In this document: positions 1 through 53,417 of the stretch, one piece after another
How the letters are laid out: every line of letters starts with the position of its first letter
How positions within the stretch are numbered: position 1 is the stretch's first letter
Source: Opitutia bacterium
GTDB taxonomy: Bacteria > Verrucomicrobiota > Verrucomicrobiia > Opitutales > UBA953
Length of the DNA: 53,417 bases
Assembly: GCA_947470855.1 (NCBI GenBank)
Contig: CANIUQ010000010.1
Coordinates: 1-53,417, forward strand
Reading direction: 5' to 3'
Made by a program: the position numbers and the translations under genes
Notes under the pieces: generated by a model
Told to the model about the DNA's origin: nothing
What the model saw: only the letters and a program-made list of their open reading frames with translations
Databases searched by the model: none

Positions 1-3000
1 ACCGGTGCTGACCTGACCTTACGTAGCGACACGGATACGACATTTGCTAACAATGTTACCCTTGATGCAACTTCTACGGTTACCGTGGATCGTGTCACTT
101 CTGGTGCAAATGTGACGCACACGCTTTCAGGTACGACCACCTTGTCTGGAGTTACTTTAAATGTTGTACGCGGTGGTAATGTCACGGGAACGGCGACTCT
201 CAATGTTGCTAACTTGAACATTGCAGGAGCTAACACTACTTTCAATGTTGGCACTGGTGCATTGTTGGATGTCGCAAGTATCATTGATAGTGTGGGAGGC
301 GGTATTGTAATCAAAACCGGTTCTAATGTTTTTAATACTACCTTAAACAGCGATTCTATTGGTATCGATGTTCAGGCTGGCACGATGAATGCGACGACTA
401 ATTCTCAGTTTTTGGGGTCGGTTAGTAATGCGACAACCCTTAATATCATTAACAATGTTAGCCCTGTTTCGACTCTTTACCTTCAGTCGTTAACCGGTGT
501 TGGCACTACAACGATTAGTGTTGGAAATGCAGAAATTCACTCTGTGATTGGTGCAGACGGCACTGGTGCTAATACTCTTTCAGTAGCGAATGGTACTTTG
601 ACAGCTGATCTGGAAGCAGGTACTGTTTCTGCGCTTCGACTGGTTTCTGCTACAGTCGATGCTAACGGAAAGACCCTCAATGCTACCATCAGTGGGTCTG
701 CTAATATCACCAACATGGTTTCGGGCAATCTTACCCTGTCTGCAGGTTCAACTGATTTGACCATTCAGAATCTCACCGGTGGTAATGTAACCACGAATGC
801 AAATAGCTCTAACATTGGTACTCTTTCTGGAAATACCGCCAATCTTACACTCAACAGTAATACCACGATTGGAACTGCCAATGGTTCTTCCAATGTTAGT
901 GTCAGCGCAGGCAAAACATTAACCATCAATGGTGGTACTTTTGCTGGCAGCCTCGCTGGAGCTGGTAACGTGGCGATTGGTGGTACCGTAAATTTAAACG
1001 GCAATAACATCGACGACTACACGGGTAAAACAATTCTTAATGCTGGTGGTGCCGTGACTTACGATTCAGCAGTCACATTAAATACTTTAGCTGGTTCGGG
1101 TTCGGCTACCTTCGCCGGTGTCTCGACGATTTCTAATATCGATAACGGAACAACCGCTACTCTGAATAACAATGGTACATCGTTAACCCTCGGCCAAGGG
1201 TCCTTTGCCGGCACGATTACAGGTGCAGGAACATTAATTAAGAGCGGCGCAGGACTGATGACACTTAGTGGAAATAATATCGATAACTACACGGGTGCGA
1301 CTACGGTTACAGCAGGCGGCACTTTGGCTTTCGCGAATGGAGCTGATTTATCTGGCGCTGGTTCGGTAACAGTTGACGGAACTCTAAATTTAGGTGGCAA
1401 CTCGATCATCACTTCTCTCGCTGGTGCCAGCACAGGTATTATTAACAATAGTTCTGGTTTAACGGTCAGCAGTGGTACATACCTAGGAACAATTGTTGGA
1501 GCTGGGAACATTCAGAAGGTTACAGGCGGAGGGTTGTTCCTTAGTGGAGCCAAGACCTTAACTGCACTAGATGTGCAAGCTGGTTCTGTTCTTTTTGATG
1601 CGAACAGTACAATCAATACGTTAACGGGCTCTGCCATTGTGGATATGGTTGCTGGACAAACATTGACGGTTGGTTCGGGAGATTTCTCGGGAACGATTCG
1701 TTCAACTGCTGCAGGAACAGGTAATGCTAACTTAACCAAAAATGGTACGGGCGTTCTAACCTTGCGCGGTTCCAATATCGACCAGTTCACTGGTACAACG
1801 ACCGTTCAAACAGGCGGCACCTTGGCCTATGTCGCTGATACAGCCGCTAACAGCACAACCCCTGCTGGCATTATTTTAAGCAATCTAGCCGTTGAGACCA
1901 ATGCGACGGTGAAGCTTACTTCGAGCGCGACCGTCAAGACGGCAGCAGCTATCGTAAATGCTGTCTCAGGCAACGGGACGATTGAAGTTAACACTGATCA
2001 CAATTTGCAATTCGAGTTAACCCCAGCCAATAGCTCTACCTTTAATGGTAGAATTACTGGAATTGGCGGGATTACCCGTACGGGCACTGTCGGTGGCGCC
2101 GGCACTGGTGGCGGGACACTTACTCTTAACGGCATTAGCGATTATCAAGGAGCGACCAACATTAGTCGTGGTCGGGTCAATGTTAATGGCTCCATTGCAG
2201 GATTTGGCGTTTTCGTTGGTGGTACTTTAGGTGGATCTGGTACAGTTAACACAAGCGTTACAGTTAACAGTTATGGAATAATTGCTCCTGGAAATTCTCC
2301 AGGTTTGCTCACCGTAACAGGTGACACTGTTTTCGAAGCTGGTTCTAATTTCCAAGCCGAGTTAGGTGGCACACTGGCTGGTTCACAGTATGACCAACTT
2401 TATGTTTCGGGTGGCACGGTAAATCTCCAAAGTGGAGTTGGTGCTTATGGTGGTCACAACAATGTCTATCTCGATGTCTTAAGATTTGGCACCACGTTCC
2501 AACCGGCTTGGGGTGATCAGTTTACCGTGATTCGCACCAATTCACCTACAGGTATCACAGGTACCTTTGGGGGAATGAGCAGTAATTTCACGACCTTCCT
2601 TATCTATGATAACAATGCCGCTGCTCATCAGAATGCAGTTATCTACGGTACAGGCCTAACTTCGAATCAAACGTTCGCTGATCGTTTCACTACGGCTAAC
2701 CAAAAAGCAATTGCTACAGGATTGTGGAATGGTGGCTTAACTAATGCTAATTATGTCGACACGACAACGACAGTTCTCCGCACCGACCTTGTTCGTTTCA
2801 CTGATTCCAATACCGCAAACGGTAAGGCCGTCGTTGCTTTATTGACTTCGGGTGCCAACGCGGGAGCAGTCCTTAATAGCTTCTCTCCTGAGCCATTCTT
2901 AGGTCTCAACGATTATGCTGTAACGACGATTCGAACCGCTACCGATGCTGCGCTGGCCCAGTCGGCTATGGTTATTAAGGGGCGCTGGTCCGCTGGATTT

Positions 3001-3789
3001 AGTTTCAGTAATGCGGCAAACCGCTTTACTGGCGGTTCAGATTCAAGCTTCAATCGCAGCCTGAATAGTTCTAACTCAGTCATTAACTTGGAGTATGCGT
3101 TCAATAAGTCTACCAAGATGGGCGGATTTGTTGGCTTTAATAATGGTTCCACTCGTACTTCTTCGAGTTCAATTGATTATGATGGTAAGGTGTTTGGACT
3201 CACTGGTTTCAAGCGATTGGGTCGTCAGCACCCCATCTTCTTCAAGGCTGCCGTAGCCTATGCAACGCTTGGCTTCTCCTCGAGTCGTACAGATGCTCTG
3301 GGTACTTCCTCAACGGGCAATAATTCGCTGAATGGAACAATCTTCCAGGTAACCGCTTCGATGCCTACCTATCGTTCGTCTAAGTTAACGGTTAGTCCTT
3401 TGTTAGGTATCCTTCGTGGATCATCCTCATCCTCTGCTTTCACGGAGACAGGCACGGGTGCTAATTTGAGTGTGGATAAGGCTTCGTTCACCTCGACTCG
3501 TGCTCTTCTTGGTGTGGCCTTTGATTATCGTGCTACCACCAGCTTGAACCTCGGTGCTCAATTAAGTTACGAGCATGAGTTCTCTGGCTCTCGTGATGTG
3601 ACCGCTCGTCTTGGCTCAAGTTCATTCACTGTTAATAATGACGATGCTGGCAACACTCTGGCTCTGGGCTTGAATGCTGGTTATGACATTAGCAATAGCA
3701 CCCGTCTGAACTTAGGTGCTGAATTGCGTCACAATGGCGATTACTCCAACGATCACCGTTATAATGCTGGGGTGAACGTACGATTCTAA
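1..3789 (+). CDS. Autotransporter with beta-strand repeats (5' end outside window)
   Basis: The frame is open from base 1, so the gene starts upstream and the signal peptide is missing. At least 1262 residues are present. The first ~880 residues are rich in Gly, Thr, Asn, Ser and Val, as expected for a beta-helical passenger, and include autotransporter-associated beta-strand repeats of the form NNIDxYTGxTTV. The last ~300 residues alternate polar and hydrophobic residues as in a 12-strand autotransporter barrel and end in Phe (NAGVNVRF), the usual outer-membrane signature. By family knowledge the passenger would be exposed at or released from the cell surface. Its ligand cannot be told. The gene is followed by a strong terminator. 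Confidence 0.9.
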   Translation, partial: TGADLTLRSDTDTTFANNVTLDATSTVTVDRVTSGANVTHTLSGTTTLSGVTLNVVRGGNVTGTATLNVANLNIAGANTTFNVGTGALLDVASIIDSVGGGIVIKTGSNVFNTTLNSDSIGIDVQAGTMNATTNSQFLGSVSNATTLNIINNVSPVSTLYLQSLTGVGTTTISVGNAEIHSVIGADGTGANTLSVANGTLTADLEAGTVSALRLVSATVDANGKTLNATISGSANITNMVSGNLTLSAGSTDLTIQNLTGGNVTTNANSSNIGTLSGNTANLTLNSNTTIGTANGSSNVSVSAGKTLTINGGTFAGSLAGAGNVAIGGTVNLNGNNIDDYTGKTILNAGGAVTYDSAVTLNTLAGSGSATFAGVSTISNIDNGTTATLNNNGTSLTLGQGSFAGTITGAGTLIKSGAGLMTLSGNNIDNYTGATTVTAGGTLAFANGADLSGAGSVTVDGTLNLGGNSIITSLAGASTGIINNSSGLTVSSGTYLGTIVGAGNIQKVTGGGLFLSGAKTLTALDVQAGSVLFDANSTINTLTGSAIVDMVAGQTLTVGSGDFSGTIRSTAAGTGNANLTKNGTGVLTLRGSNIDQFTGTTTVQTGGTLAYVADTAANSTTPAGIILSNLAVETNATVKLTSSATVKTAAAIVNAVSGNGTIEVNTDHNLQFELTPANSSTFNGRITGIGGITRTGTVGGAGTGGGTLTLNGISDYQGATNISRGRVNVNGSIAGFGVFVGGTLGGSGTVNTSVTVNSYGIIAPGNSPGLLTVTGDTVFEAGSNFQAELGGTLAGSQYDQLYVSGGTVNLQSGVGAYGGHNNVYLDVLRFGTTFQPAWGDQFTVIRTNSPTGITGTFGGMSSNFTTFLIYDNNAAAHQNAVIYGTGLTSNQTFADRFTTANQKAIATGLWNGGLTNANYVDTTTTVLRTDLVRFTDSNTANGKAVVALLTSGANAGAVLNSFSPEPFLGLNDYAVTTIRTATDAALAQSAMVIKGRWSAGFSFSNAANRFTGGSDSSFNRSLNSSNSVINLEYAFNKSTKMGGFVGFNNGSTRTSSSSIDYDGKVFGLTGFKRLGRQHPIFFKAAVAYATLGFSSSRTDALGTSSTGNNSLNGTIFQVTASMPTYRSSKLTVSPLLGILRGSSSSSAFTETGTGANLSVDKASFTSTRALLGVAFDYRATTSLNLGAQLSYEHEFSGSRDVTARLGSSSFTVNNDDAGNTLALGLNAGYDISNSTRLNLGAELRHNGDYSNDHRYNAGVNVRF
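990..2160 (+). repeat. Autotransporter-associated beta-strand repeats
   Basis: Four degenerate in-frame copies of a motif reading L-x-G-x-N-I-D-x-Y/F-T-G-x-T lie near 990-1031, 1261-1305, 1759-1800 and 2119-2160. The last is diverged (GISDYQGATN). They match the autotransporter-associated beta-strand repeat pattern. The DNA is less conserved than the protein, so this is a protein repeat and not a recent duplication. Confidence 0.75.
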
Positions 3790-3814
3790 GACAAATCGTA
3801 AATCCGCTTCAATC

Positions 3815-3840
3815 AAAGGGCCACGAGAGTGGCCCTTTTT
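3815..3840 (+). terminator. Rho-independent terminator after autotransporter gene
   Basis: A perfect 10-bp stem (aaagggccac / gtggcccttt) with loop GAGA is followed by a T run. It lies 25 bp after the autotransporter stop. The last T residues overlap the stop codon of the convergent pyruvate kinase gene, and the opposite strand also ends in T-rich sequence, so it may serve both genes. Confidence 0.9.
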
Positions 3841-5266
3841 ATTTAACTGCAGGCACAGTGCGTAACTGAACGCTATCAATGACTTGAGGTCCAAGAATCA
3901 CATTGGTGACAATCACCAATACTTGGCCGGGCAGGCAGTAACCTTCATCGCGCAGTCTTTCCAGTGCCTTTGTAATATTTTCATCAGCTTGGGGGCTGAA
4001 TTTAGTAAAGAACGGGGTCACACCCCAATATAGACTCATACGACGATTAATTTGTAAATCCTCGGAGAAGGCGTAAATGGGACATCCGGCTACACGTAGG
4101 GAAGAGAGTGTACGTGGCGCGTCGCCGTTGCGTGTGAATGCAATAATTCCCGTGTTGCCTAAGTCTTGAGCGAGACCCGCCGCTGCCCGCAGGAGTTTAA
4201 CCTTCGGGGTTTCAAAATCTTGTTCTTCAGAAAGACGTTTAGGAATATCTTGCTCGGTGGTTAGTGCGATACGCGACATTACTTCTATACAACGAATGGG
4301 GTGTTTCCCTGTCGTGGTTTCACCCGATAGCATAACGGAGTCGGCTAACTCAAGTACAGCATTGGAAACATCGGTCACCTCTGCCCGAGTGGGCACGGGG
4401 GCTTGAATCATTGATTCAAGCATGTGGGTGGCAACAATGACGGGCTTACGTGCAGCTATAGCCATAGCGACGGCGCGTCGTTGTACTTGGGGTAAACTTT
4501 CGTAGGGGATTTCGATTCCGAGGTCACCCCGAGCCACCATTAAAGCATCTGAGGCATTTAAGATATCTCCTAAATGATCAATCGCCGATTGGTCTTCAAT
4601 TTTAGCAATGATTTGGGCCTTCGAGTGCTGCTCTAAAAGCAATCGTCGCAACGAATCGACATCGGCTGCTTCACGGACAAAAGATAGGGCGAAAAAATCG
4701 ACACCCACTTCGCAGCCCACTTTGACATCGGCGCGGTCTTTGTCGGTCAGGGCAGGGAGCTCTACTTTGACTCCAGGTAAATTAATATGGCGACGACTGC
4801 CTAGAAATCCTGGCTGTTCCACTAAGCACCGTAATCGATCGGGGCGATGCTCGAGGACGCGGAGTTGGATAAGGCCATTATCGACGAGCACGAGCCCGCC
4901 CTCTGGGACGGCGCGAATGATGGGTGGGTAATTGGAAGTAATCAGTAGAGTGTCGCCTTCGGCTTTAGCCTCAGGAGTTCCTGTGACGTCGACGCGTTGC
5001 CCGGCCTTAAGTTGAATCGGCTCTGGCCGTGCTCCTGTGCGAATTTCAGGCCCTTTGACATCCATCATCACGGCTAGGTCTTTACCTAACTTTGAACTGA
5101 CTTTTCTGACGCGCTCGACGATTTGGCGAACCCAGGCATGGTCAGCGTGAGCCATATTGAGACGGACAACATTAGCTCCAGCTTTAATGGCGGCGGTAAG
5201 ATTTTCTTCAGATTCGGTTGCTGGCCCAATCGTAAAGGTGATGCGCGTGTGTCGAAAGGGTTTCAC
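3839..5266 (-). CDS. pyk: Pyruvate kinase
   Basis: Catalyses phosphoenolpyruvate + ADP to pyruvate + ATP, the last step of glycolysis, in the cytoplasm. The 475 residues fit the family. Visible signatures are TIGPAT near the start, DVKGPEIRTG (~residue 69), the magnesium-site stretch ARGDLGIEI (~245) and ATHMLESM followed by PTRAEVTDV and SGETTTGKHP. The usual N-terminal RxNFSHG is replaced by VRLNMAHADH, which resembles plastid-type pyruvate kinases. The start is GTG; an in-frame TAA lies just upstream. It lies 75 bp downstream of trmB on the same strand. Confidence 0.95.
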   Translation of the reverse strand: MKPFRHTRITFTIGPATESEENLTAAIKAGANVVRLNMAHADHAWVRQIVERVRKVSSKLGKDLAVMMDVKGPEIRTGARPEPIQLKAGQRVDVTGTPEAKAEGDTLLITSNYPPIIRAVPEGGLVLVDNGLIQLRVLEHRPDRLRCLVEQPGFLGSRRHINLPGVKVELPALTDKDRADVKVGCEVGVDFFALSFVREAADVDSLRRLLLEQHSKAQIIAKIEDQSAIDHLGDILNASDALMVARGDLGIEIPYESLPQVQRRAVAMAIAARKPVIVATHMLESMIQAPVPTRAEVTDVSNAVLELADSVMLSGETTTGKHPIRCIEVMSRIALTTEQDIPKRLSEEQDFETPKVKLLRAAAGLAQDLGNTGIIAFTRNGDAPRTLSSLRVAGCPIYAFSEDLQINRRMSLYWGVTPFFTKFSPQADENITKALERLRDEGYCLPGQVLVIVTNVILGPQVIDSVQLRTVPAVK

Positions 5267-5341
5267 GGTATTTAATTAGTAATTACGCCTAGGCTTCGGC
5301 GCAAGGGAAACTTGCCTTGAGAAAGTTATTTACCAAAAAAA

Positions 5342-5950
5342 TTATAGTATCTTTTCAGCAACGATATCGCGCTTTGCCTTTAAAATTTTTTCGAAAAAAG
5401 TTTCGGTTTCAAATGGCCACACGGCTTCGTTTAAAATTCGCCATTGCGGATGTTTTTTCAGCTCAGCCAAAGTCCATTCAAAATAATTTTCGTCATCGGT
5501 GCGAAAATGTAACTTTGCACCGATGGTCGAGTGATTGGCTAAACGGGTTAAATTTTCGGTTTGGATGAATCGATTTTTATGGTGTCTTTTTTTAGGCCAA
5601 GGATCAGGATAAAGGATGAAAATTTTGGTAAAAGTGATTTCGGATGACAGTGCGTCCATCAGTTCGCTCGCCTCGGCTTTGATGAAGCCGATATTCGTAA
5701 TTTTTTGTTTCGTTTTTTTTCGCTGACATTTTTCGATTCGATCCGTGATTAAATCAATGCCTAGACAGAACTCCTCGGGGTGTTGTTGAGCGTAGGCAGC
5801 AAGCCAGTGACCATGCCCACAACCAATTTCAAAGGTGCACGTTTTGTTTTCCCCCAGCAGGCTTTGCAGGGTTTGTCGATGGCAGGCGATGTTTTCCAGG
5901 CGTAAAGATTCGGCCCAAGCTTTACCCATGACTTTTGTTTTGCCCGCCAT
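5342..5950 (-). CDS. trmB: tRNA (guanine-N7-)-methyltransferase
   Basis: Uses S-adenosylmethionine to methylate N7 of G46 in the variable loop of tRNA. The SAM-binding motif is FEIGCGHGHWLAAYA (~residues 41-55), and the family hallmark YPDPWPKKRHHKNRF follows at ~115. The 202-residue length is normal. I chose the ATG (MAGKTKVMG) preceded by an A/G-rich AAAAGAAAGA; an in-frame TTG six codons upstream is possible. The N-terminus is lysine-rich as in other TrmB proteins. It is probably co-transcribed with pyk. Confidence 0.93.
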   Translation of the reverse strand: MAGKTKVMGKAWAESLRLENIACHRQTLQSLLGENKTCTFEIGCGHGHWLAAYAQQHPEEFCLGIDLITDRIEKCQRKKTKQKITNIGFIKAEASELMDALSSEITFTKIFILYPDPWPKKRHHKNRFIQTENLTRLANHSTIGAKLHFRTDDENYFEWTLAELKKHPQWRILNEAVWPFETETFFEKILKAKRDIVAEKIL

Positions 5951-6090
5951 TCTTTCTTTTAAGCACAAGTCTTAGCTGAGGCTCAAGGGGTGATTTTAGG
6001 GGCGGGGGTTATTCTTTAGGTAATAATTGTCCCCATCGTGAATAACTCCGGCTTTCCAGACCGAGTTTGGTGGCTTCTCGTATTACTCCT

Positions 6091-6525
6091 ATGGCCAAAG
6101 TAGATATCGAAATCGTACAAAAAGTCCTCAAAGAAAACGGAGTCGATGTTCGTTTGGCTGCATCGATTCTGAATCAAATCCGTGAAGTCGCGATGGAAGA
6201 GGCGGTTGTCCGGGAAAAGCCAGCCAAGAAACAACACCTTGTCCTGGTTAGTGAGCCTGAAGGAGGTTTGCCCAAAGACCTCGTGGGATGGGTTGTACAA
6301 ATTTTAGAGGACGACGATCCTCGCGAAACGGCAAATCGAATTGCCGAGGTAGCTTCCGTTTTTAACGGTACGCCGAAAGGACAACGTTTGCCGGTGGATT
6401 CTTTTGGCGATGCTTGTCAAAGTTTGCCCACAAAATTGTTAAAGGAAAATAATGTTTGGGTGAAAACTCGCGAGCCCGTGCGTGTACTTGCAGTAAAAAA
6501 TTCTTTGGGACGTCGTCGTGGGTAA
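6091..6525 (+). CDS. Conserved-looking hypothetical protein
   Basis: I do not recognise this 144-residue protein. It has no signal peptide or membrane segment. The N-terminal half (VDIEIVQKVLKENG...) is helical and charged. The middle has LVLVSEPEGGLPKDLVGW, then WVVQILEDDDP and a helical stretch (ANRIAEVASVF). The C-terminus is basic (NSLGRRRG). I chose the ATG at MAKVDIEIV over an upstream TTG that adds eight residues with no better ribosome site. It stands alone on the plus strand, with trmB diverging and a possible terminator after it. A nucleic-acid or adaptor role is conceivable but unsupported. Confidence 0.7.
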   Translation: MAKVDIEIVQKVLKENGVDVRLAASILNQIREVAMEEAVVREKPAKKQHLVLVSEPEGGLPKDLVGWVVQILEDDDPRETANRIAEVASVFNGTPKGQRLPVDSFGDACQSLPTKLLKENNVWVKTREPVRVLAVKNSLGRRRG

Positions 6526-6556
6526 ATTTTTCCCACTGGGGAAATTCCGCTTTTTT
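6525..6556 (+). terminator. Possible terminator after hypothetical gene
   Basis: Immediately after the stop, TTTTCCC and GGGGAAA can pair (7 bp including one G-U) around the loop ACT. After a short spacer comes a run of six T residues. The stem is short and the T run is five bases away, so the call is moderate. Confidence 0.45.
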
Positions 6557-6664
6557 GCGCGAAATTTTTTTGAATAAAGCCCTTTTCGCTTAGTTTTTAT
6601 CGTAGCCTCTTGCGGGTGAGATTCCTCTCGCATCTTCGCATAAAATTCCGCACGATTCGTCTTT

Positions 6665-7831
6665 ATGAAGTTTAAGAATTTCCCGATTTATCGCATCGAA
6701 TGGGTGACCTCAGCGTTCCTCATTGGTACTGCGTTTTTGTCGCTCACGGTTGTGCCTTGGTTCATTTGGACCTACGCTAAAGATATCCAAGGATGGGGCT
6801 TTATTTTAGCCCTCTTCACGTTTTATTATTTTGCGACGGGCATCTCGATTACCCTTGGTTACCACCGCCTCTTTTCCCACATATCCTTCAAGGCTAAATG
6901 GCCAGTGAAGGTGTTTGTCCTGATTTTCGGCGCAGCCTCCTTCGAAAATTCAGCCCTCGATTGGTCAGCTGATCACCGCATTCACCATAAGCACGTGGAC
7001 GAGGATGAAGACCCCTATGATATCTCAAAGGGCTTCTTTTATGCCCATATCGGCTGGTTGCTGTTCCGTCTCAAACCCAAGCCACCCGTAACAAATGTAA
7101 AGGACCTTGAGGCTGATCCTCTGATTATGCTACAACACCGATATGTGCAGTGGATTGGTTTGGTAGTAGGCTTTATTTTGCCAGCCGCTTTGGGCTGGGG
7201 TTATGCCGTGCTTAATGGGTTTACCAACCCTGGTCTTACCGCTATGGCCTGCTTCCTCATTGCTGGTCTTTTGCGTACGGTGATTGTTCAACAAGCCACC
7301 TTCTGCATTAACTCGCTCTGCCACATGTTTGGCCGTCAGCCCTATTCCCATGGCCATAGCGCACGTGATAGTGCTTGGGTTGCTTGGTTAACTTATGGTG
7401 AAGGCTATCACAACTACCATCATGAGTTTCAGCATGATTATCGTAATGGAGTTAAGCCTTGGCAGTTTGACCCTACGAAATGGGTGATTTGGACTCTTTC
7501 CAAGGTTGGATTGGTTCAAGACCTTCGCCGTGTTCCTGACTCGCGTATTTTGGCTGCCGAGCTCAAAGAGAAAAGTCGTACTTTAGGTAAAGATGTTGAT
7601 CAACTAGTCAGTCGTCTCGACGAGCGTACCCGTGAGTTAAAAGCGAGCACGATTGCGGCTGCTCATGCCTTAGCGAAAGATTTGGCTCAGCGAGCTGAAG
7701 CACTTAAAGAAGCTGCTATTACCAAAGCTGAGGTTGGACAAGAAACCTTGCAGGAATTGCGTGGCTTGCTCAATCAAGCGGCAGCGATGTTAGAGTCTCT
7801 TCGCCAGGCCGATGCTAGTGCAGTCGCTTAA
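6665..7831 (+). CDS. Acyl-CoA/fatty acid delta-9-type desaturase with helical C-terminal tail
   Basis: An integral-membrane di-iron desaturase that introduces a double bond into a fatty acyl chain. All three histidine boxes are visible: HRLFSH (H67-H72), HRIHH (H104-H108) and HNYHH (H249-H253), with an extra His at NSLCH (H220). Four or more hydrophobic segments lie between residues 12 and 210. The core ends near residue 293. The remaining ~95 residues form a charged, Ala/Leu-rich amphipathic helix without membrane character, which the family normally lacks. The start ATG is clear. A second, shorter desaturase gene lies at 17.1-18.1 kb. Substrate and regiospecificity are inferred from the family only. 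Confidence 0.9.
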   Translation: MKFKNFPIYRIEWVTSAFLIGTAFLSLTVVPWFIWTYAKDIQGWGFILALFTFYYFATGISITLGYHRLFSHISFKAKWPVKVFVLIFGAASFENSALDWSADHRIHHKHVDEDEDPYDISKGFFYAHIGWLLFRLKPKPPVTNVKDLEADPLIMLQHRYVQWIGLVVGFILPAALGWGYAVLNGFTNPGLTAMACFLIAGLLRTVIVQQATFCINSLCHMFGRQPYSHGHSARDSAWVAWLTYGEGYHNYHHEFQHDYRNGVKPWQFDPTKWVIWTLSKVGLVQDLRRVPDSRILAAELKEKSRTLGKDVDQLVSRLDERTRELKASTIAAAHALAKDLAQRAEALKEAAITKAEVGQETLQELRGLLNQAAAMLESLRQADASAVA

Positions 7832-7841
7832 GCCAAGCTGT

Positions 7842-8306
7842 TTAGACTATCTTTAACGCTTCCAGCAAATCGAGGACTTGCTCTTCGATTTCTGGAAGCA
7901 CGTCCTCAGGTTCCGCACAATCAATGTCATGTACCTGCCAATAGGTGATTCGCTCAGCCCATTCAGGATGTGCCCCCTTCATCATCTCAAAGTGCTCATC
8001 CTTTTTTAAGGCGATAACATGGTGGGCCCGCTCTAAGTCCTCGATTTGCAATTGGGTGGGTGCTCGCCCTGTAAGCTCAAGTGGAATGCCTAATTTTGTT
8101 AAACGGGCATGGGTGTCTACCGATAGCAGGGTTGGCTCATCGGCCACAATCGAGGTCAAAAGACCCCTAGAAAAGGCCCTGGCAGGCAGGTTTTTTTGCA
8201 GGGCATGCCAATTAAAGAGGGCCTCGGCATGACGACTACGGTAAAAGTTGCCGGTACAAATAAAGAGCACCAGAGTGTCAGAATCTGCGCTTGTGCGACG
8301 GGTCAT
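7842..8306 (-). CDS. Low-molecular-weight protein tyrosine phosphatase family protein
   Basis: Residues 12-24 read LVLFICTGNFYRS, containing the phosphatase loop C-x5-R (C17 to R23) of the LMW-PTP/arsenate reductase fold at the expected N-terminal place. The 154 residues fit the family. The C-terminal general-acid motif, normally W-x-V-x-D-P, appears as WQVHDIDCAEPED, so the acid Asp is present but the following Pro is not. Dephosphorylation of phosphotyrosine or a related phosphoester is likely; the target is unknown. It converges with the upstream desaturase gene with only 10 bp between them. Confidence 0.82.
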   Translation of the reverse strand: MTRRTSADSDTLVLFICTGNFYRSRHAEALFNWHALQKNLPARAFSRGLLTSIVADEPTLLSVDTHARLTKLGIPLELTGRAPTQLQIEDLERAHHVIALKKDEHFEMMKGAHPEWAERITYWQVHDIDCAEPEDVLPEIEEQVLDLLEALKIV

Positions 8307-8342
8307 GCTTAGTAAAGATGAGATACTCTAATCAAAACACTT

Positions 8343-8552
8343 ATGGCACGCAAATTGTTCGCTCTTTTCGCAATTAGTTTCTCGCTCGTTGGCTGTATGG
8401 GTCCTGAGAAAGGTCCTAGCCCTGTTGAAGGCGACCTGAATAACTTGGGTGGATCGCCTGCTTTCGAAAATCCAGCCCCAGTGACTAAAGAAACAAAGAA
8501 GTCTAAGAAGTCTAAAGGCAGATTACCTGTTAATAGCTCCAGTCAAAAATAA
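8343..8552 (+). CDS. Small lipoprotein
   Basis: A 69-residue protein with a lipoprotein signal peptide: positively charged MARK, a hydrophobic stretch and the lipobox LVGC (Cys at residue 18). The mature part is short, Pro/Ser-rich and ends in a lysine-rich segment (TKETKKSKKSKG), which could contact lipid A, peptidoglycan or nucleic acid. No domain is recognised. It diverges from the phosphatase gene with 36 bp between starts, and a perfect terminator hairpin lies 45 bp after its stop. Confidence 0.75.
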   Translation: MARKLFALFAISFSLVGCMGPEKGPSPVEGDLNNLGGSPAFENPAPVTKETKKSKKSKGRLPVNSSSQK

Positions 8553-8556
8553 TCTT

Positions 8557-9486
8557 TTAGAGAAGAGAAACCTCCGTAAGGAAAGTTTCCTCCTGACCGG
8601 GCTCCACGATATGGAGCCCGTTTTTATGTTCGGTGCTATTGGGTGGCCCCATCCAAGGTTCGACGCAGTAGAAGGGTGCTTGGTGGTCAGGGGTCCAGGT
8701 AACGATTGTTGCCCAGCGATCGGGAATGGGTTCTTCTCCGATTTTGATTCGAATATCTTCTTCGCCAGAGCGCGACCCGAAACGGATGGTAGCACTTTTT
8801 AGTTGGGTAAAAAGACAGTCGGAAAGATTTTCATCTGCAAAACTGATTTCTTCTTGTCCCTTGAATGCAGGGAAGGGGATTAACTTGCCATCCGCTGCAT
8901 GTCGCCACTGCTTTTTTGACGGGATTTTTAAGGTGTAATCATTTCGGCCAAGTCCTTTATGCCAAGGGAGTGTAAAATAAAAATGATGTCCTGCGCACCA
9001 ATACAGGGGCTTGGTATCGTGATTTTTTAGGCTAAAAGTGATGCGCAGAAAAAGTTCTGAGAAATCGTAACGAACTTTGAAGTCATACTGAAAGGGATAA
9101 CATGCCCGAGATTTTTCATCGGGTACCAGCTCGACAATGGCATGGGATGAGCTGGATTCTAGGATTTTAAATGTGCAGTCTCGCGCAAACCCGTGCTGTG
9201 GCATGGGTCTTTTTACTCCCTCGGCGTCTTTCCAGCTGAACTTCTCCCCCTCAGCGTAGTTTCTTCCCATCAAAGGAAAAAGGATTGGGTTGCCCCCGCG
9301 GACATGTCCGATTTTGGCGACATCGATTTCCGCTTGGGGTGGCCAGTAGAGGATTTCACGCGTGCCTTGCGGGAGATGTAAATCCCATCTCAGTAGTCGT
9401 GCCCCGCGAGTTAAACAGGTTTCAAAAGTAGCCGACCCGATTTTCCATCGCTCCAGGGGAGCGCCGTCGTGGGTGAACCTTTCCAT
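8557..9486 (-). CDS. Aldose 1-epimerase family protein (sugar mutarotase)
   Basis: Interconverts alpha and beta anomers of an aldose or sugar phosphate. Family marks are GGNPILFPLMGR (~residues 64-75), the active-site HGFARD (~98-103) and the second His motif AGHHFYFTLP (~165). The 309 residues are normal. The match is closer to the YeaD-like/hexose-6-phosphate mutarotase branch (GGNPILFP, HGFAR) than to GalM. It lies 52 bp downstream of the last methyltransferase gene of the lipid operon, so it may be read through from it, though its function looks unrelated. Confidence 0.85.
   Translation of the reverse strand: MERFTHDGAPLERWKIGSATFETCLTRGARLLRWDLHLPQGTREILYWPPQAEIDVAKIGHVRGGNPILFPLMGRNYAEGEKFSWKDAEGVKRPMPQHGFARDCTFKILESSSSHAIVELVPDEKSRACYPFQYDFKVRYDFSELFLRITFSLKNHDTKPLYWCAGHHFYFTLPWHKGLGRNDYTLKIPSKKQWRHAADGKLIPFPAFKGQEEISFADENLSDCLFTQLKSATIRFGSRSGEEDIRIKIGEEPIPDRWATIVTWTPDHQAPFYCVEPWMGPPNSTEHKNGLHIVEPGQEETFLTEVSLL
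8598..8625 (+). terminator. Rho-independent terminator inside convergent CDS
   Basis: A perfect 9-bp stem (cgggctcca / tggagcccg) with loop CGATA is followed by TTTTT on the plus strand. It is well placed to end the lipoprotein transcript. It lies inside the 3' coding part of the convergent aldose-epimerase gene, where it encodes GLHIVEPG. Confidence 0.75.
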
Positions 9487-9538
9487 GAAACTTAAGCAAA
9501 CGCGAAGAGCGCTCGGAGTAAATGCGGAATCTCTCGAT

Positions 9539-10591
9539 TTACTTCTTGGTCATACGGTAATGACAGACCATCCATTCCGACCCACCACGGAAATTCCATA
9601 ACTCCGCACAAGCCATGAAAAAGATACGCCAATAGGCTAACCACTTTTTGGCTTGGTTGGCGCCATAACATTCACCGAAAATTTCTAGAATTTCTCGACG
9701 ATTTTGATCGGTATTTTGTAACCAATGCTCGGCGGTTTGCCCATAATGACGACCTTCTACTTCCCATTGCGTTTCAAGTTTTAAGTCGTCTTGAAAATAA
9801 GTAGGCAAGTCGTTGGAGGGCATGATGCCTCCAGTGAAAAAGTGCCGAGACATCCAGTCGGTTCCATCTTTGGATTCGAAATGGTAGGCTGAATCACGGT
9901 GTGTAAAGACGTGGAAAAAGAGTTTACCTTGTGGCTTGAGCCAAGCGGAGATACGTCGAAGTAGTTCCGCCCAGTTTTTCATATGCTCAAACATTTCAAC
10001 GGAGACCACGCGATCATAGCGACCCGCTTCAGTCGTAAATTGATTCATGTCGCAGGTGATGATGCGCACATTATTCAAACCCCGGCGTTGACACTCCGAT
10101 TCAATAAAAACTTTTTGCGAGGCAGAGTTTGAAACTCCAGTAATCTGCGATTGAGGGTATTTTTCAGCCATCCACAGAGTCAGGGAACCCCAGCCGCAGC
10201 CCAATTCCAAAATCTCTTGCCCATTGGCTAGCTCCGCACGTTGGCAGGTGAGAGAAAGCATCGCTACTTCGGCTTCGGCAAGACTCTCTCGACCTGACTC
10301 ATAATAACACGAAGAGTACTTCAATCGTGGTCCTAGGCAGAGTTTATAGAAAGTAGCTGGTACTTCATAGTGCTGTTCGTTGGCTGCTTTAGTCTCCACT
10401 GCCACGGGGAGGCCACGCAGTTTTTGTGCAAATTGAGCGACGTTCTTTTGACGTTCTGCCGGTGAGGATGCACGAACTTCTTCTAGTCTTTGCCGAAGAA
10501 GTCGACGGATTCCCCAACGAATCACGTAATCGGGTAAAATATCGCTAGCTAAGAGAGTGTCGAGAAATGCCACGTCTGCATCTTGGGGCAT
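9539..10591 (-). CDS. CFA-synthase-like SAM-dependent methyltransferase
   Basis: A 350-residue methyltransferase of the cyclopropane-fatty-acid-synthase superfamily. Motif I is ILELGCGWGSLTLWMAEKYP (~residues 126-145), preceded by HYEVPATFYKLCLG and LKYSSCYY, the typical substrate-side motif. Later come VVSVEMFEHMKNW and KLFFHVFTHRD. It lacks the N-terminal domain of true CFA synthases and resembles the branch that includes plant coclaurine N-methyltransferase, so the acceptor could be a lipid or an amine. It follows the DUF1295 gene by 18 bp in the same operon, which favours a lipid acceptor. Confidence 0.85.
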   Translation of the reverse strand: MPQDADVAFLDTLLASDILPDYVIRWGIRRLLRQRLEEVRASSPAERQKNVAQFAQKLRGLPVAVETKAANEQHYEVPATFYKLCLGPRLKYSSCYYESGRESLAEAEVAMLSLTCQRAELANGQEILELGCGWGSLTLWMAEKYPQSQITGVSNSASQKVFIESECQRRGLNNVRIITCDMNQFTTEAGRYDRVVSVEMFEHMKNWAELLRRISAWLKPQGKLFFHVFTHRDSAYHFESKDGTDWMSRHFFTGGIMPSNDLPTYFQDDLKLETQWEVEGRHYGQTAEHWLQNTDQNRREILEIFGECYGANQAKKWLAYWRIFFMACAELWNFRGGSEWMVCHYRMTKK

Positions 10592-10609
10592 CTCATGAGA
10601 CTAGCAATA

Positions 10610-11452
10610 CTACCCCGCCGATTTTTTATTTTTGGGTGGCCGTGGCCAGAAAGCAGAAACGCGATTTTGATAGTCGCGATAGGATTGCCCGCGACTAGCG
10701 ATTAAACGCTCCTCGGTCATGGGTATCCCTGTTACCTTGGTTAATAAGTAGAACATGGTGCCCGCACAAATGACCCCAGGAATGCCATAAAAGGAGGAGT
10801 TATAGCTCAAAAGGGCGAATCCAAGCCAAACGAGCCATTCGCCGAAATAATTAGGGTGACGTGTCCATGCCCATAGGCCTTGGTCGCAAACCTTCCCCTT
10901 GTTTTCAGGTTTTTCCTTAAATGCCTTCAGTTGCGAGTCGGCTAAAGTCTCGAATAGAAGTGCAAAAACAACCAAGCTGAAACCCGCCCAGTGTACGATG
11001 CCCATTTTTGCAGGTGTCTCGCTCGGGTGGAATCTTTGATCAATAACAGAGGCGATCAGCGGAAGGCAGAGGAAGGTAAGAGCAATCGCTTGGAAAACGT
11101 AAAAACGGAACATGCGAAAAGAAGCATCTTCTCCCCAGTCGTCCCGCATTTTTTGGTAACGAACATCCTCTCGTTCAATTTCATTCAGAGTTCTTTGGGC
11201 TAAATGCGTCCCTAATCGTACGCTCCAAATGCTAAGACAGAATAAAAAAACAATAACCGACGAACTGAGTTCTGACCATAAGGTGACCAAATAAACGCCT
11301 GCACAAATGGCAAAACTGTAACTCCAAACAAAGTCGATAATCGACCAATTGTTGATACCTTTTCCGACATACCATGTAAGGCTAAACAAAACGACGGTGA
11401 GGAGAAAAAGACGGAAAGTTTCGACCAAAAATTCTACGTATAGGGATGTCAT
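10610..11452 (-). CDS. DUF1295 / steroid 5-alpha-reductase-like membrane protein
   Basis: A polytopic membrane protein of 280 residues with about six to seven hydrophobic segments. The C-terminal hallmark RHPNYFGEWLVWLGFALL (~residues 202-219), shared with sterol reductases and isoprenylcysteine methyltransferases, identifies DUF1295. By family analogy it would bind NADPH or SAM and act on a double bond or chain end of a lipid. It overlaps the DUF2062 gene by 4 bp and sits between two lipid-related methyltransferases, which supports a role in acyl-chain modification. Confidence 0.87.
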   Translation of the reverse strand: MTSLYVEFLVETFRLFLLTVVLFSLTWYVGKGINNWSIIDFVWSYSFAICAGVYLVTLWSELSSSVIVFLFCLSIWSVRLGTHLAQRTLNEIEREDVRYQKMRDDWGEDASFRMFRFYVFQAIALTFLCLPLIASVIDQRFHPSETPAKMGIVHWAGFSLVVFALLFETLADSQLKAFKEKPENKGKVCDQGLWAWTRHPNYFGEWLVWLGFALLSYNSSFYGIPGVICAGTMFYLLTKVTGIPMTEERLIASRGQSYRDYQNRVSAFWPRPPKNKKSAG

Positions 11453-11928
11453 TGATCGGATTTAAATTTCATCCATTTACTCATAAATTTTTTTAGAATA
11501 AAGTTTATTATAAATGCACAGGGAGGGACGGCAATCAGCCACCCGAGGAGGCCGTGGAGACCAGCCATCCCGAACTTAACCAAAAAGCCAGAAATTGAAC
11601 GATTAAACTCTTCGATGATGAGAGTAGGATCGAGGGGCAGTTTCTCGGCTCCAGTAATCATTTCACCGAGGCGAACGAGTGGAATAATCAGAAGCAACTG
11701 CAGGGGATAAGAAAAGTAGTTAATCGTCTGCATGATGAGGTGATTGAGCCGAAATACTTTCCCGGCTAATAAGCAGAGAATGGTGGTCGTACCGACGATG
11801 GGGTTAACCGCGATGGCTAAACTCACGCTAATCGCTGCCGCAACTTCGTCGGGACTTACGCCCTTTTTTAATTCCGCTAAAAGTGGATCACGGACTTTGC
11901 TTTTTAACCAATCAGACAGACGATTCAT
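11449..11928 (-). CDS. DUF2062 membrane protein
   Basis: A 159-residue protein with three hydrophobic stretches. The central AVNPIVGTTTILCLLAG followed by FRLNHLIMQTINYFSYPLQ is the pattern of DUF2062 proteins, small membrane proteins often near glycosyltransferase or lipid genes. No catalytic residues are evident. It overlaps the upstream DUF1475 gene by 17 bp and the downstream DUF1295 gene by 4 bp, so its translation is probably coupled to both. Confidence 0.8.
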   Translation of the reverse strand: MNRLSDWLKSKVRDPLLAELKKGVSPDEVAAAISVSLAIAVNPIVGTTTILCLLAGKVFRLNHLIMQTINYFSYPLQLLLIIPLVRLGEMITGAEKLPLDPTLIIEEFNRSISGFLVKFGMAGLHGLLGWLIAVPPCAFIINFILKKFMSKWMKFKSDQ

Positions 11929-12304
11929 GCGCAGTTTTTCTCATGAAAAATATTTTCCCAAGATCAGTTTCTTTGCGGTGAACGTAAAGGCATCCTAGAA
12001 CATAGGCAGCGATGGCAAAATTGCCGAGTAAGAGAAGAGCAACGAGCCAAATGCCTCGAGCAACAAAACTCTTTTCACGCCAAGCCACATAGAGCCAAAA
12101 AGTTAAAAATCCAAAGTAGGCATCGAACATTGTGGCCAAGCCCCAGGGTTCGGAGCAGACCGTGATGTAGCCACCGATGACATTCAAAGCTTTTCCAGAG
12201 TAAGCCGGGAGCATCGATTGGGACGGGGTCACGCAAGCGTACCAAGAAACCCAAGTCATTGCGATTAAGACACCGACAAAATAAAGGCCGATAATTTTTT
12301 TCAT
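11912..12304 (-). CDS. DUF1475-like membrane protein
   Basis: A 130-residue protein starting MKKIIGLYFVG, with four predicted membrane segments. The stretch EPWGLATMFDAYFGFLTF followed by WREKS and LLLLGNFAIAAYVLG fits DUF1475 as I remember it. The reading frame is open upstream into the CFA synthase gene, but that extension is the antisense of conserved coding sequence, so I use the internal ATG. It starts 37 bp after the CFA stop. Function unknown; the setting suggests a membrane partner of lipid modification. Confidence 0.75.
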   Translation of the reverse strand: MKKIIGLYFVGVLIAMTWVSWYACVTPSQSMLPAYSGKALNVIGGYITVCSEPWGLATMFDAYFGFLTFWLYVAWREKSFVARGIWLVALLLLGNFAIAAYVLGCLYVHRKETDLGKIFFMRKTAHESSV

Positions 12305-12341
12305 AGTGGTTAAGGGATAAGGTGTCGTGAATTCTTCAGAA

Positions 12342-13598
12342 TTAAATACATTCTTGATTGTTAGGGCGAACATAGACTGCTTGTACGACCCCAATATTGC
12401 GATGTGCAAAAGCCGCTTCACAGTAACGGAAGTAGAGGCGCCATTTACGAATAAACACATCATTAAAGCCCATCGCTTTAATTGCGGGCAGGTTTTTTTC
12501 GAACGATTCGGCCCACGCCGCTAAAGTTTTGGCATAATCCAAGCCAAACTCATCAAGACGATGACATTGGAATTTTCCCGCCTTGGTCATTTGCTCATTA
12601 ACGCGATTAATGGAAAGCAAGAGCGAGCCAGGGAAAATATGTTTCTGAATAAAATCAACCCCACGTCGAAAAGCTTCATAGCGACTGTCGGGACAGGTAA
12701 TGTATTGGAAAGCAGCAATTCCTTGAGGTTTAAGCAGACGGCTAACGCACTGACAAAAATCGGGGAGATAGCGATGGCCCAGTGCTTCCATCATTTCAAT
12801 GGAGACGCACTTATCGTACGTTCCTTGATGATCGCGGAAGTCCTCCAATTTAACCGTGATTTTGTCCGATAAACCAGCCTCTTTAATACGTTTTTGAGCA
12901 AGTTCATATTGCGCTTGGGAGATGGTGAGAGTGGTTACTCGACAACTATACTCTCGAACTGCGTGTAAGGCGAAGCCACCCCAACCCGTACCAATCTCTA
13001 AAAGATGGTCGGTAGGTTTTAATTGGAGGTGCCGGCAGAGAGCTTGATTTTTGGCATATTGAGCTTCAGCCAAAGTTTGGCAGCCCTCCCAGCGTCCCGA
13101 GGAATACATCAATGAAGGATCGAGGAAGAGTTGAAAAAACTCGTTCGATACATCGTAGTGCTCGGCAATATTGAGTCGGACGGTCTTTTTGGTGTTAGGG
13201 CGCAAGAGGTGACCCACGCGATCGATTAGGCGAAAAACGCCTAAAGCAATGGTGCGTCGAGTTGACCCAGACATTCCAGGAGTCTGCTCGATATTTTTAA
13301 TAAAGAATCCGATGACGGCGGCTAAGTCAGGGGAGTCCCATTCGCCTGCCATATAAGATTCGCATAAACCAATATCAGCGGCGAGAATGATTCGTCGGAA
13401 AAAATTTTCATCCCGAATAATCATCGCCGCTCCCTTTTCTGGTGAATCTTTATCGCCCAAGGTAATGATTTCACCCTGTGGTAATTGCAGATTCATTTTG
13501 CCCTGGGATAATTTTTTCAATTCCCGCAGAACGATTTTTTGAGCCCAGCTCTCTTGAACAGGATAGTTCTGCTGGGGTGAAGAGAGGGGGGCGGTCAT
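12342..13598 (-). CDS. cfa: Cyclopropane-fatty-acyl-phospholipid synthase
   Basis: Transfers a methylene group from SAM to the double bond of phospholipid acyl chains. The 418 residues include the N-terminal lipid-binding part (GESYMAGEW-like sequence, here CESYMAGEWDSPDL at ~94) and the methyltransferase core with HYDVSNEFFQLFLD, YSSGRW, the SAM motif LEIGTGWGGFALHA (~200) and CVSIEMMEALGHRYL. The C-terminal QYITCPDSRYE and FIQKHIFPG are typical. The ATG overlaps the DUF1365 stop (ATGA). It needs unsaturated chains, which the nearby desaturases could supply. A methyl-branching activity (methyl instead of ring) is also possible in this family. Confidence 0.92.
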   Translation of the reverse strand: MTAPLSSPQQNYPVQESWAQKIVLRELKKLSQGKMNLQLPQGEIITLGDKDSPEKGAAMIIRDENFFRRIILAADIGLCESYMAGEWDSPDLAAVIGFFIKNIEQTPGMSGSTRRTIALGVFRLIDRVGHLLRPNTKKTVRLNIAEHYDVSNEFFQLFLDPSLMYSSGRWEGCQTLAEAQYAKNQALCRHLQLKPTDHLLEIGTGWGGFALHAVREYSCRVTTLTISQAQYELAQKRIKEAGLSDKITVKLEDFRDHQGTYDKCVSIEMMEALGHRYLPDFCQCVSRLLKPQGIAAFQYITCPDSRYEAFRRGVDFIQKHIFPGSLLLSINRVNEQMTKAGKFQCHRLDEFGLDYAKTLAAWAESFEKNLPAIKAMGFNDVFIRKWRLYFRYCEAAFAHRNIGVVQAVYVRPNNQECI

Positions 13599-14446
13599 TT
13601 TTTTTGCTGTAACTCGGTAGTGGGGTGGCGGACGTTTCGTTGCAACCCTACATCATCACGTTTACGTCGAAAAGGTAGATGTTTCACGACCCAGAGCCAA
13701 GCGGCATGAAAATGAATGAGGGTAACCACTTTCAGAATAAGAAAGGGTATCTTGCAGGTAAGCCAAAGCAATCGGCCATCTGTGAGAGGCACCGCTCGAC
13801 CTGTCCAAGCACTAATTAAGGTTTTCTTGCCATTTTCATAGTGATCAACGGTCAGAGCGAGTCGACCCTGTGGTTGGCGTAAACAGAACTCGAATTCCGT
13901 TTCTAACCCTGAAAAAGGGGAGACATAAAAATGTTTGGGGGTTCGCAGCCGTAAGATTTTTTCTCCCTGGGCGTTTTCTTCTAAGCACTGATGACTCAAG
14001 AACCAGGCTTTACGTTCCCCGAAAGTGTTATGCACTTCGGCGATTCCGCAGCGAAGTTCACGATGCACGCTAATCAGGAAGAAAACCACGGGGTTATAGG
14101 ATTTGCCAAAAGCTCTTGGCATCGCCACGAGTGTAATTTCGGCTTCAGCGGGAAGGGCTTCTCCTTGAGATTGACAGAAAGCACGCACGCGTTGGTCAAG
14201 GGTATCGCCCTCCTCGCCGAATTTTTGTTCTAGGCCTTCGGGTTGGAAAACGGCCCCCCGAGGAAGAAAATCTTGTTGGCGAAGTTGATAAGGGGCCCAG
14301 CCACCCTGATTGAGTAACCAAAGTCCCCGACCAATCGACCCCCATTCTTGTAGAGGTATAGTAAAGCAGAAAACACGATGTGTAAAACGATGTGGGCGAG
14401 GCCATAATCGAGCATGCATCACCTCCGCCTCGTATAATTGAACCAT
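13595..14446 (-). CDS. DUF1365 family protein
   Basis: A 283-residue protein with the DUF1365 pattern: LYEAEVMHARLWPRPHRFTHRVF at the N-terminus (conserved His), GKSYNPVVFF, EVHNTFGER, KHFYVSPF and the C-terminal FHAAWLWVVKHLPF. Members are typically found beside an FAD oxidoreductase and a CFA-like methyltransferase, exactly as here. Biochemical function is not established to my knowledge. It is the first gene of a tightly overlapping minus-strand operon that continues into cfa. Confidence 0.9.
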   Translation of the reverse strand: MVQLYEAEVMHARLWPRPHRFTHRVFCFTIPLQEWGSIGRGLWLLNQGGWAPYQLRQQDFLPRGAVFQPEGLEQKFGEEGDTLDQRVRAFCQSQGEALPAEAEITLVAMPRAFGKSYNPVVFFLISVHRELRCGIAEVHNTFGERKAWFLSHQCLEENAQGEKILRLRTPKHFYVSPFSGLETEFEFCLRQPQGRLALTVDHYENGKKTLISAWTGRAVPLTDGRLLWLTCKIPFLILKVVTLIHFHAAWLWVVKHLPFRRKRDDVGLQRNVRHPTTELQQKK

Positions 14447-14474
14447 TATTATAAAATGGCGGTAAACTTATCGA

Positions 14475-14500
14475 GTGCAAGCCCCTCCCTAATCTTGCAC
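14475..14500. promoter_or_regulatory. Inverted repeat in divergent promoter region
   Basis: GTGCAAG (14475-14481) and CTTGCAC (14494-14500) form a perfect 7-bp dyad with a 12-bp spacer. It lies in the 82-bp space between the divergent DUF1365 and GIDE-LemA genes. The arm spacing (centres 19 bp apart) suits a dimeric regulator, so it is a candidate operator controlling one or both genes. No regulator is identified. Confidence 0.45.
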
Positions 14501-14528
14501 CTGAATCAATAAACCCTAGAAAGGGTCG

Positions 14529-15824
14529 GTGAGTTCTTCCCCGCCTGACCTCATTTTCTTATTACCTTTGGGCTTATCGACGCTTGCTTTGTTGATGGGT
14601 CTTAAGGCGGGAAAAAGACGTCGGCTTTTGGACGACACCCCAACCTGTAAAACCCTAGGAGTGTTTATTGGTGAAGTCGAAGTCGAAGGAGTCTGTGTCA
14701 CCACGAATCCGATTCACGCTCTTTTTTGTCAACAACCCTGCGTGATTTATGACTGGGAGATTCATGAAGAATGGGAGCGATGGGTAACGGTTGCTTATAC
14801 GGATGATAAAGGACATCGAAGAACTCGCCGTGAATTGCGTCGTGGGTGGGAGATGGTGGCAGGAAAAACCTATTGGCAGGGTTTCTATCTTAAAGATGAT
14901 TATGGATATGTTTGGGTTCACCCCGCGGGAGCACAGTTAGATCGGCAACTTTTGTTCGATGAGTATACTGAACGAGGAACGGCCCTTTATGCCATGGGAC
15001 CTCGTGCTGAGATTTCCGATTCAACGGGAAGACGTCGATTTAAGGAGACGGGATTGGCCGTTGACACCTCTTTATTCGTTCGCGGTCGCGCGAGCGAGCG
15101 CCCTGATATTGTCGCTCCTCAGATTGTGCAGGATGAACGTGCGGAAATGTTTTTAATCAGCACTCGCTCAGAAAAAGCGATCAGCCAAGGTAAAGCGACA
15201 GCCTATTTTGTCTGGCACGTTTTAGGCTTAATGGCAGGAATCTTTAGTGGTCTAGCCTTTGGTTTAGGCAAAGCCTCTAGCACGGGAGATAATGTGCCTC
15301 TCTATGCACTCTGTGGCGGGCTGATTTACGGGCTGGCTTGGCTGATTGGCTGGATTTGGATGGTGTTCAACAGCTTGATTGGCCTGCGCAATCGCGTGCG
15401 CCAAGCCCAGTCTTTGATTGATGTGCAGGTCAAGCGTCGTGCGGACCTCATTCCGCCACTGACTGCATGCCTGCAAGGTTTACGTCAGCATGAGTCGGAG
15501 GTGCAAGTGGCGGTAACGCAACTTCGGTCGCAGGCTGGATTGCTCTCGGGAATTACGGCTGTTTCTTCAACGGTGATAGCTGTTGCGGAGCAGTATCCAG
15601 TCTTAATGGCTAATCAATCTTTCCAATCATTGTCCAAAAATATTAAAGAAACCGAGGATCGAATCGCGTTAGCCCGTAACTATGCTAACGACATCACGAC
15701 TTTTTATAATACGCGCCTCACGCGCATTCCTGATTGTTATGTGGCACAATTAGTCCAAATGACGCCAGAACCATTGTTTATGGCTAAAGGTTTTGAGCAA
15801 AAAGTAATACCGGTCGGATTTTAA
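14529..15824 (+). CDS. GIDE-domain and LemA-domain fusion membrane protein
   Basis: A 431-residue protein with two recognisable parts. Residues 7-24 are a membrane anchor. Residues ~40-160 resemble the GIDE/BAM domain of mitochondrial MUL1-type ligases: LGVFIGEVEVEG, the Cys-Val-x-Tyr motif CVIYDW, a Trp-rich core and FYLKDDYGYVWVHP. No RING finger is present. Two membrane segments follow (~225-247 and 257-280), then a LemA domain (~280-430): NSLIGLRNRV, VKRRADLIPPL, ARNYANDITTFYN and the C-terminal RIPDCYVAQL. The GTG start has AAAGGG 5 bases upstream. It interrupts the lipid locus on the opposite strand and its stop overlaps that of the FAD oxidoreductase gene. Role unknown; envelope-related by inference. 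Confidence 0.85.
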   Translation: MSSSPPDLIFLLPLGLSTLALLMGLKAGKRRRLLDDTPTCKTLGVFIGEVEVEGVCVTTNPIHALFCQQPCVIYDWEIHEEWERWVTVAYTDDKGHRRTRRELRRGWEMVAGKTYWQGFYLKDDYGYVWVHPAGAQLDRQLLFDEYTERGTALYAMGPRAEISDSTGRRRFKETGLAVDTSLFVRGRASERPDIVAPQIVQDERAEMFLISTRSEKAISQGKATAYFVWHVLGLMAGIFSGLAFGLGKASSTGDNVPLYALCGGLIYGLAWLIGWIWMVFNSLIGLRNRVRQAQSLIDVQVKRRADLIPPLTACLQGLRQHESEVQVAVTQLRSQAGLLSGITAVSSTVIAVAEQYPVLMANQSFQSLSKNIKETEDRIALARNYANDITTFYNTRLTRIPDCYVAQLVQMTPEPLFMAKGFEQKVIPVGF

Positions 15825-17101
15825 CTTTGCTCCCAGGCATCTCGCTTGAGCAGGTAGCTGCATAAGCGGTGGGCTGACCACAATCCGTCTTCGTGAAATC
15901 CGTAACGTTGCCAAGCACCGACGAAGTGAAGACGAGAGTCTTTTCTTTCGTTTAGTTCCTGTATTTGACCCTGCGCGAGTAATGCTTCCAGAGAAAAGAG
16001 AGGGTGTTCAACGGGAATCGTTTGGATGACTTTATGGGGGTTAATTTTTTCAGGATGATTAATCGTCACAAAAAATTGGCCAAGAGGAGTGAGCCCTTGC
16101 AGGGCATTCATCCAATAATGCGTGGATGTTTTTGTTTCTCCATTTTCAGTCCAAGTTTGATAATTCCAAGCTGACCACGCTAAACGCTTTTGTGGCATAG
16201 GACTTTCGTCGGTATGAACAGTGGCAATGTTTTGATTATAACGAAATGATCCCAAAATTGCTTTTTCTCTCTCATCGGCATCGCTTAGCAGGGTGCAACT
16301 TTGGTCTGCGTGGCAGGCCATAATGACGCGGTCAAAGGTTTCCTCTCCTTTAGACGTTGTGACTGTCACTCCATGACTCGTTCTGCGAATTTGTGTTACG
16401 GGTTCACCCAGTCGGTGCTGTGCAGGACATTGTGAGAGAATAGCCTGAACATACTCACGTGAACCTTGAACCGGGGTGAGCCATTGGTGTTGAGTATTTA
16501 ATCCCAGAAAGCCGTGGTTATAAAAAAAACGCATCAACTTAGCCGCAGGGAAGGCGAGCATTTTTTCAGGCGGTGTCGACCACACCGCTGAACTCATGGG
16601 GATGAGATAAAGATTTAGAAAATCCTCCCCGAAATGATTTTGCTTACACCATTCGCGCAAAGAAGTTTTTTCGGCAGCGGGAGTTTGCCAGGCGGTTTGG
16701 GCGAGTTGATTGAATCGGTTGATTTGCCAAAGTAATTTCCAAAATCGAGGGCGGAGTAAATTGCGTCTTTGCGCAAAAAGGTGATTCAACGACGAGCCAC
16801 ACCATTCAAGCCTAGATGGATCGTGGCGAACGGAGAATGACATGGGGGCCTTTTTCCAGCGAATACCGAGTTGTTGAAAGAGTCGGCAGAGCATCGGGTA
16901 GGTGACTTCATTGAATACCATGAAACCCGTATCCATGGGCAGTTTTTTACCTGTGGTTGGCTCAGTGACATCGATGGTGTGGGCATGTCCTCCTGGGCGA
17001 TGATTGGAGTCAAAAAGAGTTAAGTCGTGATTTCGACTCAGAAAATAAACACAGCCCAGGCCACTCACGCCGGAGCCAATAATGGCAATTCGTTCACGCA
17101 C
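15821..17101 (-). CDS. FAD-dependent oxidoreductase (amine-oxidase-like) of the DUF1365/CFA group
   Basis: A 426-residue flavoprotein. The Rossmann motif IAIIGSGVSGLGCVYFLS is at residues 5-22, followed by GGHAHTIDV (~37) and MDTGFMVFNE (~56), as in the FAD oxidoreductases associated with DUF1365 and CFA-like methyltransferases. The second FAD region near the C-terminus reads FVGAWQRYGFHEDG. It probably oxidises or desaturates a modified acyl chain; no amine substrate is implied. The GTG start overlaps the desaturase gene by 8 bp, so the two are probably coupled. Confidence 0.88.
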   Translation of the reverse strand: MRERIAIIGSGVSGLGCVYFLSRNHDLTLFDSNHRPGGHAHTIDVTEPTTGKKLPMDTGFMVFNEVTYPMLCRLFQQLGIRWKKAPMSFSVRHDPSRLEWCGSSLNHLFAQRRNLLRPRFWKLLWQINRFNQLAQTAWQTPAAEKTSLREWCKQNHFGEDFLNLYLIPMSSAVWSTPPEKMLAFPAAKLMRFFYNHGFLGLNTQHQWLTPVQGSREYVQAILSQCPAQHRLGEPVTQIRRTSHGVTVTTSKGEETFDRVIMACHADQSCTLLSDADEREKAILGSFRYNQNIATVHTDESPMPQKRLAWSAWNYQTWTENGETKTSTHYWMNALQGLTPLGQFFVTINHPEKINPHKVIQTIPVEHPLFSLEALLAQGQIQELNERKDSRLHFVGAWQRYGFHEDGLWSAHRLCSYLLKRDAWEQS

Positions 17102-18074
17102 GCTTCGTGGATTCGAGACGATTCTTTTCTGCCTCAGCGTAGACCGATTCGGGTACTCCTTTGAGTCCCCAAATAATACCCAGCCAAGACATCGCTTTTA
17201 ATAAATAGTATGTGGGATCAAACTCCCACCAATAAAATCCCTGCTTGGTGGTTGCCTGATATCGGTGGTGATTATTGTGCCAACCTTCACCCAGTGTGAT
17301 TAAGGTCAAAAGAAATGAATTTCGTGATTCATCTTCAGTGGTTTTGAATCTTTTAGAACCAAAGACGTGAGCGAGCGAGTTAATGCACGATGTGCCATGG
17401 AAGAGAACGGTGGTTGAGATGAAGAATCCCCAAACTAAGAATTGCGCTCCAGATGTTTGATAACCTTGGTTTTCAAGAAAAGCTCCCAGTCCATAAAGGC
17501 CAGTGGCAAATAAAGCAGGAACTAAGGTGTCAAAACGGTTAAGAAAAACGAGTTCAGGGTATTTTGCTAAATCGGGGATTTTGGAATAATCGGTAGGGAA
17601 ATTCTTCTTACTCGTAATCCACCCGATGTGACTCCACCAAAAACCATCGACCACAGGAGAGTGTTTATCCTCAGGTTCATCTGAGTGTTGATGGTGATGG
17701 CGGTGAGTGTAGGCCCACCAGAGGGCTCCGCGTTGCACGGCCAGAGCTCCCCACACCGCCATGACGAATTGGAAGAAGCGAGAGGTCGAGTAAGATTTAT
17801 GTGAGAAGTAACGATGGAAAAATCCTGTAATGGCGAACATCCGGAAAAAATAAAGTCCGACAGCCAGCCAAATCGCTAGTGAGCTGACCCCGACCCAAAT
17901 CACTCCCAGACAACCAAGATGGAGAATGATAAAAGGAATACAGCGTGGCCAGTCGACGGCTTTGGGGGTGTTGCGCAAGGCCTCGGCTCCTTCAGGAAGA
18001 TAATCCGAGTCAAACCACCGGATAAATGACCGGAGAAGACTGGTCTTTGGTTTGGGCGAGGCTTTGCCATTCAT
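17094..18074 (-). CDS. Acyl-CoA/acyl-lipid desaturase
   Basis: A 326-residue membrane di-iron desaturase. Histidine boxes are HRYFSH (H87-H92), HRHHHQH (H124-H130) and HNNHH in GEGWHNNHHRY (~268), with NSLAHVFG as the extra His motif. Hydrophobic segments flank each box as expected. Length and ending are normal, without the helical tail of the paralogue at 6.7-7.8 kb. It is first in a two-gene unit with the FAD oxidoreductase and diverges from the ECF sigma gene across 115 bp. Likely makes the double bond used by the CFA-type enzymes. Confidence 0.92.
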   Translation of the reverse strand: MNGKASPKPKTSLLRSFIRWFDSDYLPEGAEALRNTPKAVDWPRCIPFIILHLGCLGVIWVGVSSLAIWLAVGLYFFRMFAITGFFHRYFSHKSYSTSRFFQFVMAVWGALAVQRGALWWAYTHRHHHQHSDEPEDKHSPVVDGFWWSHIGWITSKKNFPTDYSKIPDLAKYPELVFLNRFDTLVPALFATGLYGLGAFLENQGYQTSGAQFLVWGFFISTTVLFHGTSCINSLAHVFGSKRFKTTEDESRNSFLLTLITLGEGWHNNHHRYQATTKQGFYWWEFDPTYYLLKAMSWLGIIWGLKGVPESVYAEAEKNRLESTKRA

Positions 18075-18115
18075 CGTTTAATAATAAGTGAGGCCTTTGC
18101 CGTTTCGCAACTGCT

Positions 18116-18143
18116 TTGACCTAATTGATAAAAACGCTACTAT
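18116..18143 (+). promoter_or_regulatory. Candidate housekeeping promoter for ECF sigma gene
   Basis: TTGACC (18116-18121) and TACTAT (18138-18143) are separated by 16 bp, close to the sigma-70 consensus. They lie 47 bp upstream of the ECF sigma start codon. I saw no obvious ECF-type motif here. Confidence 0.5.
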
Positions 18144-18189
18144 CTCAAATTAGACGTAAAATACGCCCAGCGACGCTCCTGATTATCCT

Positions 18190-18693
18190 ATGTCCGATGC
18201 CCATGCCCATCAAGATTGGCGGGCTTGGTTTGCTGAAAACGGCGCCAGGCTTAAACTAATTGCCCGACAGTGGACTCGTTCGGACGCTGATGCAGACGAT
18301 GTCGTGCAGGAGGCATTTGTTCGTTTTTGGAAACATCAACGTCACATGCCGGGAAACCCCAATGCGTTGGTGGTCATTTCCATTCGTCGGGCGGCACTCG
18401 ATTTGCTTCGCCGTTCAGATCGTCGAACTGCCAGAGAAAAAGCCGTCGCGGCCGATACGGAGACGGTGAGTTGGTTTGAGCCAGAAGCGGACCCTCGCTT
18501 GCAATCGCTTGCCGAATCATTGGAGCTTCTACCAGCCGAACAGAGGGAAGTCGTCGTTTTAAAAATTTGGGGAGAACTCACTTTTGATGAAATCGGTGAA
18601 CAATTAAGCATTTCGCCAAACACCGCGGCCTCTCGGTGGCGCTATGCTATGGAATCACTCCGTAAACTTATTACGGCACGAACTTATGAATGA
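18190..18693 (+). CDS. ECF RNA polymerase sigma factor (sigma-24/RpoE type)
   Basis: A 167-residue sigma factor with region 2 (LIARQWTRSDADADDVVQEAFVRFW, the last part being the -10 recognition helix) and region 4 (LPAEQREVVVLKIWGELTF, then DEIGEQLSISPNTAASRWRYA, a helix-turn-helix for -35 binding). There is no region 1.1 or 3, as in all ECF factors. It starts an operon whose second gene overlaps by 8 bp and encodes a membrane protein, probably its anti-sigma factor. The desaturase-led lipid operon diverges from it, so lipid genes are plausible targets, though I found no matching promoter motif. Confidence 0.93.
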   Translation: MSDAHAHQDWRAWFAENGARLKLIARQWTRSDADADDVVQEAFVRFWKHQRHMPGNPNALVVISIRRAALDLLRRSDRRTAREKAVAADTETVSWFEPEADPRLQSLAESLELLPAEQREVVVLKIWGELTFDEIGEQLSISPNTAASRWRYAMESLRKLITARTYE

Positions 18694-19111
18694 AGATAAC
18701 GACCATCTCGAAGCAGCCTTGCGCTCCCTTACGCCGCGAGCCCCAGCGGGTCATGTTGTCGCTGCCCTGCACCGTGAGTTTGATAAACCAGTAACAGGAG
18801 ACTCTCGATCTTGGTTTTTTAAAGCGGGATTATTATGGGCAGGGGCAATGAGTGTTTGTTTTGTTGTATTTTGGGGTTTCAGTTTTGCCCGTTCGGGGGC
18901 TGTGCCAGACTATCGTTTGATTGGAGTTACTCAAACCCAGCCTAGTCTGGATGTTTTTAATCCCGTTCAGTTAGAAGATGGGACTTATGCTCGTCCCGTG
19001 CGTATTCACTGGAATCGTTCTGCTCAATGGGAAGACCCATCCACGCAGACGCGATTGATTCATTATCAGCCCGAGGAGAAATTAGCCCTTATCCCTCTCG
19101 AGATTTTTTAA
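18686..19111 (+). CDS. Single-pass membrane protein, probable anti-sigma factor
   Basis: A 141-residue protein with a ~45-residue cytoplasmic N-terminus (DNDHLEAALRSLTPRAPAG), one membrane span (~46-66, LLWAGAMSVCFVVFWGFSF) and a ~75-residue extracytoplasmic C-terminus. This layout and the 8-bp overlap with the sigma gene suggest an anti-sigma factor. No zinc-binding HxxxCxxC motif is present, so it is not of the ChrR/ZAS class. I chose the ATG at MNEDNDHL because the longer frame runs inside the sigma gene. No family is recognised; the function rests on context. Confidence 0.72.
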   Translation: MNEDNDHLEAALRSLTPRAPAGHVVAALHREFDKPVTGDSRSWFFKAGLLWAGAMSVCFVVFWGFSFARSGAVPDYRLIGVTQTQPSLDVFNPVQLEDGTYARPVRIHWNRSAQWEDPSTQTRLIHYQPEEKLALIPLEIF

Positions 19112-19146
19112 ACAGATTTTCTGTTTCGCAACGCTCTCCTATTAAG

Positions 19147-20187
19147 ATGAAATCATTACGTCCAATCTCTCTTTCTTTTTGGCTTGGTGCTTCACTGCTG
19201 ACGCCTCTGCTCGCCAAATCAGAGGCTGTTGAATCTACAGCCTCCTTGACCAAGGAGCATGCTTTGAGCGCTTATGCTGGTATCGCGCCGTTGACTTTCT
19301 CGGATCAAGCTAGGCGAGAAATTTTGCAAACTGAAGTAGCACCTGGAGTTGGAATTTTGGTTGGTTTTATTGACCCTCAAGGGCCTGCGATTGGTCAGCT
19401 TGAAGTGAACGATGTGATTACACATTTTGATGACCAAGTTCTAGTAAACGCTGATCAGTTTCGTACTTTGGTGCTAATGCACAAACCTGATGATGTTGTT
19501 AAATTAACGGTGGTGCGTGGTAAGGAATTAAAGACTTTAGATTTTAAATTAGGAGCCAAGAAAGCAGCCACGACTGCTGTGCAAACACCTAAGCCAGGGG
19601 GGTCGTCTTCTGCCAAGGTTTCTCCGCCTCAATCAACCGATGAGGAATCATTCTCGCCAGGAGTGCGAGTTACTATCAATGGACAAACATTTGATTTAGG
19701 TGCAGCTCCGGTGTGGACTCATCCAGGCATGCCACCAGAGATTGCTCGGCAATTCGAGGAGATGTGTCGTCGCAGTGAAGAGTTGCGTCGCCGTGCTTTG
19801 ATGGGTCCTTCCGCTGATTTAATCGAGGAGGAAAAACCAGCCAAGGTGCTGCCTGCTCCACAAGCGCAATCAAAGTCTTTCTCCTTTCAATGGGGTTCTT
19901 CAGATGGTGCCTCTCTCACCTCTAGCAGTGTCGCATCGGACAGTCAGGGTTCCGTTTCACTTCAACAAACAAAGGGTAAAAAATATGCAGTGATAAAGGA
20001 TGCGGCAGGTAAAATTCTGTTCGAAGGCGATGTAACAACCGAGGAGAGTCGTGCGAAAATGAGTGATTTTCTGCGTGAGCGGTTGAAGTTGGTTGAAACG
20101 GGAAATTTTACCATTCGAAGCTCAGGGGAGAATGTTCCCGCCGAAAATTCGACTCCACCGCCTCGCGATCCCAAAGAGGGGGCCTAA
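19147..20187 (+). CDS. Exported PDZ-domain protein
   Basis: A 346-residue protein with a signal peptide (MKSLRPISLSFWLGASLL... ending LAKSEA) and a single PDZ domain at ~50-135: GVGILVGFIDPQGPA, LEVNDVITHFDDQ and KPDDVVKLTVVRGKELKTL, as in HtrA C-terminal PDZ domains. No protease domain is present. The rest is Ser/Pro/Gln-rich and probably disordered. It follows the probable anti-sigma gene by 35 bp, so it may bind peptides or misfolded envelope proteins in the pathway sensed by that pair. The start is the ATG of the signal peptide; the longer upstream frame overlaps the previous gene. Confidence 0.82.
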   Translation: MKSLRPISLSFWLGASLLTPLLAKSEAVESTASLTKEHALSAYAGIAPLTFSDQARREILQTEVAPGVGILVGFIDPQGPAIGQLEVNDVITHFDDQVLVNADQFRTLVLMHKPDDVVKLTVVRGKELKTLDFKLGAKKAATTAVQTPKPGGSSSAKVSPPQSTDEESFSPGVRVTINGQTFDLGAAPVWTHPGMPPEIARQFEEMCRRSEELRRRALMGPSADLIEEEKPAKVLPAPQAQSKSFSFQWGSSDGASLTSSSVASDSQGSVSLQQTKGKKYAVIKDAAGKILFEGDVTTEESRAKMSDFLRERLKLVETGNFTIRSSGENVPAENSTPPPRDPKEGA

Positions 20188-20259
20188 TTCCTCTTTTTCC
20201 TTTTAATTCACATTAAGGGGATTTGCCTTTTAGGGGATTTTCTGTCCCTGTTCAAAGGT

Positions 20260-20721
20260 ATGGATATCACGGCTTTTCTTTCTCGTAGTGTGGCGGCTCT
20301 GAACACCCTCGCTACAATTTTTCTTCTCATTGGTTTTTTCCGTATTCGTCGAGGAGACAAAATAGGTCACGGTAAAGCCATGGGAACTGCCGTCATTATT
20401 TCTGCTTTATTCTTGGCGGTCTATCTTGCCTCGAAAGTTCACCTTTGGTTCGTCTATGGAAAATCTAACATTCTCTATATCGGTTCATACAAGGCTCTCT
20501 ATTATTGGATTTTAATCCCTCACATTATTTTAGCCATCATCGTTACACCATTTGTTATTCGTGCGGTTTGGTTGGCCCGATCCAATCGTTTCGAGGAGCA
20601 CAAGCGCTTAGTCCGATGGGTTTTCCCCGTTTGGCTTTATGTTTCAATCACAGGTGTCATCGTTTGGGCTTTTATGGAGTTTAGTGGTTCCATTGCTGCC
20701 GTTGGTGCAACCGTTCGCTAA
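20260..20721 (+). CDS. DUF420 membrane protein
   Basis: A 153-residue protein with four membrane helices and conserved His positions (KIGHGKAMG, ASKVHLWFVYG, IPHIILA, EEHKRLVRWVFP) matching DUF420, a family that includes the cytochrome oxidase assembly factor CtaM of Gram-positives. The His residues sit near helix ends, consistent with heme or metal contact. A cytochrome oxidase link would fit the heme A genes at the other end of this window, but no oxidase gene is adjacent. Confidence 0.85.
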   Translation: MDITAFLSRSVAALNTLATIFLLIGFFRIRRGDKIGHGKAMGTAVIISALFLAVYLASKVHLWFVYGKSNILYIGSYKALYYWILIPHIILAIIVTPFVIRAVWLARSNRFEEHKRLVRWVFPVWLYVSITGVIVWAFMEFSGSIAAVGATVR

Positions 20722-20769
20722 TCCGATTTTCGCCTCGCTCATTCTGCCTCGTTTGATTTGAATGGGCTT

Positions 20770-21141
20770 ATGGATTTTGAAGGATCAGAGAGCCCTGCCA
20801 ATCCCCAGACGGAAAAATTCTTAGTCTGGGCCAGTGTTCTTTTATTTTTTGGAGTCTTGGGCTTTGTCTATTCTACCTATCAATCCGAGCAGGAACGTTT
20901 GGCGGCATTGCAAGCGAATGAGGAGCAGAAAGAAAAAAACTTTAATTCTTTAGAAAGACAACGCGAGCAAACCGCCCGCTACATTGACCGTTTTTCTCGT
21001 GATCCTGAATTTGTGCGTGATCAAGCGCGGGAGCGTTTAGGCGTAGCTGAAGAAGGGGAGGTGGTTATCCGTGTTGATGGAGCCTCCTCCTTGTCGCAGC
21101 CCGCGCCTGCTAATTCTCCTGCAAAACCTGCTTCGCCTTAA
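20770..21141 (+). CDS. FtsB/DivIC-like septum formation protein
   Basis: A 123-residue bitopic protein: short cytoplasmic N-terminus, one membrane helix (KFLVWASVLLFFGVLGFVY), a coiled coil (~45-80, QSEQERLAALQANEEQ onward) and the C-terminal segment RDPEFVRDQARERLGVAEEGE, the typical ending of FtsB/DivIC. It would act in the division complex with FtsL and FtsQ. The tail is Pro/Ala/Ser-rich. ATG at MDFEGSE is preferred to a TTG four codons upstream. Confidence 0.85.
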   Translation: MDFEGSESPANPQTEKFLVWASVLLFFGVLGFVYSTYQSEQERLAALQANEEQKEKNFNSLERQREQTARYIDRFSRDPEFVRDQARERLGVAEEGEVVIRVDGASSLSQPAPANSPAKPASP

Positions 21142-21186
21142 CTATCCTTGCTTGCCTGCGGGGTGAGAGTTGGGCATTGCATAGTT

Positions 21187-22593
21187 ATGTCCGCAAGGAA
21201 GAAAACACAAGTCACTTGGGGTGGCCGGTTTCAAGCTGGTCCAGCCAAACTCATGCTGAGTTTTGGTGAGTCCGTTTCTTTCGACTATCGGTTATGGGCT
21301 CAAGACATTCGGGGTTCCAAAGCTCATGCCCAAATGTTGGCTAAAGTGGGGATTCTCACTTCGGCTGAATGTAAGGCGATTCTCAAAGGTCTCGATGTAA
21401 TTGCTCGGGAAATTTCTCAGGGGAAGTTTAAGTGGCAACAGGAACTCGAAGATGTGCACATGAATATTGAGAGTGCTCTGACGAAAAAAGTTCCCGCGGC
21501 AGCCAAATTACATACCGCACGGTCTCGTAACGACCAAGTTGCCACTGATGTAAGACTGTGGCTAAAAGACCAATGCCAAGCAGTGGATGATGCGCTTGCT
21601 GGTCTTTTAAAAACATTAGTTAATCTAGCTCAGTCCAATGCGGATGTTATCCTTCCTGGCTATACACACTTGCAAAGAGCTCAGCCAGTTTCGGTTGCGC
21701 ACCATTTGCTGGCTTATGTTGAAATGTTTTCTCGGGATCAAAGACGTTTTCATCAGGTCTATCAGTCAGCGAATTGGTGTCCCTTAGGTTCAGGAGCGAT
21801 TGCGGGCACAACTTTGCCTATTCAACGGGAGATGACGGCAAAGCTACTTGGTTTTGTTGATGAGCGGGGTCGTCCTCAGGTAACGAGTAATTCAATGGAC
21901 GCTGTGGCGGATCGGGATCCAGCCACAGAGTTTTGCTTTGCTGCAGCTCTCTGCGGTGTTCACCTCTCGCGGTTAGCTGAAGATATGGTTCTTTGGTCTT
22001 CCGCGGAGTTTGGGTTCGCACGTATGCCCGATGCCTTTTCCACGGGATCGTCTTTGATGCCTCAAAAGAGAAATCCAGATTCAATGGAATTGCTTAGGGG
22101 TAAGGCCGCACGTTTTCAGGCGGCCCTGGTGCATTTACTCTCTCTTACCAAAGGTCTGCCTTTGACGTACAACCGTGATTTGCAGGACGATAAGCCCGCA
22201 CTCTTTGATGCCGCCGATCAACTCTTGTTGTCCTTGGCGGTGGCGACTGCCACTTTATCAGGAACAAAGTTCCACAAAGATAAATGTTTAGCTGCAGCCG
22301 CTGATCCTGCCTTACTGGCGACGGATCTTGCTGATTGGTTGGTAAAAAAGGGCATGCCTTTCCGGCATGCTCATCATGCTGTAGGACGGTTGGTGGCACT
22401 GGCCGAAAAATTAGGTGTACCACTGAATCAGCTCTCCGATGCCCAAGCCCTTCAGGCCGATAAACTTTTCACTTCTGGCTGGAGGGATGTCTTTAATCTT
22501 CAGCGTGCTTTTGCCGCACGGGAAAAATCTGGCATGCCTGGACCTAAGACCGTGGCAAAGCAAATTGCCCTTTGGAAGAAGCGGTTAAAATGA
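21187..22593 (+). CDS. argH: Argininosuccinate lyase
   Basis: Splits argininosuccinate into arginine and fumarate, the last step of arginine synthesis. The 468 residues include TWGGRF at the N-terminus, [11 protein letters not shown] (~114), the catalytic-His stretch [12 protein letters not shown] (~159) and the family signature [12 protein letters not shown] (~285) with the mobile-loop serine. Two start frames exist; I take the ATG at [13 protein letters not shown] because the extra upstream residues are not family-like. It follows the FtsB-like gene by 45 bp. No other arg gene is near. Confidence 0.96.
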
Positions 22594-22627
22594 ATTTATC
22601 TCCTCTGTTTTAGAGTAAGATAAATTC
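22592..22627 (+). terminator. Compound hairpin after argH
   Basis: GAATTTATCT (22592-22601) pairs perfectly with AGATAAATTC (22618-22627); inside, CTCT and AGAG can form a second stem around GTTTT. The left arm begins within the argH stop codon. There is no T run after it, so it may act as an RNA 3' end protector or a Rho-associated structure and not as a classic terminator. Confidence 0.4.
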
Positions 22628-22713
22628 GCCTATTTTGTAGCCATCCGTAGCGACTTTCGGATGCAGTTGTGTGTCTGAATGTCGTTTTTTTACCATAGGG
22701 TAGAAATGACTTA

Positions 22714-22729
22714 TTTTACATTTGTAAAA
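22714..22729. promoter_or_regulatory. Palindromic candidate operator
   Basis: TTTTACA-TT-TGTAAAA is a perfect 7-bp dyad with a 2-bp centre. It lies 18 bp upstream of the start of the small membrane protein gene, where a repressor site is often found. AT-rich dyads can arise by chance, so the call is tentative. Confidence 0.35.
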
Positions 22730-22747
22730 GAAATCTTCGTTAAGTAA

Positions 22748-23041
22748 ATGCGTGATATGGATTATTCGGGCGATCACGAAAAAGATCGGCTTTTAACGAT
22801 GCATAAAATCGTTTCTTGCCGCCGGCTTTTTTGGGGATCGGTAGTCTTAAATCTTCTGCTGGGGATTTTTTTATGGATGCAATCAATTGATCTTTTCGCT
22901 CAAAAAAAATCACCCGATACGCTATTTATTTCATCAGCAATCGCTTTGATTCTCTCCTTCGTGGTCTCGTACAATATTTACGAGGTTTTAACGAATCATT
23001 TAAAGATTTCCCGAATTTTACAAAAGACTCATCGTAGTTAG
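22748..23041 (+). CDS. Small two-helix membrane protein of unknown function
   Basis: A 97-residue protein with a charged N-terminus (MRDMDYSGDHEKDRLL) and two membrane helices (~28-47 and ~58-76), separated by QSIDLFAQKKSPDT. The C-terminus is basic (LKISRILQKTHRS). I recognise no family. A 154-bp upstream space with a palindrome suggests its own promoter. It ends in a hairpin shared with the convergent gene. Confidence 0.6.
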   Translation: MRDMDYSGDHEKDRLLTMHKIVSCRRLFWGSVVLNLLLGIFLWMQSIDLFAQKKSPDTLFISSAIALILSFVVSYNIYEVLTNHLKISRILQKTHRS

Positions 23042-23052
23042 ACTACGATTTT
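23031..23052. terminator. Hairpin holding both convergent stop codons
   Basis: ATCGTAGT (23031-23038) pairs with ACTACGAT (23042-23049) around the loop TAG, which is the plus-strand stop. The minus-strand stop (TAG) lies within the right arm. A run of four T residues follows on the plus strand. It may act as a compact terminator, chiefly for the plus-strand gene; the T run is short. Confidence 0.45.
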
Positions 23053-23612
23053 GGGGTAATAGGCGTAGGCGCGTTCGTATTATTTGAACCATTCGTAGGC
23101 TTCTTTTCGTTCTCTTTCTGAGCAGGCTTGGTTGAATTATCGTTACGCTTGGGGAGAGGCGCGATGGGTTCGTATACCTTCTCGGCATTCGCTTTGATGT
23201 CGGTTAATTTCTTTTCTGCCTCGGCGAGGCGTTTTTCAGTTTCTTTATTTTTTTCTGTTAAGTTAAGAACGCCACTTTGCGACTCGGCTAAACTGGATTT
23301 AAGTAAGCTATTTTCACTGATTAATGTGTCATGGAGTTGTTGGCTCGTCGTGATATTATCTTGGAGCGCTTTTTTCTCCGCCATTAAACCAGCCAGCTCC
23401 TTATTCGCTTCGGCTAGTGATTTTTCTAAAACGCGAATTTTACCTTTTTCATTATCGATGGATTTTCCGAGAGCTTCAATCTGTTGTTGCCCTAACTCAA
23501 TGGTTTCTTTGTCGCGCAGGATCTTCTTGGTGGTGAGGGCTGCGATAGCCGCTATAACGAAAAAGAGAACGAAAAAGAGGATAATCTTTTTTGAATTGGC
23601 GGAGTCAGACAT
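23043..23612 (-). CDS. Membrane-anchored coiled-coil protein
   Basis: A 189-residue protein with one N-terminal membrane helix (~10-27, IILFFVLFFVIAAIAALTT), a long coiled coil (~35-145, rich in E, K, L, Q with heptad spacing) and a Pro/Asn/Thr-rich tail (PAQKENEKKPTNGSNNTN). It is not similar to a family I can name. The architecture suggests an envelope spacer or scaffold. It lies 27 bp downstream of the Rrf2 regulator gene and is likely co-transcribed with it. Confidence 0.7.
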   Translation of the reverse strand: MSDSANSKKIILFFVLFFVIAAIAALTTKKILRDKETIELGQQQIEALGKSIDNEKGKIRVLEKSLAEANKELAGLMAEKKALQDNITTSQQLHDTLISENSLLKSSLAESQSGVLNLTEKNKETEKRLAEAEKKLTDIKANAEKVYEPIAPLPKRNDNSTKPAQKENEKKPTNGSNNTNAPTPITPKS

Positions 23613-23639
23613 AGTCAGGTCGACGGCAACGATTGGTTT

Positions 23640-24053
23640 TTAGATGGCCCAATCGTCATTGTTTTGTCCGTTTACTAATTGTGCAACGGTAAAACCATTG
23701 AGTGATTTTTCGAATCGCTTGGAGACTTCTCGCCAAATATTCGCGACTTGGGGACCAGAGTGGCCTTTGATGCTAATCTTGGTTTCGATAAAGTCGGGTT
23801 CTACGACAGCGAGTACGTGTTTTAAAGTGATATCTTCGGGACACCGAGCGAGGCGATAGCCACCCGTTTTTCCTCTTTTTGAGTCCACCAGTCCTCCTTC
23901 ACGTAATTCATTAAGTAATTGGACAAGGTAGTTTTGGGGAATGCTCTCCTGTTTAGCGAGTTCTTCAATGCGTGTAACTCCATTGCCTTTATTGCAACGA
24001 GCCAGTTGTGCCAAGACGCGCAGAGAATATTCTAGTTTAAGTGAGGCTTTCAT
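23640..24053 (-). CDS. Rrf2-family transcriptional regulator
   Basis: A 137-residue regulator. The N-terminal winged helix reads KLEYSLRVLAQLAR, RIEELAKQESIPQNYLVQLL and KRGKTGGYRLA, the last being the Rrf2 wing. The three clustered Cys residues that hold the Fe-S cluster in IscR and NsrR are absent (the only Cys are in ARCNKG and ARCPED), so it more resembles cluster-free members such as CymR. Its targets are unknown. Its start overlaps the stop of the HAD-like gene by 4 bp. Confidence 0.9.
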   Translation of the reverse strand: MKASLKLEYSLRVLAQLARCNKGNGVTRIEELAKQESIPQNYLVQLLNELREGGLVDSKRGKTGGYRLARCPEDITLKHVLAVVEPDFIETKISIKGHSGPQVANIWREVSKRFEKSLNGFTVAQLVNGQNNDDWAI

Positions 24054-24609
24054 GAATGGGTAGGTGGAGGGTTGTCGGGTTTAGGTTCGATTTCTTCTCC
24101 GACAAAGACATAGGTTTTGTTCTGAATTTCATCGATGAGAATCGGTGCCTTGGGTCGGGCAAAATAAGAAGCTCCTAAAAAACAGATGCCGGTATTATGA
24201 ACGACTTGAATGGCGCGGTCATCCCAGAGTTCGATCATATCAAAATCTTTTCGGTCCGTTATTTCGAGATCGGGTAGTCCGTGGGTCTTAAGCCAAAGTT
24301 TAGTGGCAGCTAATCCTTCTTCGTTTCCCGCCCGTGCAGTCACGATTTTAATTTTTGCTCCTTTATCTAACCAAGCCTTTACGCGTCGCATCATCAAAGG
24401 CACAGGTGGACCAATCTGAGACATGCTTAACCAACGCGTCGCCTCGGCTAGGGTCCCATCAAGATCAACCCCAATCCAAGGCTGCTGTTTCACTGGGCGA
24501 GTTTCCGGAAGTCGTTCGGAGGGTAGTGGTTCAGAAAAAGCCTCCGGTGGAGGTATTTCTGGTGCAGGCTTCACGGGGTCGGTGAATAGACTGCGTAACC
24601 ATGCAAACA
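24050..24609 (-). CDS. HAD-superfamily-like phosphatase
   Basis: A 186-residue protein. After a Pro-rich N-terminus (~1-45) comes motif I WIGVDLDGTLAEATRW (catalytic DLDGT), motif II IKIVTARAGN and a later acidic motif MIELWDDRAIQVV. The core is short, with no large cap domain, as in small HAD proteins acting on nucleotides or polynucleotides. The frame is open through the neighbouring tRNA gene, so I start at MFAWLRSLF. It is coupled to the Rrf2 gene by a 4-bp overlap. Substrate unknown. Confidence 0.8.
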
Positions 24610-24667
24610 TGAGTGCAGGTTGCCACAATTGGTGCACACTGACAAGCGCCGACCCTGTAAAGCAGGG

Positions 24668-24748
24668 TGCTCGGGGCGGGAGTCGAACCCGCACACCTTG
24701 CGGCGCCAGAACCTAAATCTGGTGTGTCTGCCATTCCACCACCCGAGC
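24668..24748 (-). tRNA. tRNA-Leu (anticodon UAG)
   Basis: Read on the minus strand: acceptor stem GCTCGGG/CCCGAGC with discriminator A, D arm with GTGG...GGCAGACAC, anticodon stem CCAGA/TCTGG around loop TTTAGGT (anticodon TAG, reads CUA and other CUN codons), long variable arm CGCCGCAAGGTGT as in class II tRNA, and T arm GCGGG-TTCGACT-CCCGC. Length 81 nt. The 3' CCA is not encoded (CCC follows). A short stem (ACCCTG/CAGGGT) begins at the 3' end. Confidence 0.96.
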
Positions 24749-24807
24749 CCACTGCAGGTGGCAGATTTTACTGCCTTATGGCTGGTGGCAAGCCTTTGCG
24801 GGGTTAT

Positions 24808-25716
24808 TTAGGTGCTCTGCCCGAGAGGCGACCCCATGTGAGCGTAGAGTTCTTGGCCTGTTTCTCCGGCCTCCAGTAAATCTTCCGCGATTTTGATACG
24901 TCCTGGTTCGAATAAGGTGGCAATAAAGGATCCGCCAAAACGGAAATACCCTTTTTCATCTCCTTTGGCTACGGCCACACCTGGCTGATAAGTTTCTACG
25001 ATGCTACCGACATTGGTTGCGCCAATCGAAACCAAGGTCACTAAACCAAAAGATGAAGTGTTGATGCTAACACGTTGGCGTTTGTTCCGCCAAAGATAAC
25101 TCACGTTTCTTCGGAGAGCTAGGGGGTTGACGGAATAAAGCGAACCCGAGAGGGGTACGGGTGCTTGTGGTATTCCGCTGACGGGAAAATGAAATCGATG
25201 ATAATCAACAGGGCAAAGACGAGAACACACCAGTGAGCCTTGAGCATAGCGTTGGCCGAGTTCGCGATCGCCCACAAGAGTGGAAATGTCTAATCGTTGT
25301 CCCTTGGCGAAGACGCCATGGGTGGTTGCAACATTTTGAAAACCTAAATGTCGACCGTCTGCAGGAAGTATCGCGATGTTTTCGCGGTTATCAATGGGTC
25401 GAGCACTCGGTTTTAATTTCCGATAAAAGAATTCATTAAAATTTGCGTAGGACTTTAAATCAGGGTTCGCAAATTCTGCGATGTTGAGTCCGTACTTTAG
25501 CACAAAGGGTTCGATGCGTTTGCGACTCGAGGGTTGATCCATCGCGAATCCGTAAAGTTGGGAAAAGAAAGCTCTTTTCACCACGGCATGAAGGGCGATG
25601 GACCCTAGGGGGTTGCCGTAAATGCGCTTAAGCCAATTTTCTCCGTAGACCTGTTCGACCTCGGTTGCGCCGGTATGGCGATTTTTGACGATTATAGGGT
25701 CATTTGGATGCATCAT
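24808..25716 (-). CDS. psd: Phosphatidylserine decarboxylase (type II, Chlamydia-like)
   Basis: Converts phosphatidylserine to phosphatidylethanolamine at the membrane, using a pyruvoyl group made by self-cleavage. Family marks are FNEFFYRKLKP (~88), LPADGRHLG (~115), CPVDYHRFHFPVSG (~168, catalytic His) and the self-cleavage site FRFGGSFIATLF (~257), where GGS replaces the enterobacterial LGST. The long N-terminal part (IIVKNRHTGATEVEQVYGEN, LYGFAMDQPSSRK) and the 302-residue length match the Chlamydia/Clostridium type. Cleavage at Ser gives a small ~45-residue alpha chain. It diverges from the first ClpP-like gene with a 64-bp gap. Confidence 0.93.
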   Translation of the reverse strand: MMHPNDPIIVKNRHTGATEVEQVYGENWLKRIYGNPLGSIALHAVVKRAFFSQLYGFAMDQPSSRKRIEPFVLKYGLNIAEFANPDLKSYANFNEFFYRKLKPSARPIDNRENIAILPADGRHLGFQNVATTHGVFAKGQRLDISTLVGDRELGQRYAQGSLVCSRLCPVDYHRFHFPVSGIPQAPVPLSGSLYSVNPLALRRNVSYLWRNKRQRVSINTSSFGLVTLVSIGATNVGSIVETYQPGVAVAKGDEKGYFRFGGSFIATLFEPGRIKIAEDLLEAGETGQELYAHMGSPLGQST

Positions 25717-25780
25717 TCAAGATTTGCGAAAAAAGGGCTTCAAGGAAACCATTTATCTGACAAATAAGAGGGTGTCATCT

Positions 25781-26974
25781 ATGTTGCGTCAGGTTTTACC
25801 CATTTGCCTTATGTTTAGCCTTCTTAAGGCAGGCCCCGTTTCTTGGGATAATCCAGGGCAGTCTCTGTCGTTTAAGAAAACTCCCGAGACCTTAAAAACC
25901 GAGGTGGAGGCTGAATTAATCCGAGCCAAACTTGATTTGGCTTCGGCCCAGCGGCATTGGCAGCAAATGGAACGCATTTTAGAAATTCGAAAATTAGAAG
26001 CCGAAGAGAAATTGCGAAAAGCAAAAGCAGAAGGGGCGATGATTAATCAGGATTTAGAGAATGCCGAATTGTCCTTAAAAGTAGCGATAGCTAATGCGCG
26101 GGCTAACGTTGCCTCGGCACAATTAAATCAGAAGCGACTAGAATTTGAGGCTGAGACAAAGTTGGCGCTAGCTCAGGCTGCGGTTACTTACGAAAAAATT
26201 GCACGTTTAGGTGAAATCGCAGATTTGCAAAAAAAGCGGAACCTGATTGCGATTAATAAACAAATTTCCTACCCCCTAGATCCAGTAGTGGATGGCGTAC
26301 TGCGTATCTCCGATCGGCGTATTTCATTCAATGGTGTCGTTAATGATGAGCTGGCTAAAGATGTTTGTGAGCGTATTGCGTTTTACAACGCGCTCGATTC
26401 CCAAGCCCCCATTTTTATTGTCATTGATCGTTCTCCTGGGGGCTCAGTGATGTCGGGTTATCAAATTCTTCAAGCGATGGAAGCTTCGCGTGCCCCCGTT
26501 TATGTTGTGGTTAAGGGTTACGCTGCCTCGATGGCTGCAATTATTACAACGTTGGCCAAGCGTTCCTATGTTTACCCACAAGCGATTGTTCTTCATCACC
26601 AGGCTTCGACCAGTTTAAGCGGTAATAACACGCAATTAGCGCAACAGCTGAAGTGGACTAAAGTTTGGTGTGATCGGATCTTTATTAAAGTCGCCGACAA
26701 GGTGGGGTTGACTCTGGATGAGTTTGTTTCGCGGATGTATGCAGCAACCGTGACGGGCGATTGGAAGGTCTTGGGTGACGAGGCTGTAAAATTAAAATGG
26801 GTCACTCACGTCGTCGAGCGGATGACGGAAGAGGGTGCCTCAACCATGCCCACAACTCCAGCCATTGAGAATGCCAACCTCAAAGTGGCAACTTCGCGTC
26901 AAGAATTACCACCGCTCAACCCTTTTGATGTTTGGTGGATCTATGATCCCACTACGGAATTTATTCTTCGATAA
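25781..26974 (+). CDS. Exported ClpP-fold serine protease-like protein with coiled coil (1)
   Basis: A 397-residue protein. Residues 1-17 look like a signal peptide (LPICLMFSLLKAG). Residues ~35-155 are a charged Ala/Glu/Lys-rich coiled coil. The C-terminal domain (~160-370) has the ClpP fold marks: DRSPGGSVMSGY, YAASMAA with Ser250, LHHQ with His273 and TGDW with Asp327, aligning with the ClpP triad Ser-His-Asp. GAGGG lies 8 bases before the ATG. The neighbouring gene is a paralogue. Family members normally work in the cytoplasm with AAA+ ATPases; none is here and the signal peptide suggests the periplasm, so the partner and substrate are unknown. Confidence 0.85.
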   Translation: MLRQVLPICLMFSLLKAGPVSWDNPGQSLSFKKTPETLKTEVEAELIRAKLDLASAQRHWQQMERILEIRKLEAEEKLRKAKAEGAMINQDLENAELSLKVAIANARANVASAQLNQKRLEFEAETKLALAQAAVTYEKIARLGEIADLQKKRNLIAINKQISYPLDPVVDGVLRISDRRISFNGVVNDELAKDVCERIAFYNALDSQAPIFIVIDRSPGGSVMSGYQILQAMEASRAPVYVVVKGYAASMAAIITTLAKRSYVYPQAIVLHHQASTSLSGNNTQLAQQLKWTKVWCDRIFIKVADKVGLTLDEFVSRMYAATVTGDWKVLGDEAVKLKWVTHVVERMTEEGASTMPTTPAIENANLKVATSRQELPPLNPFDVWWIYDPTTEFILR

Positions 26975-26991
26975 TTTATATAAAAAATCCT

Positions 26992-28323
26992 ATGCTATCC
27001 GTCCGTACACTTGTCAGTCTGATTTTATTCTCGAGTTCAATCTGCTTGGGGCAGGCTCAACAGGCACCCGCTCCTACTCAAGCGACGCCAACCCCTGGTC
27101 AGCCTTCATTGCCTACCACCATTCCGCCAGGCCCTCCCATTGTACGTGATGATCTGACCCCTGAACAAAAAGAAGTGATGAAGGAGGTTGATCGTTTGCG
27201 TGCTGAAAAGGCTTTATTGGATGCCAAAATTGCCCTGGCTGATGCGAAGCGAACGGAAGAACTGGTTCCAGTAAACTCAGAGGTTTTGCGCCTTAATTCC
27301 GAGCGAGCTTTGCGCATGGCTAAAGCGGCAGCTGAGGCAGCTGCTTTAGAAGATGAGCGAGTTCGATTAGAACGCCAGGCGTCTCTCGAAGCCGCGCGCG
27401 CTAACGCGCGTTTAGCAGAGAAAAATAATAAGATTAAAGAATTAGAAGCTGAGGCTAAGCAGTTGCAGTTGGAGTCGAGTAACACCGTCACCCGCTTAAA
27501 TAATGATATCAATCGTTTCCAAAAAGAAGAGGAGGCTCGTAAGATTGCAGCCAACGCTAAACCTCAGTATTTAAAAGATCCTTTAGTCAACGGGACTTTG
27601 ATTATCAGTGATCGTCGGATTCCTCTCAATGGTGCAATCACAGATCAATTGGCCGAGTTCGTTTGTCAGCGGATTAATTTTTATAACAATCAAAGTACGG
27701 AGTTCCCTATCTTTCTTGTGGTGGACAGCAGTCCTGGGGGTTCAGTTTCTGCAGGGTATCAGATTCAAAAAGCCATGGTCGCCTCCAAAGCCCCAGTCTA
27801 TGTCATTGTAAAGGCCTATGCCGCATCGATGACGGCGGTCATTGCGACTTTAGCGGAGCGCTCATTCTGTTACCCCAATTCAATTATTTTACATCACCAA
27901 GTTTCCAGTAACTTAAAGGGTAATATGACTGTTTTAAAAGAACAGATGGAGTTCACCACGATTTGGTTTGAGCGTATGGCAACGCCTGTAGCTAAGAAGA
28001 TGGGGATCACCTTGCAGGAGTTTGTGAAAAAAATGTACGAGAACGATTCAACCGGTGATTGGCAGGCTTTTGGTGAAAAGGCACAGCAATTGAAATGGAT
28101 TGATCAGGTCGTTGAGCGCATGGAAGAGACGGCAGTTCTAGATATTCTTTCCGCCCCTCCTGCACCCGCCGTCCTGCCAGCGCGAGCTGGACAAGAAGCA
28201 ACCTTTGGCATCAGCAGTCAGGTGGACGATAAAGGGCGAACCATCTTTACGCTTCCTGCTTTAGCGAATCCTTTTGATGCATGGTGGATTTATGATCCAC
28301 ATGGATTGTATCGCGCTCTATAA
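26992..28323 (+). CDS. Exported ClpP-fold serine protease-like protein with coiled coil (2)
   Basis: A 443-residue paralogue of the preceding gene, 17 bp downstream and clearly in one operon. A signal peptide (LVSLILFSSSICLGQAQ) is followed by a Pro/Thr-rich linker, a long coiled coil (~60-190) and the ClpP-like domain: DSSPGGSVSAGY, YAASMTA with Ser279, LHHQ with His302 and TGDW with Asp356. Both proteins end with a matching FDxWWIYDP motif near the C-terminus, which I know from no ClpP and may be a docking tail. The two may form a mixed ring as ClpP1P2 do; that is inference. Confidence 0.85.
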   Translation: MLSVRTLVSLILFSSSICLGQAQQAPAPTQATPTPGQPSLPTTIPPGPPIVRDDLTPEQKEVMKEVDRLRAEKALLDAKIALADAKRTEELVPVNSEVLRLNSERALRMAKAAAEAAALEDERVRLERQASLEAARANARLAEKNNKIKELEAEAKQLQLESSNTVTRLNNDINRFQKEEEARKIAANAKPQYLKDPLVNGTLIISDRRIPLNGAITDQLAEFVCQRINFYNNQSTEFPIFLVVDSSPGGSVSAGYQIQKAMVASKAPVYVIVKAYAASMTAVIATLAERSFCYPNSIILHHQVSSNLKGNMTVLKEQMEFTTIWFERMATPVAKKMGITLQEFVKKMYENDSTGDWQAFGEKAQQLKWIDQVVERMEETAVLDILSAPPAPAVLPARAGQEATFGISSQVDDKGRTIFTLPALANPFDAWWIYDPHGLYRAL

Positions 28324-28362
28324 TCGGAGCTTAATGAGTAATCTCAGCTTAACGAACTGAGC

Positions 28363-30582
28363 TCATCGGCTGGCTGCGCCAGCCTTGGCTGCCTCGGATA
28401 ACTTGGCCCAGTCTGCCGCAATTCGAACCGATTCCATGAGTTGAATATCATAGTCGGGCCAATCTTCATCTTCGATGGGATCGCGAAGGCGTGAAGCTCT
28501 TTTAATCTTGGAAGTCTTATCTGCGTCCTCCGATTTTTCCTGTTCGATGGCGGCGTCTAATTTAACTTCGACAGTTTTGTATTTTTGAGCAGCAAGTTTA
28601 TCTAACTCTGAGTGAACTTGCTCGCGGAATGCTAAATCGTCGGCCCGTTCTTGACGACGTTGAGGTAAGGAGAGGGAAATTTCTTTGCGAACTTGCCGGC
28701 TTTTGGTCCATTCAATGGTGCGATTAAGCGTAAGGAACTCGGGCAATTCAGTTTGGCGTTTTTCGGAGGAAGCTTTTAGGATTTGGATTAAGTCGGGGGA
28801 AATTTTAAACGAAAGTGAATCATCGTCATCCGATTTCGGAAGAGAAGGGGGAATGGAGTCCCAGGCTAAAGGTCGATCGAGATCGGATTCGGCAACAGGT
28901 AGGACGGAGTAAACCGAGGGAACGATGATATCGGCAGGAACGCCTTTAAGTTGGATGGATGAACCGCTTGGTGCATACCACTTTTGGATAGTAATTTTAA
29001 CCGCGGACTTTGGGTCGAAGTCCTTAAAGGCTCTTTTGAGCTCGATGATATTTTGAACAGAACCTTTACCGTGGGTTGTGCTGTCGCCGACAATGACTGC
29101 GCGACGATGGTCTTTAAGTGCTCCACAAAAAATTTCCGAGGCTGAGGCGGAAAGTTTAGATGTTAAAACGATGAGAGGCCCATCCCAAGCTACTTTGGCA
29201 TTTTCATCACGATAGTCTTCGATTCGTCCCATGCTATCGCGCACCTGCAAAACGGAACCTTTTTTGATAAAGAGTCCTGAAAGTTCGATGGCTTCGGTGA
29301 GCAACCCGCCTCCATTTTTCCGCAAATCCATGACTAGAACTTTAATATTCAACTTCTTTAACTTACTAATGAGTTCTTCGACGTCTTTGGTTGGACTCGA
29401 TCCAGTGCCATCGGGGTTTTTGCCATAGAATGCAGGCAGTTCAATCACCCCCAAGTTAATGTTCCCTTGTTCCGAGGGAATTTTGATACAACGAGCGGAA
29501 GCCATCTGATTCACCAGTTTTATTTGATCGCGCGCAAGGTTGATGGTGTAGCGTCCACTGTTGTCAGCGGGGTCGATTAAGAGCCGAACAATCGTTCCTT
29601 GTTTTCCACGGATGCGTGAAATTGTTTTCGTTAGACGAAGGCCCACAATATCTTCCATCTCGCCTTTTTCACCCTGTCCAACGGCAATAATGCGATCGCC
29701 ACTTTTGACTTTTCCATTAAGCTCGAGTGGTCCGCCAGGCAGGATTTCCTTAACTGTGCAATAGCCCTCATCATCGGTTAGGGTTGCGCCAATGCCGCAG
29801 AGCATATTTCGCATGCCGATTTCAAATTCCTCCAGCGTACGTTGCGAAAAGAAAGTAGAATGGGGGTCGAACTGGGTGGAGAAAGCGGTGAGGAAGAACT
29901 CTTCGATTTCTTGTGGCTCGAAATCAAGGTAGGTGCGGGTTTTTTCGTAGCGCTTCTTTAATTTGGTTAGCGCTTCGGCCATTTTCTCTTCATTAATTTC
30001 TGGAACTTGGGTGTCGTGAACGGACGCATTTTTACCGTCTTTCTTTTTCTGCGTGGTTCGATCTTCTCCTAGAAGTTCCGACAGAATATCAAGACGGACA
30101 CGTCGACTCCAAAGGTCATCAGCCTCTTTGGTGTCTGCCGGCCAATTTCCTTTTTGGCGGTCCAAGGGGAAAGTGCCTGGTTGGTTAAGGTCGATTTTTT
30201 GATTGAGAGCTGCAATCGCTCCTTGCGTCCGTTCCGCGACATGCTCTTTGAACACGCTATAAATTTCAAACGCTGGGGTGAGGTTGCCTCGAACCAAATA
30301 TAAATCTAAACTTTTTCCATAACGGTTGATAAAACCATCAATTTCCGCTTGGGTAAAATAGAGTTTTGCAGGGTCGAGTGATTCACAGAAGGTCTTGATA
30401 ACTTCGTTCGCATCAATTTCGGCCAAAGTTTTTTTACTGATGTGATAACGTTCAATCAGCGCGACCGTGGCCCGAGCTTCGTTTTGCATGGCTGGGGTAG
30501 TGGCATAAACGCTTTCGGGTTTCGATTGGGCGTGGGCCAGGACTGCGGCCAAACCTAGGAAAGTAAAAATCCGTGAAATCAT
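28363..30582 (-). CDS. prc: Carboxy-terminal processing (tail-specific) protease
   Basis: A periplasmic S41 protease that degrades proteins from the C-terminus. A signal peptide (FTFLGLAAVLAHA) precedes the N-terminal Tsp domain, a PDZ domain (~245-330, GIGATLTDDEGYCTVKEILPG), and the peptidase domain with VMDLRKNGGG, the catalytic Ser region KLSASASEIF and the Lys in THGKGSVQ. A C-terminal DUF3340-like region (~590-739) is present. The length of 739 residues is usual for long Prc enzymes. It converges with the second ClpP-like gene and is followed upstream by rhomboid and clpP on the same strand. Confidence 0.94.
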   Translation of the reverse strand: MISRIFTFLGLAAVLAHAQSKPESVYATTPAMQNEARATVALIERYHISKKTLAEIDANEVIKTFCESLDPAKLYFTQAEIDGFINRYGKSLDLYLVRGNLTPAFEIYSVFKEHVAERTQGAIAALNQKIDLNQPGTFPLDRQKGNWPADTKEADDLWSRRVRLDILSELLGEDRTTQKKKDGKNASVHDTQVPEINEEKMAEALTKLKKRYEKTRTYLDFEPQEIEEFFLTAFSTQFDPHSTFFSQRTLEEFEIGMRNMLCGIGATLTDDEGYCTVKEILPGGPLELNGKVKSGDRIIAVGQGEKGEMEDIVGLRLTKTISRIRGKQGTIVRLLIDPADNSGRYTINLARDQIKLVNQMASARCIKIPSEQGNINLGVIELPAFYGKNPDGTGSSPTKDVEELISKLKKLNIKVLVMDLRKNGGGLLTEAIELSGLFIKKGSVLQVRDSMGRIEDYRDENAKVAWDGPLIVLTSKLSASASEIFCGALKDHRRAVIVGDSTTHGKGSVQNIIELKRAFKDFDPKSAVKITIQKWYAPSGSSIQLKGVPADIIVPSVYSVLPVAESDLDRPLAWDSIPPSLPKSDDDDSLSFKISPDLIQILKASSEKRQTELPEFLTLNRTIEWTKSRQVRKEISLSLPQRRQERADDLAFREQVHSELDKLAAQKYKTVEVKLDAAIEQEKSEDADKTSKIKRASRLRDPIEDEDWPDYDIQLMESVRIAADWAKLSEAAKAGAASR

Positions 30583-30592
30583 TATGGGAAGG

Positions 30593-31465
30593 TTAACGAA
30601 GGCGGTCGCTCAAGTGCCTCAATCTATCCTTCTCCTTTGGAGTGAGCGAGCCGAAACCCTCGGCAGAAATTTTATCTAATAGTTGGTCAAGTTCAGCTCT
30701 GGATTGAGAGGGGTTGAATTCGGAGAAGTTATTTTTAGTGCCAAAATTTGGGGAAATTTTATCTACCAGTCTAAGAGCGTCGCCCCGGAGACGATTTGTC
30801 TGTTGTCGATAAATCCACATCAGCCATCCAAACAAAAACCCGCCTAAATGAGCTGAATGTGCTACTCCGTCAAAAAACACGGGACGCCAAAACTGCCAGT
30901 TGTGGCGATCGGGCAACTCGTTGAATATCCAGCCTAGAAAACTGAAAGCAATCGAGACAATTAGCACCCATCGTGCACGAAAGGTTACGGGAATGATGAA
31001 AAAGATTAACAGGGTGATTCCCCGTTCTAACTGCTTTGCTAGTGCGACAAGCATCAGTGCGCAGACTCCGCCAGAGATACCTCCAAGAGAAAAGGTGGGC
31101 TCTGGATTACCGATGCCAGTTAGTCTCCAGATTAGAGCGCCGGTTAGAATCCCCCCGATTAAGGTAATCCAATAAATCGATTTACCTTCGGAGTCTTCAA
31201 CGTCTTTGCCCAGCCACCAAAGTGCGAGTCCATTGCCGATGATGTGCCAAAACTGTACGTGAATAAAACCATAGGTCAGCCATTGCCAGAAGCGGGGGTT
31301 GGACTCATCCAGCCTCATCCATCCTAGCCATTGGCTGTGGGTGGCGGCTTCGACTAAGCTGACAAAAAAGACAAAGAAAAGAACGGCGAGAGTGCAGTGC
31401 GTGCTTGAAGGCCAGCCACTTGAAGGTGGGCGACTCTGCATGTAGGCACGACTGCCAATGCCCAT
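30593..31465 (-). CDS. Rhomboid-family intramembrane serine protease
   Basis: A 290-residue membrane protease. The marks are WLTYGFIHVQFWHIIGNGLALW (~62-83, with conserved His), the active-site LGGISGGVCAL (~130, GxSG with catalytic Ser) and AHSAHLGGFLFGW (~206, catalytic His). Six to seven membrane spans are visible. A ~60-residue C-terminal cytoplasmic tail ends in helical charged sequence (LDQLLDKISAEGFG), common in bacterial rhomboids. It lies 10 bp upstream of prc and 12 bp downstream of clpP, so the three protease genes probably form one operon. Confidence 0.92.
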   Translation of the reverse strand: MGIGSRAYMQSRPPSSGWPSSTHCTLAVLFFVFFVSLVEAATHSQWLGWMRLDESNPRFWQWLTYGFIHVQFWHIIGNGLALWWLGKDVEDSEGKSIYWITLIGGILTGALIWRLTGIGNPEPTFSLGGISGGVCALMLVALAKQLERGITLLIFFIIPVTFRARWVLIVSIAFSFLGWIFNELPDRHNWQFWRPVFFDGVAHSAHLGGFLFGWLMWIYRQQTNRLRGDALRLVDKISPNFGTKNNFSEFNPSQSRAELDQLLDKISAEGFGSLTPKEKDRLRHLSDRLR

Positions 31466-31477
31466 TGGTTTCGTGGG

Positions 31478-32095
31478 TTAAAGTTTTTTCACAATCGCAT
31501 CCGCTAGACCGTACTCGATTGCCTCTTCAGCGGTGAGATAAAAATCTCGATCGGTATCATTAACAATCTTCTCTAGTTTTTGTCCCGAGGCTTTGGCGAG
31601 AATTTCATTCAGCTCAGCACGGAGGCGTTCCATTTCTAGGGCTTGGATGTGAATATCGACTGCAGGTGCTTGGATGCGCCCCATGATTAGTGGCTGGTGA
31701 ATCATCACGCGAGCGTGAGGGAAGACCAGACGGTTCCCCTTTTGTTTGGGGGCTTGCAGTAGAATGGAACCCATGGAGGCGGCCATGCCAGTGACGACTA
31801 CTTTGACGGGCGAACTGATGAGGCGAATGGTATCGTAGACCGCCATGCCTGCGGTAATGGATCCGCCAGGGGTATTGATATAAAAATGAATTTCTTTTCC
31901 AGGGTCGCTGCTTTCGAGGTAGAGCAATTTTTCCACGATATCTTTGGCCGAAGCATCGTCGACGGCACCCCAAAGAAAGATTTTCCGTTGTTCGAGAAAT
32001 TTCTTTTGGATGAGAAGTCCGCTGGGAGAGGGTTCTTTAGCAACCTCAGGGGTTTGTTCTTCTTCGTCGTCGTTCGCCATGGGAAAGATGAACAT
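31478..32095 (-). CDS. clpP: ATP-dependent Clp protease proteolytic subunit
   Basis: The cytoplasmic peptidase core that works with ClpX or ClpA. Visible are INTPGGSITAGMAVYDTI, the Ser site GMAASMGS, the His site MIHQPL and the Asp region DTDRDFYLTAEEAIEYGL. The N-terminus is longer and more acidic than in E. coli (ANDDEEEQTPEVAKEPS) and probably starts at an internal ATG (base 32080); the longer start is given. Neither clpX nor tig lies next to it, unlike the usual tig-clpP-clpX order. It heads the clpP-rhomboid-prc unit. Confidence 0.95.
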   Translation of the reverse strand: MFIFPMANDDEEEQTPEVAKEPSPSGLLIQKKFLEQRKIFLWGAVDDASAKDIVEKLLYLESSDPGKEIHFYINTPGGSITAGMAVYDTIRLISSPVKVVVTGMAASMGSILLQAPKQKGNRLVFPHARVMIHQPLIMGRIQAPAVDIHIQALEMERLRAELNEILAKASGQKLEKIVNDTDRDFYLTAEEAIEYGLADAIVKKL

Positions 32096-32196
32096 GAGGA
32101 AAAAGAGGGTGGAAGCAAGCGTGTCGATGAACCTTTGTGCATAAATCGATGGGCTGATTCTTGCTCTAGGGTGGTGATTTAGCCTAGTTTAGGTGG

Positions 32197-33267
32197 GTGC
32201 TCTCCCTTTCTATTCGCGACCTTCATTGCTGGCATGGTACGAACAGTGTTCTGAATGGGTTAGAACTTCAAGTGGAGCCCAACTCGCTCTGCTGTATTGT
32301 TGGGCCCTCGGGTGCTGGTAAGACGACGTTGTTAAAGATTATCGCTGGTCAATGTGATGCGAGTCGTGGCTCTGTTGAATGGGGAGGTCGCGACATTAAA
32401 TCCTTAGGACCCAAAGAGCGAGCCACGGCGATGGTTTATCAAAATTACGCTCTATTCCCTCATTTGACGGTTTGGGAAAATGTTACTTTTGGACTCGAGG
32501 ATGAGGGCCTTTCGACGGTGGCCTTAAAGCAAAGAGCTCTGGACGCACTCAAAATGGTGGATGCACGAGAGTGGGCACAAAAACGTCCGCAGGAACTTTC
32601 AGGTGGTCAACAACAGCGTGTCGCCTTGGCTAGAGCTTTAGCTCAGCAACCCAAACTTCTTTTATTGGATGAGCCGTTGAGTAATTTAGATGCGGTGGCT
32701 CGAGTGGAGCTTCGTCAACGTTTACAGCGCTTGGTGCGCGAACAAAACCTCACTATCTTATGTGTTCTGCATGATCAAAAAGATGCTTTGGCCATAGCTG
32801 ATACGATTGGTGTTATGCAGGCAGGGAAGATAATCCAAGCAGGTCGGCCTTTGGATGTTTACCGGCGTCCGTTGAACTCGTGGTTAGCTACTTTTTTAGG
32901 TTCAGCCAATTTGTTTAAAGGGAAAATTTTGCGCACTGGGGCAGGTGAGTTTATGGCCAGCACGGCTATCGGTGAAGTGAGGGGGGCTTTAGCCACGCCT
33001 GCGCAAGAGCCGGTTGAGGGTTCCGAAATAACAATCTGTATACGCCCAGAATGTTTACGATTGGATAGTCTGCCACCTGAAGAAAATGCCTTTTCTGGTA
33101 AGATTATTGATAGTGTTTTTCAGGGAGATTTCTCTCTGCATCAGTTTATAACGGACTCAGGCGTAATCTTAAAAACCGCTGAGATAAACCCTCGTCAATC
33201 AGTAGGGTCAAAGGCCTTGGTTTATGCGTGGGCTGAGCCTGAAGACGTGGTGGGTTTGTTGGATTAG
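32197..33267 (+). CDS. ABC transporter ATP-binding protein (CysA/PotA/FbpC type)
   Basis: A 356-residue ATPase with Walker A GPSGAGKTTL (~37), Q loop, signature LSGGQQQRVALARAL (~136), Walker B LLLLDEPLS (~156) and the switch His in VLHDQ. The C-terminal ~120 residues form a TOBE-like domain, as in importers of sulfate, spermidine, iron or molybdate. The GTG start has AGGTGG just upstream. No permease or binding protein gene lies next to it, so it must work with components encoded elsewhere. The substrate is open. Confidence 0.9.
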   Translation: MLSLSIRDLHCWHGTNSVLNGLELQVEPNSLCCIVGPSGAGKTTLLKIIAGQCDASRGSVEWGGRDIKSLGPKERATAMVYQNYALFPHLTVWENVTFGLEDEGLSTVALKQRALDALKMVDAREWAQKRPQELSGGQQQRVALARALAQQPKLLLLDEPLSNLDAVARVELRQRLQRLVREQNLTILCVLHDQKDALAIADTIGVMQAGKIIQAGRPLDVYRRPLNSWLATFLGSANLFKGKILRTGAGEFMASTAIGEVRGALATPAQEPVEGSEITICIRPECLRLDSLPPEENAFSGKIIDSVFQGDFSLHQFITDSGVILKTAEINPRQSVGSKALVYAWAEPEDVVGLLD

Positions 33268-33321
33268 TGCACGCAAAAGATTAACTCGCCTCCTTGGCTG
33301 TTTTGGTTCCCTTCAAGAGTC

Positions 33322-34635
33322 TTGAGTTTATTCGATTCCATTCGTCGGGAGCTCGGGCCCACCCTTCGGTTGGCTTTACCCATTATGTTGGGAATGTTGG
33401 GCTATGGTTTGATGTTCGTTATCGATGTCACTATGGCGGGACATCTCGGAGAAACAGCTTTAGCCGCTTCGGCTCTCGCCGCTAATTTAAATTATATTCC
33501 TTACGTTTTTGGGATTGGTTTGGTGGGAGCCGTTTCGGTTTATCAAGCTCAAGATAATGGAGCTGGCGTCGAGGAATCGGCTCCAGCTATTCTTCGACAC
33601 GGAATGGTGTTGGCGACAGCCTTCGGTCTCGTTGCTGCGGGTGTTACTCATGCTTTGGCTCCCTTTTTAAAAAATCTGGGATCTTCTCCAGAAGTCGCCG
33701 CCGAGGCTTATGATTTTTTTGTGATTATGGCTTGGGCAATAGTACCTGGCTTAATGTTCCATGCCTTGCGTGGGCATCGCGATAGTCAGCATCAGCCTTG
33801 GATATCGTTATTATGGTTAGCGGTAGGTTTGCTGGTTAATATTTTTCTTAATTGGCTTTGGATGTATGGTAACTGGGGATTTCCGCGCATGGGATTAGCG
33901 GGAGCTGGATGGGCAACTCTCGTATCTCGTTTGGTTATGTTGATTGGTCTATGGTTTACTCCTGGTCGCGGACCAGTGAACTGGTTGGATGGTTTTCAGC
34001 GCAAAGTCTTTGCTCGGCTTTTGCATACGGGTTTACCAGCGGGTTTTCATAGTCTTAGCGAAGTCGGAATTTTTGCAGTGGTTCCTGTTTTTGCAGGCTG
34101 GATTTCTTCCACGGCTCAAGCGGCCCATCAGGTGGCAATTAGTACGGCATCGGCTGCCTTTATGTTGCCCTTAGGCTTGGGAATTGCTGCGGGTATTCGT
34201 ATTGGTGAAGCCTACGGCGCAAAAGATCGTGTTCGTGTGCGTGCGGTGGGCTGGGGGGCTCTCATTTTAGGTGGATTGATGATGTCTTTCTACGGATTGA
34301 TGATGATTTTGCTGAGGCCTTTTTTGTTAGAAATGTACGGTGTGGCAGGTACGGAGACGGCTTTTTTAGCTTCGACTCTTCTAATTTTTGCAGCCCTTTG
34401 GGCGCCTTTCGATGGCGTTCAGGTTGTCGTCGCTTATCTATTGCGTTCGATTGATTGTGCTATCTGGGCGTCGAGTAGCGTCTTCATTGTTTATTGGCTC
34501 ATTACTTTACCTTTGGCTCTTTTCTTAGCCTTTCCTCTGCACCTTGGTGCCGTCGGCATTTGGATTGCTCTCGCCACTGGACTAATGTTGGTGGCGTTGG
34601 TGATGACTTGGAAGTTTTGGCAAGCGACACGTTAG
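33322..34635 (+). CDS. MATE-family multidrug/toxin efflux transporter
   Basis: A 437-residue polytopic membrane protein with about twelve spans. The N-terminal PIMLGMLGYGLMFVIDVTMAG followed by GHLGETALAASALA is the MATE signature, repeated in weaker form in the second half (SSTAQAAHQVAISTASAAFM, LGIAAGIRIGEAYGA). It exports organic cations or other compounds by proton or sodium antiport. The TTG start gives MSLFDSIRREL; no better ATG exists near. It is 54 bp after the ABC ATPase gene on the same strand, probably in the same transcript, although they do not form a known complex. Confidence 0.93.
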   Translation: MSLFDSIRRELGPTLRLALPIMLGMLGYGLMFVIDVTMAGHLGETALAASALAANLNYIPYVFGIGLVGAVSVYQAQDNGAGVEESAPAILRHGMVLATAFGLVAAGVTHALAPFLKNLGSSPEVAAEAYDFFVIMAWAIVPGLMFHALRGHRDSQHQPWISLLWLAVGLLVNIFLNWLWMYGNWGFPRMGLAGAGWATLVSRLVMLIGLWFTPGRGPVNWLDGFQRKVFARLLHTGLPAGFHSLSEVGIFAVVPVFAGWISSTAQAAHQVAISTASAAFMLPLGLGIAAGIRIGEAYGAKDRVRVRAVGWGALILGGLMMSFYGLMMILLRPFLLEMYGVAGTETAFLASTLLIFAALWAPFDGVQVVVAYLLRSIDCAIWASSSVFIVYWLITLPLALFLAFPLHLGAVGIWIALATGLMLVALVMTWKFWQATR

Positions 34636-34732
34636 TTCCGGTTCACGCTTCTGTATTCTTTTCGACGCGCAATTTTCACACTCGCAGGCTTTGCCTTTTG
34701 CGAGGCAAAGGCATGCTGAGTGACGCACCCCC

Positions 34733-34999
34733 ATGCACCATCGAAACACTATGCTCTCATTAAGAGAGATAGAAGATCCCGAGTACAGCTTGAGTGAATC
34801 AGTTGAACTCGATAAAGTCTCGTTCTCCGTTGACCGTCTCCAGCTATTATTAGCCGAACTCGATTCTCTGCGTATGGCTCGTGCGGATGATCAATTGATG
34901 TTCCAATGTGTTTGCGATTATGTCGTACACGATCCGATTTACGCTGATTCCACTCGAGCTTGGTTTTGTTATCAACGACACCGGGTCGATTTATCTTAA
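34733..34999 (+). CDS. Small hypothetical protein
   Basis: An 88-residue acidic protein (or 82 residues from the second ATG, MLSLREIED). No signal peptide or membrane segment. It is helical in the middle (VDRLQLLLAELDSLRMARADDQ) and contains two Cys in MFQCVCDYV and one in WFCYQRH, which might bind metal. No family is recognised. A strong terminator 8-20 bp after the stop supports it as a real gene. Confidence 0.55.
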   Translation: MHHRNTMLSLREIEDPEYSLSESVELDKVSFSVDRLQLLLAELDSLRMARADDQLMFQCVCDYVVHDPIYADSTRAWFCYQRHRVDLS

Positions 35000-35007
35000 A
35001 CGCCCAT

Positions 35008-35037
35008 AAAAAAGGCCGATAAGAATCGGCCTTTTTT
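35008..35037. terminator. Bidirectional rho-independent terminator
   Basis: AAAGGCCGAT (35011-35020) pairs perfectly with ATCGGCCTTT (35025-35034) around the loop AAGA. A T run follows on the plus strand, and the A run before it gives a T run on the minus strand. It sits between the convergent small hypothetical gene and rpmA and should serve both. Confidence 0.92.
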
Positions 35038-35054
35038 AGCGATGTTGATGTAGG

Positions 35055-35321
35055 TTAGAGTGAGCAGCTCGAAGAGGTTGTTGGAACAATCTCTACGCGA
35101 CGATGCTCAGCATCCCATTTTACCAAACCGTCTGCTTTTGCAAAAAGAGTATGGTCACGGCCCATGCCAACATTGCGACCTGCACGCATCTGTGTGCCAC
35201 GCTGACGAATCAGGATGGATCCAGCCGTGGCAAACTCGCCACTGTAAAGTTTAACGCCGAGACGTTTGGAATTGGAATCGCGGCCGTTGCTTGAAGTGCC
35301 GCCACCTTTCTTGGTTGCCAT
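35055..35321 (-). CDS. rpmA: 50S ribosomal protein L27
   Basis: An 88-residue ribosomal protein whose N-terminus reaches the peptidyl transferase centre. It begins [20 protein letters not shown] and continues with [21 protein letters not shown] and [12 protein letters not shown], all diagnostic. There is no Firmicute-type cleavable N-terminal extension. The C-terminus ends in SSSCSL. It is 21 bp downstream of rplU, the usual rplU-rpmA order. Confidence 0.98.
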
Positions 35322-35342
35322 GGTTGTTTCGGATGAAGGGGG

Positions 35343-35657
35343 TTAAGCAGAAATTTTTTCTACCTTGATAACAGAGAGTTCTTGGCGGTGGCCACGACGA
35401 CGGTAGTAGCCCTTACGACGACGGTGCTTGAAAATGTCGATTTTTTCTCCGCGCTTATTTTCGAGAATTTTAGCGGTCACTTTAGCGCCCGCAACGTGAG
35501 GAGTGCCAATCTTGGCATTTGCACCTTCGCCTACGAGAAGGACTTCGTTAAAGGTAAGTGTGTCTCCCTCGCTTTTGCCAGGGTACTGGTTCACGATAAG
35601 AATGTCGCCTTCCTTTACGGTGAATTGGCGACCTGATGTAGTAAATGTGGCCTTCAT
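35343..35657 (-). CDS. rplU: 50S ribosomal protein L21
   Basis: A 104-residue protein binding 23S rRNA. The start [18 protein letters not shown] is the usual L21 beginning; an in-frame upstream ATG (base 35714) would add 19 residues that are not family-like. [21 protein letters not shown] near the C-terminus is the typical basic signature. The ~120-bp region upstream contains TTGACT on the minus strand (35775-35770) but no good -10 match. It is first in the rplU-rpmA operon. Confidence 0.97.
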
Positions 35658-35845
35658 GGCTGTCGGAAGGTCGGAGCAAATGAACTCAACCGCCCTTGGC
35701 AAGGGGAATTTCATAGGTTCTTATGGCCTGGTCTGAATGTAGTCCAATCCGTTAGAAATCGTAAAAAACAGTCAATTTCTTGTTTTATGGCTTTCTTTGG
35801 GAATTATGGCTTCCCTGTTGGCCGACAAAGGGCAATTTTTCATGG

Positions 35846-36412
35846 GTGACCTCACCATCTTTGCCCGAGCCCAACCCCCATTCCGACGCCAGTCTTTCTC
35901 AAGAGTTGACCCGCAATTTACTGAAAGGCCCTTCGATCTCACCCAGTGCCTATGTCCACCCACGAGCGGTGGTAATCGGTAATGTTACTCTTGGGCCTAA
36001 ATCTAGCGTATGGCCATGTGCTGTTTTGCGAGGCGACATTGCCCCAATCCAAATTGGTGAAGGGACGAACATCCAAGATGGGGCTGTTGTGCATGTCGCA
36101 GACTGTTTACCAGCTATCATAGGCTCGTTCGTTACGGTTGGTCACTTAGCCATGATTCACGCCTGTACGATTGGCGACTCTACCCTCATTGGAATGCATG
36201 CAACGATTTTAGATGGAGCAGTCATTGGCAAAAATTGTATCATCGGTGCGGGTGCCTTAGTCACGAAAGGTACGCAAATTCCTGATGGCTCTCTTGTGCT
36301 AGGCTCTCCTGCTAAGATTGTTCGTACTCTTAGCACGGAGGAGCAAAATGATATACCCAGTTGGGCTGAGAAGTATATCAAAGTAGCGACTCACTACCGA
36401 CGTTTTGATTGA
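35846..36412 (+). CDS. Gamma-carbonic-anhydrase-like left-handed beta-helix protein
   Basis: Hexapeptide-repeat protein. From residue ~32: SPSAYVHPRAVVIGNVTLG, VWPCAVLRGDIAPIQIG, NIQDGAVVHVAD, VGHLAMIHACTIGDST and LIGMHATILDGAVIG follow the gamma-class carbonic anhydrase pattern, including the three metal-ligand His (HVAD, VGH, IHA). The usual GMG is GMH here. Enzyme activity is not assured, as many such proteins are structural or inactive. The start is uncertain: a GTG (188 residues) is given; a TTG 22 codons upstream is possible. It overlaps the next gene by 4 bp. Confidence 0.85.
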   Translation: MTSPSLPEPNPHSDASLSQELTRNLLKGPSISPSAYVHPRAVVIGNVTLGPKSSVWPCAVLRGDIAPIQIGEGTNIQDGAVVHVADCLPAIIGSFVTVGHLAMIHACTIGDSTLIGMHATILDGAVIGKNCIIGAGALVTKGTQIPDGSLVLGSPAKIVRTLSTEEQNDIPSWAEKYIKVATHYRRFD

Positions 36413-37287
36413 GCGAATTTTTGACCAGCCAACGTGAAGAAGTGCGCCCTGCTAAGGTTTGGCGTCGGCAAAAGGCTGAACATGAAGCAAGGGCTGACGA
36501 CTTGGTGGCTTTGCGGAAAAAGCGTGCCGCACTAGGCGAGAGTGATCCCGTTGAAGATTTTCTTTATACTTATTATCCATTTCGCTTCAGCGCTCTTCGA
36601 CGTTGGACGCCCGGTGTGGGCGTGGCGTTAATGGATGCCGAGGACTTATGTCGCGATGCTCATTTTGCTTTAGGTCAAGATGGTCGGGTTAGGGTGATTT
36701 CGCCACCAGAGTCTCAACAACGTCGGCTCTTTTTTGCTCGTGACCTTTGCCGCGCGGTTGCTCAGCGCCCTGCTTTTTTAGGGTGTTTTGGATTGCATGA
36801 ATGGGCGATGGTTTACGTCGAAGCGTCACAACGTCGTCACGCACGCTGGCCTCTGCGTTTAGGTGCAGAGGGGACCGATGCGGTGGTGCGTTCATTGCCA
36901 CTGCGATGCACGCATTATGATGCATTCCGCTTTTTTACAGCCTCAGCTAAACCTCTTAATCGTGGCACGCCTGACTTAGCAGGAAGACTGATGAATGAGC
37001 AGCCTGGCTGCGTTCACGTGACGATGGATCTCTATAAGTGGACAATGAAATCCCTTCCTTGGGTGCCGTCGGATTTGGCAGCAGACACCTTAGCCTTGGC
37101 CTATGAAGCACGCACTATTGATATGCGAGCCTCCCCTTATGACTTCTCTGTTTTAGGTCTTAAGCCCATCTGTATTGAAACAGTGGAAGGACGCGCAGAG
37201 TATGAACAGGCTCAACGCTTACTTGCCCAAAAAGCCGAGCCCTTGCGAGCTCGGCTAATCGCTGCACTCGATTTAGTGCTTAACTAA
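36409..37287 (+). CDS. Conserved protein of the family often labelled 3-methyladenine DNA glycosylase
   Basis: A 292-residue soluble protein. Distinctive stretches are [20 protein letters not shown] (~53), [18 protein letters not shown] (~124), [17 protein letters not shown] (~167), [18 protein letters not shown] (~197) and [13 protein letters not shown] (~240). From memory, relatives with these patterns in actinobacteria and other phyla are annotated as 3-methyladenine DNA glycosylases, but I see no helix-hairpin-helix motif, so I treat the function as unproven. The TTG start overlaps the previous stop (TTGA), indicating translational coupling. The 3' end overlaps the convergent regulator gene by 8 bp. 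Confidence 0.75.
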
Positions 37288-38782
37288 AAACCTTAATTCC
37301 CGCCTCGCGCATTTCATTGAGGCGCTTTTTAAGGGTCGAGCGATTAATTCCGAGGATTACGGCCGATCTTAATTGATTCCCGCGGGTTTCTTCCATGGCA
37401 CGGCGAATGAGTTCAAATTCAATGACACTCAAAATATTCTTTCCGTCATTTTGACGATTGTGCTGATAAATTGAATCATAAGCCGAACTCATCGTGGGCA
37501 CCGAAGTGGTCGGACTGCTCGTCGAGGTGGCAGAAGAATGTGGGACTTCAAGAGAGGCAATTTTTTCAACACTCGAGGCGACAGGTCTACGAGGATGTAG
37601 AACCTCTTGTGGTAGATCTTTTGCCAGAATCGTTTCACCTTTGGCTAATACGTTGGCACGTTGAACGACATTTTCTAATTCGCGAACGTTGCCTGGCCAA
37701 TCGTAAGAGATTAATTTATCGAGAGCCTCATTTGATAAACGTTTGGGTTTTATTTTACGTGTAGCTGCTTGACGTTGTAGCATGTAATCGACCAACAAGG
37801 GGATATCGTCTTTGCGACTGCGTAAGGCGGGTAGGCGAATGCGGAAGACGTTTAAGCGATAGAAAAGGTCCTCGCGAAATTGACGTGCAGCAACCATCGC
37901 CTCTAGGTCTTTATTGGTAGCGGCAATGAGACGTACGCTAACTTTTAGAGTGGTCGTTCCACCCACGCGTTGAATTTCGCCATCTTGAATGGCCCGTAAA
38001 ACCTTGGTTTGCGTGGGAAGTGACATATCTCCGATTTCATCGAGGAAGATTGTGCCTCCATCGCAAAGTTCAAATTTGCCAGGCTTTTGATTAGCGGCTC
38101 CCGTGAAAGCACCTTTTTCATGTCCAAAAAGTTCAGACTCGATGAGATTCTCAGGAATCGCTGCACAGTTGACGGCGATAAATGGACCTTTGGCGCGGAG
38201 AGAGTGTTGAGCAATGCAACGAGCGACAAGTTCTTTGCCTGTTCCGCTTTCACCAGTGATGAGAACGGTAGCATCACTCGCCGCGACTTGTCCAATGGAC
38301 TTTAGCACTTCCTGCATTGGTTCAGAATTACCGACGATACCTTCTTTGTAGTCGGCTGGGTTTACTAGAGCACGAGTTGATTTTCCAGCTGCAGCCAAAT
38401 CCAGTCGAGCGCCAAGGGCACAATCAACCAAGGTAATCAACTTTGCTTGGTCGAATGGTTTCATGACATAGTCATAGGCACCGAACTTCATCGCCTCGAT
38501 GGCGGTTTGGGTGGTTCCGAAGGCTGTCATCAAAATGACCATGGCTTGAGGCTGTGCACCACGTAACATCTGGAGCGTTTCAATCCCCGTCATTCCTCCC
38601 ATACGATTATCCAAGAGAATGACATCGGGTTGCTCGCGTTTTGTTAAGGCAACGCCACTCTCGCCACTTTCGGCTTCAATCACTTGGTGTCCTTGACCCG
38701 ATAGGGCACGGCGAAGGGAGTAGCGTAAATCCTTGTCGTCATCAATGATGAGCACCTTGGCGGTATTGATAGAAGCATTCAT
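37280..38782 (-). CDS. Sigma-54-dependent response regulator (NtrC type)
   Basis: A 500-residue three-domain activator. Receiver domain ~9-125 with acidic DDD, phospho-acceptor D58 (VILLDNRM), Thr in MTAFGT and Lys in MKPFD. AAA+ domain ~150-390 with Walker [16 protein letters not shown] (HEKGAFTGA, the sigma-54 contact loop) and Walker [13 protein letters not shown]-terminal Fis-type helix-turn-helix (~455-498, [19 protein letters not shown]). A Ser/Thr-rich linker lies between. I use the ATG at MNASINTAK; the longer frame is not receiver-like. No histidine kinase is adjacent, so the partner is elsewhere. Confidence 0.94.
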
Positions 38783-38794
38783 GAGTAAAAGTAG

Positions 38795-38809
38795 GCAGTT
38801 ATCATGCCA
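38795..38809 (-). promoter_or_regulatory. Candidate sigma-54 (-24/-12) promoter
   Basis: On the minus strand, TGGCATGATAACTGC keeps GG and GC at the exact -24/-12 spacing and matches TGGCA...TGC of the RpoN consensus. It is 12-13 bp upstream of the NtrC-type gene start codon, which would put the transcript start almost at the ATG. Autoregulation by the encoded activator would be natural. A chance match cannot be excluded. Confidence 0.4.
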
Positions 38810-38935
38810 TTTGGAGCTGACCCTTATTTTTATCTCAAGAAACGGCATAATCAAACGCGATTTGCTTATTTTTAAGCACGAAAAGAGGCTAAAAGGGACG
38901 TTTACACCCTTTTTAAGCCGATTTAGGAGTAATCT

Positions 38936-39568
38936 ATGTTTTCTTGGCTCAAGTCCTTCATCAAGGGTTTGGTTTTGCTCCTCATTGTCTTTTTTGTGGG
39001 CTCCAATTTATGGGTTTGGTCGGCGGGATGGAATCGAACCTATACAGACGCCAATCAAATTACGCCTGGTTCGGTGATGGTGCTTCTCGGTGCCCGCGAG
39101 TTTATTGAGAATACAAAAATCCCCACGGGCTCTTATCAGCCACGTATCGATGCAGCGGTAAAACTTTGTAAATCAGGTCGAATTAAAGTCGCCGTACTTT
39201 CGGGCTTTGATGATCAATCGTGGAATATGGCTCGGCAGTTAAGAGCGGCGGGAGTCAAATGCACTTTGGTCATGGATCCTTATGGATGGCGCACGATAGA
39301 TTCTGTTCATCGTGCTGCCGCCTATTATCCTAATCAGACGATTGTTTTTGTTTCTCAAGAGTGGCATTGCGATCGAGCTTTATGGATAGCTGATCGTATC
39401 GATTTACGTGCCTGTGCTTTTACGGCTGACTTTGGCGAAGGATGGAGACCCATTTCCTATTTTTTGCGCGATTGTTTAGCAAAACCAAAAGCCGTTATCG
39501 ATTGGATTATGGGGAGTAAGTTAACCACGAATGCAGCAACGAACGAAGGTAATGTCGTATTTAAATAG
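38936..39568 (+). CDS. DUF218/SanA-like membrane-anchored protein
   Basis: A 210-residue protein with an N-terminal membrane helix (~9-27, [19 protein letters not shown]) and a DUF218-type domain: [13 protein letters not shown] (~51), [41 protein letters not shown] and [16 protein letters not shown]. It resembles SanA/YdcF, linked to envelope integrity and vancomycin exclusion in enterobacteria. AGGAG lies 6 bp upstream of the ATG, one of the clearest ribosome sites here. Its 3' end overlaps the convergent dprA by 8 bp. Confidence 0.88.
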
Positions 39569-40655
39569 TAGCTTGGCATTCATGCCTCCCATCCGAGCGA
39601 CGGCATAATCTGCCTTTGATTTCTAGATACGTTAACGCTCCTGCCGCTTCATGTAGACTGCACTTTGCCACGGCAGAAAGTGATTCGGCATCATGAATCG
39701 TTCCGCCGCGGAAATAATTTAGCCAGCGTTTTTCATCTGGTGTCATCGTTTCCAGAGGCAGAGAAAGTTGTCCTCGCGTTTCACCTAGTTCGGCAAGGAT
39801 GTCATCCACCGATGAAACGAGCGTAGCTCCATCTCGAATCAGCGCATGACAACCGCGGCTTGTCGCATTATCCACTCGTCCTGGAAAAGCACACAGGGTT
39901 TTACCAAGATCGCCAGCGAAGCGGGCGGTAATCATACTACCGCCATCAATATCGGTTTCAACAACGACGACTGCTTGCACTAAAGCAGCAACGAGACGAT
40001 TTCTTTGCGGGAAACTTTGGCGATCGGCTGGGCGTCCTAAAGGAAACTCGGAAAGCAAACAGCCCTGTGAAGCAATTTGTCGGCGCAGTTTAATCGCTTC
40101 GGGTGGATAAGTTAAATTTAAACCATGTCCAAGTATGGCCGCCGTTCTGCCTCCTGCTTTGAGGGCACCTTCATGAGCAGCCACATCGATGCCACGAGCC
40201 ATTCCGCTGATAATCCACCAACCGGCTTTAGCCAAATCGTGCGATACTTGATGCGCTAAATGGGCTCCATAGGGACTGCAGTGGCGTGAGCCGATAATCG
40301 CTACTGATTTTGCCTGGGGAATTTCGGAGCCCTCAGCATATAAGACCAAAGGCGGGTCCCAGAGCTGCGAGAGCGGTTGGGGCCACTTCGCCTGTTCAGG
40401 GTAAAGGATTTCGTAACCTGCTTTCTCCACCTCCGCTAACTCTTTTAACCAATCAAAATTTTTTGCTTCGAGAGACTGAACCATCGGTTCGGTAATCCCT
40501 TTAATTTTTCGCCAAGCGCTGGGTCCCGCTTGCAGGGCTTGCCACAAATCGTTGTCAAAAGCCTCTTGCAATCGACGAACGGTGACTGGCCCAACGTGAC
40601 TCAATCCATTGAGAAGTAAACGTAAGCATCGTGTGTCGCGGGGTAGATTTTGCAC
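39561..40655 (-). CDS. dprA: DNA-processing protein DprA
   Basis: A 364-residue protein that loads RecA on incoming single-stranded DNA during transformation. The Rossmann core shows AIIGSRHCSPYG (~114), ISGMARGIDVAAHEGAL (~145), ILGHGLNLTYPP and the diagnostic FPQRNRLVAALVQAVVVVETDIDGGS (~206-231). An N-terminal helix-hairpin-helix-like part (LNGLSHVGPVTVRRL) and a C-terminal winged helix (~300-360) are present, as in long DprA proteins. The start is GTG. It ends the long minus-strand run. It suggests natural competence is possible. Confidence 0.95.
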   Translation of the reverse strand: MQNLPRDTRCLRLLLNGLSHVGPVTVRRLQEAFDNDLWQALQAGPSAWRKIKGITEPMVQSLEAKNFDWLKELAEVEKAGYEILYPEQAKWPQPLSQLWDPPLVLYAEGSEIPQAKSVAIIGSRHCSPYGAHLAHQVSHDLAKAGWWIISGMARGIDVAAHEGALKAGGRTAAILGHGLNLTYPPEAIKLRRQIASQGCLLSEFPLGRPADRQSFPQRNRLVAALVQAVVVVETDIDGGSMITARFAGDLGKTLCAFPGRVDNATSRGCHALIRDGATLVSSVDDILAELGETRGQLSLPLETMTPDEKRWLNYFRGGTIHDAESLSAVAKCSLHEAAGALTYLEIKGRLCRRSDGRHECQATI

Positions 40656-40674
40656 CGAGCCTATCTCGAAGAGA

Positions 40675-42165
40675 TTAGACTTTTTTCAATACTGAGGGTA
40701 ACCCAGAGAGTAACTGAGTGGTTCTCACTGCTTCCTCACCCCATTTTTTCCTCAAATCATCAGCGGCAAATGCATGCCAAGTGACAGCCAGTTCAACAGC
40801 ATTGAAAGCGAGAAGGCCTAAAGATTTTCGGCGGGCGAGGAGGGAGCCTGCCATTCCGGCAAGTATATCACCCGATCCGCCTCGAGCCAGAATGGGCCCG
40901 CCCCACGGAATGTAAACGACTTTGGTTCCATCCGTGATGGCCGTGAGGGGTCCCTTCAGCACAACGATAGCATTCCATTTCTTAGCGTACTTTTTTCCTG
41001 TCGCAATCGATAGAGACTGCCTGCTTAATCTTTTGAATTCTCCCGCATGAGGAAGAAGAACCAAATTTTTGGCGTGAGAAACTTTTCTTATTACCTCGGG
41101 TCGTAAAGCATCGGCATCCAGCACTAAATCGCCACGGAAAGATTTAACGGCTTCTTGGATAAACGGAACAGCGCTTTTGCTCATCCCTGAACCGATTAAA
41201 AGTACCTCATTTTGTGGCAGAAGTTTTTTTATAAGCGGAAGGTTTTTTACGGTAATACTGCCATCCTTCGAGGTTGCGAATCCGCGCCACATGGCCTCTG
41301 GGTAAGCTACGACCGCCTTGGCTTTGATACATTGTGGCAAACAGGTGGTGACTAAAGCAGTTCCCGCTTGAAGTGCCGCCGCTGTATTCATCATCACCGC
41401 TCCAGATAGATTTTCCGATCCGCCAATGATGAGGAGTTTGCCTTGTAATCGCTTATCCGTGCGAGCTGGACGTGGTTGATTGAGAACCGAAAGAAGGGTT
41501 GCGGTGGTACAGGATTCGTTTGATTCAGGAAAAGGTAGTCCGATATCTATCACGCGTAATCTGCCAACAAATCGTTGGGCAAGCGGGGAAAGCAGTGGAC
41601 GTTTTAAGCAACCAATCGATATCGTTAGGTCAGCCCGAAAGGCGGGACCAGTTGAGTCATCGCCGATACCACTCGGTAAATCGACTGCAATGCGTAGTCC
41701 TTTCAAGCTGTGACTAAACTCGACGAGGCGAGCAATCTTATCAGATAAAGGCGCTTGAAAGCCTTGACCGAGTAACCCATCGAAAATCAGACAGAATTTT
41801 TCTTTCTTTAGAGAGGTGAGCCGATTTTGAGGTACAACGGTTACCGTTTTTTGGCAAAGTTTCCATGCCTTGTAAGGTAGACCATTTCGTGGAATCCCGT
41901 CAGAAAAAATGACTTCAATGGAGGTTGAATTTTGACAGCAATTTTTCGCAGCAAGCAAGGCATCAGCACCATTCTTTCCCTTTCCTGCTAAAACCAAAAT
42001 TTTTTGCGGACGACGGTTTAGAAAAGTTAAAGCCTCTTGTGCGATTCCTTGGGCTGCTCTCTGCATGAGTTGCCAAGAAACATTCGTTCTTCCCTGGATA
42101 AAACGTTTTTCTTCTGCAGCTGCCTCGGCGCAGGTAAGAACAGGGAGATGCATGGAATATTCCAT
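40675..42165 (-). CDS. nnr: Bifunctional NAD(P)H-hydrate epimerase / ADP-dependent dehydratase
   Basis: Repairs damaged NADH and NADPH hydrates. The N-terminal YjeF domain (epimerase) shows LVLAGKGKNGADALLAAKN (~53) and VDLPSGIGDDSTG (~162). The C-terminal ribokinase-like dehydratase shows LLIIGGSENLSGAVMM (~243), LPHAGEFKRLS and the end motif GGSGDILAGMAGSL (~436). About 496 residues, normal for the fused form. I start at MEYSMHLPVL, one base after the acpS stop; MHLPVL is also possible. It is coupled to acpS, with dprA 19 bp downstream. Confidence 0.94.
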   Translation of the reverse strand: MEYSMHLPVLTCAEAAAEEKRFIQGRTNVSWQLMQRAAQGIAQEALTFLNRRPQKILVLAGKGKNGADALLAAKNCCQNSTSIEVIFSDGIPRNGLPYKAWKLCQKTVTVVPQNRLTSLKKEKFCLIFDGLLGQGFQAPLSDKIARLVEFSHSLKGLRIAVDLPSGIGDDSTGPAFRADLTISIGCLKRPLLSPLAQRFVGRLRVIDIGLPFPESNESCTTATLLSVLNQPRPARTDKRLQGKLLIIGGSENLSGAVMMNTAAALQAGTALVTTCLPQCIKAKAVVAYPEAMWRGFATSKDGSITVKNLPLIKKLLPQNEVLLIGSGMSKSAVPFIQEAVKSFRGDLVLDADALRPEVIRKVSHAKNLVLLPHAGEFKRLSRQSLSIATGKKYAKKWNAIVVLKGPLTAITDGTKVVYIPWGGPILARGGSGDILAGMAGSLLARRKSLGLLAFNAVELAVTWHAFAADDLRKKWGEEAVRTTQLLSGLPSVLKKV

Positions 42166-42166
42166 T

Positions 42167-42562
42167 TTAGCGAACAACGACAGCGAAGGCTTCCGCGAGA
42201 TTCTCGGTGTGCGTTAGTGAGATAAGGATTTTTTTTGCACCTTTTTGCTCTAAAAGCTTTTGTGCGAGTTGATCGAGTTTAAGCAAAGGCTCACCTTCTG
42301 GGCCTGCTAATACACTAACACTTTTTAAGCCAAATTTCTCATTAAAGCCAGTACCGAGGGCTTTGCTTACCGCTTCTTTGGCGGCAAACCTTGCCGCCAA
42401 AGAAGGGTAGGGATTGGCCTTGGCCAGACAGAGTTCTTGTTCGGCAGGCGTGAAAATTTTATCTAGGAAAAGTTTACCATGTTTTTGATGAGCGGAGCGA
42501 ATGCGATCAATCTCTGTCAGATCAACCCCCACGCCTAAGACATTTCCGCCTTCAAGTTTCAT
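42167..42562 (-). CDS. acpS: Holo-[acyl-carrier-protein] synthase
   Basis: Transfers 4'-phosphopantetheine from CoA to acyl carrier protein. The 131 residues include GVGVDLTEIDRI (~11-22, catalytic Asp) and ARFAAKEAVSKALGTG (~57-72, catalytic Glu), then ISLTHTENLAEAFAV at the C-terminus. Length is usual. Its ATG overlaps the pdxJ stop (ATGA), a common pdxJ-acpS pairing in bacteria, so expression is coupled. Confidence 0.96.
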   Translation of the reverse strand: MKLEGGNVLGVGVDLTEIDRIRSAHQKHGKLFLDKIFTPAEQELCLAKANPYPSLAARFAAKEAVSKALGTGFNEKFGLKSVSVLAGPEGEPLLKLDQLAQKLLEQKGAKKILISLTHTENLAEAFAVVVR

Positions 42563-43317
42563 TGGGTCTGATTCAGGTTTGCTTTCATCTCGCTTACAGC
42601 CTGGCGTGCTCCCACGAGTAAAGCACGGGCGACGATGGTATGACCGATATTTAATTCGTGAAGATGGGGGAGTGTGATAATTTTTTTGATATTATCATAG
42701 TTAATTCCATGACCAGCGTTCACGATTAATCCGAGTTGATTAGCTTTTTCACATCCGTTTCTGAGTCGTTCAAACTCTTTATCTGCCTCAGGAGTTTTCC
42801 AAGCATTAGCAAAAGCTCCAGTATGAAGCTCAACCACTGGTGCGCTTGTCGAAAGGGCTGCCTCAATTTGTTTAGTATTAGCTTCGATAAAGAGCGATAC
42901 CTCGCATCCAGCTTGCTTGAGTGAGTTTACCGTTTCCTCAACCCGGCGAAAATGCTTAACAACATCTAAACCCCCTTCAGTTGTAATTTCTTCCCTCGAT
43001 TCAGGGACTAAACAAACGGCAGCAGGTTTTAGTTTATGAGCGAAAGCCACCATTTCGGCGGTACAAGCCATTTCTAAATTTAAACGCACGCCTGCAAGTT
43101 TAGCGATGGCATAGACATCCTCCTCTTGGATATGGCGACGATCTTCGCGGAGATGGATGGTGATGCCATCTGCACCACCAGCTAGTGCTTCTTGAGCGAA
43201 GGTCAGAGGGCTTGGTTCGGCGTGAATCGATTCATGATTTCCCCGATAGCGAGCTTGTCGCAGAGTCGCTGCGTGGTCGATGTTAACTCCAAGTAGGATC
43301 CGTTCCGCTCGGCTCAT
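42559..43317 (-). CDS. pdxJ: Pyridoxine 5'-phosphate synthase
   Basis: Condenses 3-amino-2-oxopropyl phosphate with deoxyxylulose 5-phosphate to pyridoxine 5'-phosphate (DXP-dependent vitamin B6 route). The 252 residues show LGVNIDHAATLRQAR (~8-22), ADGITIHLREDRRHI (~49-63), NLEMACTAEM, CLVPESREEITTEGG and VNAGHGINYDN, plus ELNIGHTIVARAL at the end. It overlaps the upstream transglutaminase-like gene and the downstream acpS by 4 bp each. Confidence 0.97.
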   Translation of the reverse strand: MSRAERILLGVNIDHAATLRQARYRGNHESIHAEPSPLTFAQEALAGGADGITIHLREDRRHIQEEDVYAIAKLAGVRLNLEMACTAEMVAFAHKLKPAAVCLVPESREEITTEGGLDVVKHFRRVEETVNSLKQAGCEVSLFIEANTKQIEAALSTSAPVVELHTGAFANAWKTPEADKEFERLRNGCEKANQLGLIVNAGHGINYDNIKKIITLPHLHELNIGHTIVARALLVGARQAVSEMKANLNQTQ

Positions 43318-45233
43318 TTCAAACCTTCAATGCTTTTGGTGAGTTTAGCAATTTCAACTTCAATGTTTTTACTTCGGAGGGTGTCTTTGCATTGTATAAA
43401 GTATTCATTGATAAACTTAAGCGTTTCGAGGACCGCACGCTGTCGGAATAAATCACCCGAAGTGCCAATGCGACGTTTATAGAGGCGATCGATTTCCCCC
43501 AAAAACTGGGCCACGGCTTTGGGGTCGTTTTTAACGGTGTCGTAGTATTGACTGAGAATTTTCTTAAAGGTTGGGAGGTTGTCGACAATCTCGTCCAGTG
43601 CATCGCGGTAAAGTGCATGAATGCGCTCCATGTTTTCTTTGGGATTTTTCTGTAAAACCGCTGCATTACGCGCGACGGCTTTTTCGATCATATCGTAGCG
43701 TGTACGATCGTAGGCGCCTTTACGTTTTTTATCGGCGATAAGACGATTGTAGGCCCGCTTACAAGTCATGAAAATTTCCTCATTGTTCATACTGGGGAAG
43801 AGATACTTTTCTTCCATTTCATCAGCCAAGTCCCGCATATCTGGCCATTCGTCAAAGGCTCGTCGCATTTCAGTGACGAAGGCTTTCCATTCTTCCGGTT
43901 TGTTTTCTGTCTTGGTGGCTTCCAGTCGCTCGGCATAAGCACGCCAAGCTTCGAGGTGTCGATTAGCAGCCTGTATGGATAGCCAAAGAGTTTCTTTCTC
44001 AGCTTTGAGATTCTGATTTTGTTTATAGACGTTAGCCGTGATGAGTAATTGCTGACTCTTTTTAAAGCGATCCGAGGTCCGTTGTGCGTCGCCTAAGATT
44101 TCAACTTCAAACTCGCCGATGGTCTTATTGGTTTGAGGATTTTTCACACTTCCGCATGCGTACCCATCATTGTAGCGTCCTGCATTCATGTTCCAGCTTC
44201 GGTCTTTGCGCATGTAAGCAAACCAAAGGTGCCCCCCGCGATTGCCTTCGCCAGTGACGGTGGTTGCAGGAATGCCAAAAGCATTTGCGGTCGATGCGGC
44301 GAAGTGACCTTGTTGAACACAGATGCCGCCGATTTCTAAAATTTCTTTGAGAGTGCTTTCGACAGGAGGAGGTAAATTAGTTTTTTCTTTGGTCACAAAA
44401 TCCATGCGGTATTTAATCATGGAGTAGGTAGGAGCCCAATCGGCTAAACTTCTTAAGGTGCTTTGGCTTTGTGACCACCGAAGTTCCTCATCGGGAACCG
44501 CACTCGCAACAACCCAGATGAGTTCATAGGGTTGTAGGGTTTTGATGTCGGTTAGCAGTTTATTCCCTTCGGTAAGTTCACGGAATAAACGGTAACGATT
44601 AAGGACCGAGATTTCAAAAGGATTGTTGGTGCCGATATGAAAATAGAGTGGTGGTTTATCAAAAACGAGGGCACAAGCAATTTGCAGGTTAAAATACTTA
44701 CCTTTGAGTTCCTTGCTGTCGTCTGCCCATAAGTTGGCCCAAACTTCGAGAGCCTCCTGTGTTTTGTCTTCAGCTTTTAAGTTAAGGGCAAAGTTTGTCA
44801 TCCATTCCGAGTTTTTGAACAACTCGCTGAGAAAAGGATTATAAGTTTTTTTGTAACTAAGCTGTCGGAGACTATCAGGTGTTACTCGGCGAATAAAATA
44901 AGTTTGGGTGAGGGCGGTCGCTAAAATGGGATTAGCCCAAATTTTTTGGTATCGCTGTAGGCCATTGGTGGCGAAAGTTTCGTTCAGCAGGGGCAAGAGT
45001 TCTTTCTCAAGTTGCTCTACTTGCTTTTCCCATTGGCCATTTTCTAAGCACTGCTGGGTTTCAGCGATAAGCTGATTGATTTTTTTGATTTCTGGGCGTC
45101 CTTCTTCGTTGTTACTCGCTGATAAGTTTTGTGCAAAAAGTGGGAGTGGGGATGCCAGCGAAAGAATCAATAAACAGATTACCCGCAGAGTTTGAGGGGT
45201 TTTTGAGCGGAGACTGGTACATTTCTCACCCAT
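43314..45233 (-). CDS. Exported transglutaminase-like cysteine protein
   Basis: A 639-residue protein with a signal peptide (LRVICLLILSLASPLPLFAQ). The first ~280 residues are helical. The middle carries a transglutaminase-like core: GGICVQQGHFAASTANAFG (Cys305), GRYNDGYACG and GNRGGHLWFAYM (His335), giving a Cys-His pair in the order and spacing seen in this fold. The last ~250 residues are helical and charged, possibly tetratricopeptide-like. It probably acts in the periplasm on protein or peptidoglycan-related substrates. It lies 64 bp after uvrA and overlaps pdxJ by 4 bp, an odd place for an exported enzyme. No named family beyond the core is claimed. Confidence 0.8.
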   Translation of the reverse strand: MGEKCTSLRSKTPQTLRVICLLILSLASPLPLFAQNLSASNNEEGRPEIKKINQLIAETQQCLENGQWEKQVEQLEKELLPLLNETFATNGLQRYQKIWANPILATALTQTYFIRRVTPDSLRQLSYKKTYNPFLSELFKNSEWMTNFALNLKAEDKTQEALEVWANLWADDSKELKGKYFNLQIACALVFDKPPLYFHIGTNNPFEISVLNRYRLFRELTEGNKLLTDIKTLQPYELIWVVASAVPDEELRWSQSQSTLRSLADWAPTYSMIKYRMDFVTKEKTNLPPPVESTLKEILEIGGICVQQGHFAASTANAFGIPATTVTGEGNRGGHLWFAYMRKDRSWNMNAGRYNDGYACGSVKNPQTNKTIGEFEVEILGDAQRTSDRFKKSQQLLITANVYKQNQNLKAEKETLWLSIQAANRHLEAWRAYAERLEATKTENKPEEWKAFVTEMRRAFDEWPDMRDLADEMEEKYLFPSMNNEEIFMTCKRAYNRLIADKKRKGAYDRTRYDMIEKAVARNAAVLQKNPKENMERIHALYRDALDEIVDNLPTFKKILSQYYDTVKNDPKAVAQFLGEIDRLYKRRIGTSGDLFRQRAVLETLKFINEYFIQCKDTLRSKNIEVEIAKLTKSIEGLK

Positions 45234-45297
45234 GAATGACGACTACCTAACCCTAGGTGTGGAGCGAGTGGGGTCAAAGAGAACCTTGATAACAAAG

Positions 45298-48200
45298 TTA
45301 TTTTTTAACTTTGGTTGGGCTTATTTTGGCTTTTTGAGGGTTTTTCTTTTTTACTTTTAAAACACTAGCCAAACTTGGGGCGGTTGGGGTCGAGGCATTA
45401 GCTGCCAAAGACTCGGGATCTCCAGCGAACAAAAGTCGGCCTCCTTCTTTACCTCCCTCTGGTCCTATCTCCACAATCCAATCAGCTTCGGCGAGAATAT
45501 CGGGGTGATGCTCAATGACGATAACCGTATGACCTTGGTCAACCAGGGCGTGAAGCAATTCGATAAGTCGACGGCAATCCGATTGGTGTAAACCAATGGT
45601 CGGTTCTTCGAGAATGTAGAGGTTGGGCTTAACTTTTCCTTTATGGCGTTCGCGAAAAGTGGGGAGTCCTTGGGCGAGTTCACTAACTAATTTTAAGCGC
45701 TGTGCTTCTCCTCCAGAAAGGGTGGGACTACTTTGTCCCAGGGTGAGATAGCCTAATCCTGTCTGTGTCATTAACCGACAAAGATCGTGAAGTTTTGCAT
45801 CAAAGGAAAAGAAAGAAGTTCCCTCCTCGAAACTCATTTTTAAAAGGTCAGCAGCCGATTTGCCGTGCCATTGAATCGTGCGAGCCGCTGCACCATAACG
45901 CGATTGCTGGCACTCTTCACAAGGAACATAAGTGTCGGGCAAGAAGTTCATCTCGAGCTTAATTCTACCAGCACCTGAACAAGCTTCACACCGACCACCT
46001 GAAGTGTTGAAGGAGAAAAAACCAGCGCCATGTCCGCGCATAATGGCGTCGGGCAAGGAAGCCAATCGCTCTCGGATTAAATCCCAAGCTCCAATGTAAG
46101 TGGCAGGAGTTGAGCGAGGTGTTTTCCCAATCGGCTCTTGATCGACGAGAATAATTTGGCGAAACGATTTTAATCCACTTAGACTCGTAAGAGCATTGGA
46201 TTCAGATGCGGGCAGGCAGTGCTTTATCTCTTTACTGGTTACGCTATCTCTTTTGTGGGCGATGCCATACTTTGCAACAGGGGCTAGTAAATCGGTAATC
46301 AGCGTGCTTTTACCTGCGCCTGAAACACCGCAGACCACAGAAAGTCTACCCGTGGGGAAAGAGACATCGAAACCTTTTAAATTTCGCAAACGAGCGTTTT
46401 TGATTTTTATCCATTCGGCGGGAGCGCCTGAGCCTTTGATTGTTCGACGATGGCCTCGAAGTGGGTGAGGAATAGAAGACTTGAGGGATTGCCCAGTGAT
46501 GGACTGAGAAAAGGATTCCATTTCCTTTGCGGTGCCCTGGGCAATGATTTTGCCACCGTGAATACCTGCGCCAGGACCGACATCAATGATTTGATCCGCG
46601 GCTCGCATGGCGTCTTCATCGTGTTCTACAACCAAAACCGTGTTGCCACGATTTTTTAAGTTACGGAGTGATTGAATGAGACGATCGTTGTCGCGAGGGT
46701 GAAGACCAATACTTGGCTCATCTAAAACATAAAGAGCACCCGAGAGAGTTGATCCGCATTGTGCGGAAAGTCGGATACGTTGCGATTCGCCTCCCGAAAG
46801 GGTGTCTGCACTGCGATTGAGTGCGAGATAGCCTAGGCCAACCGATTCCAGAAATTTTAAGCGGGCAGAAATTTCTGGCAGAAGTGCTTGGGCAATGGCT
46901 TTTTCCCTTGGTCCGACAGAGAGTCGACCGAGAAAATGAAGCACCTCATTGGGCTGACATTTTAATAAATCAGGCAGGGATCGTTTTTGGCCTTGGGTTG
47001 TGGAAAGTTTCACAGATCGGCCTAGTTTATTTAGGCGATCGCCTTGGCAGCTAGGACAGACCTCATCCGACATGCGGTCGGCTAAAGCATTTTCATTTAA
47101 TGTTTCTTCTTCGTCGGAAGAAAAACTTTCAACTTTCAATCCGTGCCCTCGGCAATCAGGGCACCAGCCACGCGGTGAATTCCACGACAGGTGTTTCGGG
47201 TCTACCTCAGGGTAAGATTCGCCCGTGGCAGGATCACTGCGAGAGGTCGAAAGATAGGCCAGCGTTTTTCCTGACTCGGTTATTAAAACACAGGAACCTT
47301 TGCCGATGGCTAAAATTTCTTTTAGTAATGAACGCAGGGCTTTTTCGCCTGTTACGATAGTGCCATCGGGTTTGAGAATACTTTCATCACTTTGCATCAT
47401 GCCGAACACCGCATCAACATCATGCTCTTTATAGCGATCCAAGCCGGGAAAGTCTGCCACAGGGGTTAAAACTCCGTCGCATCGCAATAAACTCAATCCA
47501 TGACTTTCAGCCCATTCGGCACAGGGACGATGATGACCTTTGCGTGCTCTAATGAGGGGTGCAGCGAGAGCTATTTTTCCGCGGGAATAATGATGTCGGT
47601 GTTTCTTAATTAGCCGCACCAGCGTATCTTCAGTAAGTTCTTCGAGGGGTTCTCCCGTTATTGGACTGTGAAGAATGCCAGCCCGAGCGTAGAGGACTCG
47701 AAGGTACTGAGCAATTTCGGTAACGGTAGCGACCGTCGATTTATTGGATCCACGGGTCAGCCGTTGTTCAATCGCCACGGTTGGAGGTAGGCCTGAAAGG
47801 TTGTCGATGGCTGGTTTAGGGAGTTGCTCGACAAATTGTCGTGCGTAAGCTGAGACGCATTCTAAAAAGCGTCGTTGGCCTTCTGCAAAAAGAATATCGA
47901 AAGCGAGGGTTGATTTACCCGAACCCGACACTCCCGTTAGTACCGTGAGCGATCCATGTTTTATTTCTAAGGAAACATTTTTTAAATTATGTTCACGGGC
48001 TCCTTGGAGCAGAATCGAGGTAGGTCGGTTGCTGGTATGGTTTTGTGGAGATGACTGAAATTCCACATCGCGCGATTTGAGAAACTTTCCCGTTGGGGTG
48101 TTTTTTTGAATAATTTGAGCGGGCGTGCCTTCGGCGATGATTTGCCCTCCCTTGGGTCCAGCTTCTGGCCCCATTTCAATCAGCCAGTCGCACGCATTGA

Positions 48201-50847
48201 GTACGTCCAGATGGTGTTCCACAACAATGAGAGAATGCCCTGACTCTGTTAAACGCTGTAAAAGTTTTACGAGGCGGAAGACATCATCACGGTGGAGGCC
48301 TGTGGTTGGCTCATCGAGTAAAAGCAGAGCACCCGACTGATGGGAATCGAGCCGAGATAAGTAACGCACTAATTTTAGACGCTGCGCTTCGCCCCCAGAA
48401 AGGGTGGTTAAGGGTTGTCCGAGGGAGAGATAGCCTAATCCAACTTCTTCGAGAACGGATAATTGCCGACTGGCGGGCGTGCGTTCACCAAGAAACTTTC
48501 GCACTTCACTTACGGAAAGATGCAAAAGTTCATCCACACTTTTTCCTTCGAAGCGAAAGGCTAAGACCTCATCGCGAAAACGCTTACCTTGGCAAGAGGG
48601 GCAGGGCAGAGAGACATCGGAAACGAATTGCATTTCCACCGTCTCCCAGCCTGCTCCACCGCAGCGTTCACATCGGCCCTCTCCAGAATTGAAAGAGAAA
48701 TGCGAAGGAGTTAATCCTGCAGCCTTCGCTGCCAGAGAATTTCCCAAAAGATTTCGAATCGCATCCCAAGCCCCCACATACAAAGCAGGATTGGAACGAG
48801 TGGTGCGAGAAACTGGGGATTGATCGATGAGGGTTATCTCGGTTGGCTCAGCGTCAAAGATTATTTTGCCGATGGGTTTAGCAGTAGCATCATCGGATTC
48901 GGCGTCGCGCTGTCCGATAACTTGATGAAGTAGAGTTGATTTACCAGAACCCGATACTCCACAAAGTCCTACCAGTCTTCCTAGTGGAATTGAGCAGGAG
49001 AAGTTTTTAAGATTATTTAAATTTGCCTCCGTCAGTCGTAAGCGAGGGGTTTCGCCAGTTACCTTTCTTTGCTGAGTAGGCTGTGGTTTGAATTTTCCGT
49101 TTAGCCAAGCGCCCGTAATGGAGTCGGTTGATTCGTGAAGATTGGAAGGGTGGCCAGCGTAAATGAGTTGTCCGCCCTCGCTTCCTGGACGTGGTCCAAT
49201 TTCGATTAACCAATCCGCTGCTTGCATCACGGACTCATCGTGTTCAACGACGACAACCGTATTACCTTGTTCGACGAGCCCCCGAAGAATGCTAATCATT
49301 TTGGCCAAGTCTCGTGGGTGCATGCCTACACTCGGTTCATCGAGCACAAAAATGGTATCGGCGAGTGAAGCTCCTAAACAAGAGGTTAAATTAACACGCT
49401 GTACTTCCCCTCCAGACAGCGTTCGCGAGAGACGATTAAGGGTGAGATACCCTAATCCCACGGCTTCGAGATAGCCGAGCCGTGCAATCATGGCTTGCAG
49501 AGCATGATCAGCTGGATGCGAAGAATTTTGTGGTCGATGCGGGCTTAGTTTTTTTAGGAGTTGATCAACCGTGCAGGCATACAATTCCGGAAGAGTTAAG
49601 CCCTGCCACTTCCAACACAGTGACTCTTCGTTAAATCGTTTTCCTTGGCATTGCGGACATTCTTCGTAGGCGCGCCAACGCGATAAGAAGACCCGCACAT
49701 GCATCTTATAGGTGCTTGACTCAAGCCAACGGAAGAAACCTCGGATTCCATACCACTTGGTCTCCCACTGACCAGTTTGGTAGGAGGGGTCTCCCTCTTC
49801 GAGAAATTTTCGGTGATGGGGTTTGAGTTTTGCCCAGGGGATGTCGAGTGGAATGCCTTCCTTGCGGCAAACACGGATTAAATCCTTTTGGCTTTCTCCA
49901 TAAATGGCTCCTTGAAAGGGTGCAATGGCTCCGCCTGCTAAAGTCTGCTGCGGGTCGGGAATAATTTTTTTCCAATCTAAACCGATGACTCGTCCAAATC
50001 CTCGACAGGATGGGCATGCACCGATGGGGGAATTAAATGAAAATAGAGCGGGAGAGGCTGAGCGAAATTTTCGACCTGTTACGGGAGACTCGAGGATTTC
50101 ACTCATCCGAGCGATTTCTTGACCATCTTCTTTAACCAGTCGAAGGCGTCCGCCACCTAGGCGAAAAGCGGCTAGGGCAGCTTCATGAAATCGCGCAGCA
50201 GATTCTGGATTAATCAATACACGATCTTGGATGATGAGAATTTCCGAACAGGACTCCGGTATTTGATTAGAAGCTAAATCAACTCTGTTTCCTTGCGCAA
50301 AAGCTCGGGTGTATCCAGCGCGCAGGTATTCTTCAGTTACCTGTGTCCAACGAATTCCTTCTGGCTTTTGTAAAGCGAAAGTGATGACCACTGTTTGCTG
50401 TGCAAAATCTTTTAGAGCGGTTGACCAAGAAGTTTCGGGGCCTTGGGATAAGATGGGTTGCCCAGTTGCTGGATCGAATAATTGGGCGCGATGAGCGAAC
50501 CAGACCTTAAACCAATCGCAGAGTTCCGTCATTGTGCCAACCGTCGAACGAGAAGTGCGGACACTATTGCCCTGTTTGATGGCGATGGAGGGGCGAATAT
50601 TTTCGGCTGAGTCTAATGCAGGTGCTGGTAGAAGTTCTAGAAACTGGCGAACGTAGGGACTGAATGTTTCAACATATCGCCTCTGTCCTTCGGCGTGGAG
50701 TGTATCAAAAACGAGGGAGGATTTTCCTGCACCGCTTAACCCAGTAACGACAACGAGTTGGCCAATCGGAATATCCACATCAAAACCCTTAAGGTTGTTT
50801 TGGCGAACTCCGCGAAGTCGGATGGCGTTGGGGCGATTTTTTAACAT
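45298..50847 (-). CDS. uvrA: Excinuclease ABC subunit A, tandem double-length form
   Basis: DNA-damage recognition ATPase of nucleotide excision repair. The 1849 residues hold two UvrA units in tandem with four ABC ATPase domains: Walker A at ~36 (GLSGAGKSS), ~625, ~970 and ~1505 (GVSGxGKST), each followed by an LSGGE signature. Cys pairs for the zinc modules are present in both halves (CPSCRGFG, CERCGGAG, CPDCRGHG, CEACSGAG). Normal UvrA is ~940 residues and dimerises; the fused form would be a pseudo-dimer. The fourth Walker B is LEEPTIGLH instead of LDEPT. ATG at MLKNRPNAIRL is chosen over a TTG inside the neighbouring gene. Confidence 0.95.
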   Translation of the reverse strand: MLKNRPNAIRLRGVRQNNLKGFDVDIPIGQLVVVTGLSGAGKSSLVFDTLHAEGQRRYVETFSPYVRQFLELLPAPALDSAENIRPSIAIKQGNSVRTSRSTVGTMTELCDWFKVWFAHRAQLFDPATGQPILSQGPETSWSTALKDFAQQTVVITFALQKPEGIRWTQVTEEYLRAGYTRAFAQGNRVDLASNQIPESCSEILIIQDRVLINPESAARFHEAALAAFRLGGGRLRLVKEDGQEIARMSEILESPVTGRKFRSASPALFSFNSPIGACPSCRGFGRVIGLDWKKIIPDPQQTLAGGAIAPFQGAIYGESQKDLIRVCRKEGIPLDIPWAKLKPHHRKFLEEGDPSYQTGQWETKWYGIRGFFRWLESSTYKMHVRVFLSRWRAYEECPQCQGKRFNEESLCWKWQGLTLPELYACTVDQLLKKLSPHRPQNSSHPADHALQAMIARLGYLEAVGLGYLTLNRLSRTLSGGEVQRVNLTSCLGASLADTIFVLDEPSVGMHPRDLAKMISILRGLVEQGNTVVVVEHDESVMQAADWLIEIGPRPGSEGGQLIYAGHPSNLHESTDSITGAWLNGKFKPQPTQQRKVTGETPRLRLTEANLNNLKNFSCSIPLGRLVGLCGVSGSGKSTLLHQVIGQRDAESDDATAKPIGKIIFDAEPTEITLIDQSPVSRTTRSNPALYVGAWDAIRNLLGNSLAAKAAGLTPSHFSFNSGEGRCERCGGAGWETVEMQFVSDVSLPCPSCQGKRFRDEVLAFRFEGKSVDELLHLSVSEVRKFLGERTPASRQLSVLEEVGLGYLSLGQPLTTLSGGEAQRLKLVRYLSRLDSHQSGALLLLDEPTTGLHRDDVFRLVKLLQRLTESGHSLIVVEHHLDVLNACDWLIEMGPEAGPKGGQIIAEGTPAQIIQKNTPTGKFLKSRDVEFQSSPQNHTSNRPTSILLQGAREHNLKNVSLEIKHGSLTVLTGVSGSGKSTLAFDILFAEGQRRFLECVSAYARQFVEQLPKPAIDNLSGLPPTVAIEQRLTRGSNKSTVATVTEIAQYLRVLYARAGILHSPITGEPLEELTEDTLVRLIKKHRHHYSRGKIALAAPLIRARKGHHRPCAEWAESHGLSLLRCDGVLTPVADFPGLDRYKEHDVDAVFGMMQSDESILKPDGTIVTGEKALRSLLKEILAIGKGSCVLITESGKTLAYLSTSRSDPATGESYPEVDPKHLSWNSPRGWCPDCRGHGLKVESFSSDEEETLNENALADRMSDEVCPSCQGDRLNKLGRSVKLSTTQGQKRSLPDLLKCQPNEVLHFLGRLSVGPREKAIAQALLPEISARLKFLESVGLGYLALNRSADTLSGGESQRIRLSAQCGSTLSGALYVLDEPSIGLHPRDNDRLIQSLRNLKNRGNTVLVVEHDEDAMRAADQIIDVGPGAGIHGGKIIAQGTAKEMESFSQSITGQSLKSSIPHPLRGHRRTIKGSGAPAEWIKIKNARLRNLKGFDVSFPTGRLSVVCGVSGAGKSTLITDLLAPVAKYGIAHKRDSVTSKEIKHCLPASESNALTSLSGLKSFRQIILVDQEPIGKTPRSTPATYIGAWDLIRERLASLPDAIMRGHGAGFFSFNTSGGRCEACSGAGRIKLEMNFLPDTYVPCEECQQSRYGAAARTIQWHGKSAADLLKMSFEEGTSFFSFDAKLHDLCRLMTQTGLGYLTLGQSSPTLSGGEAQRLKLVSELAQGLPTFRERHKGKVKPNLYILEEPTIGLHQSDCRRLIELLHALVDQGHTVIVIEHHPDILAEADWIVEIGPEGGKEGGRLLFAGDPESLAANASTPTAPSLASVLKVKKKNPQKAKISPTKVKK

Positions 50848-50887
50848 CGGACTCCCCAACGGACACACATCCCTCTCATTGGCAAAC

Positions 50888-51472
50888 TTAGGAAGCGGGT
50901 TCTGCTTCAATTATTCCTGAGGGTGTCGCAATGGCATGAACTTTTTTGTCATGTGCTTCATGGGGAATCGATGGCACGAGTTGAAAATTGTGGGCATAAC
51001 CTAAGCAAAAAGCATCGCTTTTGATTTCCGCGAGCAAGCGGTCGTAAAACCCAGAGCCGTGACCCAGTCTATTTCCGTGTCGATCAAAAGCGATTCCAGG
51101 AACCAAAAAGAAATCAACCGATAGAGGGCTCATTCTCGGTGCGGTTTCACTAGGTTCAAAAATACCCAAAGGTGACAGAGTCAGTTTACTTAAATCATCG
51201 ACCACATGAAGAGAAGGTTGATGATTTGGGTTAACTCGGGGTAGCAGTAATTTTTTTCCAGACTGAAGTGTGGCAATCAGTAATGATTGAGTGGGGAGTT
51301 CTCCAGCAAAAGAAGCATAGAGACAAACGGTTTGGCTATTTTTCCAGGCAGGCAGGGAAAGAACCAGAGGCAAAATTTTTTTCGCTTCATTTTCCTGCTG
51401 ATTTTTGGTTAGAGAGTCGCGACGATTTTTTAAAGCACTACGCAAATGGGCTTTGGCGTCGCGCGCATCCAT
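50888..51472 (-). CDS. ygfA: 5-formyltetrahydrofolate cyclo-ligase
   Basis: Converts 5-formyl-THF to 5,10-methenyl-THF using ATP. The 194 residues carry the family signature VPGIAFDRHGNRLGHGSGFYDRLL (~124-147), the N-terminal LRSALKNRRDSLT and the middle LLLPRV. The start is the ATG of MDARDAKAHLR, 4 bp after the cyoE stop. It is 40 bp upstream of uvrA, in the same run. Confidence 0.93.
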   Translation of the reverse strand: MDARDAKAHLRSALKNRRDSLTKNQQENEAKKILPLVLSLPAWKNSQTVCLYASFAGELPTQSLLIATLQSGKKLLLPRVNPNHQPSLHVVDDLSKLTLSPLGIFEPSETAPRMSPLSVDFFLVPGIAFDRHGNRLGHGSGFYDRLLAEIKSDAFCLGYAHNFQLVPSIPHEAHDKKVHAIATPSGIIEAEPAS

Positions 51473-51476
51473 ATTT

Positions 51477-52358
51477 TTAAAAAACCCGATTTAAAGTTAG
51501 AGTCAATAAGACCAGCGGTAGATAGATAATTGAGGCGATAAAAAAAGGTTTAGCAGCGGCGGCTCGTTTAGCGGGGAGAGCAAAGTCGAGGCTGAGTTTA
51601 AAAAACCAAACTCCGGCAAGAAAAGAGATCCAGACATAGGGGCTGGTCCAGCGGGGGAATTCGGTGGCAATCATGCCAGCCACAAAAAGCATGGGGATGA
51701 TAAAGATTAAAGCCCAGCGTGCGGCAGATTTACCTGAAGGGTCTTCGACTGTTGCGACTTTAAATCCGCCCCGAGCGTAATCCTCTCGGCACATAACGGC
51801 TAATGCCATGAAATGAGGAACTTGCCAGAAAAACAGGAGTGCAAAAAGCAACCATCCCATCCGGTCAATGGCACCCAGTTTAGCTGCCGTTCCAATAATC
51901 GGTGGAATAGCTCCTGGAAGCGAGCCCACTAAAGTGCACCATGATGTGCGGGTTTTAAGTGGAGTGTATAAAAAAAGATATGAAATGGCGGTGGCCGCAG
52001 TTAATTGTCCCGCCAAGGGGTTGGCTCCATACCAGACGAGAGTAATTCCTAAACAGAGGAGGATGGTGCCGAAAAAGAGAGAATAATTGGGGGAGATGAG
52101 TCCAGCAGGGATGGGGCGGTTTTTTGTGCGTTCCATTTTCGCATCGGCCCGATCTTCCATCCACATATTCAATGCCCCACAAGCGCCAGCAGCGAGGGCA
52201 GTACCAATCGCCAGCGAGACTAAAACTTTTCCATCGGTTGGGGCCTGTGGATTGCTGCAAAAATAGCCTGCCAGAGCCGTCAGCACCGAGAGAAAAGACA
52301 AGCGTGGCTTAGTCAGTTCCCAAAAGGCGGCTGGAAGAGATCCGGCGGGCGTACTCAT
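51477..52358 (-). CDS. cyoE: Protoheme IX farnesyltransferase (heme O synthase)
   Basis: Adds a farnesyl chain to heme B to give heme O in the membrane. The 293 residues contain the UbiA-type prenyl-binding motif NMWMEDRADAKMERTKNR (~64-81), PLKTRTSWCTLVGSLPGAIPP (~131), and about eight to nine membrane helices. The second motif region FWQVPHFMALAVMCREDYARG is also typical. It is 31 bp downstream of ctaA, so heme O to heme A steps are encoded together. Function implies an aa3-type oxidase elsewhere in the genome. Confidence 0.95.
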   Translation of the reverse strand: MSTPAGSLPAAFWELTKPRLSFLSVLTALAGYFCSNPQAPTDGKVLVSLAIGTALAAGACGALNMWMEDRADAKMERTKNRPIPAGLISPNYSLFFGTILLCLGITLVWYGANPLAGQLTAATAISYLFLYTPLKTRTSWCTLVGSLPGAIPPIIGTAAKLGAIDRMGWLLFALLFFWQVPHFMALAVMCREDYARGGFKVATVEDPSGKSAARWALIFIIPMLFVAGMIATEFPRWTSPYVWISFLAGVWFFKLSLDFALPAKRAAAAKPFFIASIIYLPLVLLTLTLNRVF

Positions 52359-52389
52359 GCAATGATTGGTGGCGACTTTCTTGACTGGG

Positions 52390-53313
52390 TTAAAGTTTAT
52401 TCGCTCGGTGAACGAGAGCTACGTGAGCACAGAGTGTCGAAAAGAGTGCTGCTCCAACCACAAGGTGAATTGTTCGGACGTGGGGATTAAGGGGTAATTG
52501 AATGCTTAAGATGCCCAAGGTAATTTGAAAAAGAATGAGTAGGCAAAGAGGGAGCCAGCGTACAAGGGGACGACTTCCGCTAAAAGAAAAAATGAGGATG
52601 GCCAAGGCGCCGAGAATGGCTCCTCCGCGGTGTAAAAAGTTCGCCCACCATGCGAATCCTTCTCCAGTAGGATAGAATAATTCGGTGGCAGAGCCAGTGG
52701 TTACCCAGGTTGTCAGATGATTTTGTCTCATCACTGCCCCGATGAGGATAATGCTTAAGATAACGCCAACAGCCACGCGCCCAGAGATGATTTCAAATGA
52801 AGTGGATGGGCTTTTTTTGGAACGCCAAAGTTGGGTGTGTGAAAGCGCGATAATGGCAAGAATGGCGATGGTTATCTGTGCGTTAACGGCATGAACAACG
52901 GCAAAAAATACGGCTTTAAAATTTTCATCCCCACCTAAATTGAGTTGATCTAGAAGAACGCGCAGTCCGCCAAAGATGCCTTGGAGAATGACTAATGCGA
53001 CCAAGCCATAGGAAGCTCTACGAATAAGAGGACGTTTTTCCCATTTGAAATGAGCCAAAGCTATAACGATGCAGAGTAAACCAAGTCCAGAAGCTGCTAG
53101 TCGATGCGAGTGTTCGGCAAATTTATCGATTTCTGTTAACCAGCCTGGGGGGTTGATGCTTCCATTTGACAGTGGCCAGTCCAGAAAAGCCATGCCGGCT
53201 CGTATGCTTGTGGTGAAGCCACCTGCTTGAAGAACAAGGATGGACCAACCGAGGGCGATGTAACAGAGCCAACGTAAGTGGTTATTACTCTTCGCTACTG
53301 CGGTGTCGTTCAT
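52390..53313 (-). CDS. ctaA: Heme A synthase (CtaA/Cox15)
   Basis: Oxidises the methyl group of heme O to the formyl of heme A. The 307 residues form eight membrane helices in two four-helix halves. The heme-ligand His lie in FAEHSHRLAASGLG (~66) and HAVNAQ in the N-half, and FLHRGGAILG and IHLVVGAALFS in the C-half. GGGAG-like GGGAG/GGGAGT (GGGAG in GATAGGGAGT) lies ~7 bp before the ATG. It starts the minus-strand run ending at dprA. Confidence 0.92.
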   Translation of the reverse strand: MNDTAVAKSNNHLRWLCYIALGWSILVLQAGGFTTSIRAGMAFLDWPLSNGSINPPGWLTEIDKFAEHSHRLAASGLGLLCIVIALAHFKWEKRPLIRRASYGLVALVILQGIFGGLRVLLDQLNLGGDENFKAVFFAVVHAVNAQITIAILAIIALSHTQLWRSKKSPSTSFEIISGRVAVGVILSIILIGAVMRQNHLTTWVTTGSATELFYPTGEGFAWWANFLHRGGAILGALAILIFSFSGSRPLVRWLPLCLLILFQITLGILSIQLPLNPHVRTIHLVVGAALFSTLCAHVALVHRANKL

Positions 53314-53369
53314 TTCTAACTCCCTATCAGATGCGACTTCAGCGATAGGGCAAATCCCTTTACCGAAAA

Positions 53370-53417
53370 CTAATAGTCAAAAGAAATTTCAATAGTCGCT
53401 ATCAGCGGGACAGTGCC
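53370..53417 (-). CDS. Possible 3' end of an upstream gene
   Basis: On the minus strand the last 48 bases are open for 15 codons (GTVPLIATIEISFDY) and end in TAG, 57 bp before the ctaA start. The ending resembles a protein C-terminus on the same strand as ctaA, but 15 codons are too few to prove a gene. The 56 bases between it and ctaA show a ribosome site and nothing else. Confidence 0.25.
   Translation of the reverse strand, partial: GTVPLIATIEISFDY

Follow-up and report, generated by a model that had tools for sequence, protein, structure and literature searches.

A tandem pair of ClpP-fold proteins with export signals and long predicted helices in Verrucomicrobiota

ClpP is the textbook ATP-dependent chamber of the cytoplasm and a target for antibiotics and in cancer. 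How a protein of this kind might function beyond the membrane, where ATP is absent, is the question raised by two adjacent genes of a freshwater Verrucomicrobiota bacterium, whose products (i.e. P1 and P2) are ClpP-like and carry export-type N-termini. Both genes lie in a window of 53,417 nucleotides, this being the whole stretch of DNA that was analysed, and the coordinates assigned to them by a first-pass annotation were exact.

25781-26974 (+): P1, predicted exported ClpP-like protein; open reading frame of 397 aa, PF00574 match with E=1.3e-20; helix at residues 35-156, ClpP domain at ~168-350, C-terminal tail NPFDVWWIYDPTTEFILR
26992-28323 (+): P2, predicted exported ClpP-like protein; open reading frame of 443 aa, PF00574 match with E=9.2e-20; helix at residues 57-184, ClpP domain at ~199-379, C-terminal tail NPFDAWWIYDPHGLYRAL
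24808-25716 (-): phosphatidylserine decarboxylase-like gene, named from its sequence; divergent from the pair
28363-30582 (-): tail-specific protease (Tsp) of family S41, by profile match; convergent with the pair
31478-32095 (-): ordinary ClpP

The two forward-strand genes are separated by 17 bases and encode paralogues, which exhibit ~41-45% identity over most of their length. Genes around the pair encode the decarboxylase, Tsp, a rhomboid protein, ClpP and a transporter, with no capsid or packaging genes adjoining. At least two ordinary ClpPs are encoded by the genome, the second being on contig C9. The row of reverse-strand genes directly after the pair (28363-32095) comprises Tsp, the rhomboid gene, whose product has a DUF6576 tail, and the ordinary ClpP; protease genes of four kinds are packed into the 6.3 kb of the pair and this row, and in some relatives Tsp and rhomboid remain near the pair.

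Family membership was examined by profile comparison. Scores for PF00574 (CLP_protease) were 74.5 bits for P1 and 71.7 bits for P2 against a cut-off of 20.2, whereas the NCBIfam ClpP equivalog (TIGR00493) gave 47.8 and 51.3 bits, far below its cut-off of 308.6; the window's ordinary ClpP likewise scored below that cut-off (196.2 bits). Profiles for the other ClpP-fold proteases all stayed under their cut-offs, with 17.4 and 27.1 bits against 40 for PF25145 (NfeD1b), 11.6 against 24.9 for P2 with PF01343 (SppA/S49), 22-26 against 155 for TIGR00706 (SppA) and 19.9 and 26.3 against 31.3 for PF01972 (SDH-type ClpP-like protease). The PF00574 match, the failure of the NCBIfam ClpP profile and the presence of ordinary ClpPs in the genome together point to a divergent branch of the ClpP family that exists beside, and not instead of, normal ClpP. 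The putative catalytic residues were then located by alignment.

26528-26530 (+): P1 Ser250, equivalent of the catalytic Ser by alignment; invariant
26597-26599 (+): P1 His273, equivalent of the catalytic His by alignment; invariant
26759-26761 (+): P1 Asp327, equivalent of the catalytic Asp by alignment; invariant
27826-27828 (+): P2 Ser279, equivalent of the catalytic Ser; 148/148 homologues
27895-27897 (+): P2 His302, equivalent of the catalytic His; 148/148 homologues
28057-28059 (+): P2 Asp356, equivalent of the catalytic Asp; 148/148 homologues, aligned by hhalign to E. coli ClpP D185

The first-pass annotation had proposed these same triads and an SPGGS loop in each protein. Both triads align with that of ClpP, and the loop is found at residue 218 of P1 and residue 247 of P2. 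The catalytic His is the second of an HH pair and precedes a Gln, as in the HQP of ClpP. Conservation was assessed in 148 full-length homologues, for which a hydrophobic start was among the selection criteria (one that excluded few intact genes). The Ser, His and Asp of the triad and the two Gly of SPGGS were each present in 148/148, so that not one loss of the Ser was recorded, and the invariance of the triad and the oxyanion Gly-Gly extends down to ~33-35% identity.

Structure predictions for the single proteins, with family alignments as input, gave a ClpP fold for each (AF2 models mfff98cad6e7d for P1 and mabc2b8e7f75f for P2). In the P2 model the ClpP core has a pLDDT mostly >90, followed by a linker predicted with low confidence and then a small beta tail with a pLDDT of ~80-87; the P1 model resembles it. 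VIA-align returned Z scores of 24.3 for P1 with C. difficile ClpP1 and 23.1 for P2 with ClpP, supporting the ClpP placement originally made from motifs. The best Foldseek matches were to E. faecium ClpP (E 3e-14, TM 0.85 over the target). The predicted cores superpose on solved ClpPs with an rmsd as low as 1.5-2 A and, judged by this superposition of models, the geometry of the triad appears to be retained. Aligned ranges of the P2 model start at residue 179-207, opposite ClpP residues 3-30, which places the predicted end of the long helix near the start of the N-terminal axial segment of ClpP.

25883-26248 (+): P1 long helix, residues 35-156 (122 aa), predicted by AF2
27160-27543 (+): P2 long helix, residues 57-184 (128 aa), predicted by AF2; length by count

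The ~120-residue coiled coil described in the first-pass annotation was upheld as a helix and not as a coiled coil. A single helix was confidently predicted in each protein, with a pLDDT mostly of 80-94 that drops at the ends (P2), and with a rise of 0.15 nm per residue its length would be ~18-19 nm. The helix segment measured 126-129 aa in 52/73 divergent homologues and occasionally stepped to ~160 or 111, whilst the linker preceding it ranged from 0 to 108 residues. These predictions support well a long rod of fixed length. The family hydrophobic profile of the helix had its best period at 3.56 residues, a peak that 39% of permutations attained, and there was little power at the heptad period of 3.5. 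Heptad periodicity was not significant, a classical coiled coil is not supported, and the helices may not bundle in the classical manner. In the A2 alignment the helix stretch L76-P197 occupies 121-122 residues in most rows, 155-156 in six and 101-105 in four, so that its length shifts stepwise, not gradually; a step of +33 would equal three hendecads.

25781-25831 (+): P1 signal sequence MLRQVLPICLMFSLLKA, identified by its hydrophobic core; cleavage site estimated
26992-27054 (+): P2 signal sequence MLSVRTLVSLILFSSSICLGQ, identified by its hydrophobic core and by homologues; cleavage site estimated

Export of both proteins, claimed at the outset, is supported by their N-termini. A hydrophobic N-terminal signal was present in all 148 homologues, in part as a result of their selection, and an A-x-A-like cleavage site in 138/148. 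The best 10-residue N-terminal hydropathy in the family had a median of 2.55 and a minimum of 1.7 (a minimum biased by start codons having been picked partly by hydropathy), as compared to a median of 0.36 and a maximum of 1.53 for 13 canonical ClpPs of the same loci. The P1 signal, with a Lys in its c-region, is among the weaker ones of the family; relatives of P1 show clearer ...AQ/Q cleavage sites, and typical family N-termini (e.g. MHLRTSLRVLALAVLTVAPVFAQQ and MPRLVLALFFLTAALPAQQ) have the form of a textbook signal peptide. Six second-gene homologues carry a lipobox (e.g. SLAALMFAGC) instead of an ordinary signal, an independent indication of export. No transmembrane segment was found in P1 or P2 besides the signal sequence. 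In the gut Opitutales (L102, L103, L108, L109, L110 and L098) the product of the second gene is a predicted lipoprotein and that of the first bears an ordinary signal peptide, so that the paralogues differ in anchoring.

28054-28056 (+): P2 Gly355, at the position of the oligomerization-sensor Arg (E. coli R184), by alignment to E. coli ClpP
28267-28320 (+): P2 aromatic C-terminal tail, residues 426-443, conserved in homologues

The proteins depart from ClpP at sites that may affect the mechanism. The sensor Arg position is Gly in 145/148 homologues; the canonical ClpPs of the same loci retain the Arg, with [TS]DRD in 13/13. This residue (E. coli R184; NmClpP R177) helps to lock the two rings of ClpP and to stabilise tetradecamers (PMC9035409), and its replacement suggests that double-ring assembly may differ or fail. 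Five residues are inserted shortly upstream of the catalytic Asp as compared to ClpP. The handle helix is retained in the AF2 model (P2 312-337), with its Q-x-T motif changed to N-x-T (N311 in 148/148, T in 141/148), a motif that varies among other ClpPs as well (PMC9035409). In an alignment to E. coli ClpP, the ClpX-cleft positions correspond to F241 (148/148), V243, V272, K274 (147/148), F/Y292 and Y294. The Lys in 147/148 stands at the position of M92, where ordinary ClpPs vary too, and this charged replacement may matter. The C-terminal motif reported at first was found as DVWWIYDP or DAWWIYDP; across the family the motif varies (WWIYDP / YFLYNPDxYYRxR), whilst the tail segment measures 22-27 residues (sd 0.6, 73 homologues). 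The longer C-terminus of Listeria ClpP2 can occupy the H site at which the ATPase docks (PMC9035409), and by analogy a tail that covers the protein's own cleft is a reasonable guess, no more.

The distribution of the family was examined at three levels. In the GTDB family of the window 71/79 genomes carry it, including 35/36 of the well-assembled ones, and in a Verrucomicrobiota sample it was detected in 33/388 genomes, other orders and classes included. A contig scan of 84,980 species was examined through the best 79 of 311 matches, every one of which was assigned to Verrucomicrobiota by record title or closeness in the tree; this is the evidence on other phyla, where weaker members are possible. 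Among the best 79 of 311 loci were freshwater Opitutae, Puniceicoccales of termite guts, Opitutales of ruminant and chicken guts (Candidatus Spyradosoma included), Opitutaceae, Verrucomicrobiaceae and the cultured Haloferula luteola; for some loci the gut host is presumed, in part from isolate names. Comparison of neighbouring genes revealed no ATPase or other partner gene recurring near family loci across lineages. A conserved partner was rejected as a candidate: neighbours were shared at lineage level only, and one neighbour group of 29 loci includes the family gene's own antisense reading. No defence-system match was obtained for the pair.

The tandem pair occurs in genera g1, g22, g23 and g213 and is kept in most of the GTDB family; in all cases in which the two copies were read, they adjoin, with the P1-type gene first. 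Genus g212 has a single copy, as do most lineages outside the GTDB family, including most family-bearing Opitutaceae and Verrucomicrobiaceae genomes. The pair is lacking in G009, G036, G457 and a few other genomes of g1, and its absence from G457 (91% complete) may be a real loss. In the tree, P1-type and P2-type genes form separate clades with SH-aLRT support of 99 and 94, respectively; the first genes of gut lineages branch immediately outside the P1-type clade and their second genes lie in the region of the tree occupied by the P2-type, with the rooting unsure because of the very long branch of the ClpP outgroup. The dN/dS of both genes against the nearest relative was ~0.04-0.05, a rough estimate given a dS of ~1.6-1.7, and on this sequence comparison the pair is under strong purifying selection. 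Such constraint, like the invariance of the triad, exceeds what chance would produce.

These findings are probably best explained by a homo- or hetero-oligomeric ring peptidase that is exported, has a genuine ClpP domain and acts independently of an ATPase, and the stalked, exported form of the pair suggests that it digests proteins or peptides outside the cytoplasm with no ATP-driven partner. Each protein would be exported by Sec and its signal cleaved, the second protein being lipid-anchored instead in gut relatives. The ClpP domains would most likely drive ring assembly outside the cytoplasm, with P1 and P2 probably sharing a ring in organisms that keep the pair. Independence from ATP is suggested because no AAA+ or other partner gene travels with the family and no ATP is available there; substrates would be peptides or already unfolded polypeptides. 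From each subunit the ~120-residue helix would emerge at the place of the axial-pore segment of ClpP, and above the pore the helices may build a rod or tube serving as a tether, spacer or entry filter. The aromatic tail, which is conserved, may lie over the docking cleft for ClpX.

Whether the two paralogues depend on each other is a narrower matter, a special case of the ring peptidase. As in the ClpP1P2 systems of Listeria and Mycobacterium, which are cytoplasmic, ATPase-dependent and devoid of stalk or signal, two ClpP paralogues possibly join one complex here. An obligate P1/P2 heteromer, built as two distinct rings or a single mixed one with neither subunit working alone, is a real possibility, although we consider the odds to be somewhat against it. 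It would fit the adjacent, constantly ordered pair of the four genera, the distinct paralogue clades and the different anchoring of the copies in gut lineages (first with an ordinary signal, second as a lipoprotein), but single copies occur in g212 and in most family-bearing Opitutaceae and Verrucomicrobiaceae genomes, and the triad is complete in both copies. Conserved pairing thus favours P1/P2 mixing, whilst the single-copy lineages show that family members need not come in pairs. A fuller version of the ring peptidase is held tentatively and appears rather doubtful, namely a self-sufficient extracytoplasmic machine in which a P1/P2 hetero-ring, an ~18 nm helical tube over the pore (as entry filter or to span the periplasm) and the tail in the ATPase cleft would together replace the unfoldase.

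SppA and NfeD1b are ClpP-fold proteases that work outside the cytoplasm without ATP and use a Ser-Lys dyad. The pair would share with SppA/SohB (S49) a ClpP-like fold, an exported or membrane-bound location and freedom from ATP, and with NfeD1b an extracytoplasmic ClpP-fold domain that needs no AAA+ ATPase. It differs in having Ser-His-Asp and no NfeD membrane/OB region. NfeD1b itself is a membrane NfeD protein with an N-terminal ClpP-like domain and an SPFH/stomatin partner (PMC2636767). P1 and P2 could accordingly be membrane-proximal processing proteases of the NfeD1b/SppA type, clipping signal peptides or membrane proteins or acting in regulation, with no closed degradation chamber and with the long helix organising the enzyme at the membrane in the manner of a stomatin/SPFH scaffold helix. 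We regard this as unlikely. Loss of the sensor Arg, lipoprotein variants that place some copies at the membrane and a weak resemblance, below threshold, to NfeD1b_N (27 bits) and SppA_dom (26 bits, against 155) would agree with it; however, the catalytic residues are Ser-His-Asp and not a Ser-Lys dyad, ClpP proper is the nearest fold and profile, the NfeD domain is below cut-off, P1 and P2 have no transmembrane segment past the signal sequence, and no neighbour such as an SPFH gene recurs across lineages (as judged by recurrence). A separate SppA is moreover present in 36/36 high-quality genomes of the GTDB family. Replacement of SppA was rejected on this count, and these cells already contain another ATP-free exported ClpP-fold peptidase.

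A structural role, in which exported rods would bear the ClpP fold as an end cap and keep catalytic residues for fold stability only, is highly improbable: helix length is strongly conserved, as such a role would have it, but so are the triad and oxyanion Gly-Gly, invariant down to ~33-35% identity, whereas pseudo-enzymes of the ClpP fold (e.g. plastid ClpR) have lost residues of the triad. Least credible of all is a failure of export, with an uncleaved N-terminal anchor and a cytoplasmic ClpP domain still served by ClpX, for which the weaker P1 signal with its c-region Lys might speak, but the signals of homologues are clearly of the type I or lipoprotein kind and positively charged at the N-terminus, a topology that would send the C-terminal part across the membrane, and the ClpX-cleft M92 position is that near-invariant Lys.

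Divergent ClpP-like domains also occur in phage head maturation proteases (PHROG 94 and 2976), whose profiles matched the pair at 1e-12 to 1e-20. The pair differs from these in being chromosomal and vertically kept, with no capsid genes adjoining and no full viral member. Among 2.9 million viral contigs of IMG/VR no full family member was detected and one partial match of 28% was obtained, and only canonical ClpPs were found in phages and plasmids; a viral origin was rejected on this evidence.

Novelty had been claimed for an ATP-free, exported version of ClpP. SppA and NfeD1b are already such enzymes, and the claim appears to hold in a narrower form, for a ClpP-proper domain with Ser-His-Asp and a helical rod. 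Relative to ClpP (PF00574, MEROPS S14), the pair keeps the fold, the Ser-His-Asp order, the SPGGS/AASM/HQ motifs, the handle helix and the G-x-x-T handle motif; it adds the export signal, the ~120-residue helix before the domain and the aromatic C-terminal tail, and differs in the Gly for the sensor Arg, the five-residue insertion near the catalytic Asp and the low TIGR00493 score. A phylum-wide family that combines a ClpP-proper domain and triad with an export signal, a rod of fixed length and a conserved C-terminal tail seems to be undescribed, and loss of the sensor Arg (Gly in 145/148) is also part of what is new; a literature search with little coverage of subscription journals found no description of the family. 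If the ring-peptidase reading is true, this natural, phylum-specific branch would reveal how gating and feeding of a ClpP chamber are possible with no unfoldase, having kept triad and fold in an ATP-free compartment, lost the sensor Arg and acquired a conserved tail and a long rod of constant length. The Verrucomicrobiota, much of which is uncultured, would gain an undescribed envelope protease, and the family is open to experiment since the cultured Haloferula luteola carries a member. A further possible envelope rod protein, which no test related to the pair, is encoded in the window at 23043-23612 (-); its 189 aa include a single hydrophobic segment near the N-terminus and an extended charged stretch that is probably helical.
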